DNA of 64,000 bases from Maribacter sp. BPC-D8 (GTDB lineage: Bacteria > Bacteroidota > Bacteroidia > Flavobacteriales > Flavobacteriaceae): NCBI RefSeq assembly GCF_035207705.1, contig NZ_CP128187.1, positions 2,790,001-2,854,000 on the forward strand, read 5' to 3'. Of the stretch, positions 1 to 64,000 are shown piece after piece (the stretch's first letter is position 1; every line of letters starts with the position of its first letter). The translations under genes were made by a program, and so were the position numbers. Under the pieces are notes generated by a model that was not told where the DNA came from, searched no databases, and worked only from the letters and a program-made list of their open reading frames with translations.

Positions 1-2
1 AA

Positions 3-293
3 AAGTATCAGGTTTTTTTTAAGCAAGCTATTGAAGATTTTAAAAACTATAAATTCTATGAAGCCGATTATTTTGAAATAGTGCCTCATTCTATTGATAG
101 AGATGGGTTTATCAATGCAATAAAGCGTCAAGAAAATTTATCAGATATTCAACCAGTAATAATTAGACCAAAAAAAGGACTATACACTAATAAAAATGGA
201 CATAAACTTGGATGGGTTTTTGGATCGTTCGCCATCGGTTTTTCTATTTTCTTATTTGTACTGAAGTTTCCTGTCTACAGTTCAAAGAAATGA
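3..293 (+). CDS. Partial hypothetical membrane-anchored protein (C-terminal end)
   Basis: The reading frame is open from the first bases of the window, so this is the 3' end of a gene that starts upstream; a GTG at 81 is internal, not the start. The visible 96 residues are a hydrophilic, charged stretch followed by one strongly hydrophobic segment (WVFGSFAIGFSIFLFVL) and a short basic tail ending in SSKK. This suggests a protein held in the membrane by a C-terminal helix. The family is not recognisable from the fragment. It shares the strand of the accessory genes that follow. Confidence 0.6.
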   Translation, partial: KYQVFFKQAIEDFKNYKFYEADYFEIVPHSIDRDGFINAIKRQENLSDIQPVIIRPKKGLYTNKNGHKLGWVFGSFAIGFSIFLFVLKFPVYSSKK

Positions 294-404
294 TAATGAA
301 ACCATATCATACAACTATACATGTACCAAATTACCTGTATATAAATCTTAGTCAGTACTATTTAAATCGTATGAATTCTAGCGAATAGCGCAGAAAAAAT
401 GAAT

Positions 405-506
405 AGTAAATAACCTCGGGGCAAGTCCGCCAGGCATTGAATTGAAAACATAATTAATACTTCGACCCAAGCGTTGGAACATTTAAATCTTGATTATCGA
501 GTAAAA
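405..506 (+). repeat. Intergenic repeat, copy 1 (about 102 bp)
   Basis: This segment aligns along its whole length, at roughly 80 percent identity with one gap, to 29989-30089 in the same orientation. Shared blocks include AACCTCGG, GCATTGAATTGAAAA, CATTTAAATCT and GATTATCGAGTAAAA. An internal hairpin, TTCGAC (461-466), loop ccaagc, GTTGGA (473-478), is kept in both copies, and a G-U pair here is a G-C pair in the other copy. CTCG near the left end and CGAG near the right end could also pair. It ends one base before the start codon of the next gene. Confidence 0.8.
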
Positions 507-507
507 A

Positions 508-1497
508 ATGAAAAAAATAGTCATACTAACTTTAGCCTTAATTACCTCAATTGGTGTGTATGCCCAAAGGAAAGATATTACCTATTACGATAATGGTCAG
601 GTTCGCAGGCAAGGTCAATATGACATAAAAAATCAAAAAACCGGCGAATGGAAATCATTTCACAAAAACGGGCAGTTATCATCAGTTGGAACATATGAAA
701 ACGATAAGCAAACTGGAGAATGGATAGACTATTTGTCAAACAAAACCTTATCTGGTATAGAAATGTGGGCAAAAGGACGACGAAATGGTGAATCGAAAAA
801 ATATAGACATGATGGTATACTAATAAAAATAGGCATGTATACCGATGGTAACAAAACTGGGGAATGGAAATATTACCATTCAAAAGATCAACTATCAAAA
901 TTAGAAAATTATATAAACGGACAAAAAATAGGCGAATGGAAAGAATTTCATAAAAATGGACAACTCTTATACATTGGAACTTATGAAAAACCCGATAAGG
1001 CAGAAGGAGAATGGAAATGGTATGAAGATGATGGACAGTTAGAAGCAATCGGAGTATATAGAAACGGTCTTAAAATTGATGAATGGAAATCATATTACAA
1101 AAACGGACAACTCGCGAGTTCAGAATTCTACGAGAATGGAAAGCTAAGCGGAGAATCTAAACGGTATAATACAAATGGTGAATTGTGGATAATTGGAAAA
1201 TATTTGAATGGAGGTAAAACAGGAGAATGGAGATGGTACCACAACAACGGTAAATTAAAAACGATTGGCACCTATATTGAGAATAAAAGCATTGGAGAAT
1301 GGAAGAGTTTCCACGAAAACGGTCAATTAAAGAAAATTGGGGATTATAACGACAACGGTAGACGAACCGGTAAATTTAAAGCCTATCACGAAAATGGAGA
1401 ACTAGAAAGTAAAGGCAAATACCATAATGGAAATCAAATTGGCAAGTGGAAGTACTACAACGTAAAAGGGACGCTCATAAAAACGACAAAATTTTAA
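508..1497 (+). CDS. Secreted MORN-repeat (YwqK-like) protein
   Basis: 329 residues with a cleavable signal peptide (about residues 1-19, ending VYAQ). The rest is twelve tandem repeats of 23-25 residues plus a partial thirteenth, built on the pattern H-x-N-G-Q-L-x-x-I-G-x-Y-x-x-G-x-x-x-G-E-W-K-x-Y. This is the MORN_2/YwqK repeat, in which beta-hairpins stack into an open sheet. YwqK in Bacillus is annotated as an antitoxin component, but in Bacteroidota such proteins are abundant, usually exported, and of unknown role. A surface or periplasmic binding scaffold is an inference. The start codon lies directly against the upstream intergenic repeat. Confidence 0.85.
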   Translation: MKKIVILTLALITSIGVYAQRKDITYYDNGQVRRQGQYDIKNQKTGEWKSFHKNGQLSSVGTYENDKQTGEWIDYLSNKTLSGIEMWAKGRRNGESKKYRHDGILIKIGMYTDGNKTGEWKYYHSKDQLSKLENYINGQKIGEWKEFHKNGQLLYIGTYEKPDKAEGEWKWYEDDGQLEAIGVYRNGLKIDEWKSYYKNGQLASSEFYENGKLSGESKRYNTNGELWIIGKYLNGGKTGEWRWYHNNGKLKTIGTYIENKSIGEWKSFHENGQLKKIGDYNDNGRRTGKFKAYHENGELESKGKYHNGNQIGKWKYYNVKGTLIKTTKF

Positions 1498-1596
1498 AAC
1501 CATTCTGATAAAAACCCTAAGTCCAAGTCTTACTAGTTCAAATTATTATTGATTTACATTAACTTTAGTTAAACGTTTTAGGAAATTAATATACAG

Positions 1597-2667
1597 ATGA
1601 AAATTAAGTTCAAACCTTCAAATTCTATTTTTTTTAAGGAGCTAAACGCAAACATTTCTGTCATACTAACCGACGAAGTAATTGATAAAAGTAAATGGGT
1701 TTTAAAAGCAAAATTCTTCTTTTACTTTTTAACCTTTCTGGGGCTTTATGCATTTCTATTTACCGATGTAGTAGCTAATTCATTTTCGCTACTAATAACA
1801 ACATATACGCTAATTGGACTTTCTGGAATATTACTAGCCTTTAATGCATCGCACGATGCCGTACATGACACTTTATTTACGAATAAGAAGTATAATGCTA
1901 TTACTCATTTTTTAATATTTAATCTACAAGGGGTGAATGCTACTTTGTGGAAAAAACGACACCTTTCTTCGCATCATTTATTCCCTAATGTAGATGGCTG
2001 TGATGCCGATATAGACAACAACTCGTTCATTCGATTATCGAACTCGCACACCCTAAAAAAGAATCATAAGTTCCAGCATTTTTATGCTCCGCTTTTGTAC
2101 TGCCTTTACACGCTGCATTGGATCTTTGTTAAAGATTTTATCTACCTCTCTAAAAAAGAGGTGGCTAATATGAAAGACTTGGTGTATTCAAAAAGGTTTA
2201 TTGCAGCCGTAATTCTTTTGAAACTACTTTATCTAGTATATATAATAGTGATTCCGTATTACTTTTTAGAAGTTGGGCTAGCCAAAATCTTAATCTCATT
2301 CTTTATAATGCATGGGGTAATTTCAATATTTTTTGTACTAACATTAATTATTTCTCATTTGACTACAGAAACTAGTTTTCCAAAGCATGATGAAAACGGA
2401 TTTTTACCTACCTGCTATCACGAACACCAACTTTCTGTATCGCTTGACTACCACCCTACTAGTAAATTTGCGAACTTTATTTTTGGTGGTTTCAACTCTC
2501 ATGCTGCGCACCATTTGTTTCCGAAATTACCACATACCCTGTATACTATTATAACACCAGAAATACAAAAAGCAGCGGTTAAGTTCTCTATGCCTTACAA
2601 TGAATTAAGCATCATCAATGCAATTTATTCTCACTTTAAATATTTAAAGAAATTAGGTGGTAACTAA
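1597..2667 (+). CDS. Membrane fatty acid desaturase
   Basis: 356 residues with several hydrophobic membrane segments and the three histidine boxes of the acyl-lipid/acyl-CoA desaturase superfamily. These are HDAVHD (His86 and His90), HLSSHH (His122, 126, 127) and HAAHH (His302, 305, 306), which bind the di-iron centre that inserts a double bond into a fatty acyl chain. The last box, followed by LFP, matches the front-end/linoleoyl-CoA type (DesA3-like), though regioselectivity cannot be read from sequence. Such enzymes usually adjust membrane fluidity. The gene stands alone, about 100 bp after its neighbour, on the same strand. Confidence 0.88.
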   Translation: MKIKFKPSNSIFFKELNANISVILTDEVIDKSKWVLKAKFFFYFLTFLGLYAFLFTDVVANSFSLLITTYTLIGLSGILLAFNASHDAVHDTLFTNKKYNAITHFLIFNLQGVNATLWKKRHLSSHHLFPNVDGCDADIDNNSFIRLSNSHTLKKNHKFQHFYAPLLYCLYTLHWIFVKDFIYLSKKEVANMKDLVYSKRFIAAVILLKLLYLVYIIVIPYYFLEVGLAKILISFFIMHGVISIFFVLTLIISHLTTETSFPKHDENGFLPTCYHEHQLSVSLDYHPTSKFANFIFGGFNSHAAHHLFPKLPHTLYTIITPEIQKAAVKFSMPYNELSIINAIYSHFKYLKKLGGN

Positions 2668-2800
2668 TTCCGCTTACACTACTCCGCTCCTTTTCAATCA
2701 ATTGAAAATTAGTTACTTTTTCATAACCGAATAAAGAAAAAACCGAATGACTATACCGAGCTACTGCAGTACATTTCTTATATTCAGAGTATTTATAACT

Positions 2801-3382
2801 ATGAAAAAATCACTTTTAATACTTTTACTATTCAGTCTCAACCTTTGTTTTTCTCAAACAATAATTGAGCAAACCGATTTGGCTAATTGTGCGCTTGAAT
2901 TAACGGAACAACAGGTAACGTATGACCCAAGTTACTTTTCTATTGATTACCCAAACGGAGATGTACCCAATGACAAAGGTGTTTGTACAGATGTTGTAAT
3001 TCGTGCGTACAGAAAAGTTGGAGTTGACTTACAGAAAGAAGTTCATGTAGATATGAAATCTAACTTTAATGTGTATCCGAAAATATGGGGACTCAAAACT
3101 ACTGACCGAAATATTGATCATCGTAGAGTGCCTAATTTGATGACCTTTTTCAAAAGAGAAGGTGCCGAAAAACCGATTTCTAACAACCCAAATGATTATT
3201 TACCTGGCGATATAGTTTGTTGGAATTTAGGAGGAGCTATTACGCATATTGGTATTGTAGTCGATAAAAAATCAAACGACGGAAAGCGCAATTTAATCGT
3301 GCACAATATTGGGGGCGGACAAGTTTTGGCTGATTGTCTCTTTGACTATAAAATTATCGGTCATTATCGTTATAACAAGTAA
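2801..3382 (+). CDS. DUF1287 family exported protein
   Basis: The start at 2801 is preferred over an in-frame ATG at 2747 because it begins a signal peptide directly (MKKSLLILLLFSLNLCFSQ). The mature part, about 175 residues, has the DUF1287 hallmarks: YPNGDVPNDKGVCTDVVIRA near the start, and further on GDIVCWNLGGAITHIGIVVD. The conserved Cys in GVCTD and His in THIGIV are consistent with an NlpC/P60-like papain fold acting on periplasmic peptides or peptidoglycan. That activity is inferred from fold similarity; the family is formally of unknown function. It is a stand-alone plus-strand gene in the accessory region. Confidence 0.8.
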   Translation: MKKSLLILLLFSLNLCFSQTIIEQTDLANCALELTEQQVTYDPSYFSIDYPNGDVPNDKGVCTDVVIRAYRKVGVDLQKEVHVDMKSNFNVYPKIWGLKTTDRNIDHRRVPNLMTFFKREGAEKPISNNPNDYLPGDIVCWNLGGAITHIGIVVDKKSNDGKRNLIVHNIGGGQVLADCLFDYKIIGHYRYNK

Positions 3383-3400
3383 AAATCATAACTTAATAGC

Positions 3401-3419
3401 TGTATACGAACAGTATACA
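3401..3419 (+). terminator. Small hairpin, possible terminator
   Basis: TGTATAC (3401-3407), a five-base loop and GTATACA (3413-3419) form a 7-bp perfect stem 19 bases after the DUF1287 stop. A modest T-rich stretch follows at about 3423-3430. The stem is AT-rich and short, so termination is only a possibility. Confidence 0.3.
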
Positions 3420-3477
3420 ACTGTCTTTTACACACCACGTTTCATACACCAATTGTCAAATTTAATTAAAAAATAAA

Positions 3478-4593
3478 ATGGGTTTTCTGAAAAAAAAATC
3501 ATCATCTAAAGAAACTGAAATTCAAGAAGCAGAAGTACTTATAGAACTACAATCACCTTCTTGCCCCGTAACCGCTATTGTAGAACAAGACAATAGAACG
3601 GTATACTTTTATTTATGGGGTGCTGAGGGATCTAACTTCGGTGTTAAGTCTTCTTGGGTGAGAAATCTAAAAAAAGCTCCTCAACAGCTAGAAACAGCAT
3701 TAATGGAGCAAGGGGTACCACCAATGCAGACAGAAGAATTCTGTATACACCCTAATGGTTCAGAAAAACTGAATAAAGACGACCTCAGTATCATCTGGTT
3801 AGAAGAAGGTGATGGCGCTGCGCTTTTATTAAACGGTGAAGTTATTTCGATCATACCAAGCTGGGCAGGTCAAAACGGATTTAACGGATATGCAAAAGAA
3901 GCAAAAGGTCAAGGTGATTTTGCTTGGGAGCTTTCTGACAATAATGCCTTATATGATCGAGTTCATGCATCAAAAGAATTTTGGGACGCTTGGGATTTAG
4001 AACAAAGCCCTTTCAATATACTACAGCCAAAAATACTTGATACGTACGATGAAATCTTTGGCGAGCAAGATAACTACTTTGCTATAGATGGTAATGAATG
4101 GCCACCAAAAGGTCTTTATTTGAAGAAAGGAGAATCAAAAACGGTATTTGCTACAGTAGGTCTTTCTCTAATACCAATGCCAGTAGTTGAAATGTATACC
4201 GAAAATCGTTTCGATGCTAATAGAATAGAATTTGGCTTTCTTCTAAATTCACCAATTACAGACGAGGCAGTGCAACAAATTGGAGGATGGATGAGTGCCC
4301 AAACCACGATACCCTGGCACAATATTACTTTTTTGGGAGAAGGGCATACCATTGAATTTCTGTCTTTAAATTCAAGTAAATTGAACTTTGTTCTTCTAAC
4401 CAGTCAACTTAACATCTTACCTGAACCCAATATTGAAAAGTATAGAAACTCAAAAACAAATTTTCTATGGATGGTACCAATATCCGAAAAAGAAAGACAG
4501 CATATTGTTGATAATGGTAGTGATACAATAATCGAAAAACTAAATAAAATTGGGAAAGAAGTTTTTTCTTTAGATCGTGCCGAAGTGATATAA
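3478..4593 (+). CDS. SUFU (suppressor of fused) domain protein
   Basis: 371 residues, no signal peptide or membrane segment, so cytosolic. Residues about 15-165 form an N-terminal domain I cannot assign. The C-terminal half matches bacterial SUFU domains: a strand ending TVGLSLIPMPV, then IEFGFLL, then IPWHNITFLGEGHTIEF, and finally FLWMVPISEKERQ followed by a helical end (DTIIEKL). SUFU is known in eukaryotic Hedgehog signalling; in bacteria it is widespread as an immunity-type domain beside polymorphic toxins. No toxin gene is adjacent here. Immunity function is therefore an inference from the domain and from the SUKH gene about 5 kb downstream. Confidence 0.8.
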   Translation: MGFLKKKSSSKETEIQEAEVLIELQSPSCPVTAIVEQDNRTVYFYLWGAEGSNFGVKSSWVRNLKKAPQQLETALMEQGVPPMQTEEFCIHPNGSEKLNKDDLSIIWLEEGDGAALLLNGEVISIIPSWAGQNGFNGYAKEAKGQGDFAWELSDNNALYDRVHASKEFWDAWDLEQSPFNILQPKILDTYDEIFGEQDNYFAIDGNEWPPKGLYLKKGESKTVFATVGLSLIPMPVVEMYTENRFDANRIEFGFLLNSPITDEAVQQIGGWMSAQTTIPWHNITFLGEGHTIEFLSLNSSKLNFVLLTSQLNILPEPNIEKYRNSKTNFLWMVPISEKERQHIVDNGSDTIIEKLNKIGKEVFSLDRAEVI

Positions 4594-4646
4594 AATTTGA
4601 GATTCAGCAATTAACCTATCTAACTAATATTGCAGTAAAATAAAAT

Positions 4647-5096
4647 ATGAAACGACTTTTAAAAAAGAATAGAAGTGTAACTCTGGTTTTTATTACTTTG
4701 TTCTTCTACGCTAATCAATTGAGTGCTCAAGAAAGTGCTATAAAATTACCATTTGAAGAAATCGATTTTATAATTGGTAGAAATCATAGTAATAAACTAA
4801 TCGACACATACGAAGAGGCTGTGAAAATTGGTTTAGTAACTGAAAATATAGAATCAGAGAAGTTTTATGAAAATAATGCGGTCTATTTATTTAATGTTGG
4901 AGGTGGTTGTTTTGGTGCTATACCCCAAGAAATATCGACCGAATTAGAAAACAACATGGTCATGATAAATTGGGCGGCACCCAACGAACCTTGTCCATCA
5001 GTTGGAATAGCATTATCCTTTTATGGACAAATAATTATATCTAAAAAAGAATACCCGAATTATAAAAGTTTAATATTTAAATATTACTGGGAGTAA
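4647..5096 (+). CDS. Hypothetical exported protein
   Basis: 149 residues. A basic N-terminus (KRLLKKNR) is followed by a hydrophobic stretch (VTLVFITLFFYANQLSAQE) that reads as a signal peptide cleaved near residue 28. The mature protein has a cysteine in a Gly-rich segment (VGGGCFGAIP) and another in NEPCPSVG, which could form a disulfide in the periplasm. I do not recognise the family. The gene starts 53 bp after the SUFU gene on the same strand, so co-transcription is possible. Confidence 0.6.
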   Translation: MKRLLKKNRSVTLVFITLFFYANQLSAQESAIKLPFEEIDFIIGRNHSNKLIDTYEEAVKIGLVTENIESEKFYENNAVYLFNVGGGCFGAIPQEISTELENNMVMINWAAPNEPCPSVGIALSFYGQIIISKKEYPNYKSLIFKYYWE

Positions 5097-5111
5097 TTGA
5101 AATACTAAAAA

Positions 5112-5256
5112 CAATCGTTGGTAATAGCTATAGCTTATACAGTTTCAATTGCTAAATAAAATTAGAATTCAATCAACACCGTCAATTCTTTTAATTCAGT
5201 TCTAAACTAAAAGTTACTAATTTCATTTACGCAATAATAGTAACTTATAACGATTG
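5112..5256. repeat. Nested inverted repeats in intergenic DNA
   Basis: The 184-bp gap between the two flanking genes contains an outer pair, CAATCGTT (5112-5119) and AACGATTG (5249-5256). Inside it lies a second pair, AAGTTACTA (5211-5219) and TAGTAACTT (5238-5246), with an 18-base loop. Both pairs are perfect. The inner hairpin may be an attenuator or operator for the gene starting at 5281. No T-run follows it, so it is not a standard terminator. Confidence 0.4.
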
Positions 5257-5280
5257 CTATAATTCTAAAATAAATAGTTA

Positions 5281-6291
5281 ATGGCAAGAATATATTATCA
5301 CGAAGAAAGACTAAGCGGTCATGCTTTTGAAAATGAAGTTATCAATGTAAAATTGTTCGACCTAATATTTGAAAATACTGAAACTAACGGATATGATATT
5401 AAACCTATTTCAACTAGTTCATTTTTTGGATTAATAAAATCAAAAAATAATACTTTTAAAACTGTTGGTGTTTCAAGAGACGGTATTAATTACAACACCA
5501 CAGAGGGGAACTTCTATTTACCAAAAGCATTAATTTTCTATGATAATAATGATAATACTTTCCCCTCTGAATTTTATTTTATCGCTAAAATTCAAGATCA
5601 AATAGAAATTCGTAAATGCAGTGGTGGTAAAACAGTAAAATGGTTTCAAATACCAGATTTACATTCAGAGGTTAAAGATGCCAAAATCATTCAAAAAATA
5701 GAGAACACTCTTTTAGAGCTTAAAAAATTGTTGCCCACAACACAAAAGGCAGTAATTAATATTAATAAGAAAAAGGACAAAGTAAAAGTTGAGGAAAACC
5801 AACCTTTATTAAATAAGTCCGTAAAAGAAGCTTATCAAGCACTGGCAAAAATATGCCTTGGCATGAACTCAAAAGAGAAAAATGTAATTGAGTTTTTTGA
5901 TACACTTAAAAACTACGACAAAGACCTTGAATATTTTACCACCTTAAATTTTGTAATAGACTTTTTAGAACAAAATGATAATTCATTCATTTTAAGATTA
6001 GATTGGAAAGCTGATATCGAAGATTTAGAATGGGTTTTGAAATCGGCTTTAAATGACAATTTCAATGTATCTTTTGATTTACCTAACCCTGGGGATTATG
6101 GTAAAAACGCATCTGTATCTTTCGACAATGTTTTTGAAGATTTCAACAAATCACTAAAGCAAAACGGATTTCAAATGAGTTTTATTGATACGCAGTCAGA
6201 TGAATATGTATTCTTATTACATAAACTGGAAGATAAAAAGGAGGTTGAAAACAGTATAAATGAAATCGGATATAAGTATTACGAGAAATAA
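5281..6291 (+). CDS. Hypothetical protein, shares a domain with the 7726-8493 product
   Basis: 336 residues, soluble, no signal peptide. Residues about 1-155 form a beta-rich N-terminal part; a lysine-rich linker follows (about 155-180), then a domain over residues about 180-330. That last part contains RLDWKADIEDLEW and later GFQMSFIDTQSDEYVFLL. The same arrangement, a DW motif followed about 90 residues later by GFQ-x-x-F-x-D-x-x-x-DEY, occurs in the 7726-8493 product, so the two share a homologous module. It resembles what I recall of DUF6630-type proteins, but that assignment is tentative. The function is unknown; the setting suggests an immunity-like or accessory role. Confidence 0.6.
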   Translation: MARIYYHEERLSGHAFENEVINVKLFDLIFENTETNGYDIKPISTSSFFGLIKSKNNTFKTVGVSRDGINYNTTEGNFYLPKALIFYDNNDNTFPSEFYFIAKIQDQIEIRKCSGGKTVKWFQIPDLHSEVKDAKIIQKIENTLLELKKLLPTTQKAVININKKKDKVKVEENQPLLNKSVKEAYQALAKICLGMNSKEKNVIEFFDTLKNYDKDLEYFTTLNFVIDFLEQNDNSFILRLDWKADIEDLEWVLKSALNDNFNVSFDLPNPGDYGKNASVSFDNVFEDFNKSLKQNGFQMSFIDTQSDEYVFLLHKLEDKKEVENSINEIGYKYYEK

Positions 6292-6323
6292 GCGCTAACA
6301 CAACATCGATACGTCATAAAACT

Positions 6324-6914
6324 ATGAGTGAACTCATACATACAATAGGTATTCATCATTTATGCATTAAGCATAACGACATTAAATTAATTGCCAATAC
6401 ACTAGAATTATCAGATACAGAAGAATTAATTTTTGATAAAGAACATAATTGGAGTTCGCTTTATAAAGATGCTACCGAATTTTTAATAATAGAGTCAAAT
6501 ACGGAATGGACATACGTGGTATTCAATATTTGGGAATTTGATTTAATAAAATTAATAACGCAGAAATTATCTGAGAATCTTAAAACAGAAGTCAATTATT
6601 TTTTCATTGATCCATGGGTAAGTACCACAAGATGGATTAATTCTGAAAACGGGAAAATTAATAGAAGTCATTGGCAAGAAGACGAAACTATATTTGAAGA
6701 CTATGGTTCGCTCTCACTTGAGCATGAATTAATAGACAAACCTGTTTCATCTGCAATTAAAGAAATTGACGAAATTGATATTTTTTGGGATGAGATCGCA
6801 AAATTATATTGGAATCTAAGTAATACACTTTCACCATCCATTTCTAGCTTGAATGAAGGGAATACATATAATGCGATTAGAGGTTTTTTTAATATGAATC
6901 AAACATTCAACTAA
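6324..6914 (+). CDS. Hypothetical cytosolic protein
   Basis: 196 residues, acidic and tryptophan-rich (W in HNWSSLY, WTYVVFNIWEF, DPWVSTTRWI, SHWQED, IFWDEI, YWNL), with no signal peptide or membrane segment. I do not recognise a family. An acidic, aromatic-rich small protein among SUFU and SUKH genes would fit an uncharacterised immunity-type protein, but nothing in the sequence proves that. The start is 32 bp after the preceding stop, which suggests one transcript with the 5281-6291 gene. Confidence 0.55.
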   Translation: MSELIHTIGIHHLCIKHNDIKLIANTLELSDTEELIFDKEHNWSSLYKDATEFLIIESNTEWTYVVFNIWEFDLIKLITQKLSENLKTEVNYFFIDPWVSTTRWINSENGKINRSHWQEDETIFEDYGSLSLEHELIDKPVSSAIKEIDEIDIFWDEIAKLYWNLSNTLSPSISSLNEGNTYNAIRGFFNMNQTFN

Positions 6915-7029
6915 CAATTTGCTTAAAGTTCTAACTAAAAAATCTTCATATAAAAACATATTTTTTAATTTTCAATACTCGCCCCTACCCTTTTTATGGA
7001 CCAGATAAAACCATACAATTTCAACTTAA

Positions 7030-7641
7030 ATGAAGAAAAACAACGAAGGTAGAGGCTGTCTTATTATATTTTTAAGTCCATTTGTAATCATTGGGCTTGT
7101 CACGTTATGCCTAAGCATTTTTAATTTATACAATTCTAAAAAGACGAATAGTTGGGCCAAAACAAACGCCGAAGTACAAAGTCTTGAATTTGACCATGAA
7201 AACTATGATGGTGCATCATCATACAGAGTTAAAATTACTTATGAATATATAATTGATAATGTAAAATATCAAAATAATAAAATTGCTTATGGCTATGGAA
7301 TGAATGGCGTTGACGACCATCATAATCTATATTTAAAATTAAAAGACGCTAAAAAAATTGTCGCCTACATAAACCCTAACAATAATTCTGATTCTATTTT
7401 AATAAAAGGCCTTAATGGTTCTATTTTAGGATTACTCTTATTTTCTATTATGTGGAATGCTGGCGTATCTATTTTTTTAGTTCCAATCTTAATGAAGAGT
7501 AATTCAAAACTATTATTCAAAAAACTGATCGTAATCGTTTTCATAATATGGTCTATTGGAATTATATTAATTGTGACAAAATCAATTCAAATTCCATTAG
7601 AAAAGAAAATAGAAGTAATAGAAACCTCTACAAGAAGATAA
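7030..7641 (+). CDS. DUF3592 domain membrane protein
   Basis: 203 residues. A first membrane helix (CLIIFLSPFVIIGLVTLCLSIF) is followed by an exposed beta domain of about 90 residues containing WAKTNAEVQSLEF, YRVKITYEYIIDNVKYQN and KKIVAYINPNN. Two further hydrophobic segments then end the protein. The order helix, W-x-x-x-x-A-x-V, strand-rich YEY section, VxVYYNPxxP-like element, helices is the DUF3592 pattern. The family has no established function and is often found near toxin or immunity genes and in mobile regions. It lies 115 bp after the preceding gene. Confidence 0.7.
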   Translation: MKKNNEGRGCLIIFLSPFVIIGLVTLCLSIFNLYNSKKTNSWAKTNAEVQSLEFDHENYDGASSYRVKITYEYIIDNVKYQNNKIAYGYGMNGVDDHHNLYLKLKDAKKIVAYINPNNNSDSILIKGLNGSILGLLLFSIMWNAGVSIFLVPILMKSNSKLLFKKLIVIVFIIWSIGIILIVTKSIQIPLEKKIEVIETSTRR

Positions 7642-7725
7642 ATCAGAACCAAAATTTCATTCTAGTTTATTACCTTACAACTACAATAATTCAACCCCAT
7701 TTATCAGTAATTAAAACCAACCTTT

Positions 7726-8493
7726 ATGGATAGTGATTTGAAACAAATTTCTAAACTAATCTTAAAAGAAAGATTTTCAGATTTTGAATCTTTTTATAAT
7801 GACTATGCCTTAGACCTTGACCTTTTCAAATTAAAGCATGAGAAAATCTTATTAAAATGGTTCGACAAAGAAGACTTTGCTGAGCTGAAAGATTATTTAT
7901 ATCCCGAATATCTTTTAATTATTTATGGTGGATTTCTAAATAAAATATATTCTGCTGATTGGAGCGGAGAAGAATATCCTGGACAAGTAAAAGCTTCTTT
8001 AACCAACATATTAAAAACCTATGACCATCCTACTTTTAAGTGGAATCTAAAAGTGTTTGAAGCGACTCTAGACCAAGAATCTATAAAGCGTGGCGAGTAT
8101 ATAGATTTACTATTTAAAGCATTAGACAATAGCCTTTCTGATACCGGTTTTCAGTTGTTATTTTTAGACTTATTTAATGACGAATACTATTATACTATTT
8201 TACCGGCAAATGAAATAGCAGCGGCTTTAAATATTGCAGGAAAAGAATTTCGTACGTGTGACAGTAAAACCTATGATATTGAAATTACCAGTTTAGGAAG
8301 TAACAAATCTAAAATAATACTGTTTATAAAAAATAAGCACAAAATTGAGCTGAAAGAAATTTTAAAGCACATTAAAAACTCACCTATTTCTGTAGAAAAA
8401 TCTTGTTCTATTTTAAGAATAAAAGAATTAGAACAAGAATTAAAAAACTTAGGTTGCGAATATAGAATAACAGAAAATACCGCTGCAAAATAA
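7726..8493 (+). CDS. Hypothetical protein with C-terminal ribosomal L7/L12-like domain
   Basis: 255 residues, cytosolic. Residues about 60-175 carry the module shared with the 5281-6291 product (ADWSGEEYPGQ, then TGFQLLFLDLFNDEYYYTIL). Residues 183-249 align end to end with the C-terminal domain of ribosomal protein bL12. YDIEITSLGSNKSKIILFIK corresponds to the FDVxLxxxGxNKxxVIKxVR strand, IELKEILKHIKNSP to the GLGLKEAKxLVExxP helix, and KELEQELKNLGCEYRI to the AEALKKxLEExGAxVEV end. In bL12 that domain recruits translational GTPases to the ribosome. Whether this protein touches the ribosome is inference. The start lies 84 bp after the DUF3592 gene. Confidence 0.65.
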   Translation: MDSDLKQISKLILKERFSDFESFYNDYALDLDLFKLKHEKILLKWFDKEDFAELKDYLYPEYLLIIYGGFLNKIYSADWSGEEYPGQVKASLTNILKTYDHPTFKWNLKVFEATLDQESIKRGEYIDLLFKALDNSLSDTGFQLLFLDLFNDEYYYTILPANEIAAALNIAGKEFRTCDSKTYDIEITSLGSNKSKIILFIKNKHKIELKEILKHIKNSPISVEKSCSILRIKELEQELKNLGCEYRITENTAAK

Positions 8494-8532
8494 CCCCTAG
8501 AAAACAGACCAACAAGCCTAAACATTACATAA

Positions 8533-9066
8533 ATGAAAATCGCAACTAGAATATTCATCCTTTTTTTAACTGTAAATTTTCTTTCTTGTAAAGGAAATGC
8601 ACAAGAATCGGAGACAGCTGAAAAGAAAATTGAAATTTCAAAAACGACAAAGCCTACTTTGCCTGAATCAATCGGAATTATAAATGATTACGGAGAAGTC
8701 TTTACAGAACCTCAACGTGCCGAATTATCAAAAATACTTTATGATTACGATATTGAAACAACGAGACAAATTGTGGTAGTAACTATTGATAGCATAAAAC
8801 CTTATGACAACATTCACAGATACGCAACAGATCTAGGTCAAACTTGGGGAGTAGGAACCGCCGAAAAGAATAACGGTTTAACAATTGTTCTTTGTAAACC
8901 TTGCAGGCAAATAGGCATTGCAACCGGTACCGGAACAGAACTAATATTAACCGACGAAATTTGTAAAAAAGTAATTGAAGAAAAAATAATACCCGAATTT
9001 AAAAATGATGAATTTTATCTCGGTATTAAAAAAGGCGTATTAGCATTAATAGAAAAGTGGAAATAA
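8533..9066 (+). CDS. TPM-domain lipoprotein (YgcG-like)
   Basis: 177 residues with a lipoprotein signal (hydrophobic stretch, then NFLSCKG, lipidation Cys about residue 19). The mature part is a TPM domain (TLP18.3/Psb32/MOLO-1): IGIINDYGEVFTEPQRAEL, then TTRQIVVVTIDSI, then WGVGTAEKNNGLTIVLC and IGIATGTGTELILTDEIC. The GxGxExxLTD segment and the NNGLTI strand are family signatures. TPM proteins include acid phosphatases and thylakoid photosystem repair factors; the bacterial forms are membrane associated and mostly uncharacterised. Unlike many YgcG proteins it lacks a C-terminal helix and Gly-rich tail, so the lipid is its only anchor. It follows the L7/L12-domain gene by 39 bp. Confidence 0.82.
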   Translation: MKIATRIFILFLTVNFLSCKGNAQESETAEKKIEISKTTKPTLPESIGIINDYGEVFTEPQRAELSKILYDYDIETTRQIVVVTIDSIKPYDNIHRYATDLGQTWGVGTAEKNNGLTIVLCKPCRQIGIATGTGTELILTDEICKKVIEEKIIPEFKNDEFYLGIKKGVLALIEKWK

Positions 9067-9124
9067 GTTTTATAAACACTACTTCAGATAAAAGCATTTT
9101 GTAGCCCATTAAAAATTATTTCAA

Positions 9125-9817
9125 ATGACTATTTCACAAAAAATAAAGCAACTTTTTAATTTAGATGAAGGTATAAATTCTTTTGGTTACGAAGAAGTTG
9201 AACTTGCTGAAGTTGAAACAAGATTAAAATTAAATCTTCCAGAAACACTTAGAGCATATTATTTGACCTTAGGTAAAAATACGAGCATAAATAATGCTCA
9301 CAACAATCTATTTAAACCTACTGAAATAGGGTTTTCTAATGACATGTATTTAATGTTTTATGAAGAAAACCAATCTGTAGTTAATTGGGGAATCAAGCAT
9401 ACAGACCTGCAACTTGACAATCCGCCGGTTTGGGGTAATTACGGCTCAAATGAATTACCCGATTGGCAATTAGAAGCCAATACAACCGAATTATTTTTAC
9501 TTCTTATGGCAATCGTTAATGGAACGCTTGGCGGTCTAAAATTTAATACGAACAGTTTTGAAACCGTTAAGCCAGAAGTAGTCAGAACAATCAAAATGAG
9601 CTGGACTGAAATAGAAGAGATTAGTTGTAACAAGCAAAAAATGTATACCAACGACTTTAAAGAAGTTATAAGCCTAAGTTTTGACGAAAAAGAAAATTGC
9701 ACTGCCATTTTTACTGGAACAAATAATAAACATCGATTTGATAATCTTATCGATAGTTTAAAAATAAAATGGTCTTATATTTCTACTGAAGATGACGAAG
9801 ATGTTGATCAAAAATAG
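9125..9817 (+). CDS. SMI1/KNR4 (SUKH) family protein
   Basis: 230 residues, cytosolic. Residues about 18-150 show the SUKH pattern: an early GYEEVELAEVETRLKLNLPE, where a conserved Glu precedes LNLPETLRAYYLTLG, followed by strands MYLMFYEENQSVVNWGI and WGNYGSNELP, and a helix TELFLLLMAI. The C-terminal 80 residues are an additional domain ending in an acidic tail (EDDEDVDQ). SUKH proteins are immunity proteins of many polymorphic and contact-dependent nuclease toxins, and some occur as orphan multi-immunity arrays. Together with the SUFU gene at 3478 this argues for an immunity island, although no toxin is visible. Confidence 0.8.
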   Translation: MTISQKIKQLFNLDEGINSFGYEEVELAEVETRLKLNLPETLRAYYLTLGKNTSINNAHNNLFKPTEIGFSNDMYLMFYEENQSVVNWGIKHTDLQLDNPPVWGNYGSNELPDWQLEANTTELFLLLMAIVNGTLGGLKFNTNSFETVKPEVVRTIKMSWTEIEEISCNKQKMYTNDFKEVISLSFDEKENCTAIFTGTNNKHRFDNLIDSLKIKWSYISTEDDEDVDQK

Positions 9818-9881
9818 GGCATCTCACATGTTTAGTCTCCATTAAAAAATTACAGATCTTTATCATTAATCAATTCTAAAA

Positions 9882-10208
9882 ATGGAATTATCTAAGAGCA
9901 CATTAAATAGCGGACTGAGTTTCTCTATGGAATTTGGAAAAAATTGGCTAGTTGACATACAAAAAAGGTTACGAAATGAAAATCTCGAATTGACTACATC
10001 AGAATTAGATTTCTGCAACAAGTTATGTAAAAAAGTAAATAAATGTGCTCATGATTACGTGAGTAATAATCCTGTAAAAGGTAAAAAGGAAATTAGTTTT
10101 ATGGAATTTTCTCAATTTGCAAAATTCATGAAATCGAAATACGAGTGGATTAATGATAAAAATCTTAGCCATCTTTATAGTCAAAGCTGCTATTACGCTT
10201 TAAAATAA
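9882..10208 (+). CDS. Small hypothetical protein
   Basis: 108 residues, basic and probably all-helical, with four cysteines in the middle and C-terminal parts (DFCNKLCKKVNKCAHDY, SQSCYY). CNKLC-x5-C is compatible with metal or disulfide bonding, but no known finger pattern fits. There is no signal peptide. I do not recognise the family. It starts 65 bp after the SUKH gene on the same strand and could be co-transcribed with it. Confidence 0.5.
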   Translation: MELSKSTLNSGLSFSMEFGKNWLVDIQKRLRNENLELTTSELDFCNKLCKKVNKCAHDYVSNNPVKGKKEISFMEFSQFAKFMKSKYEWINDKNLSHLYSQSCYYALK

Positions 10209-10374
10209 CAGGAAATTCAAATAAGTAAATGCCCATTACACTATTTTAAAACAAAGGCGACTATTCAATTACTTAATCTCAAATTCTACTAATTACTTAA
10301 CCAAACTCACTTTAATTAAATAAACTGCGTTATTAAAACTCCATCATAGCTGCCATTTTCACTAAATAAAAAAA

Positions 10375-11652
10375 ATGAAAAACTATTTACAACTTATACT
10401 TCTATTTACACTTTGTATAACATTTGGTTGTAAAGAAGATGCTAAAGACCAAAACATGGGCAACAACCAAAACCAAGTTGCACCAGAGAATACTATAAAA
10501 GAAGTTGATAGTGTAAAGAAGTCTACCACAGTGCCTACTCAAACTACAAAGAAATATAAATTTATAATTGCAGAGTCTGGCTTAAACTACAGAGACAAAC
10601 CTAAAGGTAAAGTCGTAGGAAAATTTGAATGGAGAGATAAAGTAGAATACCTTTTTAGTACACAGCAAACAGAAACTATTACAGACAATTCTCAAGAAGT
10701 TGAAGGTACATGGGTTGCCCTAAAACATTTAAAAGATACCGTTTATGTTTTTGATTATTATTTATCTGACCACGAGCCTAGAAGATCAAGAACTAAATTA
10801 TACTATGCTGAAGCCTATTATAGAGATATTCTTCAGCCCTCTAAAGAAATAGATATAAGACTAGCATTTGTTAATGTATCTGAAAGTTTTCACATGCCCG
10901 AAAATTTCATTGACAAGAAAGATTTACGAAAAGACACGATACACTTTAGTCAAAAACAACGTACAGAATTCTTTAAAAGAATGAACTATGCTAACAGCGA
11001 TACATTATTCATTTACGACTTAGCATCAACTTTAGTTAAAAGACTTCCGATTAAAAACATACCATTAATGGCATGTGTAAGTATTTATTCGAGCGTAAAA
11101 GATGAGTACAAAACAGAAGATTATTATAGTCATGACTATCAAATTGGTTTTAATTTAGGCAAGGCAGGTTATAGCGGTTTTGCTGTAATAGGAAAAGAAA
11201 ATCCTTTTGTTGAAAAAGGACTACAACCCTTAATTTTCAAGAAAATGAATCAACAGCAAATTGACAGCAATCTTAAAAAACAGATAATCTCTGAAGATTT
11301 GGTGAATGATTCTGTTTTTAAACCCTACACATCAAATTATAAAAACATAAGTGCATTTGTAAAGGCAAATACAGACTATTCAAATTGGTCTGATTTAATT
11401 ATTATTAATACACAGACAAAAGAGTCTTTTGATATTTATCAAGAAGAAGGGGAATCAAGCGGTAAGGCTGACCTAAGCCTAGCAGATGTAGCGTCAGAAT
11501 ACCCAGAAAACTATCAATATATCGGCAATTTATTTAAGAACAAACCACCTGTTGTATTTGGGTTTATGTGGGAGTCTTTTGGTTGTTCTCAAATTCAGTT
11601 TTTAGATAATAATGAATTACCTATTAGAATTTTATGTGATAATAGGCATTAA
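10375..11652 (+). CDS. Lipoprotein with N-terminal SH3-like domain
   Basis: 425 residues with a lipoprotein signal (ITFGCKED, Cys19). A low-complexity Asn/Gln/Thr linker of about 35 residues leads to a bacterial SH3-like domain (residues about 62-130: AESGLNYRDKPKGKVVGKF, then GTWVALKHLKDTVYVFDYYL), a fold that commonly binds peptidoglycan or peptides. The remaining 290 residues are not assignable; they contain a Gly/Tyr segment (GKAGYSGFAVIG) and end with GFMWESFGCSQIQFLDNNELP. An envelope location is secure; a role at the cell wall is inference. A 166-bp gap precedes it, so it probably has its own promoter. Confidence 0.65.
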   Translation: MKNYLQLILLFTLCITFGCKEDAKDQNMGNNQNQVAPENTIKEVDSVKKSTTVPTQTTKKYKFIIAESGLNYRDKPKGKVVGKFEWRDKVEYLFSTQQTETITDNSQEVEGTWVALKHLKDTVYVFDYYLSDHEPRRSRTKLYYAEAYYRDILQPSKEIDIRLAFVNVSESFHMPENFIDKKDLRKDTIHFSQKQRTEFFKRMNYANSDTLFIYDLASTLVKRLPIKNIPLMACVSIYSSVKDEYKTEDYYSHDYQIGFNLGKAGYSGFAVIGKENPFVEKGLQPLIFKKMNQQQIDSNLKKQIISEDLVNDSVFKPYTSNYKNISAFVKANTDYSNWSDLIIINTQTKESFDIYQEEGESSGKADLSLADVASEYPENYQYIGNLFKNKPPVVFGFMWESFGCSQIQFLDNNELPIRILCDNRH

Positions 11653-11702
11653 AAATGAACGTACTACTTTAGTAACACTAATAGTCAAATAGTATTAAAA
11701 TA

Positions 11703-12431
11703 ATGATTAAAAAAATAATAATTTTTATATCGATAGTACTACTCCTTATTATTTCATACAACTATTTAAACCCTCCATTTGCAGTTAAAAATTCAGAGGC
11801 ATTAAGTTTAGGCTTTAAAGTAAAACCTTTTAGAGACAGCATCAATGTATTTATACCTTATGAAATTACGGTATATAATAATAGATATCAATCATTAGAA
11901 CTTGGTAGAATTTATGATGAAAATGATAGAGATTACAGACCAAACTTATTATACAATAAAGACGGTGTAGAATTAGGCAGGCTTTATAATGATTCAAAAA
12001 AACAATACGAAGATGAACCCTACTGGCTGAAATTAGAATATAGAGATATCATTTTCCCATTCACAAAAAGAGTTTTTTATTATTACAGAAAGCATACTCT
12101 TAGTAATAAAAATGATGTTTTTAATATTAAAGAAATAGATAGAGACTCTCTTTACAAGCAACTGGCTGAATTGAACTATAATATCAACCTAAATAAGAAC
12201 AATCATATTATTGATAGTTTATACAAAGTAAATCGTATGAAAATTTTCAATGTGGATTTTGATACGGAAAGATTTACACTTTCAAAGTATATAAAAGCCA
12301 AAATCAATAGTAATGAACAAATAGCTATTAACATTGACTACCGAGACTCTATGCAAAATATGACTAAAGCTCAAAAGAGAGCTTATGTACTTAAGTTAGC
12401 CAAAACAAACACAAAATTAGATGATTTTTAA
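11703..12431 (+). CDS. Hypothetical membrane-anchored protein
   Basis: 242 residues. One N-terminal hydrophobic helix (IIIFISIVLLLIISYNYL) without a convincing cleavage site points to a type II membrane anchor with the rest outside the cytosol. The remainder is rich in charged and Tyr residues; VFIPYEITVYNNRYQSLELG looks like a beta-sandwich strand pair. The C-terminal 60 residues are Lys-rich and helical. I recognise no family. It follows the SH3-domain lipoprotein by 50 bp, so both may serve in one envelope-associated unit. Confidence 0.55.
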   Translation: MIKKIIIFISIVLLLIISYNYLNPPFAVKNSEALSLGFKVKPFRDSINVFIPYEITVYNNRYQSLELGRIYDENDRDYRPNLLYNKDGVELGRLYNDSKKQYEDEPYWLKLEYRDIIFPFTKRVFYYYRKHTLSNKNDVFNIKEIDRDSLYKQLAELNYNINLNKNNHIIDSLYKVNRMKIFNVDFDTERFTLSKYIKAKINSNEQIAINIDYRDSMQNMTKAQKRAYVLKLAKTNTKLDDF

Positions 12432-12587
12432 AATCAAATCAAAACCTCAATTATCTATTTCAATGTAAAAAGGTTATGCTAATTAAAGTGTTGTTTAATG
12501 TATTTAAGTCTCAAAAAATATTAAATTACCAATAACATCCAGAACTAAAAACAGCACAATAACAACTGCTTTATATCTTAATAGAAA

Positions 12588-13094
12588 ATGAAAAAAATAG
12601 CAATTGGTTGCGGAATATTTTTAGTGCTGGTCATTGGTACTGTTACCTTACTGTTCTATATACTTACGAGACCTAAATACAGAGATGTAGCTACTGAGAA
12701 ACCATTTTCAGAAATTTTAAGCCAGCAATTAACTACGAAAAGACCTACCCTAATTTTAAATTATGATTTACCTAGATATGAAGACTATAGCTATCATTTA
12801 GAAGATGGAAATGGTTTTGGTATGAATTCTGATTTAGAGGTACTTGCCGAAATACCAATTGGAACACCGGTACAAATAGATAAAATAGAACTACACACCA
12901 ATAGAGTTAGCGGTACATCTAGCGCTTATCTTTTTGGTACAGTGTATAGTAAAGAAAAGCAAGAAACCTATGCTTTTCAATATACCTGGGGCGATTACCA
13001 TTTATTATATGAAGACAAGCCCTACTGGACATTTGAGCTTGCCTTTTGGCAAGATGAACCATTGACTGAAAAGTATTTTATCGATGTTCCTTGA
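12588..13094 (+). CDS. Hypothetical membrane-anchored protein
   Basis: 168 residues. A single N-terminal helix (IAIGCGIFLVLVIGTVTLLFYIL) is followed by TRPKYRD and a domain of about 135 residues outside the cytosol. Seen motifs are GTPVQIDKIELHTNRVSGTSSAYLFG (split here as GTPVQIDKIELHTN and RVSGTSSAYLFG), FQYTWGDYHLLY and PYWTFELAFWQDEPL. The pattern of a helix plus a small beta domain recalls many unassigned Bacteroidota envelope proteins. No family recognised. It is separated from the previous gene by 156 bp with no obvious terminator. Confidence 0.55.
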   Translation: MKKIAIGCGIFLVLVIGTVTLLFYILTRPKYRDVATEKPFSEILSQQLTTKRPTLILNYDLPRYEDYSYHLEDGNGFGMNSDLEVLAEIPIGTPVQIDKIELHTNRVSGTSSAYLFGTVYSKEKQETYAFQYTWGDYHLLYEDKPYWTFELAFWQDEPLTEKYFIDVP

Positions 13095-13190
13095 TAATGA
13101 TATTCTTTAATTGACCGTTACCGAAAATTCAAAAAGAGTAGCTATTCATAATATCCTTACCAATTTTATTTTACTGAGTGATAGGCATTA

Positions 13191-13240
13191 TCCTTAAAAA
13201 TAGTTGACGCTAACTGTTCGTTTTCAACTATTTTTAAGGA
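13191..13240. repeat. Hairpin with 17-bp perfect stem
   Basis: The arms are 13191-13207 (beginning TCCTTAAAAATAG) and 13224-13240 (ending CTATTTTTAAGGA). They are exact reverse complements, separated by a 16-base loop. The hairpin ends 30 bp before the start codon at 13271. The T-rich run lies inside the stem, so this could terminate the 12588-13094 transcript or act in the leader of the next gene. It could also be a small mobile-element remnant. Confidence 0.6.
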
Positions 13241-13270
13241 CTATTAACTTGTTTACCATTTCGACTAACC

Positions 13271-14467
13271 ATGAAAACTATAAAACTATTCCTCTTCTGT
13301 ATCTCGTTAGCTTATGTTGGCGTAATATCTGCCCAATCTAAATGGGATACAACTACTCAAGAAGATATCAAAATATATACACCTAGTGATTTAAAGAGCG
13401 GAAAAACGTTTGACGTTTACGCATATGGTCCAACAGAAACTCCAAATGAAGATTTAAAAAATTGGGTGCTTGAAACTGCAAAAGAAAAGCAAAAGGCAAT
13501 AGGTGAGCCACTTAAAAAGTGGGTTGTAAAACCTGAAAAAGAAGATTACGGCATTACCAATAGCTACAAAGACGACAAAGGTGTTACCATGCAAGTCGCT
13601 TACCAAGGTGGTAAATTAGAAGATGGTCGTAATTTCTTGATTAGACTTATCATTTCAAACGATCTTATTACTGTACTGAAATATGGTACTAGATTAGAGG
13701 CTCTTTTAGTTGACATAAAAGCCGATATGGTAACTAGACAGACTACGGCAACCGACAAAAAAAGTATTGCTTCTAACAAAGTAAATACTGCACCTACCCA
13801 AACTACTACTAAAGAAGCCGCTATCAATGAAATATCCGAAACCTCATTATCACCAGGCAAAGCTCCCGATGGGTTGGTAGAACTAAGAGGTCTACTGGGA
13901 ACAGGTATGCAATCTACTGGTATGGTGGGTACCACTAGTAATGTAATAGCACTCTTTAAAGACGGAACGTTTACGAGTGATATAGGGTACACCTTTTCTG
14001 CAGGTGTTGCGGCATCTAAAAGAAAAAATCCGAAAAGATGGGGACAATGGCGAATGCGCAATAACGAATTAGAACTAAAGAAATATAATAAAACCGAATT
14101 TGATGAAGCTCGAGATTGGCTAACTGAACCCGCCTCTAAAGACTTAAAACTTAATGGTTGCTATGGCAAAATAACCTCTTCGAGTTACAGTGGTTATGGT
14201 GGTGGCAGTACTGTTGGTAATGCTAGTTCGTGGTGTTTTCAACCTAATGGTCGCTTTTCACATTCTAAAACAGGTTTTGCTAATGCAACTGGTGATGTTA
14301 GGGGATCTACATCTTCCAATAAAAAATCGGGCGGTAGATATTACCTATCAGGTTATGCAGCTAGGTTTATATACGACGATGGTACTGAAGTCACTACTTC
14401 TTTTTGTTTTTTGAATAAGAAGAAAACGCACATAGCCATTAATGGAAAACGATTAATTGGCAAATAA
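13271..14467 (+). CDS. Hypothetical exported protein
   Basis: 398 residues with a signal peptide (LFLFCISLAYVGVISAQ, cleaved near residue 22). An N-terminal domain (about 25-155) contains KIYTPSDLKSGKTFDVYAYG and YQGGKLEDGRNFLIRL. A Thr/Ser-rich linker (about 157-190) leads to a C-terminal domain (about 195-398) rich in Gly and Ser, with GYGGGSTVGNASSWCF, FQPNGRFSHS and KKSGGRYYLSGYAARF. That C-terminal pattern, a GxWxxxNG-type beta sheet, is shared by many secreted Bacteroidota proteins of unknown role. I cannot name a family. The strong hairpin just upstream may regulate it. Confidence 0.6.
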   Translation: MKTIKLFLFCISLAYVGVISAQSKWDTTTQEDIKIYTPSDLKSGKTFDVYAYGPTETPNEDLKNWVLETAKEKQKAIGEPLKKWVVKPEKEDYGITNSYKDDKGVTMQVAYQGGKLEDGRNFLIRLIISNDLITVLKYGTRLEALLVDIKADMVTRQTTATDKKSIASNKVNTAPTQTTTKEAAINEISETSLSPGKAPDGLVELRGLLGTGMQSTGMVGTTSNVIALFKDGTFTSDIGYTFSAGVAASKRKNPKRWGQWRMRNNELELKKYNKTEFDEARDWLTEPASKDLKLNGCYGKITSSSYSGYGGGSTVGNASSWCFQPNGRFSHSKTGFANATGDVRGSTSSNKKSGGRYYLSGYAARFIYDDGTEVTTSFCFLNKKKTHIAINGKRLIGK

Positions 14468-14492
14468 AAGACAACATTGTAATGCCATTAGT

Positions 14493-14894
14493 ATGAGTAA
14501 ACTTTTAGCGGTTATTCCATTTTTCCTTTTCATATTCGTATCATGTGAGACTAGTGATGTTGATGGCAAATGGGACGACAATATTAAGCTTTCAGAAAAT
14601 AATATTACAATTTCTGCCGAAGCAAATACAGTTCTCATAACAACAAAAGGTAGTTCTTGGTGGGTTGCTGGAATAATACTGAATGATGATTCAGATTATG
14701 ATATTTCTGATATTGATACTACACAATTAGATTTCGTGATATCAACGGAAGACTTTATCATAGAAAGAAAAAATGCAAAAGAAATTCATGTCTCCATAAC
14801 ACCAAACAACACAGGTTTAGAAAGAACCTTAACCGTTTCGTTACAAGCTGGTAATTACTTTGACGGATTCAACGTGCACCAAACTATAGATTAA
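14493..14894 (+). CDS. Small lipoprotein with BACON-like domain
   Basis: The ATG at 14493 is chosen over a TTG at 14457 because it starts a lipoprotein signal directly (MSKLLAVIPFFLFIFVSCE, Cys18) and avoids overlap with the preceding gene. The mature 115 residues form a beta-rich domain. GSSWWVAGI and a later segment NAKEIHVSITPNNTGLERTLTVSL resemble the BACON domain, where the NxTGxxRTxxVxL strand is typical; BACON domains bind carbohydrate or mucin in Bacteroidota. The assignment is tentative. It follows the preceding gene by 25 bp and closes the accessory cluster. Confidence 0.55.
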   Translation: MSKLLAVIPFFLFIFVSCETSDVDGKWDDNIKLSENNITISAEANTVLITTKGSSWWVAGIILNDDSDYDISDIDTTQLDFVISTEDFIIERKNAKEIHVSITPNNTGLERTLTVSLQAGNYFDGFNVHQTID

Positions 14895-15143
14895 TTCTTT
14901 GGTGCTGAACAATAGTAATATCAAACAATAAATAACTTAGCGTATCTACAGACCTACCAATCTGTAATTATTACTTTTCATAAACCGTCAATTTTAATTT
15001 TAGCGAATTACATTGCCTTATTCTTGATGAAATCATTACCTCTAATTTCTTACAACCTTAATTACCTCAACCAAAAGTACGTTTCACTCATTTTTCATTG
15101 CATATAAAATTACCTTGGCACAGTTTTGTATTGTAATTTTACT

Positions 15144-18100
15144 ATGATGAAAAATCTATATCTAATTTTAATCCTTTTTATGTCCACACAATTTGGCAAT
15201 GCCCAAGAGCAAAATTCTTATGATTCACTATGGGATAAAGTTCTCGATTCAGAGATGGAAAACTTGAGCAAATCGGCATTAAAACAAGCTGAAGCTATCT
15301 TTCAAAAGGCAAAAAACGAAAAAATGAAGTGCAGACCATAAAAGCCCTTCTTTATAAATCTGGTTTTATTAATAAACTTGAAGAAGATGCCATTTTAACT
15401 ATCGTTAATGATTTCAAATCAGAAATAGCAGTTGCAGATAATGCAACGAAAAGCATCCTTCATAGTTATTTAGCAAACTTATACTGGCAATACTACCAGC
15501 AAAACAGATATAAATTTAATAACAGAACCAAAACAGATGTTAAGATTGATTCTGTAGATTTTAGAACTTGGGATTTAGATACGATTTTTAAAGAAATAGA
15601 TTATCATTTTACTGCATCCTTAGAAAATGCTAGTACTACTCAGCAACTTTCTATTTCAGATTTTGATGAAATTTTAGAAAAGTATGAAGAAAATCGAAAG
15701 TACAGACCTACGTTATTTGACCTTCTTGCGCATACCGCTTTAGACTTTTATACTACAAGCGAAAATGGTATCAATAAACCTGCAGATGCTTTTGAAATTG
15801 ACAATGAAGCAATTTTATGCGAAGCATACACTGCTAGCTTTTTAAATTTTGATGATGGTCAAAACCTGTCATTACAGTCTAGAGCACTTGAAATTTACCA
15901 ACAACTAGTAGCATTTCATTTTGGCAATCCAGATATGAGTCCGTTAGTATTGATAGATATAGAGCGACTGCGTTTTATTCACCAAAACGCCACTTTCGAT
16001 AACAAAGACAATCTATTTCTTGAGGTGCTACAGAATTCAGCTGAAAACATAAAACATAGTCCGCTATCGGGCTTATACACCTTTGAAATTGCACTTCAGT
16101 ACCAACAATTTGGATTCACCTATGATCTTAAAACGAATAAAGAACATCAATGGAAGTTAAAAGAAGCCATTGCACTTTGCGATGATGTAATTGCTAGATT
16201 TCCTAAAAGTTTAGGTGCACAAAAATGCATGGTATTAAAATCTGAAATTCATAATACCACTATTCAACTGACTTCAGAAAAGCACATACCAACCAACACG
16301 GTAAGCAGACTATTGGTTAGTTATAAAAATATGGAGCGTTTGTCGTTAAAGGCTTTTCAAATTACCCAGAAACAATTAAAAGAGCTTGAAGAATTATATC
16401 AAGACAATAAGAAACAAGACTATATAAAAAAACTGTCTGTTGCTAAAACTTGGTCGGCATCTTTAAAAACAGAAAACGATTATCAAACGCATAGTACTGA
16501 AATCTCCATACCTGCTTTAGAAAATGGAAATTATGTGATAGTGGCAGAATCTGGCGATAAAAAAGTAAATTCATTTAGCTTCACCACTGTTCAAGTAACC
16601 AATTTAGCGGTAATTGAAACACAAAACCTAACACATCAGTTCTACCAAGTAATTAATCGCAATAACGGCAAACCTATTGTTGGTGCAGAAGTTATTTTAA
16701 GGTATCGAAAAAGCTATAATGAACCGATAAAACGTAAAACGTTTGCCACAGATAAAAATGGCAACATCACTATCGAAAAAAATGAAGAAAGTTGGAACGA
16801 AGTTTCAATAACCGTAAAAAAAGATAGCGAAACTGCATATTTTGGCGAGTATTACGTAAATAGAGGTTATGCTCAAAATGAAGAGCGAATTAACTATTCT
16901 TGCTTTTTATTTACGGATAGAAGTATTTATAGACCAGGTCAGCCCATATATTTTAAGGGTATTGCCATTAGCCAAGATAAAGGCGTATCTAAAGTTTTAG
17001 AAAACGCTAAAATTAAAGTTACGCTTGCAGATGTTAATGGACAAGAATTAGAAACTCTCGCGTTGACCAGCAATGATTATGGTTCTATTTCGGGTGAATT
17101 TATTTTACCAAATTCCGGACTCACAGGTAATTTTTCTATTCGCATTTCTTCAACTAAATATGGTTTAAACGAGCATACCAGTATTTCAGTTGAGGAGTAC
17201 AAACGACCTAAATTCGAAACAAATTTTGAACCAGTTACAGAGACCTATAAAGTTAATGATAGTATAACGGTGACAGGTAAAGCAACCGCATATGCAGGTA
17301 GTTCCATCTCAGATGCAAAAGTAGTTTACCGTGTAAAAAGAGTGGTGAATTTACCAAGATGGTATTATTGGTTTAGACCTTATTTTAATGGCTCTTCTCA
17401 AGAAATTGAACATGGTGAAACTGTTACCGATGCAGCAGGTAATTATAAAATAAATTTTAAGGCGATACCCGATAATAGTATTGAGAAAGAAAACCTGCCT
17501 ACTTTTAATTATGAAGTTACAGCAGATGTAACCGATATTAATGGAGAAACCAGAAGTACAGTTACGAATGTTGCAGTTGGCTATCATGCGCTAAACATAA
17601 ATTTAGTAGTGCAGGAGTCCATTGACAAGACCCTGAAGGATACAGGCTTTACGATTACCAGCAGAAACTTAAATGGAGAATTTGTTGCGGCAACAGGCGA
17701 GGTGAAATTATACAAATTACAGGCACCTGAAAACGTCATACGCCCAAGACAATGGGCTGCTCCAGATTACCAAGGTTTTTCAAAAGATGAATTCTTGAAA
17801 CTTTATCCGCATGATGCTTTTGAAGACGAAGACAATTCTGCCAATTGGAAAAAAGGTAAAATGGTTTGGCAATCTAACTTCAATACCCAAAATTCTAAGG
17901 AAATCAATTTCGGTAAAACCAAGAATTGGGAATCTGGCAAATACAGGTTAGAATTAAACTCAAAAGATAAATTTGGTCAAGCCGTAAAAGATATCGCCAT
18001 TATCAACTTTACTGGTAATGAACACACGCTAGCCGACAACCAATTGTTTCAAATAAAAACAGATAAAGGGCAATATAAAGTCGGAGACAAAGCGCAAATA

Positions 18101-21100
18101 ACATTTCTTTCAAGTGCTGAAGATTTGAATATTTATGTAAGGGTTGAAAAAAGTAATACCATAGTTGACGAAAAGTTAATTATGTTGAACAACAATTCAA
18201 AAACCATATCGGTACCTGTTACCGAAAATGATTTAGGCGGATTTGTAATTACTTACGGTTATGCATTCGCCAATTATTTTGAATGGAACACTCATAATAT
18301 TCTTGTTCCCTACCCTTCTAGCGATTTACAAATAGAGACAACGACCTTTAGAGATAAAATAGCTCCGGGTGTTGATGAAACTTGGTCTTTTAAGATCAAA
18401 GGTCCGGAAGGTGAAAAAGTAAGCGCTGAGTTGTTAGCAAGTATGTATGATGCCTCTTTAGATCAGTTTAGCCCTCATTCTTGGAGCTTTTATCCATTTC
18501 ATAGACCAAATTACTATTCACGAATTAGAACGAACGCTCATAACAGCTTTTCGACAAGTAGCTTCTATACATTTTCGCTTCATGAAGACATGAGCTACCC
18601 AAGTCTAAGATTTGATTCTTTCGAATCGTTCGGGTTAGATTTTCGTTCATACGGAAACTTCTATGAACCAAGGGCCAAGTACAAAAGGTCTTCAGCACCT
18701 TTAAGAAAATCCATGATGTCAGATGGTGCTGAGTTAGAAGAAGCCGTGATGCTTGAAGATTCTAATGCAAGTATAGAAAGTAAATTAGAAGGCAGAGCAG
18801 CAGGTATAGAAATTACCGAAGCCTTAACTGAACCCGAGAAAGAGAAAGAAGATTTTGGTTCGGTTACCATTCGTAAAAACCTACAAGAAACCGCTTTTTT
18901 CTTTCCATTATTACAAACAGATAAAGAAGGGAACGTATCATTCAACTTCACCACACCTGAAGCATTAACACGTTGGAATTTGCAGCTCTTAGCACATACC
19001 AAAGATTTGGAAAGCACGATAACCAATCTTACTACGGTAACTCAAAAAGAGTTAATGGTAACACCAAATGCACCACGATTTTTACGTGAAGGCGATGAGA
19101 TTAGCATTAGCAGTAAAATATCTAATCTAACAGAAAAACTACTTTCTGGTCAGGCGAAATTAGAATTGACCGATGCAGTAACTGGTCTAGATATATCAAC
19201 TCAATTGTTAGAGGCTTCTAATACAATAGCCACAACCGCTTTTGAAGTTGATGGTATGGGGAATACTCAAGTATCATGGAGATTGAATATTCCGGAAGGG
19301 TTGCAATCAGTCCAATATAAAATCATTGCAAAAGCAGGTGATTTCTCTGATGGCGAGCAAAACATGTTGCCCGTATTATCAAACAGAACCTTGGTAACGG
19401 AAACGTTACCTATGTGGATTCGTAGCAATCAGACCAAGACCTTTATTTTAGACAAGCTAAAAAACACCTCATCGACTACGCTGAAACACCACAAGCTGAC
19501 TTTAGAAATGACATCTAACCCAGCTTGGTACGCAGTACAGGCATTGCCCTATTTAATGGAGTATCCGTATGATTGTAGCGAGCAGATATTCTCAAGGTAT
19601 TACGCAAATTCATTGGCTAGCCATATAGCGAACAGTAACCCAAGAATTCGTGAAGTGTTTGACCAATGGGCAAATTCAGATGCCCTACTAAGTAATCTAG
19701 AAAAGAACGAGGAATTGAAATCCCTATTAATTCAAGAAACACCTTGGTTACGCGATGCACAATCTGAAACCGAACAAAAGAAAAGAATCGGATTATTATT
19801 CAATTTGAACAAGATGAAAAACGAGCAGCAATCAGCTTTAAATAAGCTAGCTCAAAATCAGAATCTAAGTGGAGCTTGGTCTTGGTTCAATGGCGGACCA
19901 GACAACAGATACATCACCCAACATATCATTTCGGGTATGGGTCATTTGAATCATTTGGTTACTTCGGCTACCAACAGCAACGAACCTAAAATGATTGAAA
20001 ATGCAATTTCATATTTAGATGCTGAGTTTGTGAAAGAATACGAGCAAATGAAGAAACATACATCGAATATTAACGATGATCATTTAAGTGCGTATCAGGT
20101 TCATTATTTATACATGCGAAGCTTTTTTAAGGATATTAAAACCTCTAAGAAAGTAGATGAGATAACCGGTTACTATTTAAAACAAGCTCAGAAATATTGG
20201 ACCAAAAGAGGTTTGTATGCACAGGGAATGCTTGCTTTAATATTGCATAGGATGGATGACGCTAAAACGTCTGCCAAAATTCTACGTGCATTGGAAGAGA
20301 ATAGCATTACCAGCGATGAATTGGGTATGTACTGGAAGAGTAATACTAGCTCATGGTATTGGTATCAGGCACCTATAGAAACACAAGCTTTATTGATTGA
20401 AGCATTTTCTGAAATTCGCCCTGCCGATATTGAAACGGTTGATAATCTTAAAATATGGTTACTTAAAAATAAGCAGACCAATCAATGGAGTACCACCAAA
20501 GCAACAACAGAAGCTGTTTACGCTTTATTATTACAAGGCAGCGAGTGGTTATCAGTTACAGATGCAGTTGAAGTTTTAATTGGCGGAGAAAAGATTGACC
20601 CTTCAACATTAGAAGATGTAAAGGTCGAAGCAGGAACTGGCTACTTTAAAACATCTTGGAATACCACTGAAATTCAACCAAAAATGGGTGAGGTACAAAT
20701 CAGCAAAAAAGGCAACGGAATTGCTTGGGGAGCTTTGTACTGGCAATATTTTGAGGACTTAGATAAAATTACAAGTGCTGAGACTCCGTTGAAATTAAAG
20801 AAAAAAATCTTCTTGAAAAAGAATACAGATTCTGGCGAAGTAATTTCTGAAGTGACTGACAACACTACGTTAAAAGTAGGCGATTTGGTTAAGATTAGAA
20901 TTGAACTGAGGTCCGACCGAGATATGGAATTCATACACATGAAAGATATGCGTGCTGCTGGTTTTGAACCTGTAAACGTAATTTCAAGATACAAGTGGCA
21001 AGATGGCTTAGGGTATTACGAAAGCACTAAAGATGCTAGCACCAATTTCTTCTTTGACTATTTACCTAAAGGAGTTTATGTGTTTGAATATGATGTACGT

Positions 21101-21208
21101 GTAAATAATGCTGGCGATTTCAGTAATGGCATTACCACCATACAAAGTATGTATGCACCAGAATTTAGCAGTCATAGTGAAGGAGTTCGTGTAACGGTGG
21201 AAAATTAA
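15144..21208 (+). CDS. Alpha-2-macroglobulin family protein, interrupted by a one-base frameshift
   Basis: About 2020 residues if repaired. The 5' part (from ATG 15144, signal peptide ending GNAQ) runs out of frame after a six-A run (15319-15324); the rest continues in the next frame from about 15325, with a GTG at 15329 and a stop at 21208. One extra A would join the two as KNEVQTIKALLYKSG. Seen downstream: an MG2 segment (TDRSIYRPGQPIYFKG), a bait/MG region, the complete alpha-2-macroglobulin domain (FTTPEALTRWNLQLLAHT) and the thioester motif CSEQ (Cys codon 19574-19576). Thioester A2Ms trap proteases in the periplasm. No pbpC neighbour, the usual partner in Proteobacteria, is present. Confidence 0.88.
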
Positions 21209-21215
21209 CCCAATT

Positions 21216-21317
21216 ACGAACGAAGTGAAGTAATCTGTTTATGGGCTGATTAAAACTTAATCGTAACCAACAACAGACAGATTGTCTCGTCGCAAAAAAG
21301 CTCCTCGCAAAGACGAG
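21216..21317. repeat. REP-like palindromic intergenic element
   Basis: AATCTGT (21232-21238) pairs with ACAGATT (21277-21283), and CTCGTC (21286-21291) pairs with GACGAG (21312-21317). The right half, from ACAGATTGTCTCGTCGC to GCTCCTCGCAAAGACG, closely resembles a dispersed palindromic repeat (core CTTCGTCGC...GCTCCTCGCAATGACG) that I recall from many bacterial genomes, including flavobacteria. The copy looks degenerate. It sits between the A2M stop and the terminator. Confidence 0.6.
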
Positions 21318-21333
21318 TTAAAACACAAAAAAA

Positions 21334-21354
21334 GGGCGCTACAATGTAGCGCCC
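21334..21354. terminator. Bidirectional rho-independent terminator
   Basis: GGGCGCTAC (21334-21342), a three-base loop AAT and GTAGCGCCC (21346-21354) make a 9-bp GC-rich stem. It is preceded by an A-run and followed by TTTCGTCTTTT, so it can serve both the plus-strand A2M gene and the convergent minus-strand M13 peptidase gene. Confidence 0.9.
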
Positions 21355-21378
21355 TTTCGTCTTTTACTAAAAAATAGT

Positions 21379-23427
21379 TTACCAAATATGAACTCTCTTT
21401 TCAGGAGCTAAGTACATAGCATCGCCTTCTTTAATATCAAAAGCATCGTAAAACTCTTGAATGTTTAATAAAGGTTGTGTTGCTCTAACCATACCTGGAG
21501 AGTGTGGATCCGTTTTAATTTGAGTTCTTAAAGCCTCATCTCTACTCTTCGTTCTCCAAACTGTAGCCCAAGACATAAAGAAACGTTGTTCAGCTGTAAA
21601 GCCATCAACATCTTCAGGACGACCATTTTCAGCATAGTATTTCTGAAGTCCGTCATAAGCACCTAGCAGTCCGCCTAAGTCACCGATATTCTCACCTAAG
21701 GTGAATTTACCGTTTACATAAACATCTGGTAAAACCATTACGCTATCGTACTGTACCGCTAAAGCATCAGCTCTTTCAGTAAATGCAGCTAAATCAGCAT
21801 CTGTCCACCAGTTTTTAAGATTTCCATCAGCATCGAAACGAGAACCACTATCATCAAAAGCATGAGAAATCTCATGACCGATAACAGCACCAATACCACC
21901 GTAATTTACAGCTTCATCAGCAGTATAGTTATAGAAAGGTGGTTGTAAGATCGCAGCAGGAAAAACAATCTCGTTGTTCAAAGGATTGAAGTATGCATTT
22001 ACAGTCTGTGGAGACATTCCCCATTCTGTTTTATCAACAGGCTCTCCAATTTCAGAGTAGTTCTTTAACTCTCCCCATTTGTTAACAGCAGTCATATTCT
22101 CAAAATAAGACTTGTCTGCAGAAACTTCCATAGTTGAATAATCTTCCCATTTATCTGGGTAAGCAATCTTCACTGTAAATTTATCTAACTTTTCAATTGC
22201 TTTTGTTTTTGTAGAATCGCTCATCCAATCTAAAACAGAAATACGTTCTTTAAAAGCATCGATAACATTTGCAATCATCAACTCAGCATTTGCCTTTGCT
22301 TCTGGCGGAAACTTTGCATCAACATATAATTGACCTAAAGCTTCACCAACAGTACCGTTTACTGTTGCCAATGCACGCTCGTCTGCAGCACGTTGTTCTT
22401 TTGCTCCTCTAAGGTATTTGCTATAAAATTCCCAATCTGCAGTTTCAATATCAGTCGTTAATTTTCCGGCAGCACTATTAAAAGTATCCCATCTTACCAA
22501 AGTTTTGATATCCTCGATCGGAGTAGTTTTTAAGAACTTGTCTAAAGCCTCTGTATATCTCAATTGAGTAACCAAAAGTGTATCGAACTTTTTAGTAATG
22601 CCTAAATCAGAAATAAGTTTCTTCATGTCTATAGTAGACATCATTTTATCAACCTCGGCAATTGTTCTAGGGTTATTGTAGTTTCTCGCATCTCTACGTT
22701 CTACTTTATTTAAACGAGGTTCTGCCAATTGCGTTTCTAAAGCTAAAATTTTATTTGCAGCTTTCGTTGCATCAGCTTCAGAATCACCTAATCTCTGTAA
22801 CATTTTAGAGACGTGCTTTTTGTATTCTTCACGAATTTCAACAGACTTCTCATCTTCTTCTAAATAGAAATCACGGTCAGGCAACCCTAATCCGTTAGCA
22901 CCTAAATACACAGCGTTCATGCTACTGTTATTTAAATCTGCACCAGCACCAATGTTTAAGAACGGAGAAGATACAGCTGCATTGGTTGCCAATACTGTTT
23001 GTAAATCTTTTAAATTCTTTACAGAAGCAATTGCTTCAAATGCCGATGTTAATGGCGTAATGCCTGCTTTATTTCTAGCAGCAGAATCTAACTTAGTATC
23101 AAAAATTGCCAAAGCTTTCGCTTGATCAGTATCTGCAGCGTAGTTTCCACTTTCTTTCGCAGTAGCCAATATTTTTAATACATCGTCATCGGTAGATTTA
23201 CGAAGTACACTGAAACCACCCCAGCTAGTTCTATCATCTGGTATTTCGGTAAACTTCATCCAGTTTCCGTTTACGTAGTTATAAAAATCTGACTTAGGGT
23301 TTTGAGTGGTATCCATGTTCGATAGAACGATACCAGGTATTGTTTCTACTTCGGCAGTAGGTTTCGGTTCTTCTTTACAAGAAGCTAAAGCTACCAAACC
23401 GGCAGCAAGAAAATAAATCTTTTTCAT
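21379..23427 (-). CDS. pepO: M13 family metallopeptidase (PepO/neprilysin-like lipoprotein)
   Basis: 682 residues with a lipoprotein signal (FLAAGLVALASCKEE). It is a zinc endopeptidase of the neprilysin family: the zinc motif GHEISHAFDDSG has HExxH at residues 518-522, and the third ligand region ENIGDLGGL follows. The upstream NAYFNPLNNEIVFPAAILQPP segment (NAYY/F and VFPAxxLxxP) is the M13 substrate-binding signature. The length fits the family. Expected role is degradation of oligopeptides outside the inner membrane. It converges on the A2M gene and shares its terminator; a TATTTTTG -7 box lies 60 bp upstream. Confidence 0.93.
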   Translation of the reverse strand: MKKIYFLAAGLVALASCKEEPKPTAEVETIPGIVLSNMDTTQNPKSDFYNYVNGNWMKFTEIPDDRTSWGGFSVLRKSTDDDVLKILATAKESGNYAADTDQAKALAIFDTKLDSAARNKAGITPLTSAFEAIASVKNLKDLQTVLATNAAVSSPFLNIGAGADLNNSSMNAVYLGANGLGLPDRDFYLEEDEKSVEIREEYKKHVSKMLQRLGDSEADATKAANKILALETQLAEPRLNKVERRDARNYNNPRTIAEVDKMMSTIDMKKLISDLGITKKFDTLLVTQLRYTEALDKFLKTTPIEDIKTLVRWDTFNSAAGKLTTDIETADWEFYSKYLRGAKEQRAADERALATVNGTVGEALGQLYVDAKFPPEAKANAELMIANVIDAFKERISVLDWMSDSTKTKAIEKLDKFTVKIAYPDKWEDYSTMEVSADKSYFENMTAVNKWGELKNYSEIGEPVDKTEWGMSPQTVNAYFNPLNNEIVFPAAILQPPFYNYTADEAVNYGGIGAVIGHEISHAFDDSGSRFDADGNLKNWWTDADLAAFTERADALAVQYDSVMVLPDVYVNGKFTLGENIGDLGGLLGAYDGLQKYYAENGRPEDVDGFTAEQRFFMSWATVWRTKSRDEALRTQIKTDPHSPGMVRATQPLLNIQEFYDAFDIKEGDAMYLAPEKRVHIW

Positions 23428-23486
23428 TTTGTGTGAGTTAGTTTTTAACGTGTCGATCTATATGACGCTCGTTTTGAGTTTTGTTA

Positions 23487-23494
23487 CAAAAATA
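23487..23494 (-). promoter_or_regulatory. Putative -7 element for the M13 peptidase gene
   Basis: On the minus strand this reads TATTTTTG, an exact match to the Bacteroidota -7 consensus TAnnTTTG. A TTG lies upstream at 23510-23512 with 15 bases between, which is shorter than the usual 19-21, so the -33 part is weak. Confidence 0.5.
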
Positions 23495-23707
23495 ACAGGA
23501 TTTTACTTTCAATACGTTTTTTTTCACTCACAAATACTAACATTAACATTTGAAGTCTACCATATTACATCAGAAAAAGTTATTTCAAAATGTCATTATA
23601 AATTTAAAATCGCGTTAACTCATTGAAAGTGCCACTACACTCATTATGCATTTTATAAGATCAGTGTTCCTTATACTTTAGAGGTGTACTAATAAAAAAA
23701 CCGAATT

Positions 23708-24439
23708 ATGAAAAGCACATTAACAATTGACGTAAAAGAACCATGCAAAGAAAATTTCACTAATTTTAGTAAAACTGAAAAAGGCGGTTTTTGCCAGAGC
23801 TGTGAAAAAGAGGTTATTGATTTTACTAAGTTATCAGATAGTGAAATTGTAAGTTATCTAAGCTCAGACAATAAAAAAACATGTGGTATGTTCAAGGCAT
23901 CGCAACTAAAAACATATGAAACTAATACTATGCATACTATGACAAATTCTATGTTACATAAAGGAATTGCAATGATGAGTTTTTCGCTACTTGCCCTGTG
24001 CGCTACAGAAGTTAAAGGTCAAGAAACCGCAAGTATAGAACCACCTATTGAAGTAGTTTCTACAGATATTATGGGCGATATTTCATATGTTGAAGTTATT
24101 CAAGAAAAACACACCGTAACCGGTACCATTGTCGATGAAGCAAATGAACCATTACCTGGTGTAAATGTAGTTTTGAAAGGAACTACAGTAGGTACACAAA
24201 CAGATTTTGATGGTAAGTTTGAATTCCCGCAACAACTAGCAGAAAATGATATTCTAGTACTTAGTTTTATAGGTTATGAAACCAAGACTTACAAAGTAGC
24301 AGCAAACGGAAATTCTAACATAGATATCAATATTACTTTTGATGAATACGATATGGTTTTGATGGGTGATATTGTAATAGATGGCACTTACACTAGTAAA
24401 AGAAATATTTTTCAAAAGATTGGAGATATTTTCAAATAA
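23708..24439 (+). CDS. Carboxypeptidase-regulatory-like membrane protein
   Basis: 243 residues. The N-terminal cytosolic part has four cysteines (Cys13, 29, 32, 59; GGFCQSCEKEV), probably a small metal site. A hydrophobic stretch follows (about 85-105, GIAMMSFSLLALCATEVKGQ), then an exported carboxypeptidase-D regulatory-like beta-sandwich: VTGTIVDEANEPLPGVNVVL, TDFDGKFEF, LVLSFIGYETKTY. The same fold precedes the plug of SusC-type receptors, but no receptor domain is attached. Its stop overlaps the next start (TAATG), so translation is coupled to the transglutaminase-like protein. Its role is unknown; a sensor or anchoring part is possible. Confidence 0.75.
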   Translation: MKSTLTIDVKEPCKENFTNFSKTEKGGFCQSCEKEVIDFTKLSDSEIVSYLSSDNKKTCGMFKASQLKTYETNTMHTMTNSMLHKGIAMMSFSLLALCATEVKGQETASIEPPIEVVSTDIMGDISYVEVIQEKHTVTGTIVDEANEPLPGVNVVLKGTTVGTQTDFDGKFEFPQQLAENDILVLSFIGYETKTYKVAANGNSNIDINITFDEYDMVLMGDIVIDGTYTSKRNIFQKIGDIFK

Positions 24440-25446
24440 TGAAAAATTTCATACTCCTTTCAACGCTCTTATTTTCAATAATGAGTTTTGCTCAACGCTC
24501 AGATTTTAATCATATCGATTTTAAAACAGCAGATAGCATCGCTCATTATTATAAAGATGCAAGCTTAAAAAACTTACCAGTACTTACTCATAATTTGACC
24601 ACATCATTAGAAACTGATGTAGAAAAATTTAGGTCGATATACACATGGATCAGCACAAACATTGCCAATGATTATTCTTCTTATGTAAAAATAAGCACCA
24701 AGAGAAAAAGGTTTGCTAAAGACAAGCAAGCCTTTTTAGATTGGAATACAAGTATTACACCAAAAGTGTTTAAAAGTTTATTAGAAGATCGAAAAACTGC
24801 CTGTACCGGTTATGCATACTTGGTAAAAGAAATGGCAACTCTTGCTGGATTTAATTGTGATATTATTGATGGCTACGGGCGTACACCTACTTTACTATTA
24901 GAAGAAGGTAGTGCTCCCAACCATTCTTGGAACCGTATTGAAATAAATGACAAATGGTATCTGTGTGATGCTACTTGGTCTGCTGGGCAAACAATGGTTA
25001 TTAACGGCACACCATTATTTCAGCAAGATTATTTCGACGGATATTTTCTTGCGGATACTGAGTTATTTGCGAAAAATCATTTTCCAATACAAAAAGAAGA
25101 AAGTCAACCCGTAAATAAGGAAAGCTTAGATGCTTTTATTGCGGGACCCGTTATTTACAAAGAAGCTTTTTTAGCACCGATAATTCCTATTGCCCCAGCA
25201 GCAATGCATAACACTATTCAAAAAGGAACGTCGGTTACCTTTACACTAAAAGTACCAAAAGATTTTATTGGAAATACCCAGCTATTACTGAACAAAGGTG
25301 GGAATCAAAAAAATGGAAATTCGAATATTATAAAGAAAGAAGGTGAAATCAGCTTAGTACAACACTTTGAAAAGAAAGGGCTGTACGACGTTCATATTTC
25401 AGTCGAAGACCAACTGATTGCTACATATGTCATTAAAGTAAAATAA
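24439..25446 (+). CDS. Transglutaminase-like exported protein
   Basis: 335 residues with a signal peptide (FILLSTLLFSIMSFAQ). The transglutaminase/papain-like core has the expected triad: Cys122 in KTACTGYA, His162 in PNHSWNRI and Asp177 in LCDATW. The RSIYTWISTNIANDY segment before it is also typical. About 110 C-terminal residues form an extra beta domain (SVTFTLKVPKDFIG, GLYDVHISVEDQ). Bacterial members act as peptidases or crosslinkers in the periplasm or on the surface. It overlaps the preceding gene by one base, so the two probably work together, perhaps with the upstream protein as anchor. Confidence 0.8.
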   Translation: MKNFILLSTLLFSIMSFAQRSDFNHIDFKTADSIAHYYKDASLKNLPVLTHNLTTSLETDVEKFRSIYTWISTNIANDYSSYVKISTKRKRFAKDKQAFLDWNTSITPKVFKSLLEDRKTACTGYAYLVKEMATLAGFNCDIIDGYGRTPTLLLEEGSAPNHSWNRIEINDKWYLCDATWSAGQTMVINGTPLFQQDYFDGYFLADTELFAKNHFPIQKEESQPVNKESLDAFIAGPVIYKEAFLAPIIPIAPAAMHNTIQKGTSVTFTLKVPKDFIGNTQLLLNKGGNQKNGNSNIIKKEGEISLVQHFEKKGLYDVHISVEDQLIATYVIKVK

Positions 25447-25448
25447 CG

Positions 25449-25967
25449 CTATTCTGGCGGATACTTGCTGAATATCTTATCGACTACAACTTGTAGTTTT
25501 TCTGACTTTTCTTGAGGTGTATCTCCCTCGCGAAACGGACTTTCGCTAACGGCTTGCCAAATCAACATATCTTTATTAGAATCAACAAAATCAATCTTTA
25601 ATTCTCTGGTCATTTTTGGACCGCCAACAGGAATACCAATTGAAACTCCGCCACCAATACCACCATTACCACCACCAAGACCAACACCTACGTTGTTCGC
25701 AGATTGTGCTTTAAATACAGTACTCTTAATATTAATGAACATATCTGGTTCTTCAGCGAACATAAATCCTTTTTCGCCCAAAGTAGCATCCATGGCATCC
25801 ATTAACCTTTTCTCGTCCAATTCACTTAGACCAGTTTCCATATCACCAAAATAGTTATAGGTAGCATATGATGTAAAATCGGTCTGATCATCGTAATCAT
25901 AATTAACCCTCGCTGATCCGCAAGAAGTTAAAACTAATAGTACAACACTAAAAAAAAGGATTCTCAT
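25449..25967 (-). CDS. DUF4136 lipoprotein
   Basis: 172 residues with a lipoprotein signal (VVLLVLTSCGSARV, Cys16). Family hallmarks of DUF4136 are visible: VNYDYDDQTDFTSYATYNYF at the start, FAEEPDMFINIKSTVF in the middle, a glycine-rich loop (GVGLGGGNGGIGGG), then ELKIDFVDSNKDMLIWQAV. The protein is expected in the periplasmic face of the envelope; its function is not established. Its stop is only two bases from the stop of the convergent transglutaminase-like gene, with no terminator between. Confidence 0.85.
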   Translation of the reverse strand: MRILFFSVVLLVLTSCGSARVNYDYDDQTDFTSYATYNYFGDMETGLSELDEKRLMDAMDATLGEKGFMFAEEPDMFINIKSTVFKAQSANNVGVGLGGGNGGIGGGVSIGIPVGGPKMTRELKIDFVDSNKDMLIWQAVSESPFREGDTPQEKSEKLQVVVDKIFSKYPPE

Positions 25968-26033
25968 GATATTGTATTTTCTTAAATTTAAAGAAAATAA
26001 AAGAGTAATATATGTTTTTGAGAAGGTATTCGA

Positions 26034-27035
26034 TTAAGAGTTAAGCATTGCCCAAAGCTTATCTTTCAATTCTACGATACCCATTTGCGCTACAGATGAT
26101 ATAAACATGAAAGGCGTACCGTTTAAATCTTTATTCAGTTCTTCTCGCATTTCATCCATCAATTCATCATCTAGCATATCACTTTTAGAAATACAGATAA
26201 GACGCTCTTTGTCTAATAACTCTGGGTTGTAGCGACGTAACTCATCTAGTAAAATTTCATATTCTTTGCTGATATCTTTACTATCTGCAGGAATTAAAAA
26301 TAATAAGTTCGCATTACGTTCTATATGTCTTAAAAAATAATGACCTAAACCTTTACCTTCTGCAGCACCTTCGATAATACCAGGAATATCTGCCATTACA
26401 AAACTCTTAAAATCTCGGTATTCGACAATACCTAAATTCGGTTTCAAGGTTGTAAACTCGTAATCGGCAATTTTTGGTTTTGCCGAAGTTATCACAGATA
26501 ATAAAGTAGACTTACCTGCATTAGGAAAACCTACTAAACCAACATCTGCCAATACTTTAAGCTCTAATAGAAACTCACCTTCTAAGCCATCCATACCAGG
26601 TTGAGCATATCTAGGTGTTTGGTTTGTAGAGGTTCTAAAGTGCCAGTTACCTCGACCACCCATACCACCATTAAGTAAAATTATTTCTTCACCATGTTCG
26701 GTGATTTCAAAAAGTACTTCTTTGGTCTCAAAATCTTTTACTACCGTACCTAATGGCACATCTAAGTAAGCATCTTCGCCATCAGCCCCAGTACTTCGGC
26801 TTTTACTACCGTGCGAACCATGACCAGCCTTAAAATGTTTTGTGTATTTAAAATTAATTAAGGTCCAAAGGTTCTCGTTACCTCGAACAATTATATGTCC
26901 GCCACGACCACCATCACCACCATCAGGACCACCTTTGGTAATAAATTTTTCACGGTGCAAATGCACAGATCCCTTGCCTCCTTTACCAGAAGTCAAACCC
27001 ACTTTTACGTAGTCAACAAAATTACCTTCGGTCAT
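26034..27035 (-). CDS. obgE: GTPase Obg/CgtA
   Basis: 333 residues, normal length for an Obg without a C-terminal extension. The Gly-rich Obg fold (residues about 1-158) starts [20 protein letters not shown] and contains [12 protein letters not shown]. The G domain follows: P-loop GFPNAGKST, switch [22 protein letters not shown], and SKSD as the NKxD equivalent. Obg is an essential ribosome-assembly and stringent-response GTPase associated with the large subunit. It lies 56 bp downstream of hpt-adk on the same strand and is probably co-transcribed with it, as often in flavobacteria. Confidence 0.96.
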
Positions 27036-27091
27036 TGTTATTCTTTCAGTTCAAAAAATTACAGCAAACAAGTTGCCGTAAAAAATCGATA

Positions 27092-28201
27092 TTATTTTAA
27101 GCCTTCGATTACTTTCGTTAGGCGTTCGGTAATATCAGCTATTGAGCCAATACCATTTACGCTATGAAACTTACCTTGAGCCTCGTAAAATTCTTTTACA
27201 GGAGTAGTTTTTGCATTGTACTCATCAAAACGATTTCTAATTTTAGCTACATCTTGATCATCTGTTCTACCACTTACTTTACCTCTTTCTAAAAGACGAT
27301 CAATTAAAATCTCGTCATTTGCCTCTAAAGCGATAGTTGCATTGATGCCCATATCTTTAGATTCTAAGAAATTATCAAGAGCTTCGGCTTGTGCAGCAGT
27401 TCTAGGGAAACCGTCAAAAATGAATCCGTCGGCATCAGCATTCTTCTCCACTTCTTCTTGTAACATTTTAATCGTTACCTCATCTGGCACTAGCTCTCCT
27501 TTATCAATATATGACTTAGCTAAAGTACCCAGCTCCGTTCCGTTTTTGATATTGAATCTAAATACATCTCCGGTAGAAATATGCTTTAAATTATATTTTT
27601 CTTTTAGAAATTGTGCTTGTGTGCCCTTGCCGGCTCCTGGCTTACCAAAGAGTACAAGATTAATCATATGTTTCTGGTTTAATTGGTATACTTCTTTTAA
27701 ATTTCGTCCTTGTTCCTTATAATCTAGACCATAACCAACAATAAAATTGTCGGGTATTGCCAAGCCAAAATAGTCGATGGCATATTCGCCCCTATATACA
27801 TCTGGCTTATAAAAAAGACTGGCTATTTTAAATTCTTTAACCTTGGTTTTAGAAAATAAATGCACCAATTTCTGCAAGGTACGCCCTGTATCAATAATAT
27901 CTTCTAAAATAATGACACTACGCCCCTCGATATTTTCTGGTACATCTAACAATGTCTCTACAATACCTGTAGATGTTAAGCCTTGGTAAGAACTAAGTCT
28001 TACAAAAGAAACTTCGCAAGGGTGTTCATAGGCTTTCATCAAATCTGAAACGAACATAAAAGACCCATTCAACACACCTACAAAAATGGGTGTCTCATCT
28101 TTATAATCTTCGGCAATTTTATCTGCAACCGTTTTTACAGCCTGCAAAATTTCAGATTCGCTGAGATAAGGTTTAAAAAACTTGTCGTGAATTTGTATCA
28201 A
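27092..28201 (-). CDS. Hypoxanthine phosphoribosyltransferase-adenylate kinase fusion
   Basis: 369 residues made of two complete enzymes. Residues 1-178 are a hypoxanthine/guanine phosphoribosyltransferase with the PRPP loop IILEDIIDTGRTL. Residues 179-369 start with an internal Met and are adenylate kinase: P-loop GKPGAGKGT (about 186-194), STGDVFR, DGFPRTAAQAEAL, and the short LID form without zinc cysteines. The fusion couples purine salvage (hypoxanthine to IMP) with AMP/ADP interconversion in the cytosol, and is a known flavobacterial arrangement. It is divergent from purK-purE, so salvage and de novo purine genes share an intergenic region. Confidence 0.93.
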   Translation of the reverse strand: MIQIHDKFFKPYLSESEILQAVKTVADKIAEDYKDETPIFVGVLNGSFMFVSDLMKAYEHPCEVSFVRLSSYQGLTSTGIVETLLDVPENIEGRSVIILEDIIDTGRTLQKLVHLFSKTKVKEFKIASLFYKPDVYRGEYAIDYFGLAIPDNFIVGYGLDYKEQGRNLKEVYQLNQKHMINLVLFGKPGAGKGTQAQFLKEKYNLKHISTGDVFRFNIKNGTELGTLAKSYIDKGELVPDEVTIKMLQEEVEKNADADGFIFDGFPRTAAQAEALDNFLESKDMGINATIALEANDEILIDRLLERGKVSGRTDDQDVAKIRNRFDEYNAKTTPVKEFYEAQGKFHSVNGIGSIADITERLTKVIEGLK

Positions 28202-28224
28202 TTTTCATAAATTATCAAGGTTTG

Positions 28225-28232
28225 CAAAGATA
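28225..28232 (-). promoter_or_regulatory. Putative -7 element for hpt-adk
   Basis: On the minus strand this reads TATCTTTG, an exact TAnnTTTG match, 24 bp upstream of the hpt-adk start. No TTG is found at the expected -33 spacing, so support is from the -7 element and position only. Confidence 0.5.
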
Positions 28233-28265
28233 AGGTATTGCCTTGTGTTTTTGATTAGAAAGGAA

Positions 28266-28294
28266 TTGGTTTCTAAGATTTAACCGTATTTTTG
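28266..28294 (+). promoter_or_regulatory. Promoter of purK-purE
   Basis: TTG at 28266-28268 and TATTTTTG at 28287-28294 are separated by 18 bases, close to the Bacteroidota consensus TTG-N19-21-TAnnTTTG. The start codon of purK is 44 bp downstream. Confidence 0.65.
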
Positions 28295-28337
28295 TAGTAC
28301 TTAAGGCGTTTTCTCAACTGCCCAAAGCAACAATTAT

Positions 28338-29492
28338 ATGGATTATTTTTCTTCAGGTTTTAAATTAGGCATTTTAGGTGGTGGTCAACTCGGTAAAATG
28401 ATGTTGTATGAAACACGAAAATGGGATATTTACACCAAAGTTTTAGACCCTTCTTCTGAAGCACCAAGTAGAATGTCGTGTAATGAATTCATTCAAGGCG
28501 GTCTATTGGATTTTGACACCGTTTACAATTTTGGTAAAGATGTAGATGTGTTGACCATAGAAATTGAAAATGTAAATCTTGATGCATTAGAGAAATTAGA
28601 AGATGAAGGCGTAAAAGTATACCCGCAACCAAAAGCGTTGCGCATTATTCAAAATAAAGCAAAACAGAAATTATTCTACGTTGACAATGACGTACCAACT
28701 GCCGATTTTCAGCGTTTTGCGTATTTGAGTGAAATTGAAGATAGTATTGAAAACGGAGGCTTACAATTTCCCTTTGTTTGGAAAGTTGCCCAATTCGGTT
28801 ATGACGGACAAGGAGTAAAAGTTGTTCGCTGTTTAGACGATTTAAAAGGATTACCTGCGGGAGAATGCATTACCGAAACTATGATTCCGTTTAAAAACGA
28901 ATTAGCAGTTATCGTATCTCGTAATACTGAAGGAGAGATTAAAACCTACCCAGTTGTGGAGATGGAATTTCACCCAGAAGCCAACCAAGTAGAATACGTT
29001 ATTTGTCCTGCACGTATAGATGAAAAAGTGGCTGAAAAAGCACGCGCACTGGCATTAAAGGTTGCTGAAAAAATCGGACTAACCGGTTTATTGGCTGTAG
29101 AAATGTTTCAGACAGTAGATGATAAAATATTGGTGAACGAAGTAGCACCAAGACCACATAATAGCGGACATTATAGTATAGAGGCTAGTTACACCAATCA
29201 ATTCGAACAACATATACGTAGTATTCTCGGCTTACCTCTAGGTAACACAGATAGTAAAGTTGCAGGTGTTATGGTAAATTTAGTAGGTGCAGAAGGTCAT
29301 ACCGGTGATGTTGTATATAAAAATATAGAAGAAATTTTAGCAATGGAAGGTGTTACGCCGCATATATACGGAAAAGCACAAACAAGACCATTTCGTAAAA
29401 TGGGTCATGTAACCATTGTTAACGATGACTTAGGTAAAGCGAGAGCGATTGCCGAAAAAGTAAAGGAAACAATTCAAGTGATTTCAAAATAA
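28338..29492 (+). CDS. purK: 5-(carboxyamino)imidazole ribonucleotide synthase
   Basis: 384 residues, ATP-grasp enzyme. It starts with the Rossmann-like GILGGGQLGKMM, and the ATP-grasp section holds FVWKVAQFGYDGQGVKVV, the metal-binding LLAVEMFQ and NEVAPRPHNSGHYSIEA. It makes N5-CAIR from AIR, bicarbonate and ATP in de novo purine synthesis. It is followed after 5 bp by purE, which takes the next step, so the two form an operon behind a clear promoter. It is divergent from hpt-adk. Confidence 0.97.
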   Translation: MDYFSSGFKLGILGGGQLGKMMLYETRKWDIYTKVLDPSSEAPSRMSCNEFIQGGLLDFDTVYNFGKDVDVLTIEIENVNLDALEKLEDEGVKVYPQPKALRIIQNKAKQKLFYVDNDVPTADFQRFAYLSEIEDSIENGGLQFPFVWKVAQFGYDGQGVKVVRCLDDLKGLPAGECITETMIPFKNELAVIVSRNTEGEIKTYPVVEMEFHPEANQVEYVICPARIDEKVAEKARALALKVAEKIGLTGLLAVEMFQTVDDKILVNEVAPRPHNSGHYSIEASYTNQFEQHIRSILGLPLGNTDSKVAGVMVNLVGAEGHTGDVVYKNIEEILAMEGVTPHIYGKAQTRPFRKMGHVTIVNDDLGKARAIAEKVKETIQVISK

Positions 29493-29497
29493 AAAAC

Positions 29498-29986
29498 ATG
29501 AGTAAAGTAGCCGTAGTAATGGGTAGTACAAGTGACATGCCCGTAATGCAAGATGCCATAGATATTTTAAAGGGTTTTGATATAGAGGTCGATGTAGATA
29601 TTGTATCTGCCCACAGAACACCAGAAAAATTGTTCGATTTCAGTAAAAATGCACACACTAATGGGTATACGGTAATTATTGCCGGTGCTGGCGGTGCAGC
29701 TCATTTACCAGGCATGGTGGCTTCTATGTCTCCGTTACCTGTAATAGGCGTTCCTGTAAAAAGTAGTAATTCTATTGATGGTTGGGATTCTATTCTATCC
29801 ATTCTTCAAATGCCAGGCGGCGTACCAGTTGCTACTGTTGCACTTAATGGCGCAAAAAATGCAGGAATTTTAGCTGCACAAATTATTGGCAGTTTTGACA
29901 AATGTGTTTTGGACAAAATTATTCTTTACAAAGAAGGTCTGAAGCAAAAAGTTATCGATGGCGCAAAGGCCGTGAACGGTAAATAG
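29498..29986 (+). CDS. purE: N5-carboxyaminoimidazole ribonucleotide mutase
   Basis: 162 residues, class I PurE. Motifs: VVMGSTSDMPVMQDA at the N-terminus, SAHRTPEKLFDF with the catalytic His, IIAGAGGAAHLPGMVAS, and the C-terminal VPVATVALNGAKNAGILA. It converts N5-CAIR to CAIR in purine biosynthesis and acts as an octamer in the cytosol. It is the second gene of the purK-purE operon. No strong terminator is seen after it; instead the second copy of the intergenic repeat begins three bases after its stop codon. Confidence 0.97.
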   Translation: MSKVAVVMGSTSDMPVMQDAIDILKGFDIEVDVDIVSAHRTPEKLFDFSKNAHTNGYTVIIAGAGGAAHLPGMVASMSPLPVIGVPVKSSNSIDGWDSILSILQMPGGVPVATVALNGAKNAGILAAQIIGSFDKCVLDKIILYKEGLKQKVIDGAKAVNGK

Positions 29987-29988
29987 TT

Positions 29989-30089
29989 AGTAAACAACCT
30001 CGGAACAAGCCGTAAAGCATTGAATTGAAAATTTTATTTAGATTTCGACTGAAACGTCGGAGCATTTAAATCTCGATTATCGAGTAAAA
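29989..30089 (+). repeat. Intergenic repeat, copy 2 (about 101 bp)
   Basis: This is the partner of 405-506, in the same orientation, with one gap. The hairpin TTCGAC (30044-30049), loop tgaaac, GTCGGA (30056-30061) is conserved, with a G-U to G-C compensatory difference relative to copy 1. The AACCTCGG left end and the TATCGAGTAAAA right end are both kept. It fills most of the gap between purE and the M3 peptidase gene. Confidence 0.8.
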
Positions 30090-30146
30090 CTAATTTTAAT
30101 TTATTTGAGTGGTCTTGAATTTGACACTTGATCTTGAACTTGAAAT

Positions 30147-32168
30147 ATGAATCCATTATTATCCCCTTTTGATACCGCTCCATTTTCACAAATTAAAAAT
30201 GAGCATTTTAAACCCGCATTTTTACAATCTATAGAAGATGCACGAGCAGAAATAGATGCCATTACAAATAATACAGAGGCTCCTACTTTTGAAAATACGA
30301 TAGAAGCTTTAGAGTTTTCAGGTCAGCAATTAGATAGAATTTCAAGCGTATTTTTCAACTTGAATTCCGCAGAAACAAATGAGGAAATTCAAAAAATAGC
30401 TCAAGAAGTTTCTCCGTTATTATCAGAATTTGGAAATGACATTACATTAAACGAAGCGTTATTCAAAAGAGTAAAAGCAGTTTATGACCAAAAGGATACT
30501 TTAGACCTTACGGTAGAACAAAACACACTTTTAGATAAAAAATACAAGAGTTTTAGCCGAAACGGAGCCAATTTATCTGAAGAGAAAAAGACACGTTTAC
30601 GAACAATAGATGCCAAGCTTGCCAAGTTGAAATTGACCTTTGGCGAGAATGTACTGGCCGAAACCAATAAATACCAATTGCACCTTACGGATGAAGCTGA
30701 TTTAGACGGATTGCCAGAAGGTGAAAAAGAAGCTGCTGCACAGTTGGCGATTTCAAAAGGTAAAGAAGATGGTTGGATGATTACTTTAGATTACCCAAGC
30801 TATATTCCTTTTATGAAGTACGCCAAAAATAGGGAGTTAAGAAAAGAACTTTCAATGGCATTTGGCAGTAGAGCATTTCATAATGATAAACTAGACAACC
30901 AAGAAAACGTTCTTGATATTGCCAAGTTACGTTTTGAGAGAGCTAATCTTTTAGGGTATAAAACACATGCAAATTTCGTTCTTGAAGAACGAATGGCAGA
31001 GACTCCAGAGAAAGTACATTCTTTCTTAAATGAATTACTAGCAAAAGCGAAGCCAGCTGCAGAACGTGAGTTCAAGCAATTAGAAGATTTCGCTAAAAAA
31101 CTAGATAAAATTGACCGCTTAGAAAAATGGGATAGTAGTTTTTATTCTGAAAAACTGAAGCAAGAGTTATTCAACTTAGATGACGAAAAGCTGAAACCAT
31201 ATTTCAAATTAGAAAATGTTATTAACGGTGTTTTTAAAGTAGCGGAAAAATTATTCGATTTACAGTTTGAAGAAGTTAACGACATTGAAAAATATCATGA
31301 CGAGGTAAAAACTTATAAAGTTTATGATGCCGATAAAAACTTCATTTCATTATTTTATGCCGATTTTCACCCTAGAGCAGGAAAACGAGGTGGCGCATGG
31401 ATGACATCTTACAAATCGCAATGGAAGCGAAATGGAGAAAATGTCCGTCCGCATATATCAAACGTATGCAACTTTACTCCGTCAACAAAAAGTAAGCCTT
31501 CATTACTAACGTTTAATGAAGTAACAACGCTTTTCCATGAATTCGGACATGGGCTACACGGTATGCTGGCAAACACCACCTACCCTAGCCTATCTGGAAC
31601 ATCTGTTTTTTGGGATTTTGTAGAATTGCCAAGTCAGGTTTTAGAAAACTGGTGTTATGAAAAAGAAGCATTAGAATTATTTGCAAAGCATTATGAAACC
31701 GGAAAAACCATACCTATGGAACTGGTTGAAAAAATAAAAGAATCTGCCACCTTCCAAGAAGGCATGCAAACCTTACGTCAATTAAGCTTCGGATTATTAG
31801 ATATGTCTTGGCATGGTATAGACCCAACAGGCATTACCAATGTAAAAGCACATGAAGATGAGGCTTTCAAAGACACAAGCCTTTACCCAGAAACTCCGGA
31901 AACTTGCATGAGCACCGCATTCTCTCATATTTTTCAAGGCGGATATTCATCAGGATATTATAGCTATAAATGGGCAGAAGTTTTGGATGCAGACGCCTTT
32001 GCATTCTTTAAAGAAGAAGGTATTTTCAATAAAGAAGTTGCAACTAAGTTTAAAGACAACGTTCTTTCGCAAGGCGGTACTGAAAACCCAATGACATTAT
32101 ATAAAAGGTTTAGAGGAGCAGAACCAAAAGTTGAGGCATTGCTAGAGAGAGCTGGGTTATTGAATTAG
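30147..32168 (+). CDS. M3 family oligopeptidase (Dcp/PrlC-like)
   Basis: 673 residues, no signal peptide, so probably cytosolic. The thimet-oligopeptidase zinc motif is clear: TTLFHEFGHGLHGML, with HEFGH at residues 464-468, and the third ligand region ELPSQVLENW follows. The N-terminal helical half begins NPLLSPFDTAPFSQIKNEHF, typical of Dcp and oligopeptidase A. Near the C-terminus FQGGYSSGYYSYKWAEVLDAD is the substrate-tyrosine loop. It trims short peptides, and peptidyl-dipeptidase (Dcp) is the likeliest subtype. A possible terminator hairpin lies 46 bp after the stop. Confidence 0.93.
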   Translation: MNPLLSPFDTAPFSQIKNEHFKPAFLQSIEDARAEIDAITNNTEAPTFENTIEALEFSGQQLDRISSVFFNLNSAETNEEIQKIAQEVSPLLSEFGNDITLNEALFKRVKAVYDQKDTLDLTVEQNTLLDKKYKSFSRNGANLSEEKKTRLRTIDAKLAKLKLTFGENVLAETNKYQLHLTDEADLDGLPEGEKEAAAQLAISKGKEDGWMITLDYPSYIPFMKYAKNRELRKELSMAFGSRAFHNDKLDNQENVLDIAKLRFERANLLGYKTHANFVLEERMAETPEKVHSFLNELLAKAKPAAEREFKQLEDFAKKLDKIDRLEKWDSSFYSEKLKQELFNLDDEKLKPYFKLENVINGVFKVAEKLFDLQFEEVNDIEKYHDEVKTYKVYDADKNFISLFYADFHPRAGKRGGAWMTSYKSQWKRNGENVRPHISNVCNFTPSTKSKPSLLTFNEVTTLFHEFGHGLHGMLANTTYPSLSGTSVFWDFVELPSQVLENWCYEKEALELFAKHYETGKTIPMELVEKIKESATFQEGMQTLRQLSFGLLDMSWHGIDPTGITNVKAHEDEAFKDTSLYPETPETCMSTAFSHIFQGGYSSGYYSYKWAEVLDADAFAFFKEEGIFNKEVATKFKDNVLSQGGTENPMTLYKRFRGAEPKVEALLERAGLLN

Positions 32169-32213
32169 TAAAATTTTAGAATCATCTAACAATCTCTAAA
32201 TAAAATTAAAAAC

Positions 32214-32259
32214 AACCTGATATTGACTTATGAATACAATTCAAATTCGATATCAGGTT
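32214..32259 (+). terminator. Hairpin downstream of the M3 peptidase gene
   Basis: AACCTGATATTG (32214-32225) pairs with CGATATCAGGTT (32248-32259), 12 bp including one G-T pair, around a 22-base loop. A weak AT-rich tail follows but no clean T-run. A terminator or mRNA 3'-end stabiliser is possible. Confidence 0.45.
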
Positions 32260-32781
32260 AATTTAGTACAAGACATAAAAAACTACATAGTCCATTAAAA
32301 TAGTATACCCATTACGATACCGACCCTAAGATTTATTTTTTTTAAGAACTAAATTGGCGAATAGCATTTATAATTTAATACTCTATTTTTACCTACTCAT
32401 CATTCTTTCCTAGGTTAATTTCAACTCGTACATTTTATAATGACCAGGTATTACATTTAAAAGTTACTTCCAGATTAAAATCCTTTCAAATAAACTCCGA
32501 AATCACTGCGAAATATGTGGTTAAACATCTATGGAGAACAAATAAAAGTAACATCCCTTAAGTGAACCCTAAATTCCACCTTCATATTATCCTTGTACGC
32601 ATTACGAAAAATAAATGTTCAGACATTGAAACAACTGGCTTTAGATATCAATTATCCTTTAAACCTTCTGCAAATCAAATAAATATTAATTATATTGTAG
32701 CTAATTAGCCACAAAACAACTTTACATTCAAAACCTTCCCCGTTTTGTTTTCACTTGTTAATTATTAAACTCTTGAACAAA
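32260..32781. other. Long AT-rich non-coding stretch
   Basis: The gap from the M3 peptidase stop to the histidine kinase start is about 610 bp. After the hairpin at its left end I see no gene, tRNA or clear consensus promoter. ACAAAAC (32711-32717) and GTTTTGT (32742-32748) form a 7-bp inverted pair 34 bp before the kinase start and may be part of its control region. The stretch may hold the kinase promoter or a small RNA, but nothing in it proves either. Confidence 0.4.
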
Positions 32782-35700
32782 ATGAGTAAAGAGAACACTC
32801 TTCTTCAAACAGACCAAATTGATGCTACCTCGAATAGCATTAATAATATAGGTGTATTTAAATTTGAAGTAGCTACTAATGAAGTGCATTGGAACGATGT
32901 TCTGAAAGAAATTCATCAAGTTCAAAAAACACATATACCCGATACAGAAAGTATTTACGGCAACTGCAAAGAAGGTATTCATAAAGAGAACCTTCTAAAA
33001 GCACACAATCAAGCCTTATCAAAAGGGGTTTCTTTTGAATTGGAATATGAAATTATAACCCCTAAAGGCAATTCTCATTTTCTACATATTACTACACATG
33101 CAATTAATAATGACAATAAATGCACTAGTCTACATGGTTTCATTACCGATATCACCAACACTAATGAGAAAACCACAGATACTTATATATTAAAAAAGCA
33201 ATTAGAATACGCTGAGAAATTATCAAATACCGGCTCGTGGAAATATGATATAAACACAGACACACTACATTGGTCAGACAATTTGTATCATATTTTCGAA
33301 CACGATATAGAAACACCTATAACCTTCGGTATATTTTTAGAGCATGTTCATAAAGATGATAAAGAAAAAATAGCTGCCAAATTTGACCTAGCCTTAAATA
33401 CAAAGCATTTTCCTGATTCAAATTATCGTATTGTATTAAAAGATGGCAACATCAAAACCATGAAATCTATTGGCGAGGTTATAACCGATGTGCACGGCGA
33501 GGTTACAACAGTGATGGGCACCTGCCAAGATATTACAGAAAGCACAGAGCGAGATCAACAGCTTATTCAAAAAAATCAACAATTAAATGTTGCTGAAAAG
33601 ATGGCTATGATTGGTTATTGGCATTGGAACACACCTATTAACGAGGTTTTTTGGTCCGATAATTTACATGCTATATATGGGCACAATAAACAGGAGCCTT
33701 TAACTTTCGAAACTTACATCAATTACGTACATAAAGAAGATAAAAAAATAGTACTCACCAACCTTAAAACAGCGATGAAAACTGGAGAGTTTTTAGAATC
33801 TACCTATAGAATTCAACTCGACGACGCCAGTATTAAAATCATAAAATCTGTCGGTAGAATAATTCTTGACCATAAAGGGGAAGTTCTAGAGATGTCTGGC
33901 ACCTGCCAAGATATTACTCAAGTAAAAAAGAAGGAACTAGCATTATTACAAAAAAACCAAGAGTTTAATTTTGCAGAGAAAATTGCCAATATTGGTTCTT
34001 GGCAGTGGAACCCGAATACCAACAAAGCAAATTGGTCAGATAATCATTATAGAATTTACGGTATTGAAATAGGAACGCAACTAGATTTACAGATCATTTA
34101 CAACCAAATACATTCAGATGATTTAGATCACTTAAAAGAATTAACACAAGAAATTTTAAGCAACAAAAAGTTTACAAAAACAAGGTTTCGAATACAACTT
34201 CAAAATGGTGATATTAAAACTTTAGAAGTAATTGGGGAAGTAATTACAGACAAAGCTGGAAACATTATTTTATTAAAGGGAACCTCTCAAGATATTACTT
34301 ACCGTATAGAGGCAGAACAACTAATTCAAGAGAAAAATCAATTACTATCGTTTGCTGAAGAAATGGCCATGATGGGGTCTTGGCAATGGAACCCGAATAC
34401 GGGCGTATCTACATGGTCAGACAATCTTTATAAAATATATGATATAGAGCCAGACCGAACAATAAATATGGATCTATTTCTCTCTAGAATACATCCAGAT
34501 GATATAGACAACTTAACAAAAGAAATAGAAACTATAGTTAGTACTAAAGTTAGCAATACCATATTAGCATATCGTATTATTTTAAATAACGGACAAGTTC
34601 GCTCTTTAGAGCTACTGGCAGAAGTTATTATTGATAGCAAAGGAAATGTTCAAGAACTTATCGGTACCGCACAAGATGTCACAAATCGTATTCAAAGAGA
34701 ACAAGATTTATTAGAAAAAAATCAACTTTTAAATTTTGCAGAGCAATTATCTAGCATAGGTTATTGGAAATGGGATATCATAAACGATGTCATGGAGAAA
34801 TCTGAAAATTTATTGAAGATTTTAGATTTTGAACCAGGAGCAAAACCAGATTTTAAAACCTATTTAAAAAAAGTATACCCTGCCGATCGCGAAAAGGTAA
34901 TTGATGTTAGCCAAAGAATTATTGAAACAAAAAAGTTCGATAAATTTCATCACAGGATAGTAAAAAATGACAATTCAATTAAAACCATTAAATTAATTGG
35001 CGAGATCATACTTGATAAAGAAGGTAATGTTATTGAATTAATTGGTTCTAGTCAAGATATTACAGAACAAATAGAAGCACAACAAAAAATATTGGATACC
35101 AATAGAAGTTTAGAAAAATCAACTATAAACTTAACTTCTAAAAACAAACAACTTGCTGAATTTAATCACATTACATCACACAACTTAAGATCACCGGTAA
35201 GCAATCTTAATGCATTATTGAGCCTTTATAAAAGCACCAAAAATGAGGGTAAAAAAATAGAAATTTTTGGAAAATTTGAAATCGTAATAGACCATTTGAC
35301 AGAAACGCTTAACGCCTTAATAGAAACGATATCAATAAAACACTCAGCCGTTGAGATTACTCAAGAACTTTGTTTTGAACAAACACTGTTAAAAACCAAA
35401 GAAATATTAGCTGCCGAATTAATAGAAAGTAAGGCCAATATAAAATGTGATTTTTCTAAAGCGAAAAATGTAAAATACAATCCTATCTATTTAGAAAGTA
35501 TTTTTCTTAATTTAGTAAGTAATTCATTGAAATACAGATCCGAAGATAGAGTACCAGAAATTTCAATTACCTCAAATACAATAAACGGAAGAATAACATT
35601 AGAATTTGAAGATAATGGACTCGGTATAGATATGAAAAGTAACGGCCATAAATTATTCGGACTTAATAAAGTATTTCATAAACACCCAGATGCAAAAGGC

Positions 35701-35805
35701 ATAGGGCTATTTTTGACAAAAGCCCAAATAATAGCTATGGGTGGTTCGATTTCGGCAAAAAGTAAAGTTGGCGTCGGCACAACATTTTTTATCATTTTAA
35801 ATTAA
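32782..35805 (+). CDS. Soluble multi-PAS sensor histidine kinase
   Basis: The ATG at 32782 gives 1007 residues; an upstream TTG at 32755 is less likely. There is no signal peptide or membrane helix. Six PAS_3/PAC units of about 125-130 residues fill the first 770 residues. Each contains a G-x-W/F-x-W-style opening (IGSWQWNPNTNKANWSD, MGSWQWNPNTG) and most end in GTCQDIT or a close variant. The kinase core follows: the phosphoacceptor His800 in TSHNLRSPVSNL, the N box LVSNSLKYRSED and the G boxes DNGLGID and GIGLFLTKAQ. It senses cytosolic signals, and its cognate receiver gene is 5 bp downstream. Confidence 0.92.
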   Translation: MSKENTLLQTDQIDATSNSINNIGVFKFEVATNEVHWNDVLKEIHQVQKTHIPDTESIYGNCKEGIHKENLLKAHNQALSKGVSFELEYEIITPKGNSHFLHITTHAINNDNKCTSLHGFITDITNTNEKTTDTYILKKQLEYAEKLSNTGSWKYDINTDTLHWSDNLYHIFEHDIETPITFGIFLEHVHKDDKEKIAAKFDLALNTKHFPDSNYRIVLKDGNIKTMKSIGEVITDVHGEVTTVMGTCQDITESTERDQQLIQKNQQLNVAEKMAMIGYWHWNTPINEVFWSDNLHAIYGHNKQEPLTFETYINYVHKEDKKIVLTNLKTAMKTGEFLESTYRIQLDDASIKIIKSVGRIILDHKGEVLEMSGTCQDITQVKKKELALLQKNQEFNFAEKIANIGSWQWNPNTNKANWSDNHYRIYGIEIGTQLDLQIIYNQIHSDDLDHLKELTQEILSNKKFTKTRFRIQLQNGDIKTLEVIGEVITDKAGNIILLKGTSQDITYRIEAEQLIQEKNQLLSFAEEMAMMGSWQWNPNTGVSTWSDNLYKIYDIEPDRTINMDLFLSRIHPDDIDNLTKEIETIVSTKVSNTILAYRIILNNGQVRSLELLAEVIIDSKGNVQELIGTAQDVTNRIQREQDLLEKNQLLNFAEQLSSIGYWKWDIINDVMEKSENLLKILDFEPGAKPDFKTYLKKVYPADREKVIDVSQRIIETKKFDKFHHRIVKNDNSIKTIKLIGEIILDKEGNVIELIGSSQDITEQIEAQQKILDTNRSLEKSTINLTSKNKQLAEFNHITSHNLRSPVSNLNALLSLYKSTKNEGKKIEIFGKFEIVIDHLTETLNALIETISIKHSAVEITQELCFEQTLLKTKEILAAELIESKANIKCDFSKAKNVKYNPIYLESIFLNLVSNSLKYRSEDRVPEISITSNTINGRITLEFEDNGLGIDMKSNGHKLFGLNKVFHKHPDAKGIGLFLTKAQIIAMGGSISAKSKVGVGTTFFIILN

Positions 35806-35810
35806 AAAAG

Positions 35811-36209
35811 ATGGACCACAATATTCAAGTTTGCGTAATAGACGATGACGAGGTTTTTCAATATACTATACTTCACACATTACAGGCTCACAAATCTGTT
35901 AGCAACATCATGCCATTTACCGATGGTGCTGAAGCAATGAATTTTTTTAATAAAAATATTGATAATGACATCATATTACCAGATGTTATTTTTTTAGATG
36001 TTAATATGCCAGTAATGGATGGGTATAAGTTTATGGATGAATATATTAAGTTAATAGCAAAAGCTACCAAAAAAATAACCGTTTATATTCTTTCTTCATC
36101 TGTAGATTTGGTAGATTTTGAAAAGACAAAAAAAATAAAAGAAGTATCAGACTACATCGTTAAACCGATAAGAGACAATCAATTGACAAAAATTTTAGCA
36201 GAATTATAA
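35811..36209 (+). CDS. Single-domain response regulator (CheY-like receiver)
   Basis: 132 residues forming one receiver domain and nothing else. VCVIDDDEVFQY gives the acidic pocket, the phosphoacceptor is Asp63 in IFLDVNMPVMDG, Ser/Thr lies in YILSSSV and the conserved Lys is in DYIVKPI. With no output domain it must act through protein-protein contact or as a phosphate shuttle. It follows the six-PAS kinase by 5 bp and is surely its partner. Such kinase plus lone-receiver pairs are common in Flavobacteriaceae. Confidence 0.93.
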   Translation: MDHNIQVCVIDDDEVFQYTILHTLQAHKSVSNIMPFTDGAEAMNFFNKNIDNDIILPDVIFLDVNMPVMDGYKFMDEYIKLIAKATKKITVYILSSSVDLVDFEKTKKIKEVSDYIVKPIRDNQLTKILAEL

Positions 36210-36235
36210 ACACCTAAAAATAAATTTACTTTATA

Positions 36236-36586
36236 CTATTTACTAGAATAAGCGTCATACCCGCCTTCTAAGTTCACTACATTCTTAAAACCAAGTTCTA
36301 CCAGCCGTTCTTGAGATTTTAAACTTCTACCTCCCATTTTACAGTAAACAAAGATTTTTTTGCTTTTATCCATGCCTTTTATTTGCTGATTAAATTCATC
36401 TGATAACCAATTAATATTAACGGCTCCGTCTATACACCCTGCATCAAACTCTGCTGGCGTTCTTACATCTAACAATACCTCTGCAGATTCATCAAAACTA
36501 ATAAAATCAGAAATCGGCTTTGACTCTATTTGACTTGTAGCAAACTGAGCAACAAGAAGCAGCAGAAAGAATAGTATATTTCTCAT
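36236..36586 (-). CDS. Exported rhodanese-like protein
   Basis: 116 residues from the ATG at 36586, which begins a signal peptide (MRNILFFLLLLVAQFATSQ); an upstream in-frame Met at 36607 would overlap the promoter. One rhodanese domain follows: EVLLDVRTPAEFDAGCIDGAVNINW and the active-site loop FVYCKMGGRSLKSQ, with the catalytic Cys present. Single-domain rhodaneses carry sulfane sulfur; the signal peptide puts this one in the periplasm. It is divergent from the ECF sigma gene across a symmetric promoter region. Confidence 0.88.
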   Translation of the reverse strand: MRNILFFLLLLVAQFATSQIESKPISDFISFDESAEVLLDVRTPAEFDAGCIDGAVNINWLSDEFNQQIKGMDKSKKIFVYCKMGGRSLKSQERLVELGFKNVVNLEGGYDAYSSK

Positions 36587-36603
36587 GATAATAGCGTTTA
36601 GAA

Positions 36604-36643
36604 TCAAAAGTAAACATAATAGCTAAAATTCAATTACTTTTGA
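36604..36643. promoter_or_regulatory. Symmetric divergent promoter region
   Basis: TCAAAAGTAA (36604-36613) and TTACTTTTGA (36634-36643) are perfect reverse complements. Each holds an exact -7 element pointing outward: TACTTTTG on the minus strand for the rhodanese gene, and TACTTTTG (36635-36642) on the plus strand for the sigma factor gene. No TTG lies at standard -33 spacing on either side. The symmetry could also serve as an operator for one regulator. Confidence 0.55.
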
Positions 36644-36658
36644 AGTGCAGAATAAAAA

Positions 36659-37213
36659 ATGGAAATAAACAACCTAAATCCTGATAAGTGGGTCGATCTC
36701 TATGCAGATTATCTATTTAACTACGCAGTAACTAGAGTAAGCGATGCAGAAATCGCAAAAGACCTTGTACAAGATACTTTTATAGCTGGGCTAAAATCTG
36801 CTAAAAATTTTAAAGGTGATGCAGCAGAGCGAACATGGTTAATTGCAATTCTCAAACGTAAGGTCATTGACCACTATCGCAAAATTAATTCAAAAAAGGG
36901 AAAAGCAGAGGTACGCATGAGCTATAGCTCACAGACCGATGCTGAAGGAGATTGGCTAGAAGAACGCATTGCCGACCCTAATAGTAATTTTGAAAATGAC
37001 GCTCTTGAAAACGAAGAATTAGGACTTGCCATTCAAAATTGCATTTCTAAATTACCTAAAAAGCAAGCTCAAGTTTTTACCATGAAAACTATTGAAGGAA
37101 TGGAAACTGAAGATATTTGTAATGCTTTAGGAATTAATGCGTCTAACCTTTGGGTAATGATACATAGAGCCAGAACTGGCTTAATGGGTTGTTTAAATCA
37201 AAATTGGTTTTAG
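36659..37213 (+). CDS. RNA polymerase sigma factor, ECF type
   Basis: 184 residues. Region 2 is ADYLFNYAVTRVSDAEIAKDL followed by VQDTFIAGLKSAKNFKG and ERTWLIAILKRKVIDHYRK. Region 4 is CISKLPKKQAQVFTMK followed by the helix-turn-helix TEDICNALGINASNLWVMIHRAR. The size and the two-domain layout are those of an extracytoplasmic-function sigma factor. The next gene starts 2 bp after the stop and encodes a small zinc-binding protein that probably restrains it. The nearby rhodanese suggests a redox or sulfur stress link, which is inference. Confidence 0.92.
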   Translation: MEINNLNPDKWVDLYADYLFNYAVTRVSDAEIAKDLVQDTFIAGLKSAKNFKGDAAERTWLIAILKRKVIDHYRKINSKKGKAEVRMSYSSQTDAEGDWLEERIADPNSNFENDALENEELGLAIQNCISKLPKKQAQVFTMKTIEGMETEDICNALGINASNLWVMIHRARTGLMGCLNQNWF

Positions 37214-37215
37214 TT

Positions 37216-37446
37216 ATGATGATTTCATGTGAAAAGGCAGCAAATATTTGCGATAAAGCCCAATACGAAGAAGCTTCTGGTTGGGATAAAATAAAATTAA
37301 AGTTTCATTTACTTATGTGTAAAACCTGTGCAAAACACAGTAAAGACAACACTAAGTTAACTTCTCTTTGCAATCAAGCTAGACTTGCTGTACTGTCTGA
37401 AGAAGAAAAGAAAAAAATGAAAGAAACCTTTTCTAAAGCAAAATAA
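37216..37446 (+). CDS. Small zinc-binding anti-sigma-like protein
   Basis: The ATG at 37216 (or 37219) follows the sigma factor stop by 2 bp; a longer in-frame version from 37189 would overlap it and is less likely. About 76 residues: MMISCEKAANICDKAQYEEASGW, then KLKFHLLMCKTCAKHSKDN (the longer run is split at EEASGW). H-x3-C-x2-C is the ZAS zinc motif of anti-sigma factors. There is no membrane helix, so this is a cytosolic form. The coupling to the ECF sigma gene supports the role. Its 3' end overlaps the convergent UbiA-like gene by 14 bp. Confidence 0.78.
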   Translation: MMISCEKAANICDKAQYEEASGWDKIKLKFHLLMCKTCAKHSKDNTKLTSLCNQARLAVLSEEEKKKMKETFSKAK

Positions 37447-38266
37447 AATACTTCTTACTTATAATAAAAAGCAACCACCAAAATAACGGAATTGCTTCTA
37501 CCCAAAAAGATGAAAAGTATTTCTTTTGATCTAATTTTGTTTTAAATATCATCAAAATTAATACTAAGAATAGAATTGTTTTCACAATAATGTGGGCAGT
37601 ATCTAAATCTGTTTTCAAAAAAGTGGCAGCATAAAAAAGTATCGCCCAACCATATCCAATCATTTTAGCACCCTTTACCCCTACTCTTTGTGGCAGAGTT
37701 TTTAGGGTTGCACTATCATATTTTAAATCTCTGATTTCGAAAGGCACCAATAAAATCAGCACAAATAGAAAACGTTGTAGCGCCTCGACTTTTACATTCC
37801 AAGAAATATCATCTAAAACTGAAATAGCGGGTAATATCACTGTAGCCCCCGCCCAAACAGCTGCGACGATTAAAATTTTTAATCCGCTAAAGCTTCTAAA
37901 ATTTTTACTCTTTGGCAAAACAGGCAATGCATAAAGTCCTGTAATTGCAGCTAGAATAAAGAGACCTACAAATACTCTTTCCGATAGAAAAAACAACTGA
38001 TAACCGGCAACAAGCAAACATCCAAAACTGAAAAATTGAATATTTTTTTGATAGGTATTGGCGACAAGAATATACTTCTCTGCCTCTACTCCAAATTTTA
38101 CAAAATTATAACAGCTAATAGAACCGAAAAAAATAAAAAAATAGAGTTCTAAGGGTACATTTATGTTTAAGATCAGCGCAGTTACATGAACCAAGCTAAA
38201 TATCGCCAATGCGACATGAATACTGGCATCAAGATAAAAATCAAAAATCTTTTTGATTATGCTCAT
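37433..38266 (-). CDS. UbiA-like polytopic membrane protein
   Basis: 277 residues with about eight hydrophobic segments. The second aspartate-rich region typical of UbiA prenyltransferases is visible as EIRDLKYDSATLKTLPQRVG, a close match to the DxxxD-containing loop. The first NDxxD motif is missing: the corresponding place reads SCYNFVKFGVEAEKY, without the aspartates. It therefore belongs to the UbiA superfamily, but activity as a prenyltransferase is doubtful or altered. It is convergent with the anti-sigma-like gene, overlapping by 14 bp, and divergent from gcvP. Confidence 0.72.
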   Translation of the reverse strand: MSIIKKIFDFYLDASIHVALAIFSLVHVTALILNINVPLELYFFIFFGSISCYNFVKFGVEAEKYILVANTYQKNIQFFSFGCLLVAGYQLFFLSERVFVGLFILAAITGLYALPVLPKSKNFRSFSGLKILIVAAVWAGATVILPAISVLDDISWNVKVEALQRFLFVLILLVPFEIRDLKYDSATLKTLPQRVGVKGAKMIGYGWAILFYAATFLKTDLDTAHIIVKTILFLVLILMIFKTKLDQKKYFSSFWVEAIPLFWWLLFIISKKYFILL

Positions 38267-38395
38267 TAAACAAAAGTAGTTAAAGTGTTTATAACCTCTT
38301 GTTTTGGTTAAAAACTTTCAAGATATCAACAGCTTACAGCACTAATTAAAACACATAAAAGTGGTAATTTTACACATTATATAACAATAGTATCT

Positions 38396-41248
38396 ATGAA
38401 GACTGACGTGTTTGCATTACGCCATATCGGCATTAGGGATGAAGATTTAAATACCATGTTCAACACGGTAGGTGTTGAAAATCTGGAACAGCTTATTTTT
38501 GAGACCATACCAGAACATATTCGCCTTAAAGAGCCCCTAAAATTAGATCCACCAATGAGTGAGCATAAGTTTCTTGCACACACAGAAGCGTTATCTAAAA
38601 AAAATAAAGTTTTTAGAACTTATATCGGTTTAGGCTATCACGAAAGTTTGATACCGTCAGTAATTAAAAGAAATATTCTTGAAAATCCGGGTTGGTACAC
38701 CGCTTACACTCCGTATCAAGCTGAAATTGCCCAAGGTAGATTAGAAGCTTTATTAAACTTTCAGACCATAGTTTCAGATTTAACAGGAATGAAACTTGCA
38801 AATGCTTCGCTTTTAGATGAAAGTACAGCTGCTGCAGAAGCAATGACCATGCTTTTTGATGTAAGAAGTCGTGATCAAAAAAAGAACAATATTGTTAAGT
38901 TCTTTGTCTCAGAAGAGATTTTACCACAAACACTATCCCTTTTAAAAACCCGTTCGACTCCTTTAGGTATCGAATTGGTGATCGGCAACCATGAAGAATT
39001 TGACTTCAGTACTGATTTTTATGGGGCTTTATTGCAATATCCTGGCAAATACGGGCAAGTATATGATTATGCCGGTTTTGTAGCTAAAGCAAAAGAAAAT
39101 GACATCAAAGTAGCTGTTGCTGCAGATATCATGAGTTTAGTACTCTTGACTCCTCCTGGAGATTTTGGTGTGGACGTAGTTGTTGGTACTACACAGCGTT
39201 TCGGAATTCCGTTGGGTTATGGTGGTCCTCATGCAGCATTCTTTGCTACTAAAGAAGAATTTAAAAGAAATATACCTGGTAGAATAATCGGTGTAACAAA
39301 AGATACCGATGGCAAGCCTGCTTTAAGAATGGCTTTGCAGACTAGGGAACAACATATAAAAAGAGACAAAGCCACATCTAACATTTGTACGGCACAGGTG
39401 TTATTAGCTGTAATGGCAGGTATGTACGGAGTATATCACGGTCCAAAAGGATTAAAATACATAGCCTCAAAAATTCATGCCACTGCAGTCACGTTAGTTG
39501 ATGCTCTTGAAAATTTAGGACTATACCAAATTAACGCTGCTTATTTCGATACGATAACCGTCAAAGCAGATGCTAAAAAAGTACGCCCAATTGCAGAGGC
39601 AAATGAAGTTAATTTCTACTATGTAGATAATGACACCATTTCAATCGCAGTTAATGAAGCTACTTCTTTAAATGACCTTAATCAGATTATATCCATATTC
39701 GCAGAGGCTCTTGGTAAATCTGCAACAGAAGTTACCAGTTTATTAAACGCAACTTCAATACCAAGTAATATTCAGCGTAGCAGTTCTTTCATGGAGAACA
39801 AGGTGTTTAATTCATATCATTCAGAGACCGAATTAATGCGTTACATTAAAAAGTTGGAACGTAAAGATTTAGCTCTAAATCATAGCATGATTTCTTTGGG
39901 TAGCTGTACCATGAAGTTAAATGCGGCTAGTGAAATGTTACCATTAAGCTCTTCTAATTGGGGAAATATTCATCCATTTGTACCAGTTGATCAAGCAGAA
40001 GGATACCAAACTATTCTAAGAGAACTAGCAAAAGATCTTTCGGTTATTACTGGTTTTGCAGACACTTCTTTGCAACCCAATTCTGGTGCACAAGGCGAGT
40101 ATGCAGGGTTGATGGTAATTAGAGCGTATCATGAATCTAGAGGAGAATCTCATAGAAACATATGCTTGATTCCTTCTTCTGCACACGGTACCAATCCGGC
40201 TTCTGCTGTAATGGCAGGTATGAAAGTTGTTGTAACTAAGACAGATGATAAAGGAAATATTGATGTTGCAGACCTTGAAGAGAAAACAAAATTACATTCA
40301 GACAACTTAGCTGCGTTGATGGTAACATATCCATCTACACATGGTGTATTTGAATCATCTATAAAGCAGATTACAAAATTAATTCATGATCACGGTGGTC
40401 AAGTCTATATGGACGGTGCCAACATGAATGCACAAGTTGGCTTAACAAACCCTGCGACCATTGGTGCAGATGTTTGTCACTTAAACCTACACAAAACTTT
40501 TGCGATACCACATGGTGGCGGCGGACCAGGTGTTGGTCCTATATGCGTTGCTCCACAATTGGTTCCTTTTCTACCAAGCAACCCGGTAATAACAACCGGT
40601 GGCGAAGATGCTATTACAGCAATTTCTGCAGCACCGTGGGGTAGCTCTTTGGTTTGCCTTATTTCTTACGGATATATTAAAATGTTAGGTGAGTACGGCC
40701 TTACCCAATCGACAAAAATTGCCATTCTTAATGCCAATTATATCAAACATAAGCTTGAAGGTAAATTTGATGTATTATATACAGGTGAAAAAGGGAGAGC
40801 AGCCCATGAAATGATTTTGGACTGTAGACCTTTCAAGAAAAATGGTATTGAAGTAACCGATATTGCAAAGCGATTGATGGACTACGGATTTCACGCCCCG
40901 ACGGTATCTTTTCCAGTAGCAGGAACGGTGATGATCGAGCCTACCGAAAGTGAAAATTTAGCTGAGTTAGACAGGTTCTGCGAAGCAATGACTTCTATTC
41001 GAGCAGAAATAGATGAATCTAATGCTGATGAGCCAAATAACGTACTTAAAAATGCTCCGCATACATTAGAAATGGCCACAACAGATGATTGGCAATTTCC
41101 ATACTCAAGACAAAAAGCAACTTTCCCATTACCATACATTGCCGAAAATAAATTTTGGCCTTCGGTACGTAGAGTTGACGATGCATATGGAGACCGTAAT
41201 TTAATTTGCACGTGCGCACCAATTGAGGCGTATATGGAAACTGAATAA
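38396..41248 (+). CDS. gcvP: Glycine dehydrogenase (decarboxylating), P protein
   Basis: 950 residues, the full-length single-chain P protein of the glycine cleavage system, with both halves fused. The N-terminal half begins FALRHIGIRDEDLNTMF and holds YTAYTPYQAEIAQGRLEALL. The C-terminal half binds pyridoxal phosphate at Lys700 in NLHKTFAIPHGGGGPG. It decarboxylates glycine and passes the aminomethyl group to the lipoyl H protein. The partner genes gcvT and gcvH are not in the window. A strong terminator follows 22 bp after the stop. Confidence 0.97.
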   Translation: MKTDVFALRHIGIRDEDLNTMFNTVGVENLEQLIFETIPEHIRLKEPLKLDPPMSEHKFLAHTEALSKKNKVFRTYIGLGYHESLIPSVIKRNILENPGWYTAYTPYQAEIAQGRLEALLNFQTIVSDLTGMKLANASLLDESTAAAEAMTMLFDVRSRDQKKNNIVKFFVSEEILPQTLSLLKTRSTPLGIELVIGNHEEFDFSTDFYGALLQYPGKYGQVYDYAGFVAKAKENDIKVAVAADIMSLVLLTPPGDFGVDVVVGTTQRFGIPLGYGGPHAAFFATKEEFKRNIPGRIIGVTKDTDGKPALRMALQTREQHIKRDKATSNICTAQVLLAVMAGMYGVYHGPKGLKYIASKIHATAVTLVDALENLGLYQINAAYFDTITVKADAKKVRPIAEANEVNFYYVDNDTISIAVNEATSLNDLNQIISIFAEALGKSATEVTSLLNATSIPSNIQRSSSFMENKVFNSYHSETELMRYIKKLERKDLALNHSMISLGSCTMKLNAASEMLPLSSSNWGNIHPFVPVDQAEGYQTILRELAKDLSVITGFADTSLQPNSGAQGEYAGLMVIRAYHESRGESHRNICLIPSSAHGTNPASAVMAGMKVVVTKTDDKGNIDVADLEEKTKLHSDNLAALMVTYPSTHGVFESSIKQITKLIHDHGGQVYMDGANMNAQVGLTNPATIGADVCHLNLHKTFAIPHGGGGPGVGPICVAPQLVPFLPSNPVITTGGEDAITAISAAPWGSSLVCLISYGYIKMLGEYGLTQSTKIAILNANYIKHKLEGKFDVLYTGEKGRAAHEMILDCRPFKKNGIEVTDIAKRLMDYGFHAPTVSFPVAGTVMIEPTESENLAELDRFCEAMTSIRAEIDESNADEPNNVLKNAPHTLEMATTDDWQFPYSRQKATFPLPYIAENKFWPSVRRVDDAYGDRNLICTCAPIEAYMETE

Positions 41249-41270
41249 CAGCTCTAAAGCCATAGTACCA

Positions 41271-41296
41271 AGCCTTTTCGACAATTCGAAAAGGCT
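41271..41296 (+). terminator. Rho-independent terminator of gcvP
   Basis: AGCCTTTTCGA (41271-41281), loop CAAT and TCGAAAAGGCT (41286-41296) make an 11-bp perfect stem, followed directly by TTTTTAAT. It ends the gcvP transcript. Confidence 0.92.
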
Positions 41297-41411
41297 TTTT
41301 TAATCTGTCCTATATTAAGAAATGTGCATTGAGCATCGTAAAATTTACTATGCATGCATATAATATTTTTATAATTTGCTTAAATTGTCGGGCACAATTC
41401 AAAAAATTACA

Positions 41412-42470
41412 ATGAGCATATCAATTACGGGAACAGGAAGCTATATTCCTGACTTAAAAATTTCTAACACAGATTTTAATAACCATAATTTTTTAAATAT
41501 AGACGGCACATCTTTCAATCATGATAACGAGGTTATTATTGAGAAATTTAAAGCCATAACCGGTATTGAAGAAAGGCGATATGCTCCCAAAGAATACACC
41601 ACTTCTAACTTAGCATTTTTCGCTGCCGAAAAGGCAATTGAAAATGCCAACATAGACAAAGAAACATTAGACTATATTATTGTTGCTCATAATTTTGGGG
41701 ACTTAAAAGAGGGTTATATTCAAGGCGATACACTACCTAGTTTAGCCACTAGAGTAAAACACCAATTACAGATTAAGAATCCGAAGTGTGTTGCTTACGA
41801 TTTAATCTTTGGCTGCCCAGGCTGGCTCGAAGGTATGATTCAAGCCAATGCATTCATCAAAAGTGGTATTGCTAAAAAATGTTTGGTTATTGGCGCTGAG
41901 ACTTTATCAAGAATTGTAGACGATAATGATCGCGATGCTATGATATATTCTGATGGTGCAGGTGCTGCAATTTTAGAAAGCTCTGCCGACGGCGGTGAAA
42001 TATTAGCGCACGAATCTGCAACCTATGCAAACGATGAAGCCAACTTTCTCTTCTTTGGAGAATCTTATAACAAAGAAGACGAGAAAAAGGCTTACTACAT
42101 AAAAATGCTAGGTAGAAAAATTTATGAGTTTGCAGTAACCAATGTACCATCTGCTATGGCGTCATGCTTAGATAACAGCGGTATTAAGATTGATGAGGTG
42201 AAAAAGATATTTATTCACCAAGCAAATGAAAAAATGGATGAGGCGATAGTAAAACGTTTCTACAAAATATATGGCAAAGAAATGCCCGAAGGTATTATGC
42301 CTATGAGTATTTCAAAGCTAGGCAATAGCTCTGTTGCTACAATACCGACTTTATTTGACCTAGTAAAGGACGGTAAATTAGAAAATCAGGAAATTAAAAA
42401 GGGAGATGTTGTTATCTTTGCTAGTGTTGGCGCCGGAATGAACGTCAATGCAATGGTATACAGAATCTAA
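41412..42470 (+). CDS. 3-oxoacyl-ACP synthase III family protein
   Basis: The ATG at 41412 gives 352 residues starting MSISITGTGSYIPDLKIS, a normal KAS III opening; an upstream in-frame start at 41376 adds an unlikely tail. The condensing triad is present: Cys135 (DLIFGCPGW), His269 (FIHQAN) and Asn305 (LGNSSV). Family members join an acyl-CoA starter to malonyl-ACP or make related acyl transfers. A housekeeping FabH usually lies in a fatty-acid operon, whereas this one leads an operon with a methyltransferase and a glycosyltransferase. A specialised lipid or natural-product role is therefore likely. Confidence 0.88.
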   Translation: MSISITGTGSYIPDLKISNTDFNNHNFLNIDGTSFNHDNEVIIEKFKAITGIEERRYAPKEYTTSNLAFFAAEKAIENANIDKETLDYIIVAHNFGDLKEGYIQGDTLPSLATRVKHQLQIKNPKCVAYDLIFGCPGWLEGMIQANAFIKSGIAKKCLVIGAETLSRIVDDNDRDAMIYSDGAGAAILESSADGGEILAHESATYANDEANFLFFGESYNKEDEKKAYYIKMLGRKIYEFAVTNVPSAMASCLDNSGIKIDEVKKIFIHQANEKMDEAIVKRFYKIYGKEMPEGIMPMSISKLGNSSVATIPTLFDLVKDGKLENQEIKKGDVVIFASVGAGMNVNAMVYRI

Positions 42471-42472
42471 AC

Positions 42473-42994
42473 ATGTACGAAAATAGTTTTCCAAACAAAC
42501 GTTACGAACACACACTTCATTTTTTACGTAAATATATAAACGCCAACGAATCTATATTAGATTTAGGTGTAGAAAATCCGTTTACCAAAATCATGGTAGA
42601 AGATGGTTATTCAGTAAAGAATACCCAAGGTGAAGATTTAGATATCGACTATAGTACAGTAACGAATACCGATGCAGATGTCATTACTGCATTCGAAATT
42701 TTTGAACACCTTTTAGCGCCCCTGAATTTACTTTCAAATACCAAGGCTACTAAGTTAGTTGCTAGCATACCTTTAAAATTGTGGTTTTCTGCTGCCTATA
42801 GAAGCAAAACCGATAAATGGGACAGGCATTACCATGAGTTTGAAGATTGGCAATTTGACTGGTTATTAGAAAAAGCCGGATGGGAAATTCAAGATTCTAA
42901 GAAATGGGCTCATCCAGTAAAAAAAATAGGCTTCAGACCTTTTCTACGTTTATTTACACCGAGGTATTATATTGTTTACGCTACCAGAAAATAA
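42473..42994 (+). CDS. SAM-dependent methyltransferase-like protein
   Basis: 173 residues. A class I methyltransferase core is suggested by the motif I-like ESILDLGVENPFTKIMVED, an acidic DIDYSTV and the motif AFEIFEHLLAPLNLL, which resembles the post-motif loop EVLEHxxxP. The loop after motif I has the sequence GVENP rather than GxGxG, so the SAM site is atypical. The C-terminus (FRPFLRLFTPRYYIVYATRK) is basic. It starts 2 bp after the KAS III gene and precedes a glycosyltransferase by 15 bp, so it belongs to the same operon. Its substrate is unknown. Confidence 0.75.
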   Translation: MYENSFPNKRYEHTLHFLRKYINANESILDLGVENPFTKIMVEDGYSVKNTQGEDLDIDYSTVTNTDADVITAFEIFEHLLAPLNLLSNTKATKLVASIPLKLWFSAAYRSKTDKWDRHYHEFEDWQFDWLLEKAGWEIQDSKKWAHPVKKIGFRPFLRLFTPRYYIVYATRK

Positions 42995-43009
42995 GAGACT
43001 ATATTTAAA

Positions 43010-43864
43010 ATGGATTACTACATAGTTATTCCTATACACAACGAAGAGGCTTTTTTAAAAAGTACTTTAGACTCTATTTTACTACAGACACTAGCGCCTA
43101 AAAAAGTTATTTTAGTTAATGATAATTCTACCGATCGCACAGAGAACATCATAGATGAATACCGTACAGCAAACAGTCTGTTTCAAAAACTGAACACTAC
43201 TTCGTCTACACAGCATATGCCCGGCAGCAAAGTGATTAATGCTTTCAACAAAGGATTACAAGTATTAGATGACCATTATGATGTTATTGTAAAATTAGAT
43301 GCCGATATCATTTTACCGCCCAATTACTTTAAGGTAATTAGTCAGCACTTCAAAAAAAATAAGAATTTAGGTATTTGCGGCGGATTCATTTATGAACAAA
43401 ATAACGCTGGAGAATGGATATTGAATCACCCAATGGATAAAGACCATGTTCGAGGTGCCATTAAAGCCTATTCTAAAGCTTGTTTTAAAGCAATAGAAGG
43501 ATTGAAGAATGCAATGGGATGGGATACGGTAGACGAGCTCTTAGCCAAGTTTAATGACTTCAATATACAAACTGATGTAACACTTAAAGTAAAACACCTA
43601 AGACCTACAGGAAAAGCATATAACGCTAAAGCGAAAAGGTTACAAGGCAAGGCAATGTACACCATGCGTTATGGATTCGTAATCACCTGTATTGCTTCTT
43701 TGAAAATGGCAATAAAAAATAAATCTGTAAAATCATTCTGGAACAATATGTCTGGTTACATACAAGCCAGTCGAAATAACACCTCTTACCTAGTAACCAC
43801 AGAAGAAGGTAAATTCATCAAAAATCTACGCTGGACAAATATTAAAAGAAAAATAAAAGCATAA
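43010..43864 (+). CDS. Family 2 glycosyltransferase
   Basis: 284 residues, GT-A fold. YYIVIPIHNEEAFLKSTLDS opens the nucleotide-binding domain, VNDNSTDRTENI follows, and the DxD metal site is DADI in VIVKLDADIILPPNYF. The later MGWDTVDEL resembles the ED/QxxRW acceptor-base region. It transfers a sugar from a nucleotide donor; no membrane helices are visible, so it probably works at the inner face of the membrane. It is the third gene of the KAS III operon, which suggests a glycosylated and methylated lipid product. A bidirectional terminator follows. Confidence 0.88.
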   Translation: MDYYIVIPIHNEEAFLKSTLDSILLQTLAPKKVILVNDNSTDRTENIIDEYRTANSLFQKLNTTSSTQHMPGSKVINAFNKGLQVLDDHYDVIVKLDADIILPPNYFKVISQHFKKNKNLGICGGFIYEQNNAGEWILNHPMDKDHVRGAIKAYSKACFKAIEGLKNAMGWDTVDELLAKFNDFNIQTDVTLKVKHLRPTGKAYNAKAKRLQGKAMYTMRYGFVITCIASLKMAIKNKSVKSFWNNMSGYIQASRNNTSYLVTTEEGKFIKNLRWTNIKRKIKA

Positions 43865-43865
43865 A

Positions 43866-43891
43866 AAAAGCCATCTAAATAGATGGCTTTT
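43866..43891. terminator. Bidirectional rho-independent terminator
   Basis: AAAAGCCATCT (43866-43876), loop AAAT and AGATGGCTTTT (43881-43891) form an 11-bp perfect stem with A-run and T-run ends. It separates the glycosyltransferase operon from the convergent ompH gene. Confidence 0.9.
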
Positions 43892-43913
43892 CTTTTATAC
43901 TATCAGGATCTTA

Positions 43914-44423
43914 TTAGAAACCTAATTGTTTTTTAACATCAGCTAAAAGGTCTTTACCTTTAGCTACGATTAGACCACCACCTGCTTGCGCATCGATAAC
44001 GTAGTCAAAACCTTGTGCTGCTGCAACTTGTTCAATTGCCGCCTTAGCTTTTTCTGAAATAGGAGCGAATAACTCAGCTTGTTTCTTTTGAAATTCTTGT
44101 TGAGCTCTTTGTTGAGCCTCACCAATATTCTTTTCGTAACCTTGTAATTCTATTGCTCTTTTCTCGTTCTCTTCTTTAGACTTCGCTGCTGCTTCGTTTT
44201 GGTACTGTGTGTACTTATTACGTAACTCTGTCATTGAACCTTCAATATCTGCATTGTAAGTTTCTTGTAATTTCTTAAGCTCAGCTTCTGCAGATTTCAT
44301 TTCTGGCATTGCAGATAATAATTGAGTAACGTCTATATGAGCTACCTTACTTTGGGCATTTACAAAACTTGTCGTTGCTACGAACAACAATAAGGCTACC
44401 GCAATTTTTTTTACTTGTTTCAT
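43914..44423 (-). CDS. OmpH/Skp family periplasmic chaperone
   Basis: 169 residues with a signal peptide (IAVALLLFVATTSFVNAQ). The mature part begins SKVAHIDVTQLLSAMPEM, then has a long charged coiled coil (about 40-130) and ends with AAQGFDYVIDAQAGGGLIVAKG, the Skp body region. Skp trimers hold unfolded outer membrane proteins in the periplasm and pass them to the BAM complex. It is the last gene of a run that also holds a second ompH and bamA, so their joint action in outer membrane assembly is well supported. Confidence 0.92.
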   Translation of the reverse strand: MKQVKKIAVALLLFVATTSFVNAQSKVAHIDVTQLLSAMPEMKSAEAELKKLQETYNADIEGSMTELRNKYTQYQNEAAAKSKEENEKRAIELQGYEKNIGEAQQRAQQEFQKKQAELFAPISEKAKAAIEQVAAAQGFDYVIDAQAGGGLIVAKGKDLLADVKKQLGF

Positions 44424-44476
44424 GAGTGTAATTTTAATTCTAATTGAGTGTTAATTTTTATGGTTGTTAAACCTAT

Positions 44477-45310
44477 TTAAATAGTACCGCTATTGTCATC
44501 TTTTTCGGTATCGCTATTTCTTTCTTTTAATTTCTCTTGCTTTTTAGCTTCGCGCTCTTCTAACAACTTCTTTCTTCTTTCTTCGTACGCTTTCTTACGC
44601 TCTTCTCGCAATTTTAATTGTTCGGCTTTTGCATCGGCCGCACTTTTTTCTCTTGTCTCAGTTGCTTCAGTCGCTTTATCTAAACGCTCTTGCAATGCTT
44701 CACTTACAACTTCTTCCTCTTCGTCATCAAAATCATCTAATCTACTACGATCATTTGATTTTTTAGTTGGTTTGCTAATTTTTCTTGTTCTAGCAATACC
44801 TCTCAAGACTAAATCACTGATATCGTGTCTTTTTTCGGAATACAACATTACAACATCCGCAGATTTATCAAAAATAAAATCATACTTTTTATTCGTGCCA
44901 ATTTTTTGTACTTCATTGAACACTTGATCCTGTATTGGCTGTATCAACCTTCTCTTTTGCAATACTAAATCTCCTTGTGGTCCGAAACGATCTTGTTGGT
45001 ACTCGATCATTTCTCGTTCCAAAATTTGAATTTCTTCTTCGCGTTCTGCAATAAGCTCTGGAGTCAATAGCACTTTCTCAGCCATTAGATCTTTCTTCAT
45101 CTGCTCCACAACACTTTGCTTCTGCTCTACTTCAACTTTCCAACGTTGTACTTTAGTTGCTAACTGCTCGGTTGCTTCTCTGTACTCATCTACATTTTGT
45201 AAAATGTACTCCATATCTACATAGGCCATTCTCACCCCTCTTTGGGCAAAAACCTGTATTGTCATGAAGATGACCGAAACTATTAATAGAACTTTTGTTT
45301 TTGTACTCAT
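44477..45310 (-). CDS. OmpH/Skp family chaperone, long form
   Basis: 277 residues with a signal peptide (LLIVSVIFMTIQVFAQ). The N-terminal 160 mature residues are a Skp-type chaperone: RMAYVDMEYILQNVDEYREA, coiled coil, YDFIFDKSADVVMLYS. The C-terminal 110 residues are a highly charged tail of Arg, Lys and Glu (EERKKAYEERRKKLLEEREA), absent from the second copy and probably a further helix. It lies between bamA and the shorter ompH on the same strand. A possible -7 element directly upstream suggests that the two ompH genes also have their own promoter. Confidence 0.9.
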   Translation of the reverse strand: MSTKTKVLLIVSVIFMTIQVFAQRGVRMAYVDMEYILQNVDEYREATEQLATKVQRWKVEVEQKQSVVEQMKKDLMAEKVLLTPELIAEREEEIQILEREMIEYQQDRFGPQGDLVLQKRRLIQPIQDQVFNEVQKIGTNKKYDFIFDKSADVVMLYSEKRHDISDLVLRGIARTRKISKPTKKSNDRSRLDDFDDEEEEVVSEALQERLDKATEATETREKSAADAKAEQLKLREERKKAYEERRKKLLEEREAKKQEKLKERNSDTEKDDNSGTI

Positions 45311-45346
45311 TGTTAATGTCGTTTAATCCTATAGAAAATATCGTGC

Positions 45347-45354
45347 CAAAATTA
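45347..45354 (-). promoter_or_regulatory. Putative -7 element for the ompH pair
   Basis: On the minus strand this reads TAATTTTG, an exact TAnnTTTG match, 36 bp upstream of the long ompH start. No TTG is found at the usual -33 spacing. Confidence 0.4.
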
Positions 45355-45413
45355 CTAAATCTTTTAAAACTAAAGGATTAGCACTAAGCACGATTATAAT
45401 AATTCAATGAAAA

Positions 45414-48017
45414 TTAAAACTGTTGACCAATAATGAAGTGAGTTTCCCATCCATGTGCACCTTGCCCAGCAGATTGTGGTAAAAGATCCTCGTCGAATCC
45501 ATAACCAAAATCAATACCCAACAAACCAAATGCTGGCATAAAGATACGCAGCCCCACACCGGCCGATCGTTTTAATTCAAACGGATTAAAGTCTTGAAAA
45601 TTGTTGAAAGAATTACCACCCTCTAAAAATGCGAGTCCATAAATAGACGCAGAAGGCTTCAATGTTAATGGATAACGTAATTCTAATGAGAATTTATTGT
45701 ATATCAAAGCACCATCTGGTGTAGTAGCTCCGGGTGCATATGGTGTTATCGTCTGGTTATCGTACCCTCTAAGTTGTACCACATCTCTACCATCTAATGT
45801 AAAGTTACCCATACCATCACCACCAACATAAAACCTTTCGAAAGGCACATTACCCACAGCACTGTTATAACTACCTAAGAAGCCAAATTCAGCATTACTA
45901 CGAAGCACCAATTTATCTACCAATGTAGTGTACCAATCTCCTTTAAACTTTACTTTATAATATTCAAGCAATCTAAAACGATCTTGATCGACAGCTGATA
46001 ATTCAGCTTGATCAGTTGCGTTTAATCCAACAGCATTTTTCTGCTGTTCAAGTTCTTCAGATCTGTTCTTTAATTCTCTAAAATCTTTATTACTGAATAA
46101 AGACCAAGGCGGTGTAAATTTAGCTGACAACTCAAACGTAGATCCCGACATCGGGAATATACGGCTAGGCCCTTGAGAACTTCTTGAAATACCAAAGGTA
46201 TATGCCAATGAATTTGCCTTACCATCACCAAAGTTAAATAGACCGATGTTATAGTTTCTAAAATCATATAACTGGTAACTAAGCGAGTGAGATATGGTAA
46301 AGAAATCATCTGGCCATTGCACACGTTTAGCCAAACCTGCAGTTACACCTGTAATTGAGAACTGCTGATCTTTATTAATATCAATATCACCATTGTTCCC
46401 ATAAGATGCTGCAAACTGTTGTGTTCTAGACATGCTTAAATTAAAACGTACTGGCTTTTTTCCACCTAACCATGGTTCTGCAAAGTTTAAGCTATATACT
46501 CTATAGGTCTGACTCGCCTGTAAACGTAAAGCAAAAGTTTGACCATCACCCATAGGTACTGGCTTGTACTTTTCTTTTTTAAATAAGTTCTGAATAGAGA
46601 AGTTACTAAAAGATAGTCCTAATGTACCAATGAAACCACCGCCACCATAACCACCTTGCAATTCTATTTGACTAGAACCAGACTCAACCAAATTCCAAGC
46701 TAAATCTACCGTACCCTCATTCGGGTTCGCGTTTAAAACATCTGGTGTAATTTGTTCAGCATCGAAAAAACCAAGTTGCCCTAATTCACGAATAGTTCTA
46801 ATAATATCTGCCTTATTATACTTCTGACCTGGTCTTGTACGTAGTTCACGATAAATAACGTGGTCATTCGTTTTATCATTACCAGATACGGTAACGTGAT
46901 TTAAGAAAGTCTCTTTACCCTCTATAATTCTAATCTCAAAATCGATAGTATCATTAGCAGCCGACATCTCTACTGGGTTAATAGTAGAAAATAGGTAACC
47001 GTTGTTTTGATACAAACTTGTAACATCACTTGGGTCAGGCTTAGAATTATCTGCAATTCTTTCACGTAATAATACACCGTTATAGGTATCACCTTTTTTA
47101 ATACCTAAAACTCGATTCAATTGACGATCCGTATAAACCGTATTACCAACGAAATCAATATTACCAAAGTAGTATTTATCACCTTCCTCAACTTTTATCT
47201 TTAAGTCGATGTTGTTTTCATCAATCTTAATAATAGAATCAGAAATTACACGAGCATCGCGGTATCCGTTTTCAGCAAATTTATCAACCAATAAACTAAG
47301 ATCTTCTTCGTAATCTTCTTGAATGTACTTTGATTTTTTCCAGAAACGACCTAATTTTTTCTGCTTGGTGCTCTTTAAAGCTTTACGCAATTTTTTGTCA
47401 GATAACTGTTCGTTACCTTCAAATATGATATCGCGAATTTTTACTTTATCACCTTTATTGACGTTAACCACCATATTACGGGTGTTACCTTCAATAGTAT
47501 CTTTAGAAGTAGCTATTGTAACATCAGCATTTAAATAGCCTTGTTTTTTATACTTGTTAGTGATGTAATTTTTGGAGTTGGAAATTAAACTTTCGGTAAT
47601 TTTCTTTCCTTTCTTAAGATCGGTATCCTTAATTAAGCCTTCTACCTTACCTTTTTTAACACCATAAAACTTTACGTTAGTCAACGTAGGGCGCTCTATT
47701 ATGTTCAATTCAAGAAAAACGGTGTTTTCTTCAATATTGGTAATAAAGATGTCTATTTCACTGAAAAGCTCAAGACCCCACAGTTTTTTAATGACTTCAC
47801 TAATTTGTTCTCCTGGTAATGTAATAGGTTGACCTACTCTTAAACCTGTATACGTTTTTACGGTCTGCTCGTTATAACTTTGCAGCCCGGTAACGTCTAT
47901 ACCCCCTAAAATATAGCTTTTGCCATCCTCATAGGTATCATCCTGTGCGGCGGCAATAAAGGTAGTTAGAAATAAAAGTGTAGTTAAAAAGTGGTTCAAG
48001 GATATGAACCTGGTCAT
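45414..48017 (-). CDS. bamA: Outer membrane protein assembly factor BamA
   Basis: The ATG at 48017 is chosen because it starts the signal peptide (MTRFISLNHFLTTLLFLTTF, cleaved at IAAAQ) and clears the uppS stop by 4 bp; the longer version from 48050 would overlap uppS. About 867 residues. Five POTRA repeats fill the first half (VKFYGVKKGKVEGLI, IRDIIFEGNEQLSDKKL, FGNIDFVGNTVYTDRQL and others), followed by an Omp85 beta barrel with the VRGYDN-like signature VQLRGYDNQTITPY. BamA inserts beta-barrel proteins into the outer membrane. Its chaperones (two ompH) lie downstream, as in other Bacteroidota. Confidence 0.95.
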   Translation of the reverse strand: MTRFISLNHFLTTLLFLTTFIAAAQDDTYEDGKSYILGGIDVTGLQSYNEQTVKTYTGLRVGQPITLPGEQISEVIKKLWGLELFSEIDIFITNIEENTVFLELNIIERPTLTNVKFYGVKKGKVEGLIKDTDLKKGKKITESLISNSKNYITNKYKKQGYLNADVTIATSKDTIEGNTRNMVVNVNKGDKVKIRDIIFEGNEQLSDKKLRKALKSTKQKKLGRFWKKSKYIQEDYEEDLSLLVDKFAENGYRDARVISDSIIKIDENNIDLKIKVEEGDKYYFGNIDFVGNTVYTDRQLNRVLGIKKGDTYNGVLLRERIADNSKPDPSDVTSLYQNNGYLFSTINPVEMSAANDTIDFEIRIIEGKETFLNHVTVSGNDKTNDHVIYRELRTRPGQKYNKADIIRTIRELGQLGFFDAEQITPDVLNANPNEGTVDLAWNLVESGSSQIELQGGYGGGGFIGTLGLSFSNFSIQNLFKKEKYKPVPMGDGQTFALRLQASQTYRVYSLNFAEPWLGGKKPVRFNLSMSRTQQFAASYGNNGDIDINKDQQFSITGVTAGLAKRVQWPDDFFTISHSLSYQLYDFRNYNIGLFNFGDGKANSLAYTFGISRSSQGPSRIFPMSGSTFELSAKFTPPWSLFSNKDFRELKNRSEELEQQKNAVGLNATDQAELSAVDQDRFRLLEYYKVKFKGDWYTTLVDKLVLRSNAEFGFLGSYNSAVGNVPFERFYVGGDGMGNFTLDGRDVVQLRGYDNQTITPYAPGATTPDGALIYNKFSLELRYPLTLKPSASIYGLAFLEGGNSFNNFQDFNPFELKRSAGVGLRIFMPAFGLLGIDFGYGFDEDLLPQSAGQGAHGWETHFIIGQQF

Positions 48018-48021
48018 ATCT

Positions 48022-48762
48022 TTAAGTGAGTTGTTCGCTTGTTTTTCCAAATCTTCGTTCTCTGTTCTGGTAATTTTTTATGGCCTCCACCAAGTGGTGC
48101 TCTCTAAAATCAGGCCAATATACGTCAATAAAATATAACTCTGCATACGCTATTTGCCATAATAAGAAATTGCTGATCCGATGTTCTCCACTAGTACGGA
48201 TAAGCAAATCTACGTCTGGTAAATCATGCGTGTAAAGATGGCTATTTATAATTTCTTGGTCAATGTTTTCAATTGAAATTATATTATTTTTAACTTTGGT
48301 ACTTATCTCTTTCACCATAGATTGAAGCTCTTCTCGAGCCCCATAGCTCAAAGCCAAAGTAAGCGTCATGCCTGTGTTTTGCTTTGTTTGATCCATTACT
48401 TCGACCAACTCTCTATACGCCTTAGAAGGCAGCGCATCTATGTTACCAATAGTATTTAAACGAATGTTGTTTTTGTTAAAAGTTTTAAGTTCTTTCTTCA
48501 AAGAAGACACCAATAAGCGCATAAGTGTCTGCACTTCTATCTTTGGTCTGTTCCAATTTTCTGTAGAAAAAGTATATAATGTAAGGTATTCAATCTTTAG
48601 TTGAACGCATTCTTCAACGACAATTCTAACCGTTTTTACACCATGTTCGTGACCAAAAACTCTTAGTTTTCCACGTTCTTTTGCCCACCTACCGTTACCA
48701 TCCATGATAATAGCAAGGTGCTTTGGAACATTCAGTTTATCAATATCGTTTATATCACTCAT
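48022..48762 (-). CDS. uppS: Isoprenyl transferase (undecaprenyl diphosphate synthase)
   Basis: 246 residues, cis-prenyltransferase. LAIIMDGNGRWAKERG carries the catalytic Asp of the first conserved region. Also visible are VFGHEHGVKTVRIVVEEC, YLTLYTFSTENWNRP, and the C-terminal DLLIRTSGEHRISNFLLWQ leading to AYAELYF. It adds isopentenyl units to farnesyl diphosphate to make the C55 carrier lipid for peptidoglycan and surface polysaccharides. It lies 4 bp upstream of bamA and 8 bp downstream of the DUF6089 gene, forming one envelope-biogenesis operon. Confidence 0.97.
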   Translation of the reverse strand: MSDINDIDKLNVPKHLAIIMDGNGRWAKERGKLRVFGHEHGVKTVRIVVEECVQLKIEYLTLYTFSTENWNRPKIEVQTLMRLLVSSLKKELKTFNKNNIRLNTIGNIDALPSKAYRELVEVMDQTKQNTGMTLTLALSYGAREELQSMVKEISTKVKNNIISIENIDQEIINSHLYTHDLPDVDLLIRTSGEHRISNFLLWQIAYAELYFIDVYWPDFREHHLVEAIKNYQNRERRFGKTSEQLT

Positions 48763-48770
48763 CTTAAAAA

Positions 48771-49457
48771 TTACTCAAAACAATCCATACAAGGTTTTCT
48801 ACCAAAGGTATAAGTTAGGGTTAAACCAGAAAATACATACCAGTCATCACTAAAAATATTACCAAATTGAAATTCCTCAAAGTTAGAACCTTCAGGGTTA
48901 CTACCATCTAAGTTATCTGTAAAAGTATACCTAGCTCCAATTTCGCCCCCAAAAATAAGAAACTGATTGATACGATATTTAAAACCAACAGTCATTGGCA
49001 CTGCAAAACTTCCTTCTCTTTGATTAATATCTTGTAGAACACCGCCATTAAAATACTGATAATCATACCTAAAATAGGTAAGACCCGTATATAAATAAGG
49101 TGTAAAAGCCGGACCAAGTTTGTGCAAGTTATATTCTACAAAGTTAAATTCTAAACCAACAGAACCTTCTAAAATAGAATTATCAACTACATAACCCCTT
49201 TGCTGCCTTGCACTTGAACTAGATTTTGTATCGTCTGCAGTAAACTTACCATAGGTTAGACTACCTCGCCACGCATACCTTTTGCTTATGTTCCATTTAA
49301 ATAATCCGCCAAAAGCAATATTAGAAGGCAAAAGATAATCTGTTTTACCAACATCACCAATTGTATTGGCACCACCAGCAAAAATACCCACCTCATACGT
49401 CTGCGCCTGCAAACCCGACAGTGAAAAAAGCAATACTAACAACGTTATGTAACGCAT
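48771..49457 (-). CDS. DUF6089 outer membrane beta-barrel protein
   Basis: 228 residues with a signal peptide (YITLLVLLFSLSGLQAQ). The mature protein has alternating hydrophobic strands (YEVGIFAGGANTIGDVG, WRGSLTYGKFTADD, LYTGLTYFRYDYQYF, YVFSGLTLTYTFGRKP) and ends in a short CMDCFE tail. It is the DUF6089 family that typically precedes uppS and bamA in flavobacteria. It is predicted to be an eight-stranded outer membrane barrel of unknown role, and might be an early BAM client. The gap to uppS is 8 bp. Confidence 0.9.
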   Translation of the reverse strand: MRYITLLVLLFSLSGLQAQTYEVGIFAGGANTIGDVGKTDYLLPSNIAFGGLFKWNISKRYAWRGSLTYGKFTADDTKSSSSARQQRGYVVDNSILEGSVGLEFNFVEYNLHKLGPAFTPYLYTGLTYFRYDYQYFNGGVLQDINQREGSFAVPMTVGFKYRINQFLIFGGEIGARYTFTDNLDGSNPEGSNFEEFQFGNIFSDDWYVFSGLTLTYTFGRKPCMDCFE

Positions 49458-49570
49458 AAAATAGATTTTACAATTATTGCAGATATTATATTTAAAACTG
49501 AAAACGCAATAATTTTTATGTTCTCAAAAGATAAACAGTGATTAAGGGCATTTATTGTTTAAAAGTCGGC

Positions 49571-50452
49571 TCAATTTCGCCTATCCTCACCCCAAAGAAG
49601 CTTATTTCTTAGGGTCTTTAAAAAACTTTCTGAAGTATATTCTATCATTTTAATAGTAAAGGGAGCTTTACTTATGGTTATTTCTTGACCATTTTCTAAT
49701 GATGCTATTCTTGAATCTAAAGAAACCAAGTGGTTCTCTTCTCTACCAGATACTTTTAACCGAATTACGGTATCATCTGAAATTACCAAAGGTCTTGCGT
49801 TTAAGTTATGCGGTGCAATAGGTGTCAAAACCAATGACTTTGCTGTTGGCACAATTACCGGACCACCACAACTTAAAGAATACCCTGTTGACCCTGTTGG
49901 GGTTGAAATAATCAATCCGTCAGCCCAATAAGAAGTCAAGTACTCGTTATTTAAAAATGTTTCGACCGTTATCATAGAGGTCGTATCTTTTCTACTTACG
50001 GTAATTTCGTTCAATGCAAAATTAAGATCTCCGAATTCGACATCAAGTTCTTTCGTATTCAATTGAACCAAACTGCGTTCTACAACAGTATAAGCACCTT
50101 GTTTAAACTCTCGAACTACTTTTCTAACATCTTCTTTTTTAAAGGTGGAAAGAAAACCCAACCTACCGGTATTTACACCAACAATTGGTATACCTAAATC
50201 TTTCACAAAAGTTGTAGCCCTTAGTATAGTACCATCGCCACCAAAACTAACGAACATATCAAAAGAGGCATTTAAACCTTCATCGATTGTAAATGTTGAA
50301 AATGTTTGGGCAGTATTTTTAGCTCTGTATAAATCGTAAAAATCTTTTTCAATATAAACTTCGGCAGACACCTTACTTAACTCATCTAATAACTCAATGA
50401 GATATTCAATGGCATTATCTTGATAAGTTTGACCGTATACAGCTACTTTCAT
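49571..50452 (-). CDS. nadK: NAD kinase
   Basis: The ATG at 50452 is preferred, giving 293 residues starting MKVAVYGQTYQD and leaving a 1-bp gap after the CBS gene; an alternative at 50461 would overlap that gene by 8 bp. Motifs: FVSFGGDGTILRATTF with the catalytic Asp, NTGRLGFLSTF, and the NAD pocket STPTGSTGYSLSCGGP. It makes NADP from NAD with ATP in the cytosol. It is co-transcribed with the CBS-domain gene and lies upstream of the DUF6089-uppS-bamA run. Confidence 0.96.
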   Translation of the reverse strand: MKVAVYGQTYQDNAIEYLIELLDELSKVSAEVYIEKDFYDLYRAKNTAQTFSTFTIDEGLNASFDMFVSFGGDGTILRATTFVKDLGIPIVGVNTGRLGFLSTFKKEDVRKVVREFKQGAYTVVERSLVQLNTKELDVEFGDLNFALNEITVSRKDTTSMITVETFLNNEYLTSYWADGLIISTPTGSTGYSLSCGGPVIVPTAKSLVLTPIAPHNLNARPLVISDDTVIRLKVSGREENHLVSLDSRIASLENGQEITISKAPFTIKMIEYTSESFLKTLRNKLLWGEDRRN

Positions 50453-50453
50453 A

Positions 50454-51110
50454 TTAAACATTAAGGTATTTTTCCAAGTAATCTGAACGATTCTTTAAAT
50501 CTTCAAGAAACTCATCATCACTATTTCCAAATACAATATTATAATTATATCGTCTAAAAGTCTGCACTACCTTATTGTAATTATTAGCCGTAATTTTTAA
50601 TGTCACCTCAATAATATCGTTTTGGGTATCAGTAATAAAACCACCATAAAGCTTGGCATTATTACTTTCAACTATTTGAGCAATTTCACTAAAAGAGTAA
50701 TCTTTAGCTCCTTTTGCCACTACCAGAATACTACCAGGATCAGTAAAGAACGGAGTATCAATAAATTCAGAAACAATATCGGTTAAACAATAGTAACCAG
50801 TAACTTCTTCTTTCTCATTAATTACAGGAAGCAAATTAGCTTCATTACGTGCAAAAATCTCTAACACATCTAACCAATTGGTATCTCTACGTGCAAAAAA
50901 ACTTTGCAGCTCATATCGAAACTCCTCAATTTTAGCATCTGACTGTAACCCATCGGCATCTATTTCAGAGAAAAGTCCTAAAAACCTTCCATCCTCCAAT
51001 ATAGCAATATGGGAATAGGTTGAGTCCTGAAAAAATTCTAGAATTTTCTCAGTAGTATCCTTAATATCGAATACCGGTAAGTTCGTAATAATATGTTCTT
51101 GAATATGCAT
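50454..51110 (-). CDS. CBS-domain protein
   Basis: 218 residues, cytosolic. Two CBS motifs fill the first 130 residues (FDIKDTTEKILEFFQDSTYSHI split at residue 20, and EIFARNEANLLPVINEKEEV). The C-terminal half, KGAKDYSFSEIAQIVESNNA, then IIEVTLKITANNYNKVVQTF, looks like an ACT-type regulatory domain. CBS pairs bind adenine nucleotides and ACT domains bind small metabolites, so a sensor of nucleotide state fits the nadK neighbour. The pair is common in flavobacteria. It is divergent from pdxJ. Confidence 0.85.
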   Translation of the reverse strand: MHIQEHIITNLPVFDIKDTTEKILEFFQDSTYSHIAILEDGRFLGLFSEIDADGLQSDAKIEEFRYELQSFFARRDTNWLDVLEIFARNEANLLPVINEKEEVTGYYCLTDIVSEFIDTPFFTDPGSILVVAKGAKDYSFSEIAQIVESNNAKLYGGFITDTQNDIIEVTLKITANNYNKVVQTFRRYNYNIVFGNSDDEFLEDLKNRSDYLEKYLNV

Positions 51111-51166
51111 AGGCTATATATAACGCAAAATAACAATTAATAATATCAAAAGGCGTGCCTTATTTG

Positions 51167-51174
51167 TATTTTTG
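51167..51174 (+). promoter_or_regulatory. Putative -7 element for pdxJ
   Basis: TATTTTTG is an exact TAnnTTTG match 27 bp upstream of the pdxJ start. No TTG is seen at the -33 position. Confidence 0.5.
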
Positions 51175-51201
51175 ATGCTCTTAAAAGGTAAATAAGACAT
51201 A

Positions 51202-51915
51202 ATGACAAAACTTAGCGTTAACGTAAACAAAATTGCAACTCTTAGAAATGCCCGTGGCGGTAATGTTCCAGATTTACTTAAGGTTTCTAAAGATTTAGAA
51301 GGTTTTGGAGCACAAGGGATCACTATTCATCCAAGACCAGACGAACGCCATATTAGATACCAAGATGCACGAGATTTAAAAAAAACGGTAACCACCGAAT
51401 TTAATATCGAAGGTAACCCCGTTCCTAAATTCATTGAACTAGTACTAGAAGTGAAGCCAGAACAAGTAACCTTGGTACCCGATTCTGTTGATGCAATTAC
51501 CTCGAACTCCGGTTGGGACACCATTAAAAACAAGGAATTTTTAACCGATGTCATTAAAACCTTTAAAGATGCCGGTATTCGCACTTCTATTTTTGTAGAT
51601 CCAGACCCAAAAATGATCGAAGGTGCAAAAGCAGTCGGTACTGATAGAATTGAATTATATACTGAAAGCTACGCAACCGATTATTCTCAAAATAAAGAAG
51701 AAGCTATAAAACCATTTGTTGAAGCCGCCAAACGCGCAAACGAATTGGGTATTGGCATAAACGCTGGTCATGATTTAAGTTTAGACAACATTGAATATTT
51801 TGCTAAAAATATCCCTAACTTACTAGAAGTATCTATCGGTCACGCACTTATTAGTGAAGCATTGTACTTAGGCCTTGACAATGTTGTAAACATGTATTTA
51901 CACAGATTAAAATGA
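51202..51915 (+). CDS. pdxJ: Pyridoxine 5'-phosphate synthase
   Basis: 237 residues, TIM barrel. [55 protein letters not shown] and [12 protein letters not shown] are family motifs holding the phosphate and substrate sites. It condenses 3-amino-2-oxopropyl phosphate with deoxyxylulose 5-phosphate, the last step in de novo vitamin B6 ring formation. A 4-base overlap (ATGA) couples its end to the next gene, an alpha/beta hydrolase. Confidence 0.97.
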
Positions 51916-52688
51916 AACAGATATTACATTCAGTAATTTTAGGAGAAGGAAAACCCTTGTGTATTTTACACGGATTTCTAGGCATGTTAGATAATTGGAA
52001 AACGTTAGGTACTTTATATGCAGAAAATGGTTTTTGCGTTCACTTAATAGACCAAAGAAATCACGGCAAAAGTTTTCATTCTCCAGATTTCAATTACGAT
52101 ATACTTGCAGATGATTTTCTGAATTATTTAGACGAACATAATATCGAAAGCACTGCTATAATTGGCCATTCTATGGGCGGTAAAACAGCTATGCAATTTG
52201 CATGCACATACCCTGAGCGTGTTAACAAATTGCTTATTGCCGATATCGCACCAAAATATTATCCGCCGCATCATCAAGAAATCATTAATGGTTTAAATGC
52301 CATCGATACCACAAATTTGAAATCGAGAAAAGATGCCGACGAACAATTAAAGCAACACATTTCAAATGCAGGCATACGTCAGTTTTTGTTGAAAAATCTC
52401 GACAGAGATGAGGATAAGAAACTATGTTTTAAATTCAATTTAGAGGTACTGAGCGAGAAGATGGAAGAAATTGGAGACAACATCAATAGCACAGATAGCT
52501 TTAACGGACCTACGTTGTTTTTAAGAGGAGACAAATCTGAATATGTCACTAAAAATGACACTGAAATTATACACCGTCATTTTCCAAAAGCAACTGTAGA
52601 AACTATAGATAATGCCGGACACTGGTTACATGCTGAAAACCCAGAGCAATTTTTCGAAAAATCACTTACCTTTTTCAATAAAGGATAA
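51912..52688 (+). CDS. Alpha/beta fold hydrolase (YbfF-like)
   Basis: 258 residues. The nucleophile elbow is GHSMGG (in [16 protein letters not shown]), the oxyanion region is [14 protein letters not shown] and the catalytic His is in [12 protein letters not shown]; the Asp is likely in [10 protein letters not shown]. The overall match is to the YbfF esterase/acyl-CoA thioesterase subgroup. The substrate is unknown. It overlaps pdxJ by 4 bp, a coupling seen in other flavobacteria, but a link to vitamin B6 is not shown. Confidence 0.9.
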
Positions 52689-52717
52689 ATAACTATACTA
52701 ATTTAAAACTAAGACCC

Positions 52718-53065
52718 ATGAAACTAATTTTAAGAATTCTATTGAGCGCCGTTGCTGTAATTATCTTAGCGAATGTGCTACCAAACGTATCTGTAGATGG
52801 CTTTATGACCGCTGTAATCGTAGCTGTTGTATTAAGCATTTTAAATCTTCTTGTTAAACCAATATTGGTTATTCTAACGCTACCCGTAACCGTAATTACT
52901 TTTGGTTTATTTCTATTAATCATCAACGCAATAATTATTTTATTGGCAGATAAACTTATTGATGGTTTTGCCGTTGGTAACATTTGGTGGGCATTGATTT
53001 TTAGCCTCTTGCTATCTTTTTTACAATCAATCTTTTTTACACTGCTAAAAGATGACAAGTCGTAG
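52718..53065 (+). CDS. Phage holin family (YvlD-like) membrane protein
   Basis: 115 residues with about four membrane helices. The conserved sequence LNLLVKPILVILTLPVTVI and then FGLFLLIINAIIILLADKL is the signature of the family labelled Phage_holin_4_2/YvlD. Despite the name these are chromosomal membrane proteins not tied to lysis, often in envelope-stress settings. It starts 29 bp after the hydrolase gene on the same strand. Its function is not established. Confidence 0.87.
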   Translation: MKLILRILLSAVAVIILANVLPNVSVDGFMTAVIVAVVLSILNLLVKPILVILTLPVTVITFGLFLLIINAIIILLADKLIDGFAVGNIWWALIFSLLLSFLQSIFFTLLKDDKS

Positions 53066-53099
53066 TTGCTTGTGATTTGAAATTCAATACTTTAAAAAA

Positions 53100-53130
53100 T
53101 TGGTTGACTTTGCAAAATGTAGTATTTTTG
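53100..53130 (+). promoter_or_regulatory. Promoter of tig
   Basis: TTG at 53100-53102 and TATTTTTG at 53123-53130 are separated by 20 bases, an excellent match to the Bacteroidota consensus. It lies 35 bp upstream of the trigger factor start. Confidence 0.75.
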
Positions 53131-53165
53131 CATCCCATTTTATACATGCAAATAGATAATAAGGA

Positions 53166-54488
53166 ATGAATATTACGAAAGAGCAGATAGACGATTTAAA
53201 TGCAGTAGTTAAAGTTGCTATCACAAAAGAAGATTACCAAGATAAGGTAGATACCATTTTAAGGGATTATAAGAAGCAATCTAATATTCCTGGTTTTAGA
53301 AAAGGCCAAGTTCCTATGGGTCTTATTAAAAAGCAATATGGTAAAGCTGTATTGGTTGATGAAGTAAACAAATTGTTGCAAGACAATCTTAATAAATACC
53401 TAACTGAAGAAAAGTTAGACGTTTTAGGTAACCCGTTACCAAAACAGCAAGACAATTTTGACTGGGATCAAGATGAATTGGCTTTTGAATTCGAATTAGG
53501 TCTAGCTCCTAATTTCGAGGTTTCTTTGAAAACTAAAAAACCTATTACTCAATATAAAATTGTTGCCGACAAAAAAATGATCGACGAGCAAGTTGAGCGT
53601 ATTCAAAAGCAATACGGTAAACTTGTAACTAAAGATGTTGTTAGCAAGAATGATGAAGTAAGCGGTACATTTACGAATGAAGCTGAAGAAATTGACAACA
53701 AATCTTTACTTGAAACTGACAAGTTGAAAAGTAAAAAAGCTTTAGATGCATTAAAAGGCAAAAAAGTTGGTGATGTTGTTACATTGAAAACAAAAGGTTT
53801 ATTCACTGAAGATCATATGTTATCTAGCGCTTTAGGTGTTGACAAACAAAAAGCTGAAGCATTAGATACCGAAGTTACTTTCACCATTTCTGAAATTAAC
53901 GAAAGAGAAGCTGCTGAATTAAATCAAGAATTGTTCGATAAACTTTTTGGTCCAGACAGCGTGAAAACTGAAAAGGAATTAAAAGAGCGTATCAAAGAAG
54001 ATTCTGAAAAGCAATTTGAGCAACAGTCTGATCAAAAATTATTGAACGACGTTACAGAATATTTCATTGACAACACAAAATTTGAATTACCTACCGGTTT
54101 CTTAACCAAGTGGATTCAAATGACTGGTGAAGAGCCGTTATCTGAAGAGCAAGCTGTTGAAGAGTATGCAAAATCGGAAAAAGGATTACGCTACCAGTTA
54201 ATTGAAGGTAAAATAATTCGCGATAATGAACTACAAGTTCAGTTCGATGAATTGAAAGAATTTTCAAAAGGATTTATTCGTTCTCAAATGGCACAATTTG
54301 GCCAATTAGATCCTAAAGAAGAAGAATTAGACAGTATCGCCGCAAGAGTTCTTGGTAACCAAGATGAAGTAAAAAGACTATCAGAACAATTGATGAGTCA
54401 AAAATTATTGAATCTTTACAAAGAAAAGGCAAATCTTAAGACAAAGGAAGTTACCTATGAAAATTTCGTGAAAGAAGTTTACGGATAA
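53166..54488 (+). CDS. tig: Trigger factor
   Basis: 440 residues. The ribosome-binding tail is NIPGFRKGQVPMGLIKKQYG (GFRxGxxP signature). The middle domain (about 130-240) is in the place of the FKBP-like prolyl isomerase but is reduced and divergent, as usual in Bacteroidota. The C-terminal helical arms follow, ending KEVTYENFVKEVYG. It binds the ribosome at the exit tunnel and shields new chains. It has its own promoter and terminator and lies upstream of clpP and clpX, the conserved tig-clpP-clpX order. Confidence 0.95.
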   Translation: MNITKEQIDDLNAVVKVAITKEDYQDKVDTILRDYKKQSNIPGFRKGQVPMGLIKKQYGKAVLVDEVNKLLQDNLNKYLTEEKLDVLGNPLPKQQDNFDWDQDELAFEFELGLAPNFEVSLKTKKPITQYKIVADKKMIDEQVERIQKQYGKLVTKDVVSKNDEVSGTFTNEAEEIDNKSLLETDKLKSKKALDALKGKKVGDVVTLKTKGLFTEDHMLSSALGVDKQKAEALDTEVTFTISEINEREAAELNQELFDKLFGPDSVKTEKELKERIKEDSEKQFEQQSDQKLLNDVTEYFIDNTKFELPTGFLTKWIQMTGEEPLSEEQAVEEYAKSEKGLRYQLIEGKIIRDNELQVQFDELKEFSKGFIRSQMAQFGQLDPKEEELDSIAARVLGNQDEVKRLSEQLMSQKLLNLYKEKANLKTKEVTYENFVKEVYG

Positions 54489-54517
54489 ATTCCAAACAAT
54501 AAATTAAGTATCTTTAC

Positions 54518-54551
54518 GGTGCCGGAAATAAAATTTTCGGCACCTTTTTTT
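54518..54551 (+). terminator. Rho-independent terminator of tig
   Basis: GGTGCCG (54518-54524) pairs with CGGCACC (54538-54544); the stem can extend inward by a G-T pair and A-T pairs. Seven T follow directly (54545-54551). It separates tig from clpP. Confidence 0.9.
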
Positions 54552-54576
54552 ACTCTAAAATATAGACATACAATTT

Positions 54577-55257
54577 ATGGATTACGGAAAAGAATTCAAG
54601 AATTTCGCTATAAACGATCAAGGCATTAGCAGCACTTACTACGACTCTATAATGAGCAGCATGTACCCAACGAACATGACGCCTAACATTATTGAAGAGC
54701 GTTCTATGAATATTGTTGCAATGGACGTTTACTCACGTTTAATGATGGACCGCATCATTTTCATGGGCACAGGTATTAATGACCAAGTAGCCAATATTAT
54801 TCAAGCACAACTATTGTTTTTAGCAAGTGTTGACGCTAAAAAAGATATTCAAATTTATATTAACTCACCAGGTGGCAGTGTATATGCAGGTTTAGGTATT
54901 TATGATACTATGCAGTTCATTACGCCAGATGTTGCTACTATCTGTACTGGTATGGCAGCTTCTATGGGTGCAGTACTTTTATGCGCAGGTGAAAAAGGAA
55001 AACGTAGTGGTCTTCAACACTCTCGTGTTATGATTCACCAACCAATGGGCGGTGCACAAGGTCAAGCTAGTGATATTGAAATTACAGCTAGAGAGATATT
55101 GAAGTTAAAAGAAGAACTATATCAAATCATAGCAGAACACTCTAGTACTGATATTGAGAAAGTTCGTGAAGATAGTGACCGTGATTACTGGATGAAAGCT
55201 GATGAAGCTCTTAAATACGGTATGATTGATGAAATATTGGTAAGGGAGAAGAAGTAA
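54577..55257 (+). CDS. clpP: ATP-dependent Clp protease proteolytic subunit
   Basis: 226 residues. The catalytic Ser129 is in GMAASMGAVLL and His154 in VMIHQPMGGAQGQ; INSPGGSVYAGLGIYDTMQF is also characteristic. The N-terminal 30 residues (MDYGKEFKNFAINDQGISS) are longer than in Escherichia coli and are a usual processed leader in this group. It forms tetradecameric rings that degrade proteins fed by ClpX or ClpC. The clpX gene follows 87 bp downstream on the same strand. Confidence 0.97.
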   Translation: MDYGKEFKNFAINDQGISSTYYDSIMSSMYPTNMTPNIIEERSMNIVAMDVYSRLMMDRIIFMGTGINDQVANIIQAQLLFLASVDAKKDIQIYINSPGGSVYAGLGIYDTMQFITPDVATICTGMAASMGAVLLCAGEKGKRSGLQHSRVMIHQPMGGAQGQASDIEITAREILKLKEELYQIIAEHSSTDIEKVREDSDRDYWMKADEALKYGMIDEILVREKK

Positions 55258-55344
55258 ATCCGACTAATTGAATCAAATAAATTAATGAATTTTAAACCAA
55301 AAACGATTTTTGATCGTTAAGGAATAGAATAGAGAAGATAGATA

Positions 55345-56580
55345 ATGGCAAAGGAAAATTTAGAGTGTTCATTTTGCGGTAGAAAAAAGCCAGAAACCAA
55401 TTTATTGATTGCTGGGTTAGATGCGCATATTTGTGATCGCTGTATTGAGCAAGCTCACGGTATTGTTGCCGAAGAGTCAAAACAGACAAAGACCAACGAT
55501 CTTTCTTCTGAACTTGTTTTAAAGAAACCTCAAGAAATTAAGGAATTTTTAGACACTTTTATTATAGGACAAGAGCGTACCAAAAAAGTAATGTCTGTTG
55601 CGGTTTACAATCACTACAAAAGGTTATTACAACCTTCATCAGCAGAAGATGATATAGAGATTCAAAAAAGTAACATTATTATGGTAGGGCAAACCGGTAC
55701 CGGTAAGACCCTTATGGCTAAGACCATTGCCAAATTACTTAATGTACCATTAGCGATTGTTGATGCTACTGTATTAACAGAAGCTGGTTATGTTGGTGAA
55801 GATGTAGAAAGTATTCTTACCCGTCTTTTACAAGCGGCAGATTACAATCTTGAAAAAGCTGAAAGAGGTATTGTTTTTATTGATGAAATTGATAAAATTG
55901 CTCGTAAGGGTGATAACCCTTCAATTACAAGAGATGTATCTGGAGAAGGTGTACAACAAGGACTTCTAAAATTATTGGAAGGTACTGTAGTAAACGTTCC
56001 ACCAAAAGGAGGAAGAAAGCACCCAGACCAGAAATTTATTGAAGTTAATACAGAAAATATCTTATTTATTGCCGGCGGAGCTTTTGACGGTATTGAGCGT
56101 GCTATTACAAAACGTTTGAATATGCAAGCTGTTGGGTATAGCGCTTCTAAATCTGATAATTTTTTAGATGACAGCAATTTATTGCAATACATCATACCTA
56201 GAGATTTGAAAGATTTTGGACTTATACCTGAGATTATTGGTAGACTTCCTGTTTTAACACATATGAATCCGTTAGACAAGAAGACATTAAGAGCTATCTT
56301 AACCGAACCTAAGAATGCGATTATAAAACAATACGAGAAGTTGTTTGCAATGGATGACATTACTTTCACCATTACAGATCAAGCTTTAGATTATATTGTA
56401 GAAAAAGCAATCGAGTATAAACTTGGAGCAAGAGGATTAAGATCTTTATGCGAAGCTATTTTTACTGACGCAATGTTCGAGATGCCAAGTACTGGTGACA
56501 CAAAATTCAAAGTCACAAAACCATATGCCGAAGAAATGCTATCTCACGATACCATTAAAAAACTAAAGGCAGTTTCATAA
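55345..56580 (+). CDS. clpX: ATP-dependent Clp protease ATP-binding subunit ClpX
   Basis: 411 residues. An N-terminal zinc domain has Cys8, 11, 30 and 33. The AAA+ core has Walker [11 protein letters not shown], Walker [13 protein letters not shown], sensor and pore regions, and the GYVGEDVE loop. It unfolds tagged substrates and threads them into ClpP. It ends in front of an unusually long palindrome that probably terminates both it and the convergent gene. Confidence 0.97.
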
Positions 56581-56590
56581 TACTTTATCA

Positions 56591-56650
56591 AAATATTGAA
56601 TATAAAAAAAGCGAAGATTTAAATCTTCGCTTTTTTTATATTCAATATTT
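56591..56650. terminator. 60-bp perfect palindrome, probable bidirectional terminator
   Basis: The two 30-base halves (56591-56620 and 56621-56650) are exact reverse complements without a spacer, centred on GATTTAAATC. The core GCGAAGATTTAAATCTTCGC is flanked by seven A and seven T. It begins 10 bp after the clpX stop and ends 9 bp before the stop of the convergent gene. Hairpin formation in RNA would terminate in both directions. Confidence 0.9.
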
Positions 56651-56659
56651 ATATTATTT

Positions 56660-57217
56660 TCAAACCACTTTTTTAATCTGTGGTGTAATTTGCGTTACTT
56701 CTTGTAATAGATCCATACATACTTTTTGAATGATTTTCTCATCTGTATATAATGTATGTCCGTAATTAGGTAATACTTCCATATCAACCCCTAAATTACT
56801 TCCCCATTCTTCACTTGGCTTAAATGCATCGTTAGCACCGTACACCAAATTAAAAGGCACATTAGGCTTATCATTCGTTCTACGAATTCTTGTAGGCGAA
56901 ACACCGTATAAAGACTTAACAGGCAAACCTTTCTTAGCAGCTTCCCAAACTATGGTAGCCCCAGTACTAAAAGCAAGGTAATAGCAAGCTTCTGTTTCTT
57001 TTTTCAATAAATGTGCAGCAGCAGTATCTGTACCACCTTCTATAAAAGCATTATGTACGTTCTCTTCTGTTTGAATGAGAATATCTAAATTAGCCAGTTG
57101 TTGACTATCATAAAAAGTTATATCAAAATACTGTTGTAGATACCCTAAGTATGAAGTAATCCATAGTCCTTTCTTAGCACCCCACATATCGGAAACGATC
57201 ACTAATTTGTCTGCCAT
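56660..57217 (-). CDS. Small alpha/beta hydrolase-like protein
   Basis: 185 residues, no signal peptide. It starts KLVIVSDMWGAKKGLWITSY, a strand and oxyanion-like loop, and has LAFSTGATIVWEA at the nucleophile position; the elbow reads FSTGA rather than GxSxG. NLVYGANDAFKPSEEWG could hold the acid, and PNYGHTLYTDEK the catalytic His. It is a short alpha/beta hydrolase without a lid. The substrate is unknown. It is convergent with clpX and shares its palindromic terminator; a 255-bp AT-rich gap separates it from the GH3 gene, in which I see no gene. Confidence 0.7.
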   Translation of the reverse strand: MADKLVIVSDMWGAKKGLWITSYLGYLQQYFDITFYDSQQLANLDILIQTEENVHNAFIEGGTDTAAAHLLKKETEACYYLAFSTGATIVWEAAKKGLPVKSLYGVSPTRIRRTNDKPNVPFNLVYGANDAFKPSEEWGSNLGVDMEVLPNYGHTLYTDEKIIQKVCMDLLQEVTQITPQIKKVV

Positions 57218-57472
57218 AATAATAGTATTTATAGTTTTGGTTAAGTTTTACTTCTGCAAGTTGAAATAATAACTGCACTTACAACCATTTAATTGTTTAC
57301 ACGCTTAAAAATATCGATGTAGTCCATTTTATCGTAAATAAGTAAGACAAAAAACAACTACAACTTTGATGTAAGGCAAAAACTACATTAATTAAGACAA
57401 ATGTATAACTACTACTAAGGATATATAAAAGTTTGTTGTGATTAGGCTAATAATTAGTGTGAATAGAGTTAT

Positions 57473-58987
57473 TTACTTGTTCATTCGCAAAAGCTCTTCT
57501 AAATAATCTCTCTTATTTGACAATCTCGGAATTTTATGCTGACCACCAAGCTTGTCATTTGACTTTAGCCAATCATAAAATAAGTTCTTACGTGCAATGT
57601 GTACTAATGGCGCGTTTAGGGTAATATTATTTAATCTTTTAGCTTCATAATCTGAGTTGAGAGATTTTAATGCGTTATCAAATATTTCTACAAATGCACT
57701 AAAATCTTGTGGCAAGGTTCTAAACTCCATAATCCATTCGTGGGCACCTTTTTCTTTACCCTCCATAAAGACGGGTCCGGCAGTATAATCCATTATTTCG
57801 GCTTCCGTTTTTGAACACGCGATCTTTAAAGCTTCTTCAGCGTTCTCTATAATAAGCTCTTCTCCAAATACATTTATATGATGCTTTGTTCGACCTGTTA
57901 CTTTAATTCTATATGGACTTTTAGACGTAAACCGAACCGTATCTCCAATTTTATACCTCCACAATCCTGAGTTCGTAGTAATGATTATAGCATAATTTTT
58001 ACCTAACTCCACACTCCACAAGGGTATTGCCTCTTCACTAAAAGTACCATAAACATCCATCGGAATAAATTCATAGAAAATGCCATAGTCTAACATCAAT
58101 AACAAATCATCAGCTCCGTTTCTATCTTGAATAGCAAAGAAGCCTTCAGATGCATTATAGATTTCGTAGTATCTAAAATTACTATTCGGAAGTATTTTTT
58201 TGTACTGCTCTTTGTAAGGGTTAAAGTTTACACCTCCGTGAAAGTATACCTCTAAGTTTTCCCAAACTTGAAAGAGATGCTCTTTACCCGTTTCTTCAAG
58301 TACTTTATTCAATAATACCAACATCCAAGAAGGCACACCGGCCAAACTCGTAACATTCTCTTGAACACTTTCGTGAATGATAGCCATAAGCTTACTCTCC
58401 CACTCACTCATTAACGAAACCTTATTACTAGGCGTACTACTGTACTCTGCCCACAATGGCATGTTATCAATCAAAATAGCAGATAAATCTCCAAATAACG
58501 AGCCATTATCCTCATAGAGCTCTTTACTACCACCTAGTCGCAAACTCTTTCCTGTAAAAAGCTGTGAGTTTTCGTTGTTATTTAAATAAAGGCACAATAA
58601 ATCTTTACTAGACTTGTAATGACAATCTTCTAATGCCTCGCCACTAACAGGTATAAATTTACTTTTGGCGTCTGTTGTACCACTACTTTTCGCAAACAAT
58701 TTTACTTTGGTAGGCCAAAACAGATTTTGCTCACCTCTTCTAGTACGTTCTATAATTGGTTGAATTTCTTCATAAGAAACTATAGGTAAACGTTCTTTAA
58801 AATCATTGTACGATTTAATCGACTCAAAATCATAGGTTCTACCAACCTCTGTATCTTCTGCAAATTCAAGCAATTGAAGTAAAACCTCTTCTTGAACCTC
58901 ATCAGGATACTTTAAAAAAAGCTCGATTTGATGGTAACGTTTTTTTAGCAACCAAGAGGCAATTGAATTAAATAGGGTAATTGGCAT
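57473..58987 (-). CDS. GH3 family protein (auxin-responsive GH3-like adenylating enzyme)
   Basis: 504 residues. Adenylation-type motifs of the GH3 family are present: FAKSSGTTDAKSKFIPVSG (ATP P-loop), YEIYNASEGFFAIQD (YxASE) and LWRYKIGDTVRFTS, then KVTGRTKHHINVFGEELI. Plant GH3 enzymes join amino acids to jasmonate or auxin; bacterial members are of unknown substrate but are very common in Bacteroidota. No signal peptide is seen. It is divergent from the DUF2797 gene, 78 bp apart. Confidence 0.92.
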   Translation of the reverse strand: MPITLFNSIASWLLKKRYHQIELFLKYPDEVQEEVLLQLLEFAEDTEVGRTYDFESIKSYNDFKERLPIVSYEEIQPIIERTRRGEQNLFWPTKVKLFAKSSGTTDAKSKFIPVSGEALEDCHYKSSKDLLCLYLNNNENSQLFTGKSLRLGGSKELYEDNGSLFGDLSAILIDNMPLWAEYSSTPSNKVSLMSEWESKLMAIIHESVQENVTSLAGVPSWMLVLLNKVLEETGKEHLFQVWENLEVYFHGGVNFNPYKEQYKKILPNSNFRYYEIYNASEGFFAIQDRNGADDLLLMLDYGIFYEFIPMDVYGTFSEEAIPLWSVELGKNYAIIITTNSGLWRYKIGDTVRFTSKSPYRIKVTGRTKHHINVFGEELIIENAEEALKIACSKTEAEIMDYTAGPVFMEGKEKGAHEWIMEFRTLPQDFSAFVEIFDNALKSLNSDYEAKRLNNITLNAPLVHIARKNLFYDWLKSNDKLGGQHKIPRLSNKRDYLEELLRMNK

Positions 58988-58994
58988 TTATAGG

Positions 58995-59002
58995 TATCTT
59001 TG
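58995..59002 (+). promoter_or_regulatory. Putative -7 element for the DUF2797 gene
   Basis: TATCTTTG is an exact TAnnTTTG match 63 bp upstream of the start at 59066, in the gap between the divergent GH3 and DUF2797 genes. No TTG is found at standard spacing. Confidence 0.4.
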
Positions 59003-59065
59003 TATTGTTAAAAATAGCGCATCTAGCTATCATTTTCAAATGATAATTCAATAAGCAAGATTTAA

Positions 59066-59860
59066 ATGCAATACGAGGGAGTACTTAGAAAAATGCAGAC
59101 AGAAATAGGAAGTCCGATTCAATATTATATGTTGTTCGAATCTGACTTTTTGAATGTAAATCAAATTCTGGATAAAACATTAAAAATAGAATTCATTAAG
59201 CATCAATGTCTAAATTGTGGCAATGACCGCCCCATTTACAGACAAGGTTTTTGCAAAACATGTTTTTTTGAAATACCATCTGCAGGAGATTGGATTATGA
59301 GACCCGAGTTAAGCAAAGCGCATTTAGATCAAGAAGACCGAGATTTAGCATATGAGAAAAAGGTGCAATTGCAACCACATATTGTATACTTAGCCAATTC
59401 TAGCAATGTAAAAGTCGGTGTAACCAGAAAAGGACAAATACCAACACGTTGGATTGACCAAGGCGCTCATGAAGCTATTGAAATCGTAGAAGTACCAAAC
59501 AGATATTTAGCCGGCATAACTGAAGTTGCCCTAAAAGACCATGTCGGTGATAAAACAAATTGGCGCACTATGCTTACTAATACAGTTGTCGATGAAAATC
59601 TTCAAGAATGGCGCGATAAGCTAAAGCAATATATACCTGAAGAGGCACTACCCTATTTTTTAGATTCTAATGAAGAAACTGAATTAGAATTTCCGGTACT
59701 ACAGTATCCGACCAAAGTAAAAAGTTTGAACCTAACTAAAACACCAACTTTTAAGGGTAAATTAAAAGGTATTAAAGGTCAATACCTCATCTTTGAAGAC
59801 AACACCGTTTTCAATGTAAGAGGCAGCGAAGGTTATTACGTAGGCTTAACTATTAGTTAG
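59066..59860 (+). CDS. DUF2797 family protein
   Basis: 264 residues, cytosolic. A zinc-ribbon-like site has Cys48, 51, 63 and 66 (HQCLNCGNDRPIYRQGFCKTC, shown here split after RPIYRQ). The central part, PHIVYLANSSNVKVGVTRKG and IPTRWIDQGAHEAIEIVEVP, is reminiscent of a GIY-YIG nuclease-like fold: YLANS... KVGVT, then RWIDQGA. This is the DUF2797 pattern; the function is unknown. Its stop overlaps the convergent AsmA-like gene by 8 bp. Confidence 0.85.
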   Translation: MQYEGVLRKMQTEIGSPIQYYMLFESDFLNVNQILDKTLKIEFIKHQCLNCGNDRPIYRQGFCKTCFFEIPSAGDWIMRPELSKAHLDQEDRDLAYEKKVQLQPHIVYLANSSNVKVGVTRKGQIPTRWIDQGAHEAIEIVEVPNRYLAGITEVALKDHVGDKTNWRTMLTNTVVDENLQEWRDKLKQYIPEEALPYFLDSNEETELEFPVLQYPTKVKSLNLTKTPTFKGKLKGIKGQYLIFEDNTVFNVRGSEGYYVGLTIS

Positions 59861-62591
59861 TACTATCTTTTTTCTTTTTACCGAATAAGCCACCTAAGAT
59901 ATCTTTTGCCTTTTCTTTTACAGCTTCTTCTGTTTTAACAGGAGTAGAATCTTTCTTAATAGATTTGGTAGTGGCAGTATCTTTCTTAGTAGATAAGATT
60001 CCGCCTAGAATATCTTTAGCAGCTGTTTTAGTGTCATTCGTTTTTTGGCTGGTAGAATCTGTCGTTGTTTTATTTCCACTAATTAAACCACCAATTAAAT
60101 CTTTCGCCTTATCGGTACCTTTAGCTATAAGCTTTTGTTTTTCAACCTCAATAAGCTTTGAAGTTAATTGCTTAACACCAGAACTCATATCTGTGGTAAC
60201 CTTAGGACTATTATAAAGACCACCAATGTTAGCGACAACAGGTATCGTTAAATCAGCCAAAGAAGGATCATCTATTTTAGCAATCAACTTTGTAATATTC
60301 GAACCTAAATATTTTGCAGGCACTTGTAAAGTAGCTTTGTAATTCAATTTTTGATCAAACGAATGGCTACCATCAACATTTATGGCAATATCCTTATAGT
60401 TTAAAGTAAAAGGTTTTACAACCACGATACCATCTTTAAAAGATAACGAGGTTTTCAAGTCTTTTAAATTAAGCTGTTTTAAATCAATAAAATTTAAGTT
60501 AGAAACTAATGAATTTAATACAGGTGCCTCTTCTGTATTAACTTCTTCTGTCATTAAATCAGCAAACATCTCACCGGTTAATGACAATAAATTTGGCATT
60601 AAATCATCGGTTAAATTACCTGATAGAGAAATGTCTGAGGTTAATTTACCTTTCAACATTTTCGCAATTGGCGCTATAGCTTTAAACAAATCAACAGAAG
60701 CAAATGTTTCTTGAATACCAAGTTGATTTAAATCTAATTTCATATTGAAAGTAGGCGTCTCATTCTTTGTAGACACATCGCCATTAAAGCCGATTTTACC
60801 ACCAAACATACCTGCAGTCATATTACTTAGCGTAGCAGTTTCATCTTTTATCTTCAAAACTCCTTTTACATCACTTAACACAATATCATCATACAATACT
60901 TTTTTAGCATCTGCATTAATGGTCGCATCTAAAAAAGATGGAATCTTAATTTTTTCTTCTTGTACCGCGCCACCAGAAGTGGACTTACTCTCATTTGTAG
61001 TTGTAGGCGCTTCTACCTCAGCAACCATAAAATCGCTTAAAGCAAAAGAATTAGATTTCAGGTTAAAATTACCCTCAACTTTTTCATCATTAAACATAAA
61101 CCCTAACAAATTGTTTATAGTACCTGTAGCATCAAAATCTGTGGTACCTGTTGTACCATTTAATTGATTTAAAGTGACAGTCTTAGGATTGAAAGTTAAA
61201 CTAGCTGCATTGAATTTTACAGGGTTTGCCAACTCTTCTGAATTGTATTCAAAATTGGTTACACTTAAATCACCCGTAGTACTTGTTTTTTCATATTGTT
61301 CTTTCTCTACAGACTGCATATCAAAAGCTGTAGTAATATCTAGCTTCAACAACCCTTTTAAATCATACTCTGCAGGTACTGGGTAAGCTTTCGAAATATT
61401 AGCCAAGTTCATAGCACCGTCAATATGCGCTTTAACTTTCGTATTACCCATTAACTCTGTTATGTGTGATGTAAGATTGAATTTATCTTCATCTATCATA
61501 AAAGAAGCTTTATTTACATCAACATAAGTATCTTCTACAATACCCGTTTTATTATTCAATTGAATATCAAAGAATACATTACTTACCGCTTTTGGTAAAT
61601 CTGGATACTTAAATGATGCATTATCCGATTTTAAATCAACATGAAATTTAGGAATATGTGTTTCATCAACAATACCATTAAAATTACCGTTAACTGCAAA
61701 GTCACCTGTAGTAGTAACATTTTCAATGTCTTTAGAATAAACCTCTGGTATCAGCCCTAAAAAGTTTTTAAAATCTGAAGACGGAGTCTTGAATGTCAAA
61801 TCAATTTCTTGACTGGTCTCATTTAATTTAATAAAACCATCAAACACTAATGGCAACTGATTGATTAACGCCTCATTCTTCAAAAAAGAATATTTGCTCT
61901 CATTTAAATCGATACCAACAAGTGCATCTAGCTTAATCGTGTTTCTATTCAAGTAATTAACACTATCCATTTCCAAGGATATAAGAGCATCTGTATGCGT
62001 ATCTAGCTCAGAAGTAGCCAAAGACAAATCTCCGGTTCCTTTATGCTGAAAATTATCTAATTTAAAGGTTATACCCGTTGAATTATCGGTGTAATAAATT
62101 CTAGTATTGGTTATTTCATAAGATTGTAAGTCTAAATTAAAACCATCGGTTGAGCTAGATTCTTCATCAGCCGCAGTTGGCTCTGAAGGTTTTGCAATAT
62201 CATAGTTGGCATTTTCTTCTTTATCAACGACAACATTAATGAATGCGCCATCTAAATTGATATTATTAATAGCTATAGCATCACCCTCGCTTTTAAACAA
62301 TTGCATAATACCCATGGTTAAGTCTAAGTTTTTAGCCTTAAATAAGGTGTCTCCCTCAAAAGGAGCTTTATTTAATAGCACAACATCTTTAAACTCCACT
62401 TCTGCGTTCGGAAAACTACTGACCAAACTTAAATTAGCTTCAGAAAAATCTAATGTGGCATTAACATTCTGATTGACATTACTTTTTATAATCTCTCCTA
62501 TTTTAGCTTCTAAGAAGAAAGGAGCCGCAATTAAAACTATAATAATCAAGACTAATAATACCCCTACAATTTTTAATATTTTCTTACCCAT
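59853..62591 (-). CDS. AsmA-like envelope protein
   Basis: 912 residues. A single N-terminal membrane helix (ILKIVGVLLVLIIIVLIAAPF) leads into a long periplasmic part made of beta repeats, beginning KIGEIIKSNVNQNVNATLDF and including VEFKDVVLLNKAPFEGD, typical of the AsmA/TamB/YhdP family that bridges the envelope and moves phospholipid to the outer membrane. The last 85 residues are a low-complexity linker with three copies of an AKDxxGG motif (828-912). Function here is inferred from the family. It overlaps the DUF2797 gene end. Confidence 0.85.
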   Translation of the reverse strand: MGKKILKIVGVLLVLIIIVLIAAPFFLEAKIGEIIKSNVNQNVNATLDFSEANLSLVSSFPNAEVEFKDVVLLNKAPFEGDTLFKAKNLDLTMGIMQLFKSEGDAIAINNINLDGAFINVVVDKEENANYDIAKPSEPTAADEESSSTDGFNLDLQSYEITNTRIYYTDNSTGITFKLDNFQHKGTGDLSLATSELDTHTDALISLEMDSVNYLNRNTIKLDALVGIDLNESKYSFLKNEALINQLPLVFDGFIKLNETSQEIDLTFKTPSSDFKNFLGLIPEVYSKDIENVTTTGDFAVNGNFNGIVDETHIPKFHVDLKSDNASFKYPDLPKAVSNVFFDIQLNNKTGIVEDTYVDVNKASFMIDEDKFNLTSHITELMGNTKVKAHIDGAMNLANISKAYPVPAEYDLKGLLKLDITTAFDMQSVEKEQYEKTSTTGDLSVTNFEYNSEELANPVKFNAASLTFNPKTVTLNQLNGTTGTTDFDATGTINNLLGFMFNDEKVEGNFNLKSNSFALSDFMVAEVEAPTTTNESKSTSGGAVQEEKIKIPSFLDATINADAKKVLYDDIVLSDVKGVLKIKDETATLSNMTAGMFGGKIGFNGDVSTKNETPTFNMKLDLNQLGIQETFASVDLFKAIAPIAKMLKGKLTSDISLSGNLTDDLMPNLLSLTGEMFADLMTEEVNTEEAPVLNSLVSNLNFIDLKQLNLKDLKTSLSFKDGIVVVKPFTLNYKDIAINVDGSHSFDQKLNYKATLQVPAKYLGSNITKLIAKIDDPSLADLTIPVVANIGGLYNSPKVTTDMSSGVKQLTSKLIEVEKQKLIAKGTDKAKDLIGGLISGNKTTTDSTSQKTNDTKTAAKDILGGILSTKKDTATTKSIKKDSTPVKTEEAVKEKAKDILGGLFGKKKKDSTN

Positions 62592-62623
62592 AGTATACTT
62601 TTATACTGTATTGTTTACTGTTG

Positions 62624-63340
62624 TTAATCTAACACATCTAAGTCCAATTCTTCATTTGGCTTTAGATTAAAACGTTTTCTCATAATATATACGAAGAAAT
62701 AGAGAAAAGGGGTGTCTATAAATGCTATAAAAATCTTAAAAATAAATCCGCTTACTACGAGACCGAAAAAAAGCTCCCACGGTAATACTTTGAAGACACA
62801 TAACAACCCCACAACGGTAAACGTGTCGAGAAATTGTGATAAGAATGTCGAAAAATTATTACGTAACCATAAATACTTGCCTTTGGTCAATTTTTTCCAG
62901 AAATGATAAATAGCCACATCTACATACTGCGCTAGCAAATATGCAATCATAGAAGCTAAAACAGCTATTGGCGACAGTGCAAAAACTTGCTTAAACGTTT
63001 CATCGTTTAAAGGTGATGAAGAAATTGCCGGAGCAGCTTCTGCCAACAATATAATACCCATAGAAAAGAAAGATGCAAAAATACCGGCGGTGACAATCTG
63101 GTTTGCCATTTTTCTACCATATATTTCTGAGATAAGATCTGTTATTAGAAAAGTTATGGGATAAGGTAAAATACCTACGGACACTTCAAAAAGTGAAACC
63201 CCAAAAACGGTGAAATCCCCGAAGGGATTCCAATAAAAGAACTTTTGAAATATAAGGTTAGAAACCACTAAAGAAGTGATAAATAAAGCCCCTAAATACA
63301 GATAAATACGCTGAGCTAATTTTCTATCTTTTAAGGTCAT
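62624..63340 (-). CDS. Queuosine precursor transporter (YhhQ/QPTR)
   Basis: 238 residues with six to seven hydrophobic helices. VGILPYPITFLITDLISEIY followed by GRKMANQIV is the family signature, in particular the TDLISEIYG element; LAQYVDVAIYHFWKKLTKG and LSQFLDTFTVV are also conserved. The protein imports a queuosine precursor used in tRNA modification. It lies 4 bp upstream of sppA in the transcript order, so the two are likely one operon. Confidence 0.92.
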   Translation of the reverse strand: MTLKDRKLAQRIYLYLGALFITSLVVSNLIFQKFFYWNPFGDFTVFGVSLFEVSVGILPYPITFLITDLISEIYGRKMANQIVTAGIFASFFSMGIILLAEAAPAISSSPLNDETFKQVFALSPIAVLASMIAYLLAQYVDVAIYHFWKKLTKGKYLWLRNNFSTFLSQFLDTFTVVGLLCVFKVLPWELFFGLVVSGFIFKIFIAFIDTPFLYFFVYIMRKRFNLKPNEELDLDVLD

Positions 63341-63343
63341 ATA

Positions 63344-64000
63344 TTACTTAATATCTAATGCAAACGGCATTCTAGCCTGTATACCCTTTTGCTCTTTAAA
63401 AGATTGCAGTTCCTTTAGCACTTTATATGCCTCATCGCCTATTTCATCTTTCAATAAATTTTCTTTGATTTGAAGACTAGCGCCTTCTAAATCTTCCATA
63501 AAGCGCTCAAATCCGCTTTTATATTTCGGAAACTTCTTAATTCCGTATGAGCTTAAAGAAGCTAACTCAGCAGCCGCTTCAATAGCATCATCTAAATTAC
63601 CTAACTCATCTACCAAACCAACTTCCAAAGCTTCGGTACCGCTCCAAACTCTACCCTGTGCTACACTATCTACTTGCGCCATGGTCATATTTCTACCTTC
63701 AGATACTCGTTGTAGAAATGTTTGGTAGGTTTCTTCTATACTCTCTTGAATTTGATTTTTAAAACTTTCTTGCATTGGCTCGAAAAGCGAATACTCGACA
63801 GCATTTTTATTTGTACCTACTTGCTCTGCATTAATACCTATATCACCAGCTAATTCAGTCATGTTCGGCACAGTACCAAATACACCTATAGAACCAGTTA
63901 TGGTAGTTGGTTCAGCAAAAATCTTATCTGCACCAGCAGCAATGTAATAACCACCAGATGCAGCAACATTACCCATTGATACTATTACAGGCTTCACTTT
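63344..64000 (-). CDS. sppA: Signal peptide peptidase SppA, partial (C-terminal part)
   Basis: 218 codons of the C-terminal part; the frame is open through the last base of the window, so the 5' end lies beyond it, and the GTG at 63995-63997 is an internal codon. KPVIVSMGNVAASGGYYIAA holds the serine nucleophile (ASGG), and GSIGVFGTVPNMTELAGDIG follows. SppA is a membrane-bound S49 peptidase that degrades cleaved signal peptides. A lysine base would be in the missing N-terminal half. It sits 4 bp before the queuosine precursor transporter. Confidence 0.93.
   Translation of the reverse strand, partial: KVKPVIVSMGNVAASGGYYIAAGADKIFAEPTTITGSIGVFGTVPNMTELAGDIGINAEQVGTNKNAVEYSLFEPMQESFKNQIQESIEETYQTFLQRVSEGRNMTMAQVDSVAQGRVWSGTEALEVGLVDELGNLDDAIEAAAELASLSSYGIKKFPKYKSGFERFMEDLEGASLQIKENLLKDEIGDEAYKVLKELQSFKEQKGIQARMPFALDIK

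Follow-up and report, generated by a model that had tools for sequence, protein, structure and literature searches.

The open reading frame at 7726 to 8493 (plus strand) of the window, the 64,000-nucleotide stretch of Maribacter DNA analyzed here, encodes a 255-residue protein in which a DUF6630 domain is followed by a homolog of the C-terminal domain (CTD) of ribosomal protein bL12. We consider it probable that this protein is an orphan immunity protein that neutralizes a toxin delivered by rivals, and that its L12-like domain has been turned into a protein-binding module. The reading frame is a real one for which homologs were found, its two-domain layout is conserved in relatives, and a related CTD is fused to SUKH-1 immunity domains in other bacteria.

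DUF6630 (Pfam PF20335) occupies residues 51 to 172 (7876 to 8241, plus strand) with an E-value of 3.3e-10 and a score of 41 bits, above the Pfam cut-off of 27. The bL12 CTD homolog, delimited by sequence profiles and fold comparison, occupies residues 182 to 251 (8269 to 8478, plus strand); the Pfam family Ribosomal_L12 (PF00542) matched residues 183 to 246 at E 5.8e-4 with 20.6 bits, below its curated value of 25.9. The initial annotation had read 8272 to 8472 (residues 183–249) as a bL12 CTD attached to an orphan module inside an immunity-like cluster. Profiles and fold confirm the bL12-like stretch from end to end, and the attached module proves to be DUF6630. These were the only two domains recognized: neither an L12 N-terminal domain nor SMI1/KNR4 was matched by Pfam in this protein, and an NCBIfam scan of it returned no relevant family. 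The window gene thus differs from a functional bL12 stalk gene in having no N-terminal dimerization domain match and in lying away from rplL, for which the strong match is at G000:C1:174836. Within DUF6630, the motif DWSGEEY (residues 78–84) is near-invariant in the family; across 7957 to 8094 (residues 78–123), DWSGEE is invariant in 50 aligned rows and RG at 122 to 123 is near-invariant. Folded alone, DUF6630 gave a confident model (pLDDT 92.9) for which the PDB yielded no clear fold match, a result that does not by itself mean a new fold. No paper on DUF6630 was found in the literature searched.

Compared with PDB sequences as a single sequence, the window protein gave a weak result (E 0.085), with bL12 accounting for five of the six rows, including the best four. 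Because the relationship was marginal on single-sequence evidence alone, we made profile tests. Homologs were collected over two rounds (11 proteins, then 69 by profile), and 66 of the resulting 70 proteins (P0001–P0070, with P0001 the window protein; P0004, P0007, P0010, and P0041 excluded) were aligned as A2. At least 62 CTD residues are present in 59 of the 66 members, the remaining seven being 101 to 220 residues long, in a set that is biased toward CTD-bearing members because collection used a profile of the full-length protein and filtered by length. When the A2 members were scanned singly against Pfam at E 0.1, DUF6630 was found in 62/66 and Ribosomal_L12 in 11/66 (best 2.9e-5); the source's automatic annotation labels two of the 69 homologs “ribosomal protein L7/L12.” We then used an alignment of 33 CTD pieces (A3; 32 of 39 DUF6630-type rows and one SUKH-type row). 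Among 395 genomes of the phylum, 196 had an A3 match at E 0.01, led by the window gene (4.2e-23) and a SUKH fusion (8.0e-18, inflated because this protein is itself an A3 row); the other matches among those listed were frames of at most 188 residues, the size of an rplL frame, starting from E 5.6e-8. A3 found bL12 in 31 of 31 rplL loci obtained from Pfam searches, at E 2.8e-3 or better in this small frame set, and against PDB sequences bL12 made up the best nine of 18 matches (top E 1.4e-5). Profile–profile alignment (hhalign, SUKH row excluded) aligned the CTDs with bL12 over 65 columns at 94.6% probability and a single-comparison E-value of 6.9e-8. In the reverse test, a profile of 31 bL12 CTDs reported just 18 of the 33 A3 rows, with scores between 3.1 and 18.6 bits. 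The predicted β-α-α-β-α-β fold superposes on the bL12 CTD. Fold comparison and profile–profile search, both proposed in the initial annotation, therefore each returned a match to bL12, the latter significant and end to end. From these profiles we conclude that the L12-like CTD shares descent with bL12 and has diverged deeply.

That the CTD is instead a common β-α-α-β-α-β scaffold or a ClpS-like adaptor, not descended from bL12, strikes us as highly improbable. The ClpS adaptor is alike in fold topology, but its structures superpose less well (rmsd of at least 2.4, identity 2–11%) and sequence profiles give it no support: its hhalign probability is 1.8%, and the best E-value of A3 among frames from 30 ClpS loci is just 0.61. 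A ClpS-like adaptor was dropped on these profile results. The bL12 CTD (PF00542), by contrast, matches the domain end to end and is alike in fold and length as well. In the frames of the window, the CTD profile matches only 7726 to 8493, the next E-value being 0.51. Elsewhere in Bacteroidota, weak nonribosomal Ribosomal_L12 matches occur at G344:C36:29576, G335:C4:245166, G127:C3:75965, and G320:C35:18495, in frames of 447, 202, 94, and 713 residues; these four may be additional uses of the L12 helices or may have arisen by chance.

The domain is not confined to DUF6630 proteins. In the phylum survey, the A2 profile (without the SUKH row) picked up another protein in genome G552, matching its end at E 4.2e-7. 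This protein has 368 residues and contains SMI1/KNR4 (SUKH-1; E 2.0e-8) and a weak Ribosomal_L12 match (E 0.018). Of 84 candidates, 27 protein clusters contain its C-terminal region; all have SMI1/KNR4, and those that were named are from Chryseobacterium. Among 296 genomes from the family of Chryseobacterium gregarium (G681), 21 carry the CTD at E 1e-6: G681 itself, with the DUF6630 type, along with 20 more (G1056, one of them, has coordinates identical to those of the G552 find). At 19 of those 20 loci, the CTD frame also encodes the SUKH part. The two nonribosomal CTD types align with each other at an hhalign probability of 97.9% (E 4.2e-13) and with bL12 at 94.6% (DUF6630 type) and 86.4% (SUKH type), so that by profile similarity they are nearer to each other than to bL12. 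A tree of 68 rows placed all sampled nonribosomal CTDs on one side of a branch with support 98/92; it is built on 75 columns, carries a warning of meeting long branches, and has bL12 as its chosen root. The window protein is like SUKH-1 immunity proteins of Chryseobacterium in carrying a related L12-like CTD and unlike them in having DUF6630 in front and no recognizable SUKH domain. By eye, the G552 SUKH-L12 gene is surrounded by housekeeping-like genes, which counts against an immunity reading, and inspection by eye recognized no toxin adjoining it or upstream of the Chryseobacterium relative. At another locus (L133), a frame starting from 1462 encodes a 73-residue CTD near which no DUF6630 or SUKH part was found; it may be a remnant or a stand-alone domain.

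Factor contacts in bL12 sit on the face formed by helices 1 and 2, which in the window correspond to 8305 to 8373 (plus strand), where roughly half of the contacts are altered. We take the six contacts in Escherichia coli bL12 to be K65, V66, I69, K70, R73, and K84; from the fold alignments, E. coli numbers equal window residue numbers minus 129. Aligned bL12 rows retain these positions throughout (K, I/L, I/V, K, R/K, and K, each in 31 of 31), whereas the window protein has K, S, I, L, K, and L, short of this contact set for a functional stalk protein. Across the 33 CTDs of A3, the R73 position is K/R in all 33, the I69 position is M, L, or I in 31, and the K84 position is K/R in 29, so these positions are largely kept as in bL12. 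The K65 position is K/R in only 15, V66 is V in two and S in 15, and K70 is K/R in two and L in 24; the TGLG loop of bL12 is also replaced. SUKH-type CTDs (26 examined, a 27th having been missed by the pattern) all keep K65 and K73, with I/V at 69, and have M/L at 66, A/T in place of K70, and L in place of K84. A lysine at position 67 is a new feature common to both types (27/33 and 26/26). From the alignments, the factor surface is thus partly lost in each CTD branch, with K70 lost in both, which weakens a plain GTPase-binding reading. The suggestion in the initial annotation that the domain binds translational GTPases is therefore unsupported as it was put: K70 is mostly L and V66 mostly S in the CTD family, and K84 is L in the window protein.

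The loci of relatives bear on what the protein does. Arrays of recombinase-associated acquired interbacterial defense (rAID) have three defining marks according to a preprint: a tyrosine recombinase, short immunity genes in one orientation, and intergenic motifs that are conserved. Their SUKH proteins are reported there to bind and neutralize a type VI secretion system (T6SS) effector (PMC12247911). In the main text of that preprint, the terms DUF6630, L12, and ribosomal are all absent. One relative lies on an IMG/VR contig (L108) with a tyrosine recombinase at 838 to 1956 (Phage_integrase, E 2.2e-40), co-oriented short genes that include Imm11 (E 4.2e-7) and, by eye, a macrodomain-like gene, and a repeated intergenic motif; the DUF6630-L12 gene is one cassette of this array. 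A motif model built from five L108 copies detected an additional copy at 5942 to 5981, directly before the DUF6630-L12 gene (E 1.2e-6) and independent of model building. The same model found seven copies at E 3.3e-4 or better at the locus of Bacteroides sp. ET71 (L013), compared to a best E-value of 0.19 in 40 random control sequences and none better than 2.4 at L010, L011, L012, and L014. L013 also contains genes of the DUF1963 and Macro families, together with a weak match to SMI1/KNR4, with no recombinase seen within 11 kb. The L108 relative therefore shows all three published marks and L013 two of them, the motif being likened by description and not by letters. L108 also carries a gene for a conjugation coupling protein and reads as a conjugative element. 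Cargo of plasmids or phages was dropped as an explanation: tblastn with P0031, a single 90% cluster that represents 475 sequences, found no match among 72,556 plasmid records or 50,697 phage records, and the one IMG/VR hit was L108. Among other relatives, those in Chryseobacterium and Cyclobacteriaceae lie in clusters that look immunity-like, one in a Deferribacteraceae metagenome-assembled genome has ankyrin-repeat-like genes nearby (by eye), and the one in Tenacibaculum is, by eye, among housekeeping-like genes, which counts against the immunity reading.

In the window, all listed nonoverlapping genes between 508 and 14,894 are on the plus strand, some of them longer than 300 codons. They include a SUFU-domain gene at 3478 to 4593 (plus; E 9.2e-15), SUFU being an immunity-associated family; a second DUF6630 gene at 5281 to 6291 (plus; E 4e-21); a weak SMI1/KNR4-like (SUKH) gene at 9125 to 9817 (plus; E 0.0022, under the Pfam cut-off); and, in the co-oriented run around 7726 to 8493, DUF3592 and TPM genes. 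The second DUF6630 protein (336 residues, 1.4 kb upstream) has an extended N-terminal part, lacks an L12-like domain, and is distant from the 7726–8493 product (BLASTP E 2e-4 over 30 residues). The immunity-like character ascribed to this cluster in the initial annotation is supported; rAID-type arrays hold two of the relatives, and SUKH-1 proteins carry a related CTD. The window cluster differs from the rAID arrays of Bacteroidales, which the L108 and L013 loci resemble, in its lack of the motif: neither the window nor its upstream region (L120) gave a hit with an E-value below 2.4. Among 20 window proteins scanned, Pfam recognized no recombinase, and we do not class the window cluster as rAID. 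Upstream of the cluster, a MORN-repeat-like protein is encoded at 508 to 1497 (Pfam-confirmed); L120 has three further MORN-like proteins by eye (6350–7306, 11,204–11,857, and 12,047–13,150). Also by eye, two adjacent reading frames at 4063 to 5314 of L120, about 10 kb upstream of the window, resemble an IS3-family transposase pair, a possible trace of mobility. A known anti-phage system was dropped because the window protein matched no PADLOC family at E 0.1; of the six proteins given to PADLOC, only one neighbor matched, weakly (E 0.02). VipB and RHS_repeat searches for T6SS and Rhs genes in the same genome gave no match, a weak test, since one of 14 genomes (that of E. coli) gave a match to the VipB control and two gave one to RHS_repeat, so a Bacteroidota-type T6SS might escape detection. 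No toxin partner was recognized in the analysis.

The distribution of the gene is patchy. Surveyed at one genome per species, a homolog was present in 1 of 299 genomes of the family and the full-length protein in 1 of 395 of the phylum, in both cases the window's own, and in the family of the Bacteroides isolate it was found in 1 of 301, that isolate. These absences are soft, as the genome surveys scored only part of the first-look candidates in many genomes (for example, 6 of 12).

Because some relatives sit among predicted toxin–immunity genes, the protein likely protects the cell from toxins of rivals, a reading strengthened by the rAID-type arrays, and the window gene likely shares its relatives' role. 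We propose that the DUF6630-L12 protein would neutralize a competitor-delivered toxin by binding it, with the L12-like domain likely forming part of the binding surface. Since about half of the GTPase contacts of bL12 are lost, the L12-like domain probably grips a protein other than the bL12 partners, most simply the toxin itself or a target-bound toxin.

We consider two further readings less probable. In one, the L12-like domain, grafted onto DUF6630 and SUKH-1, would act as a decoy of the stalk, capturing ribosome-docking toxins by target mimicry while the scaffold blocks them. Its homology to bL12 and the I69-, R73-, and K84-type residues kept in most of the 33 rows are consistent with this, and stalk-docking effectors exist: a chain of PDB 8phj, Cami1 with the 70S ribosome, was among the fold hits, and eukaryote-directed ribosome-inactivating proteins are described as docking on the stalk. 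A decoy ought to keep the docking surface, however, and the losses of K70, V66, and the TGLG loop, together with the lack of a known toxin partner, make this reading rather unlikely. In the other, the domain would bind a translational GTPase (EF-Tu, EF-G, or another), guarding it or recruiting the immunity module to it. The bL12 CTD is the common site for translational GTPases (PMC10931766), and all 26 SUKH-type CTDs keep K65, a hydrophobic residue at 66, I/V at 69, and K at 73; against this stand the rarity of a basic residue at the K70 position in A3, its replacement in every SUKH-type CTD, and the leucine at the K84 position in those CTDs and in the window protein, and we give GTPase binding little credence. 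Toxin binding by an orphan immunity protein remains our preferred explanation.

Individually, bL12, rAID, and SUKH immunity are already known; as far as our searches go, an L12 CTD on two immunity-type scaffolds has not been described. If the decoy reading is correct, a so far unseen class of interbacterial toxins would be indicated, with the bacterial stalk as their docking site. Overall, it appears that a domain of a ribosomal protein has found a second use as a module of proteins with a likely role in defense of bacteria against each other, the recurrent DUF6630-L12 cassette is a candidate immunity gene, and the fusion offers a first lead on a possible role for DUF6630.
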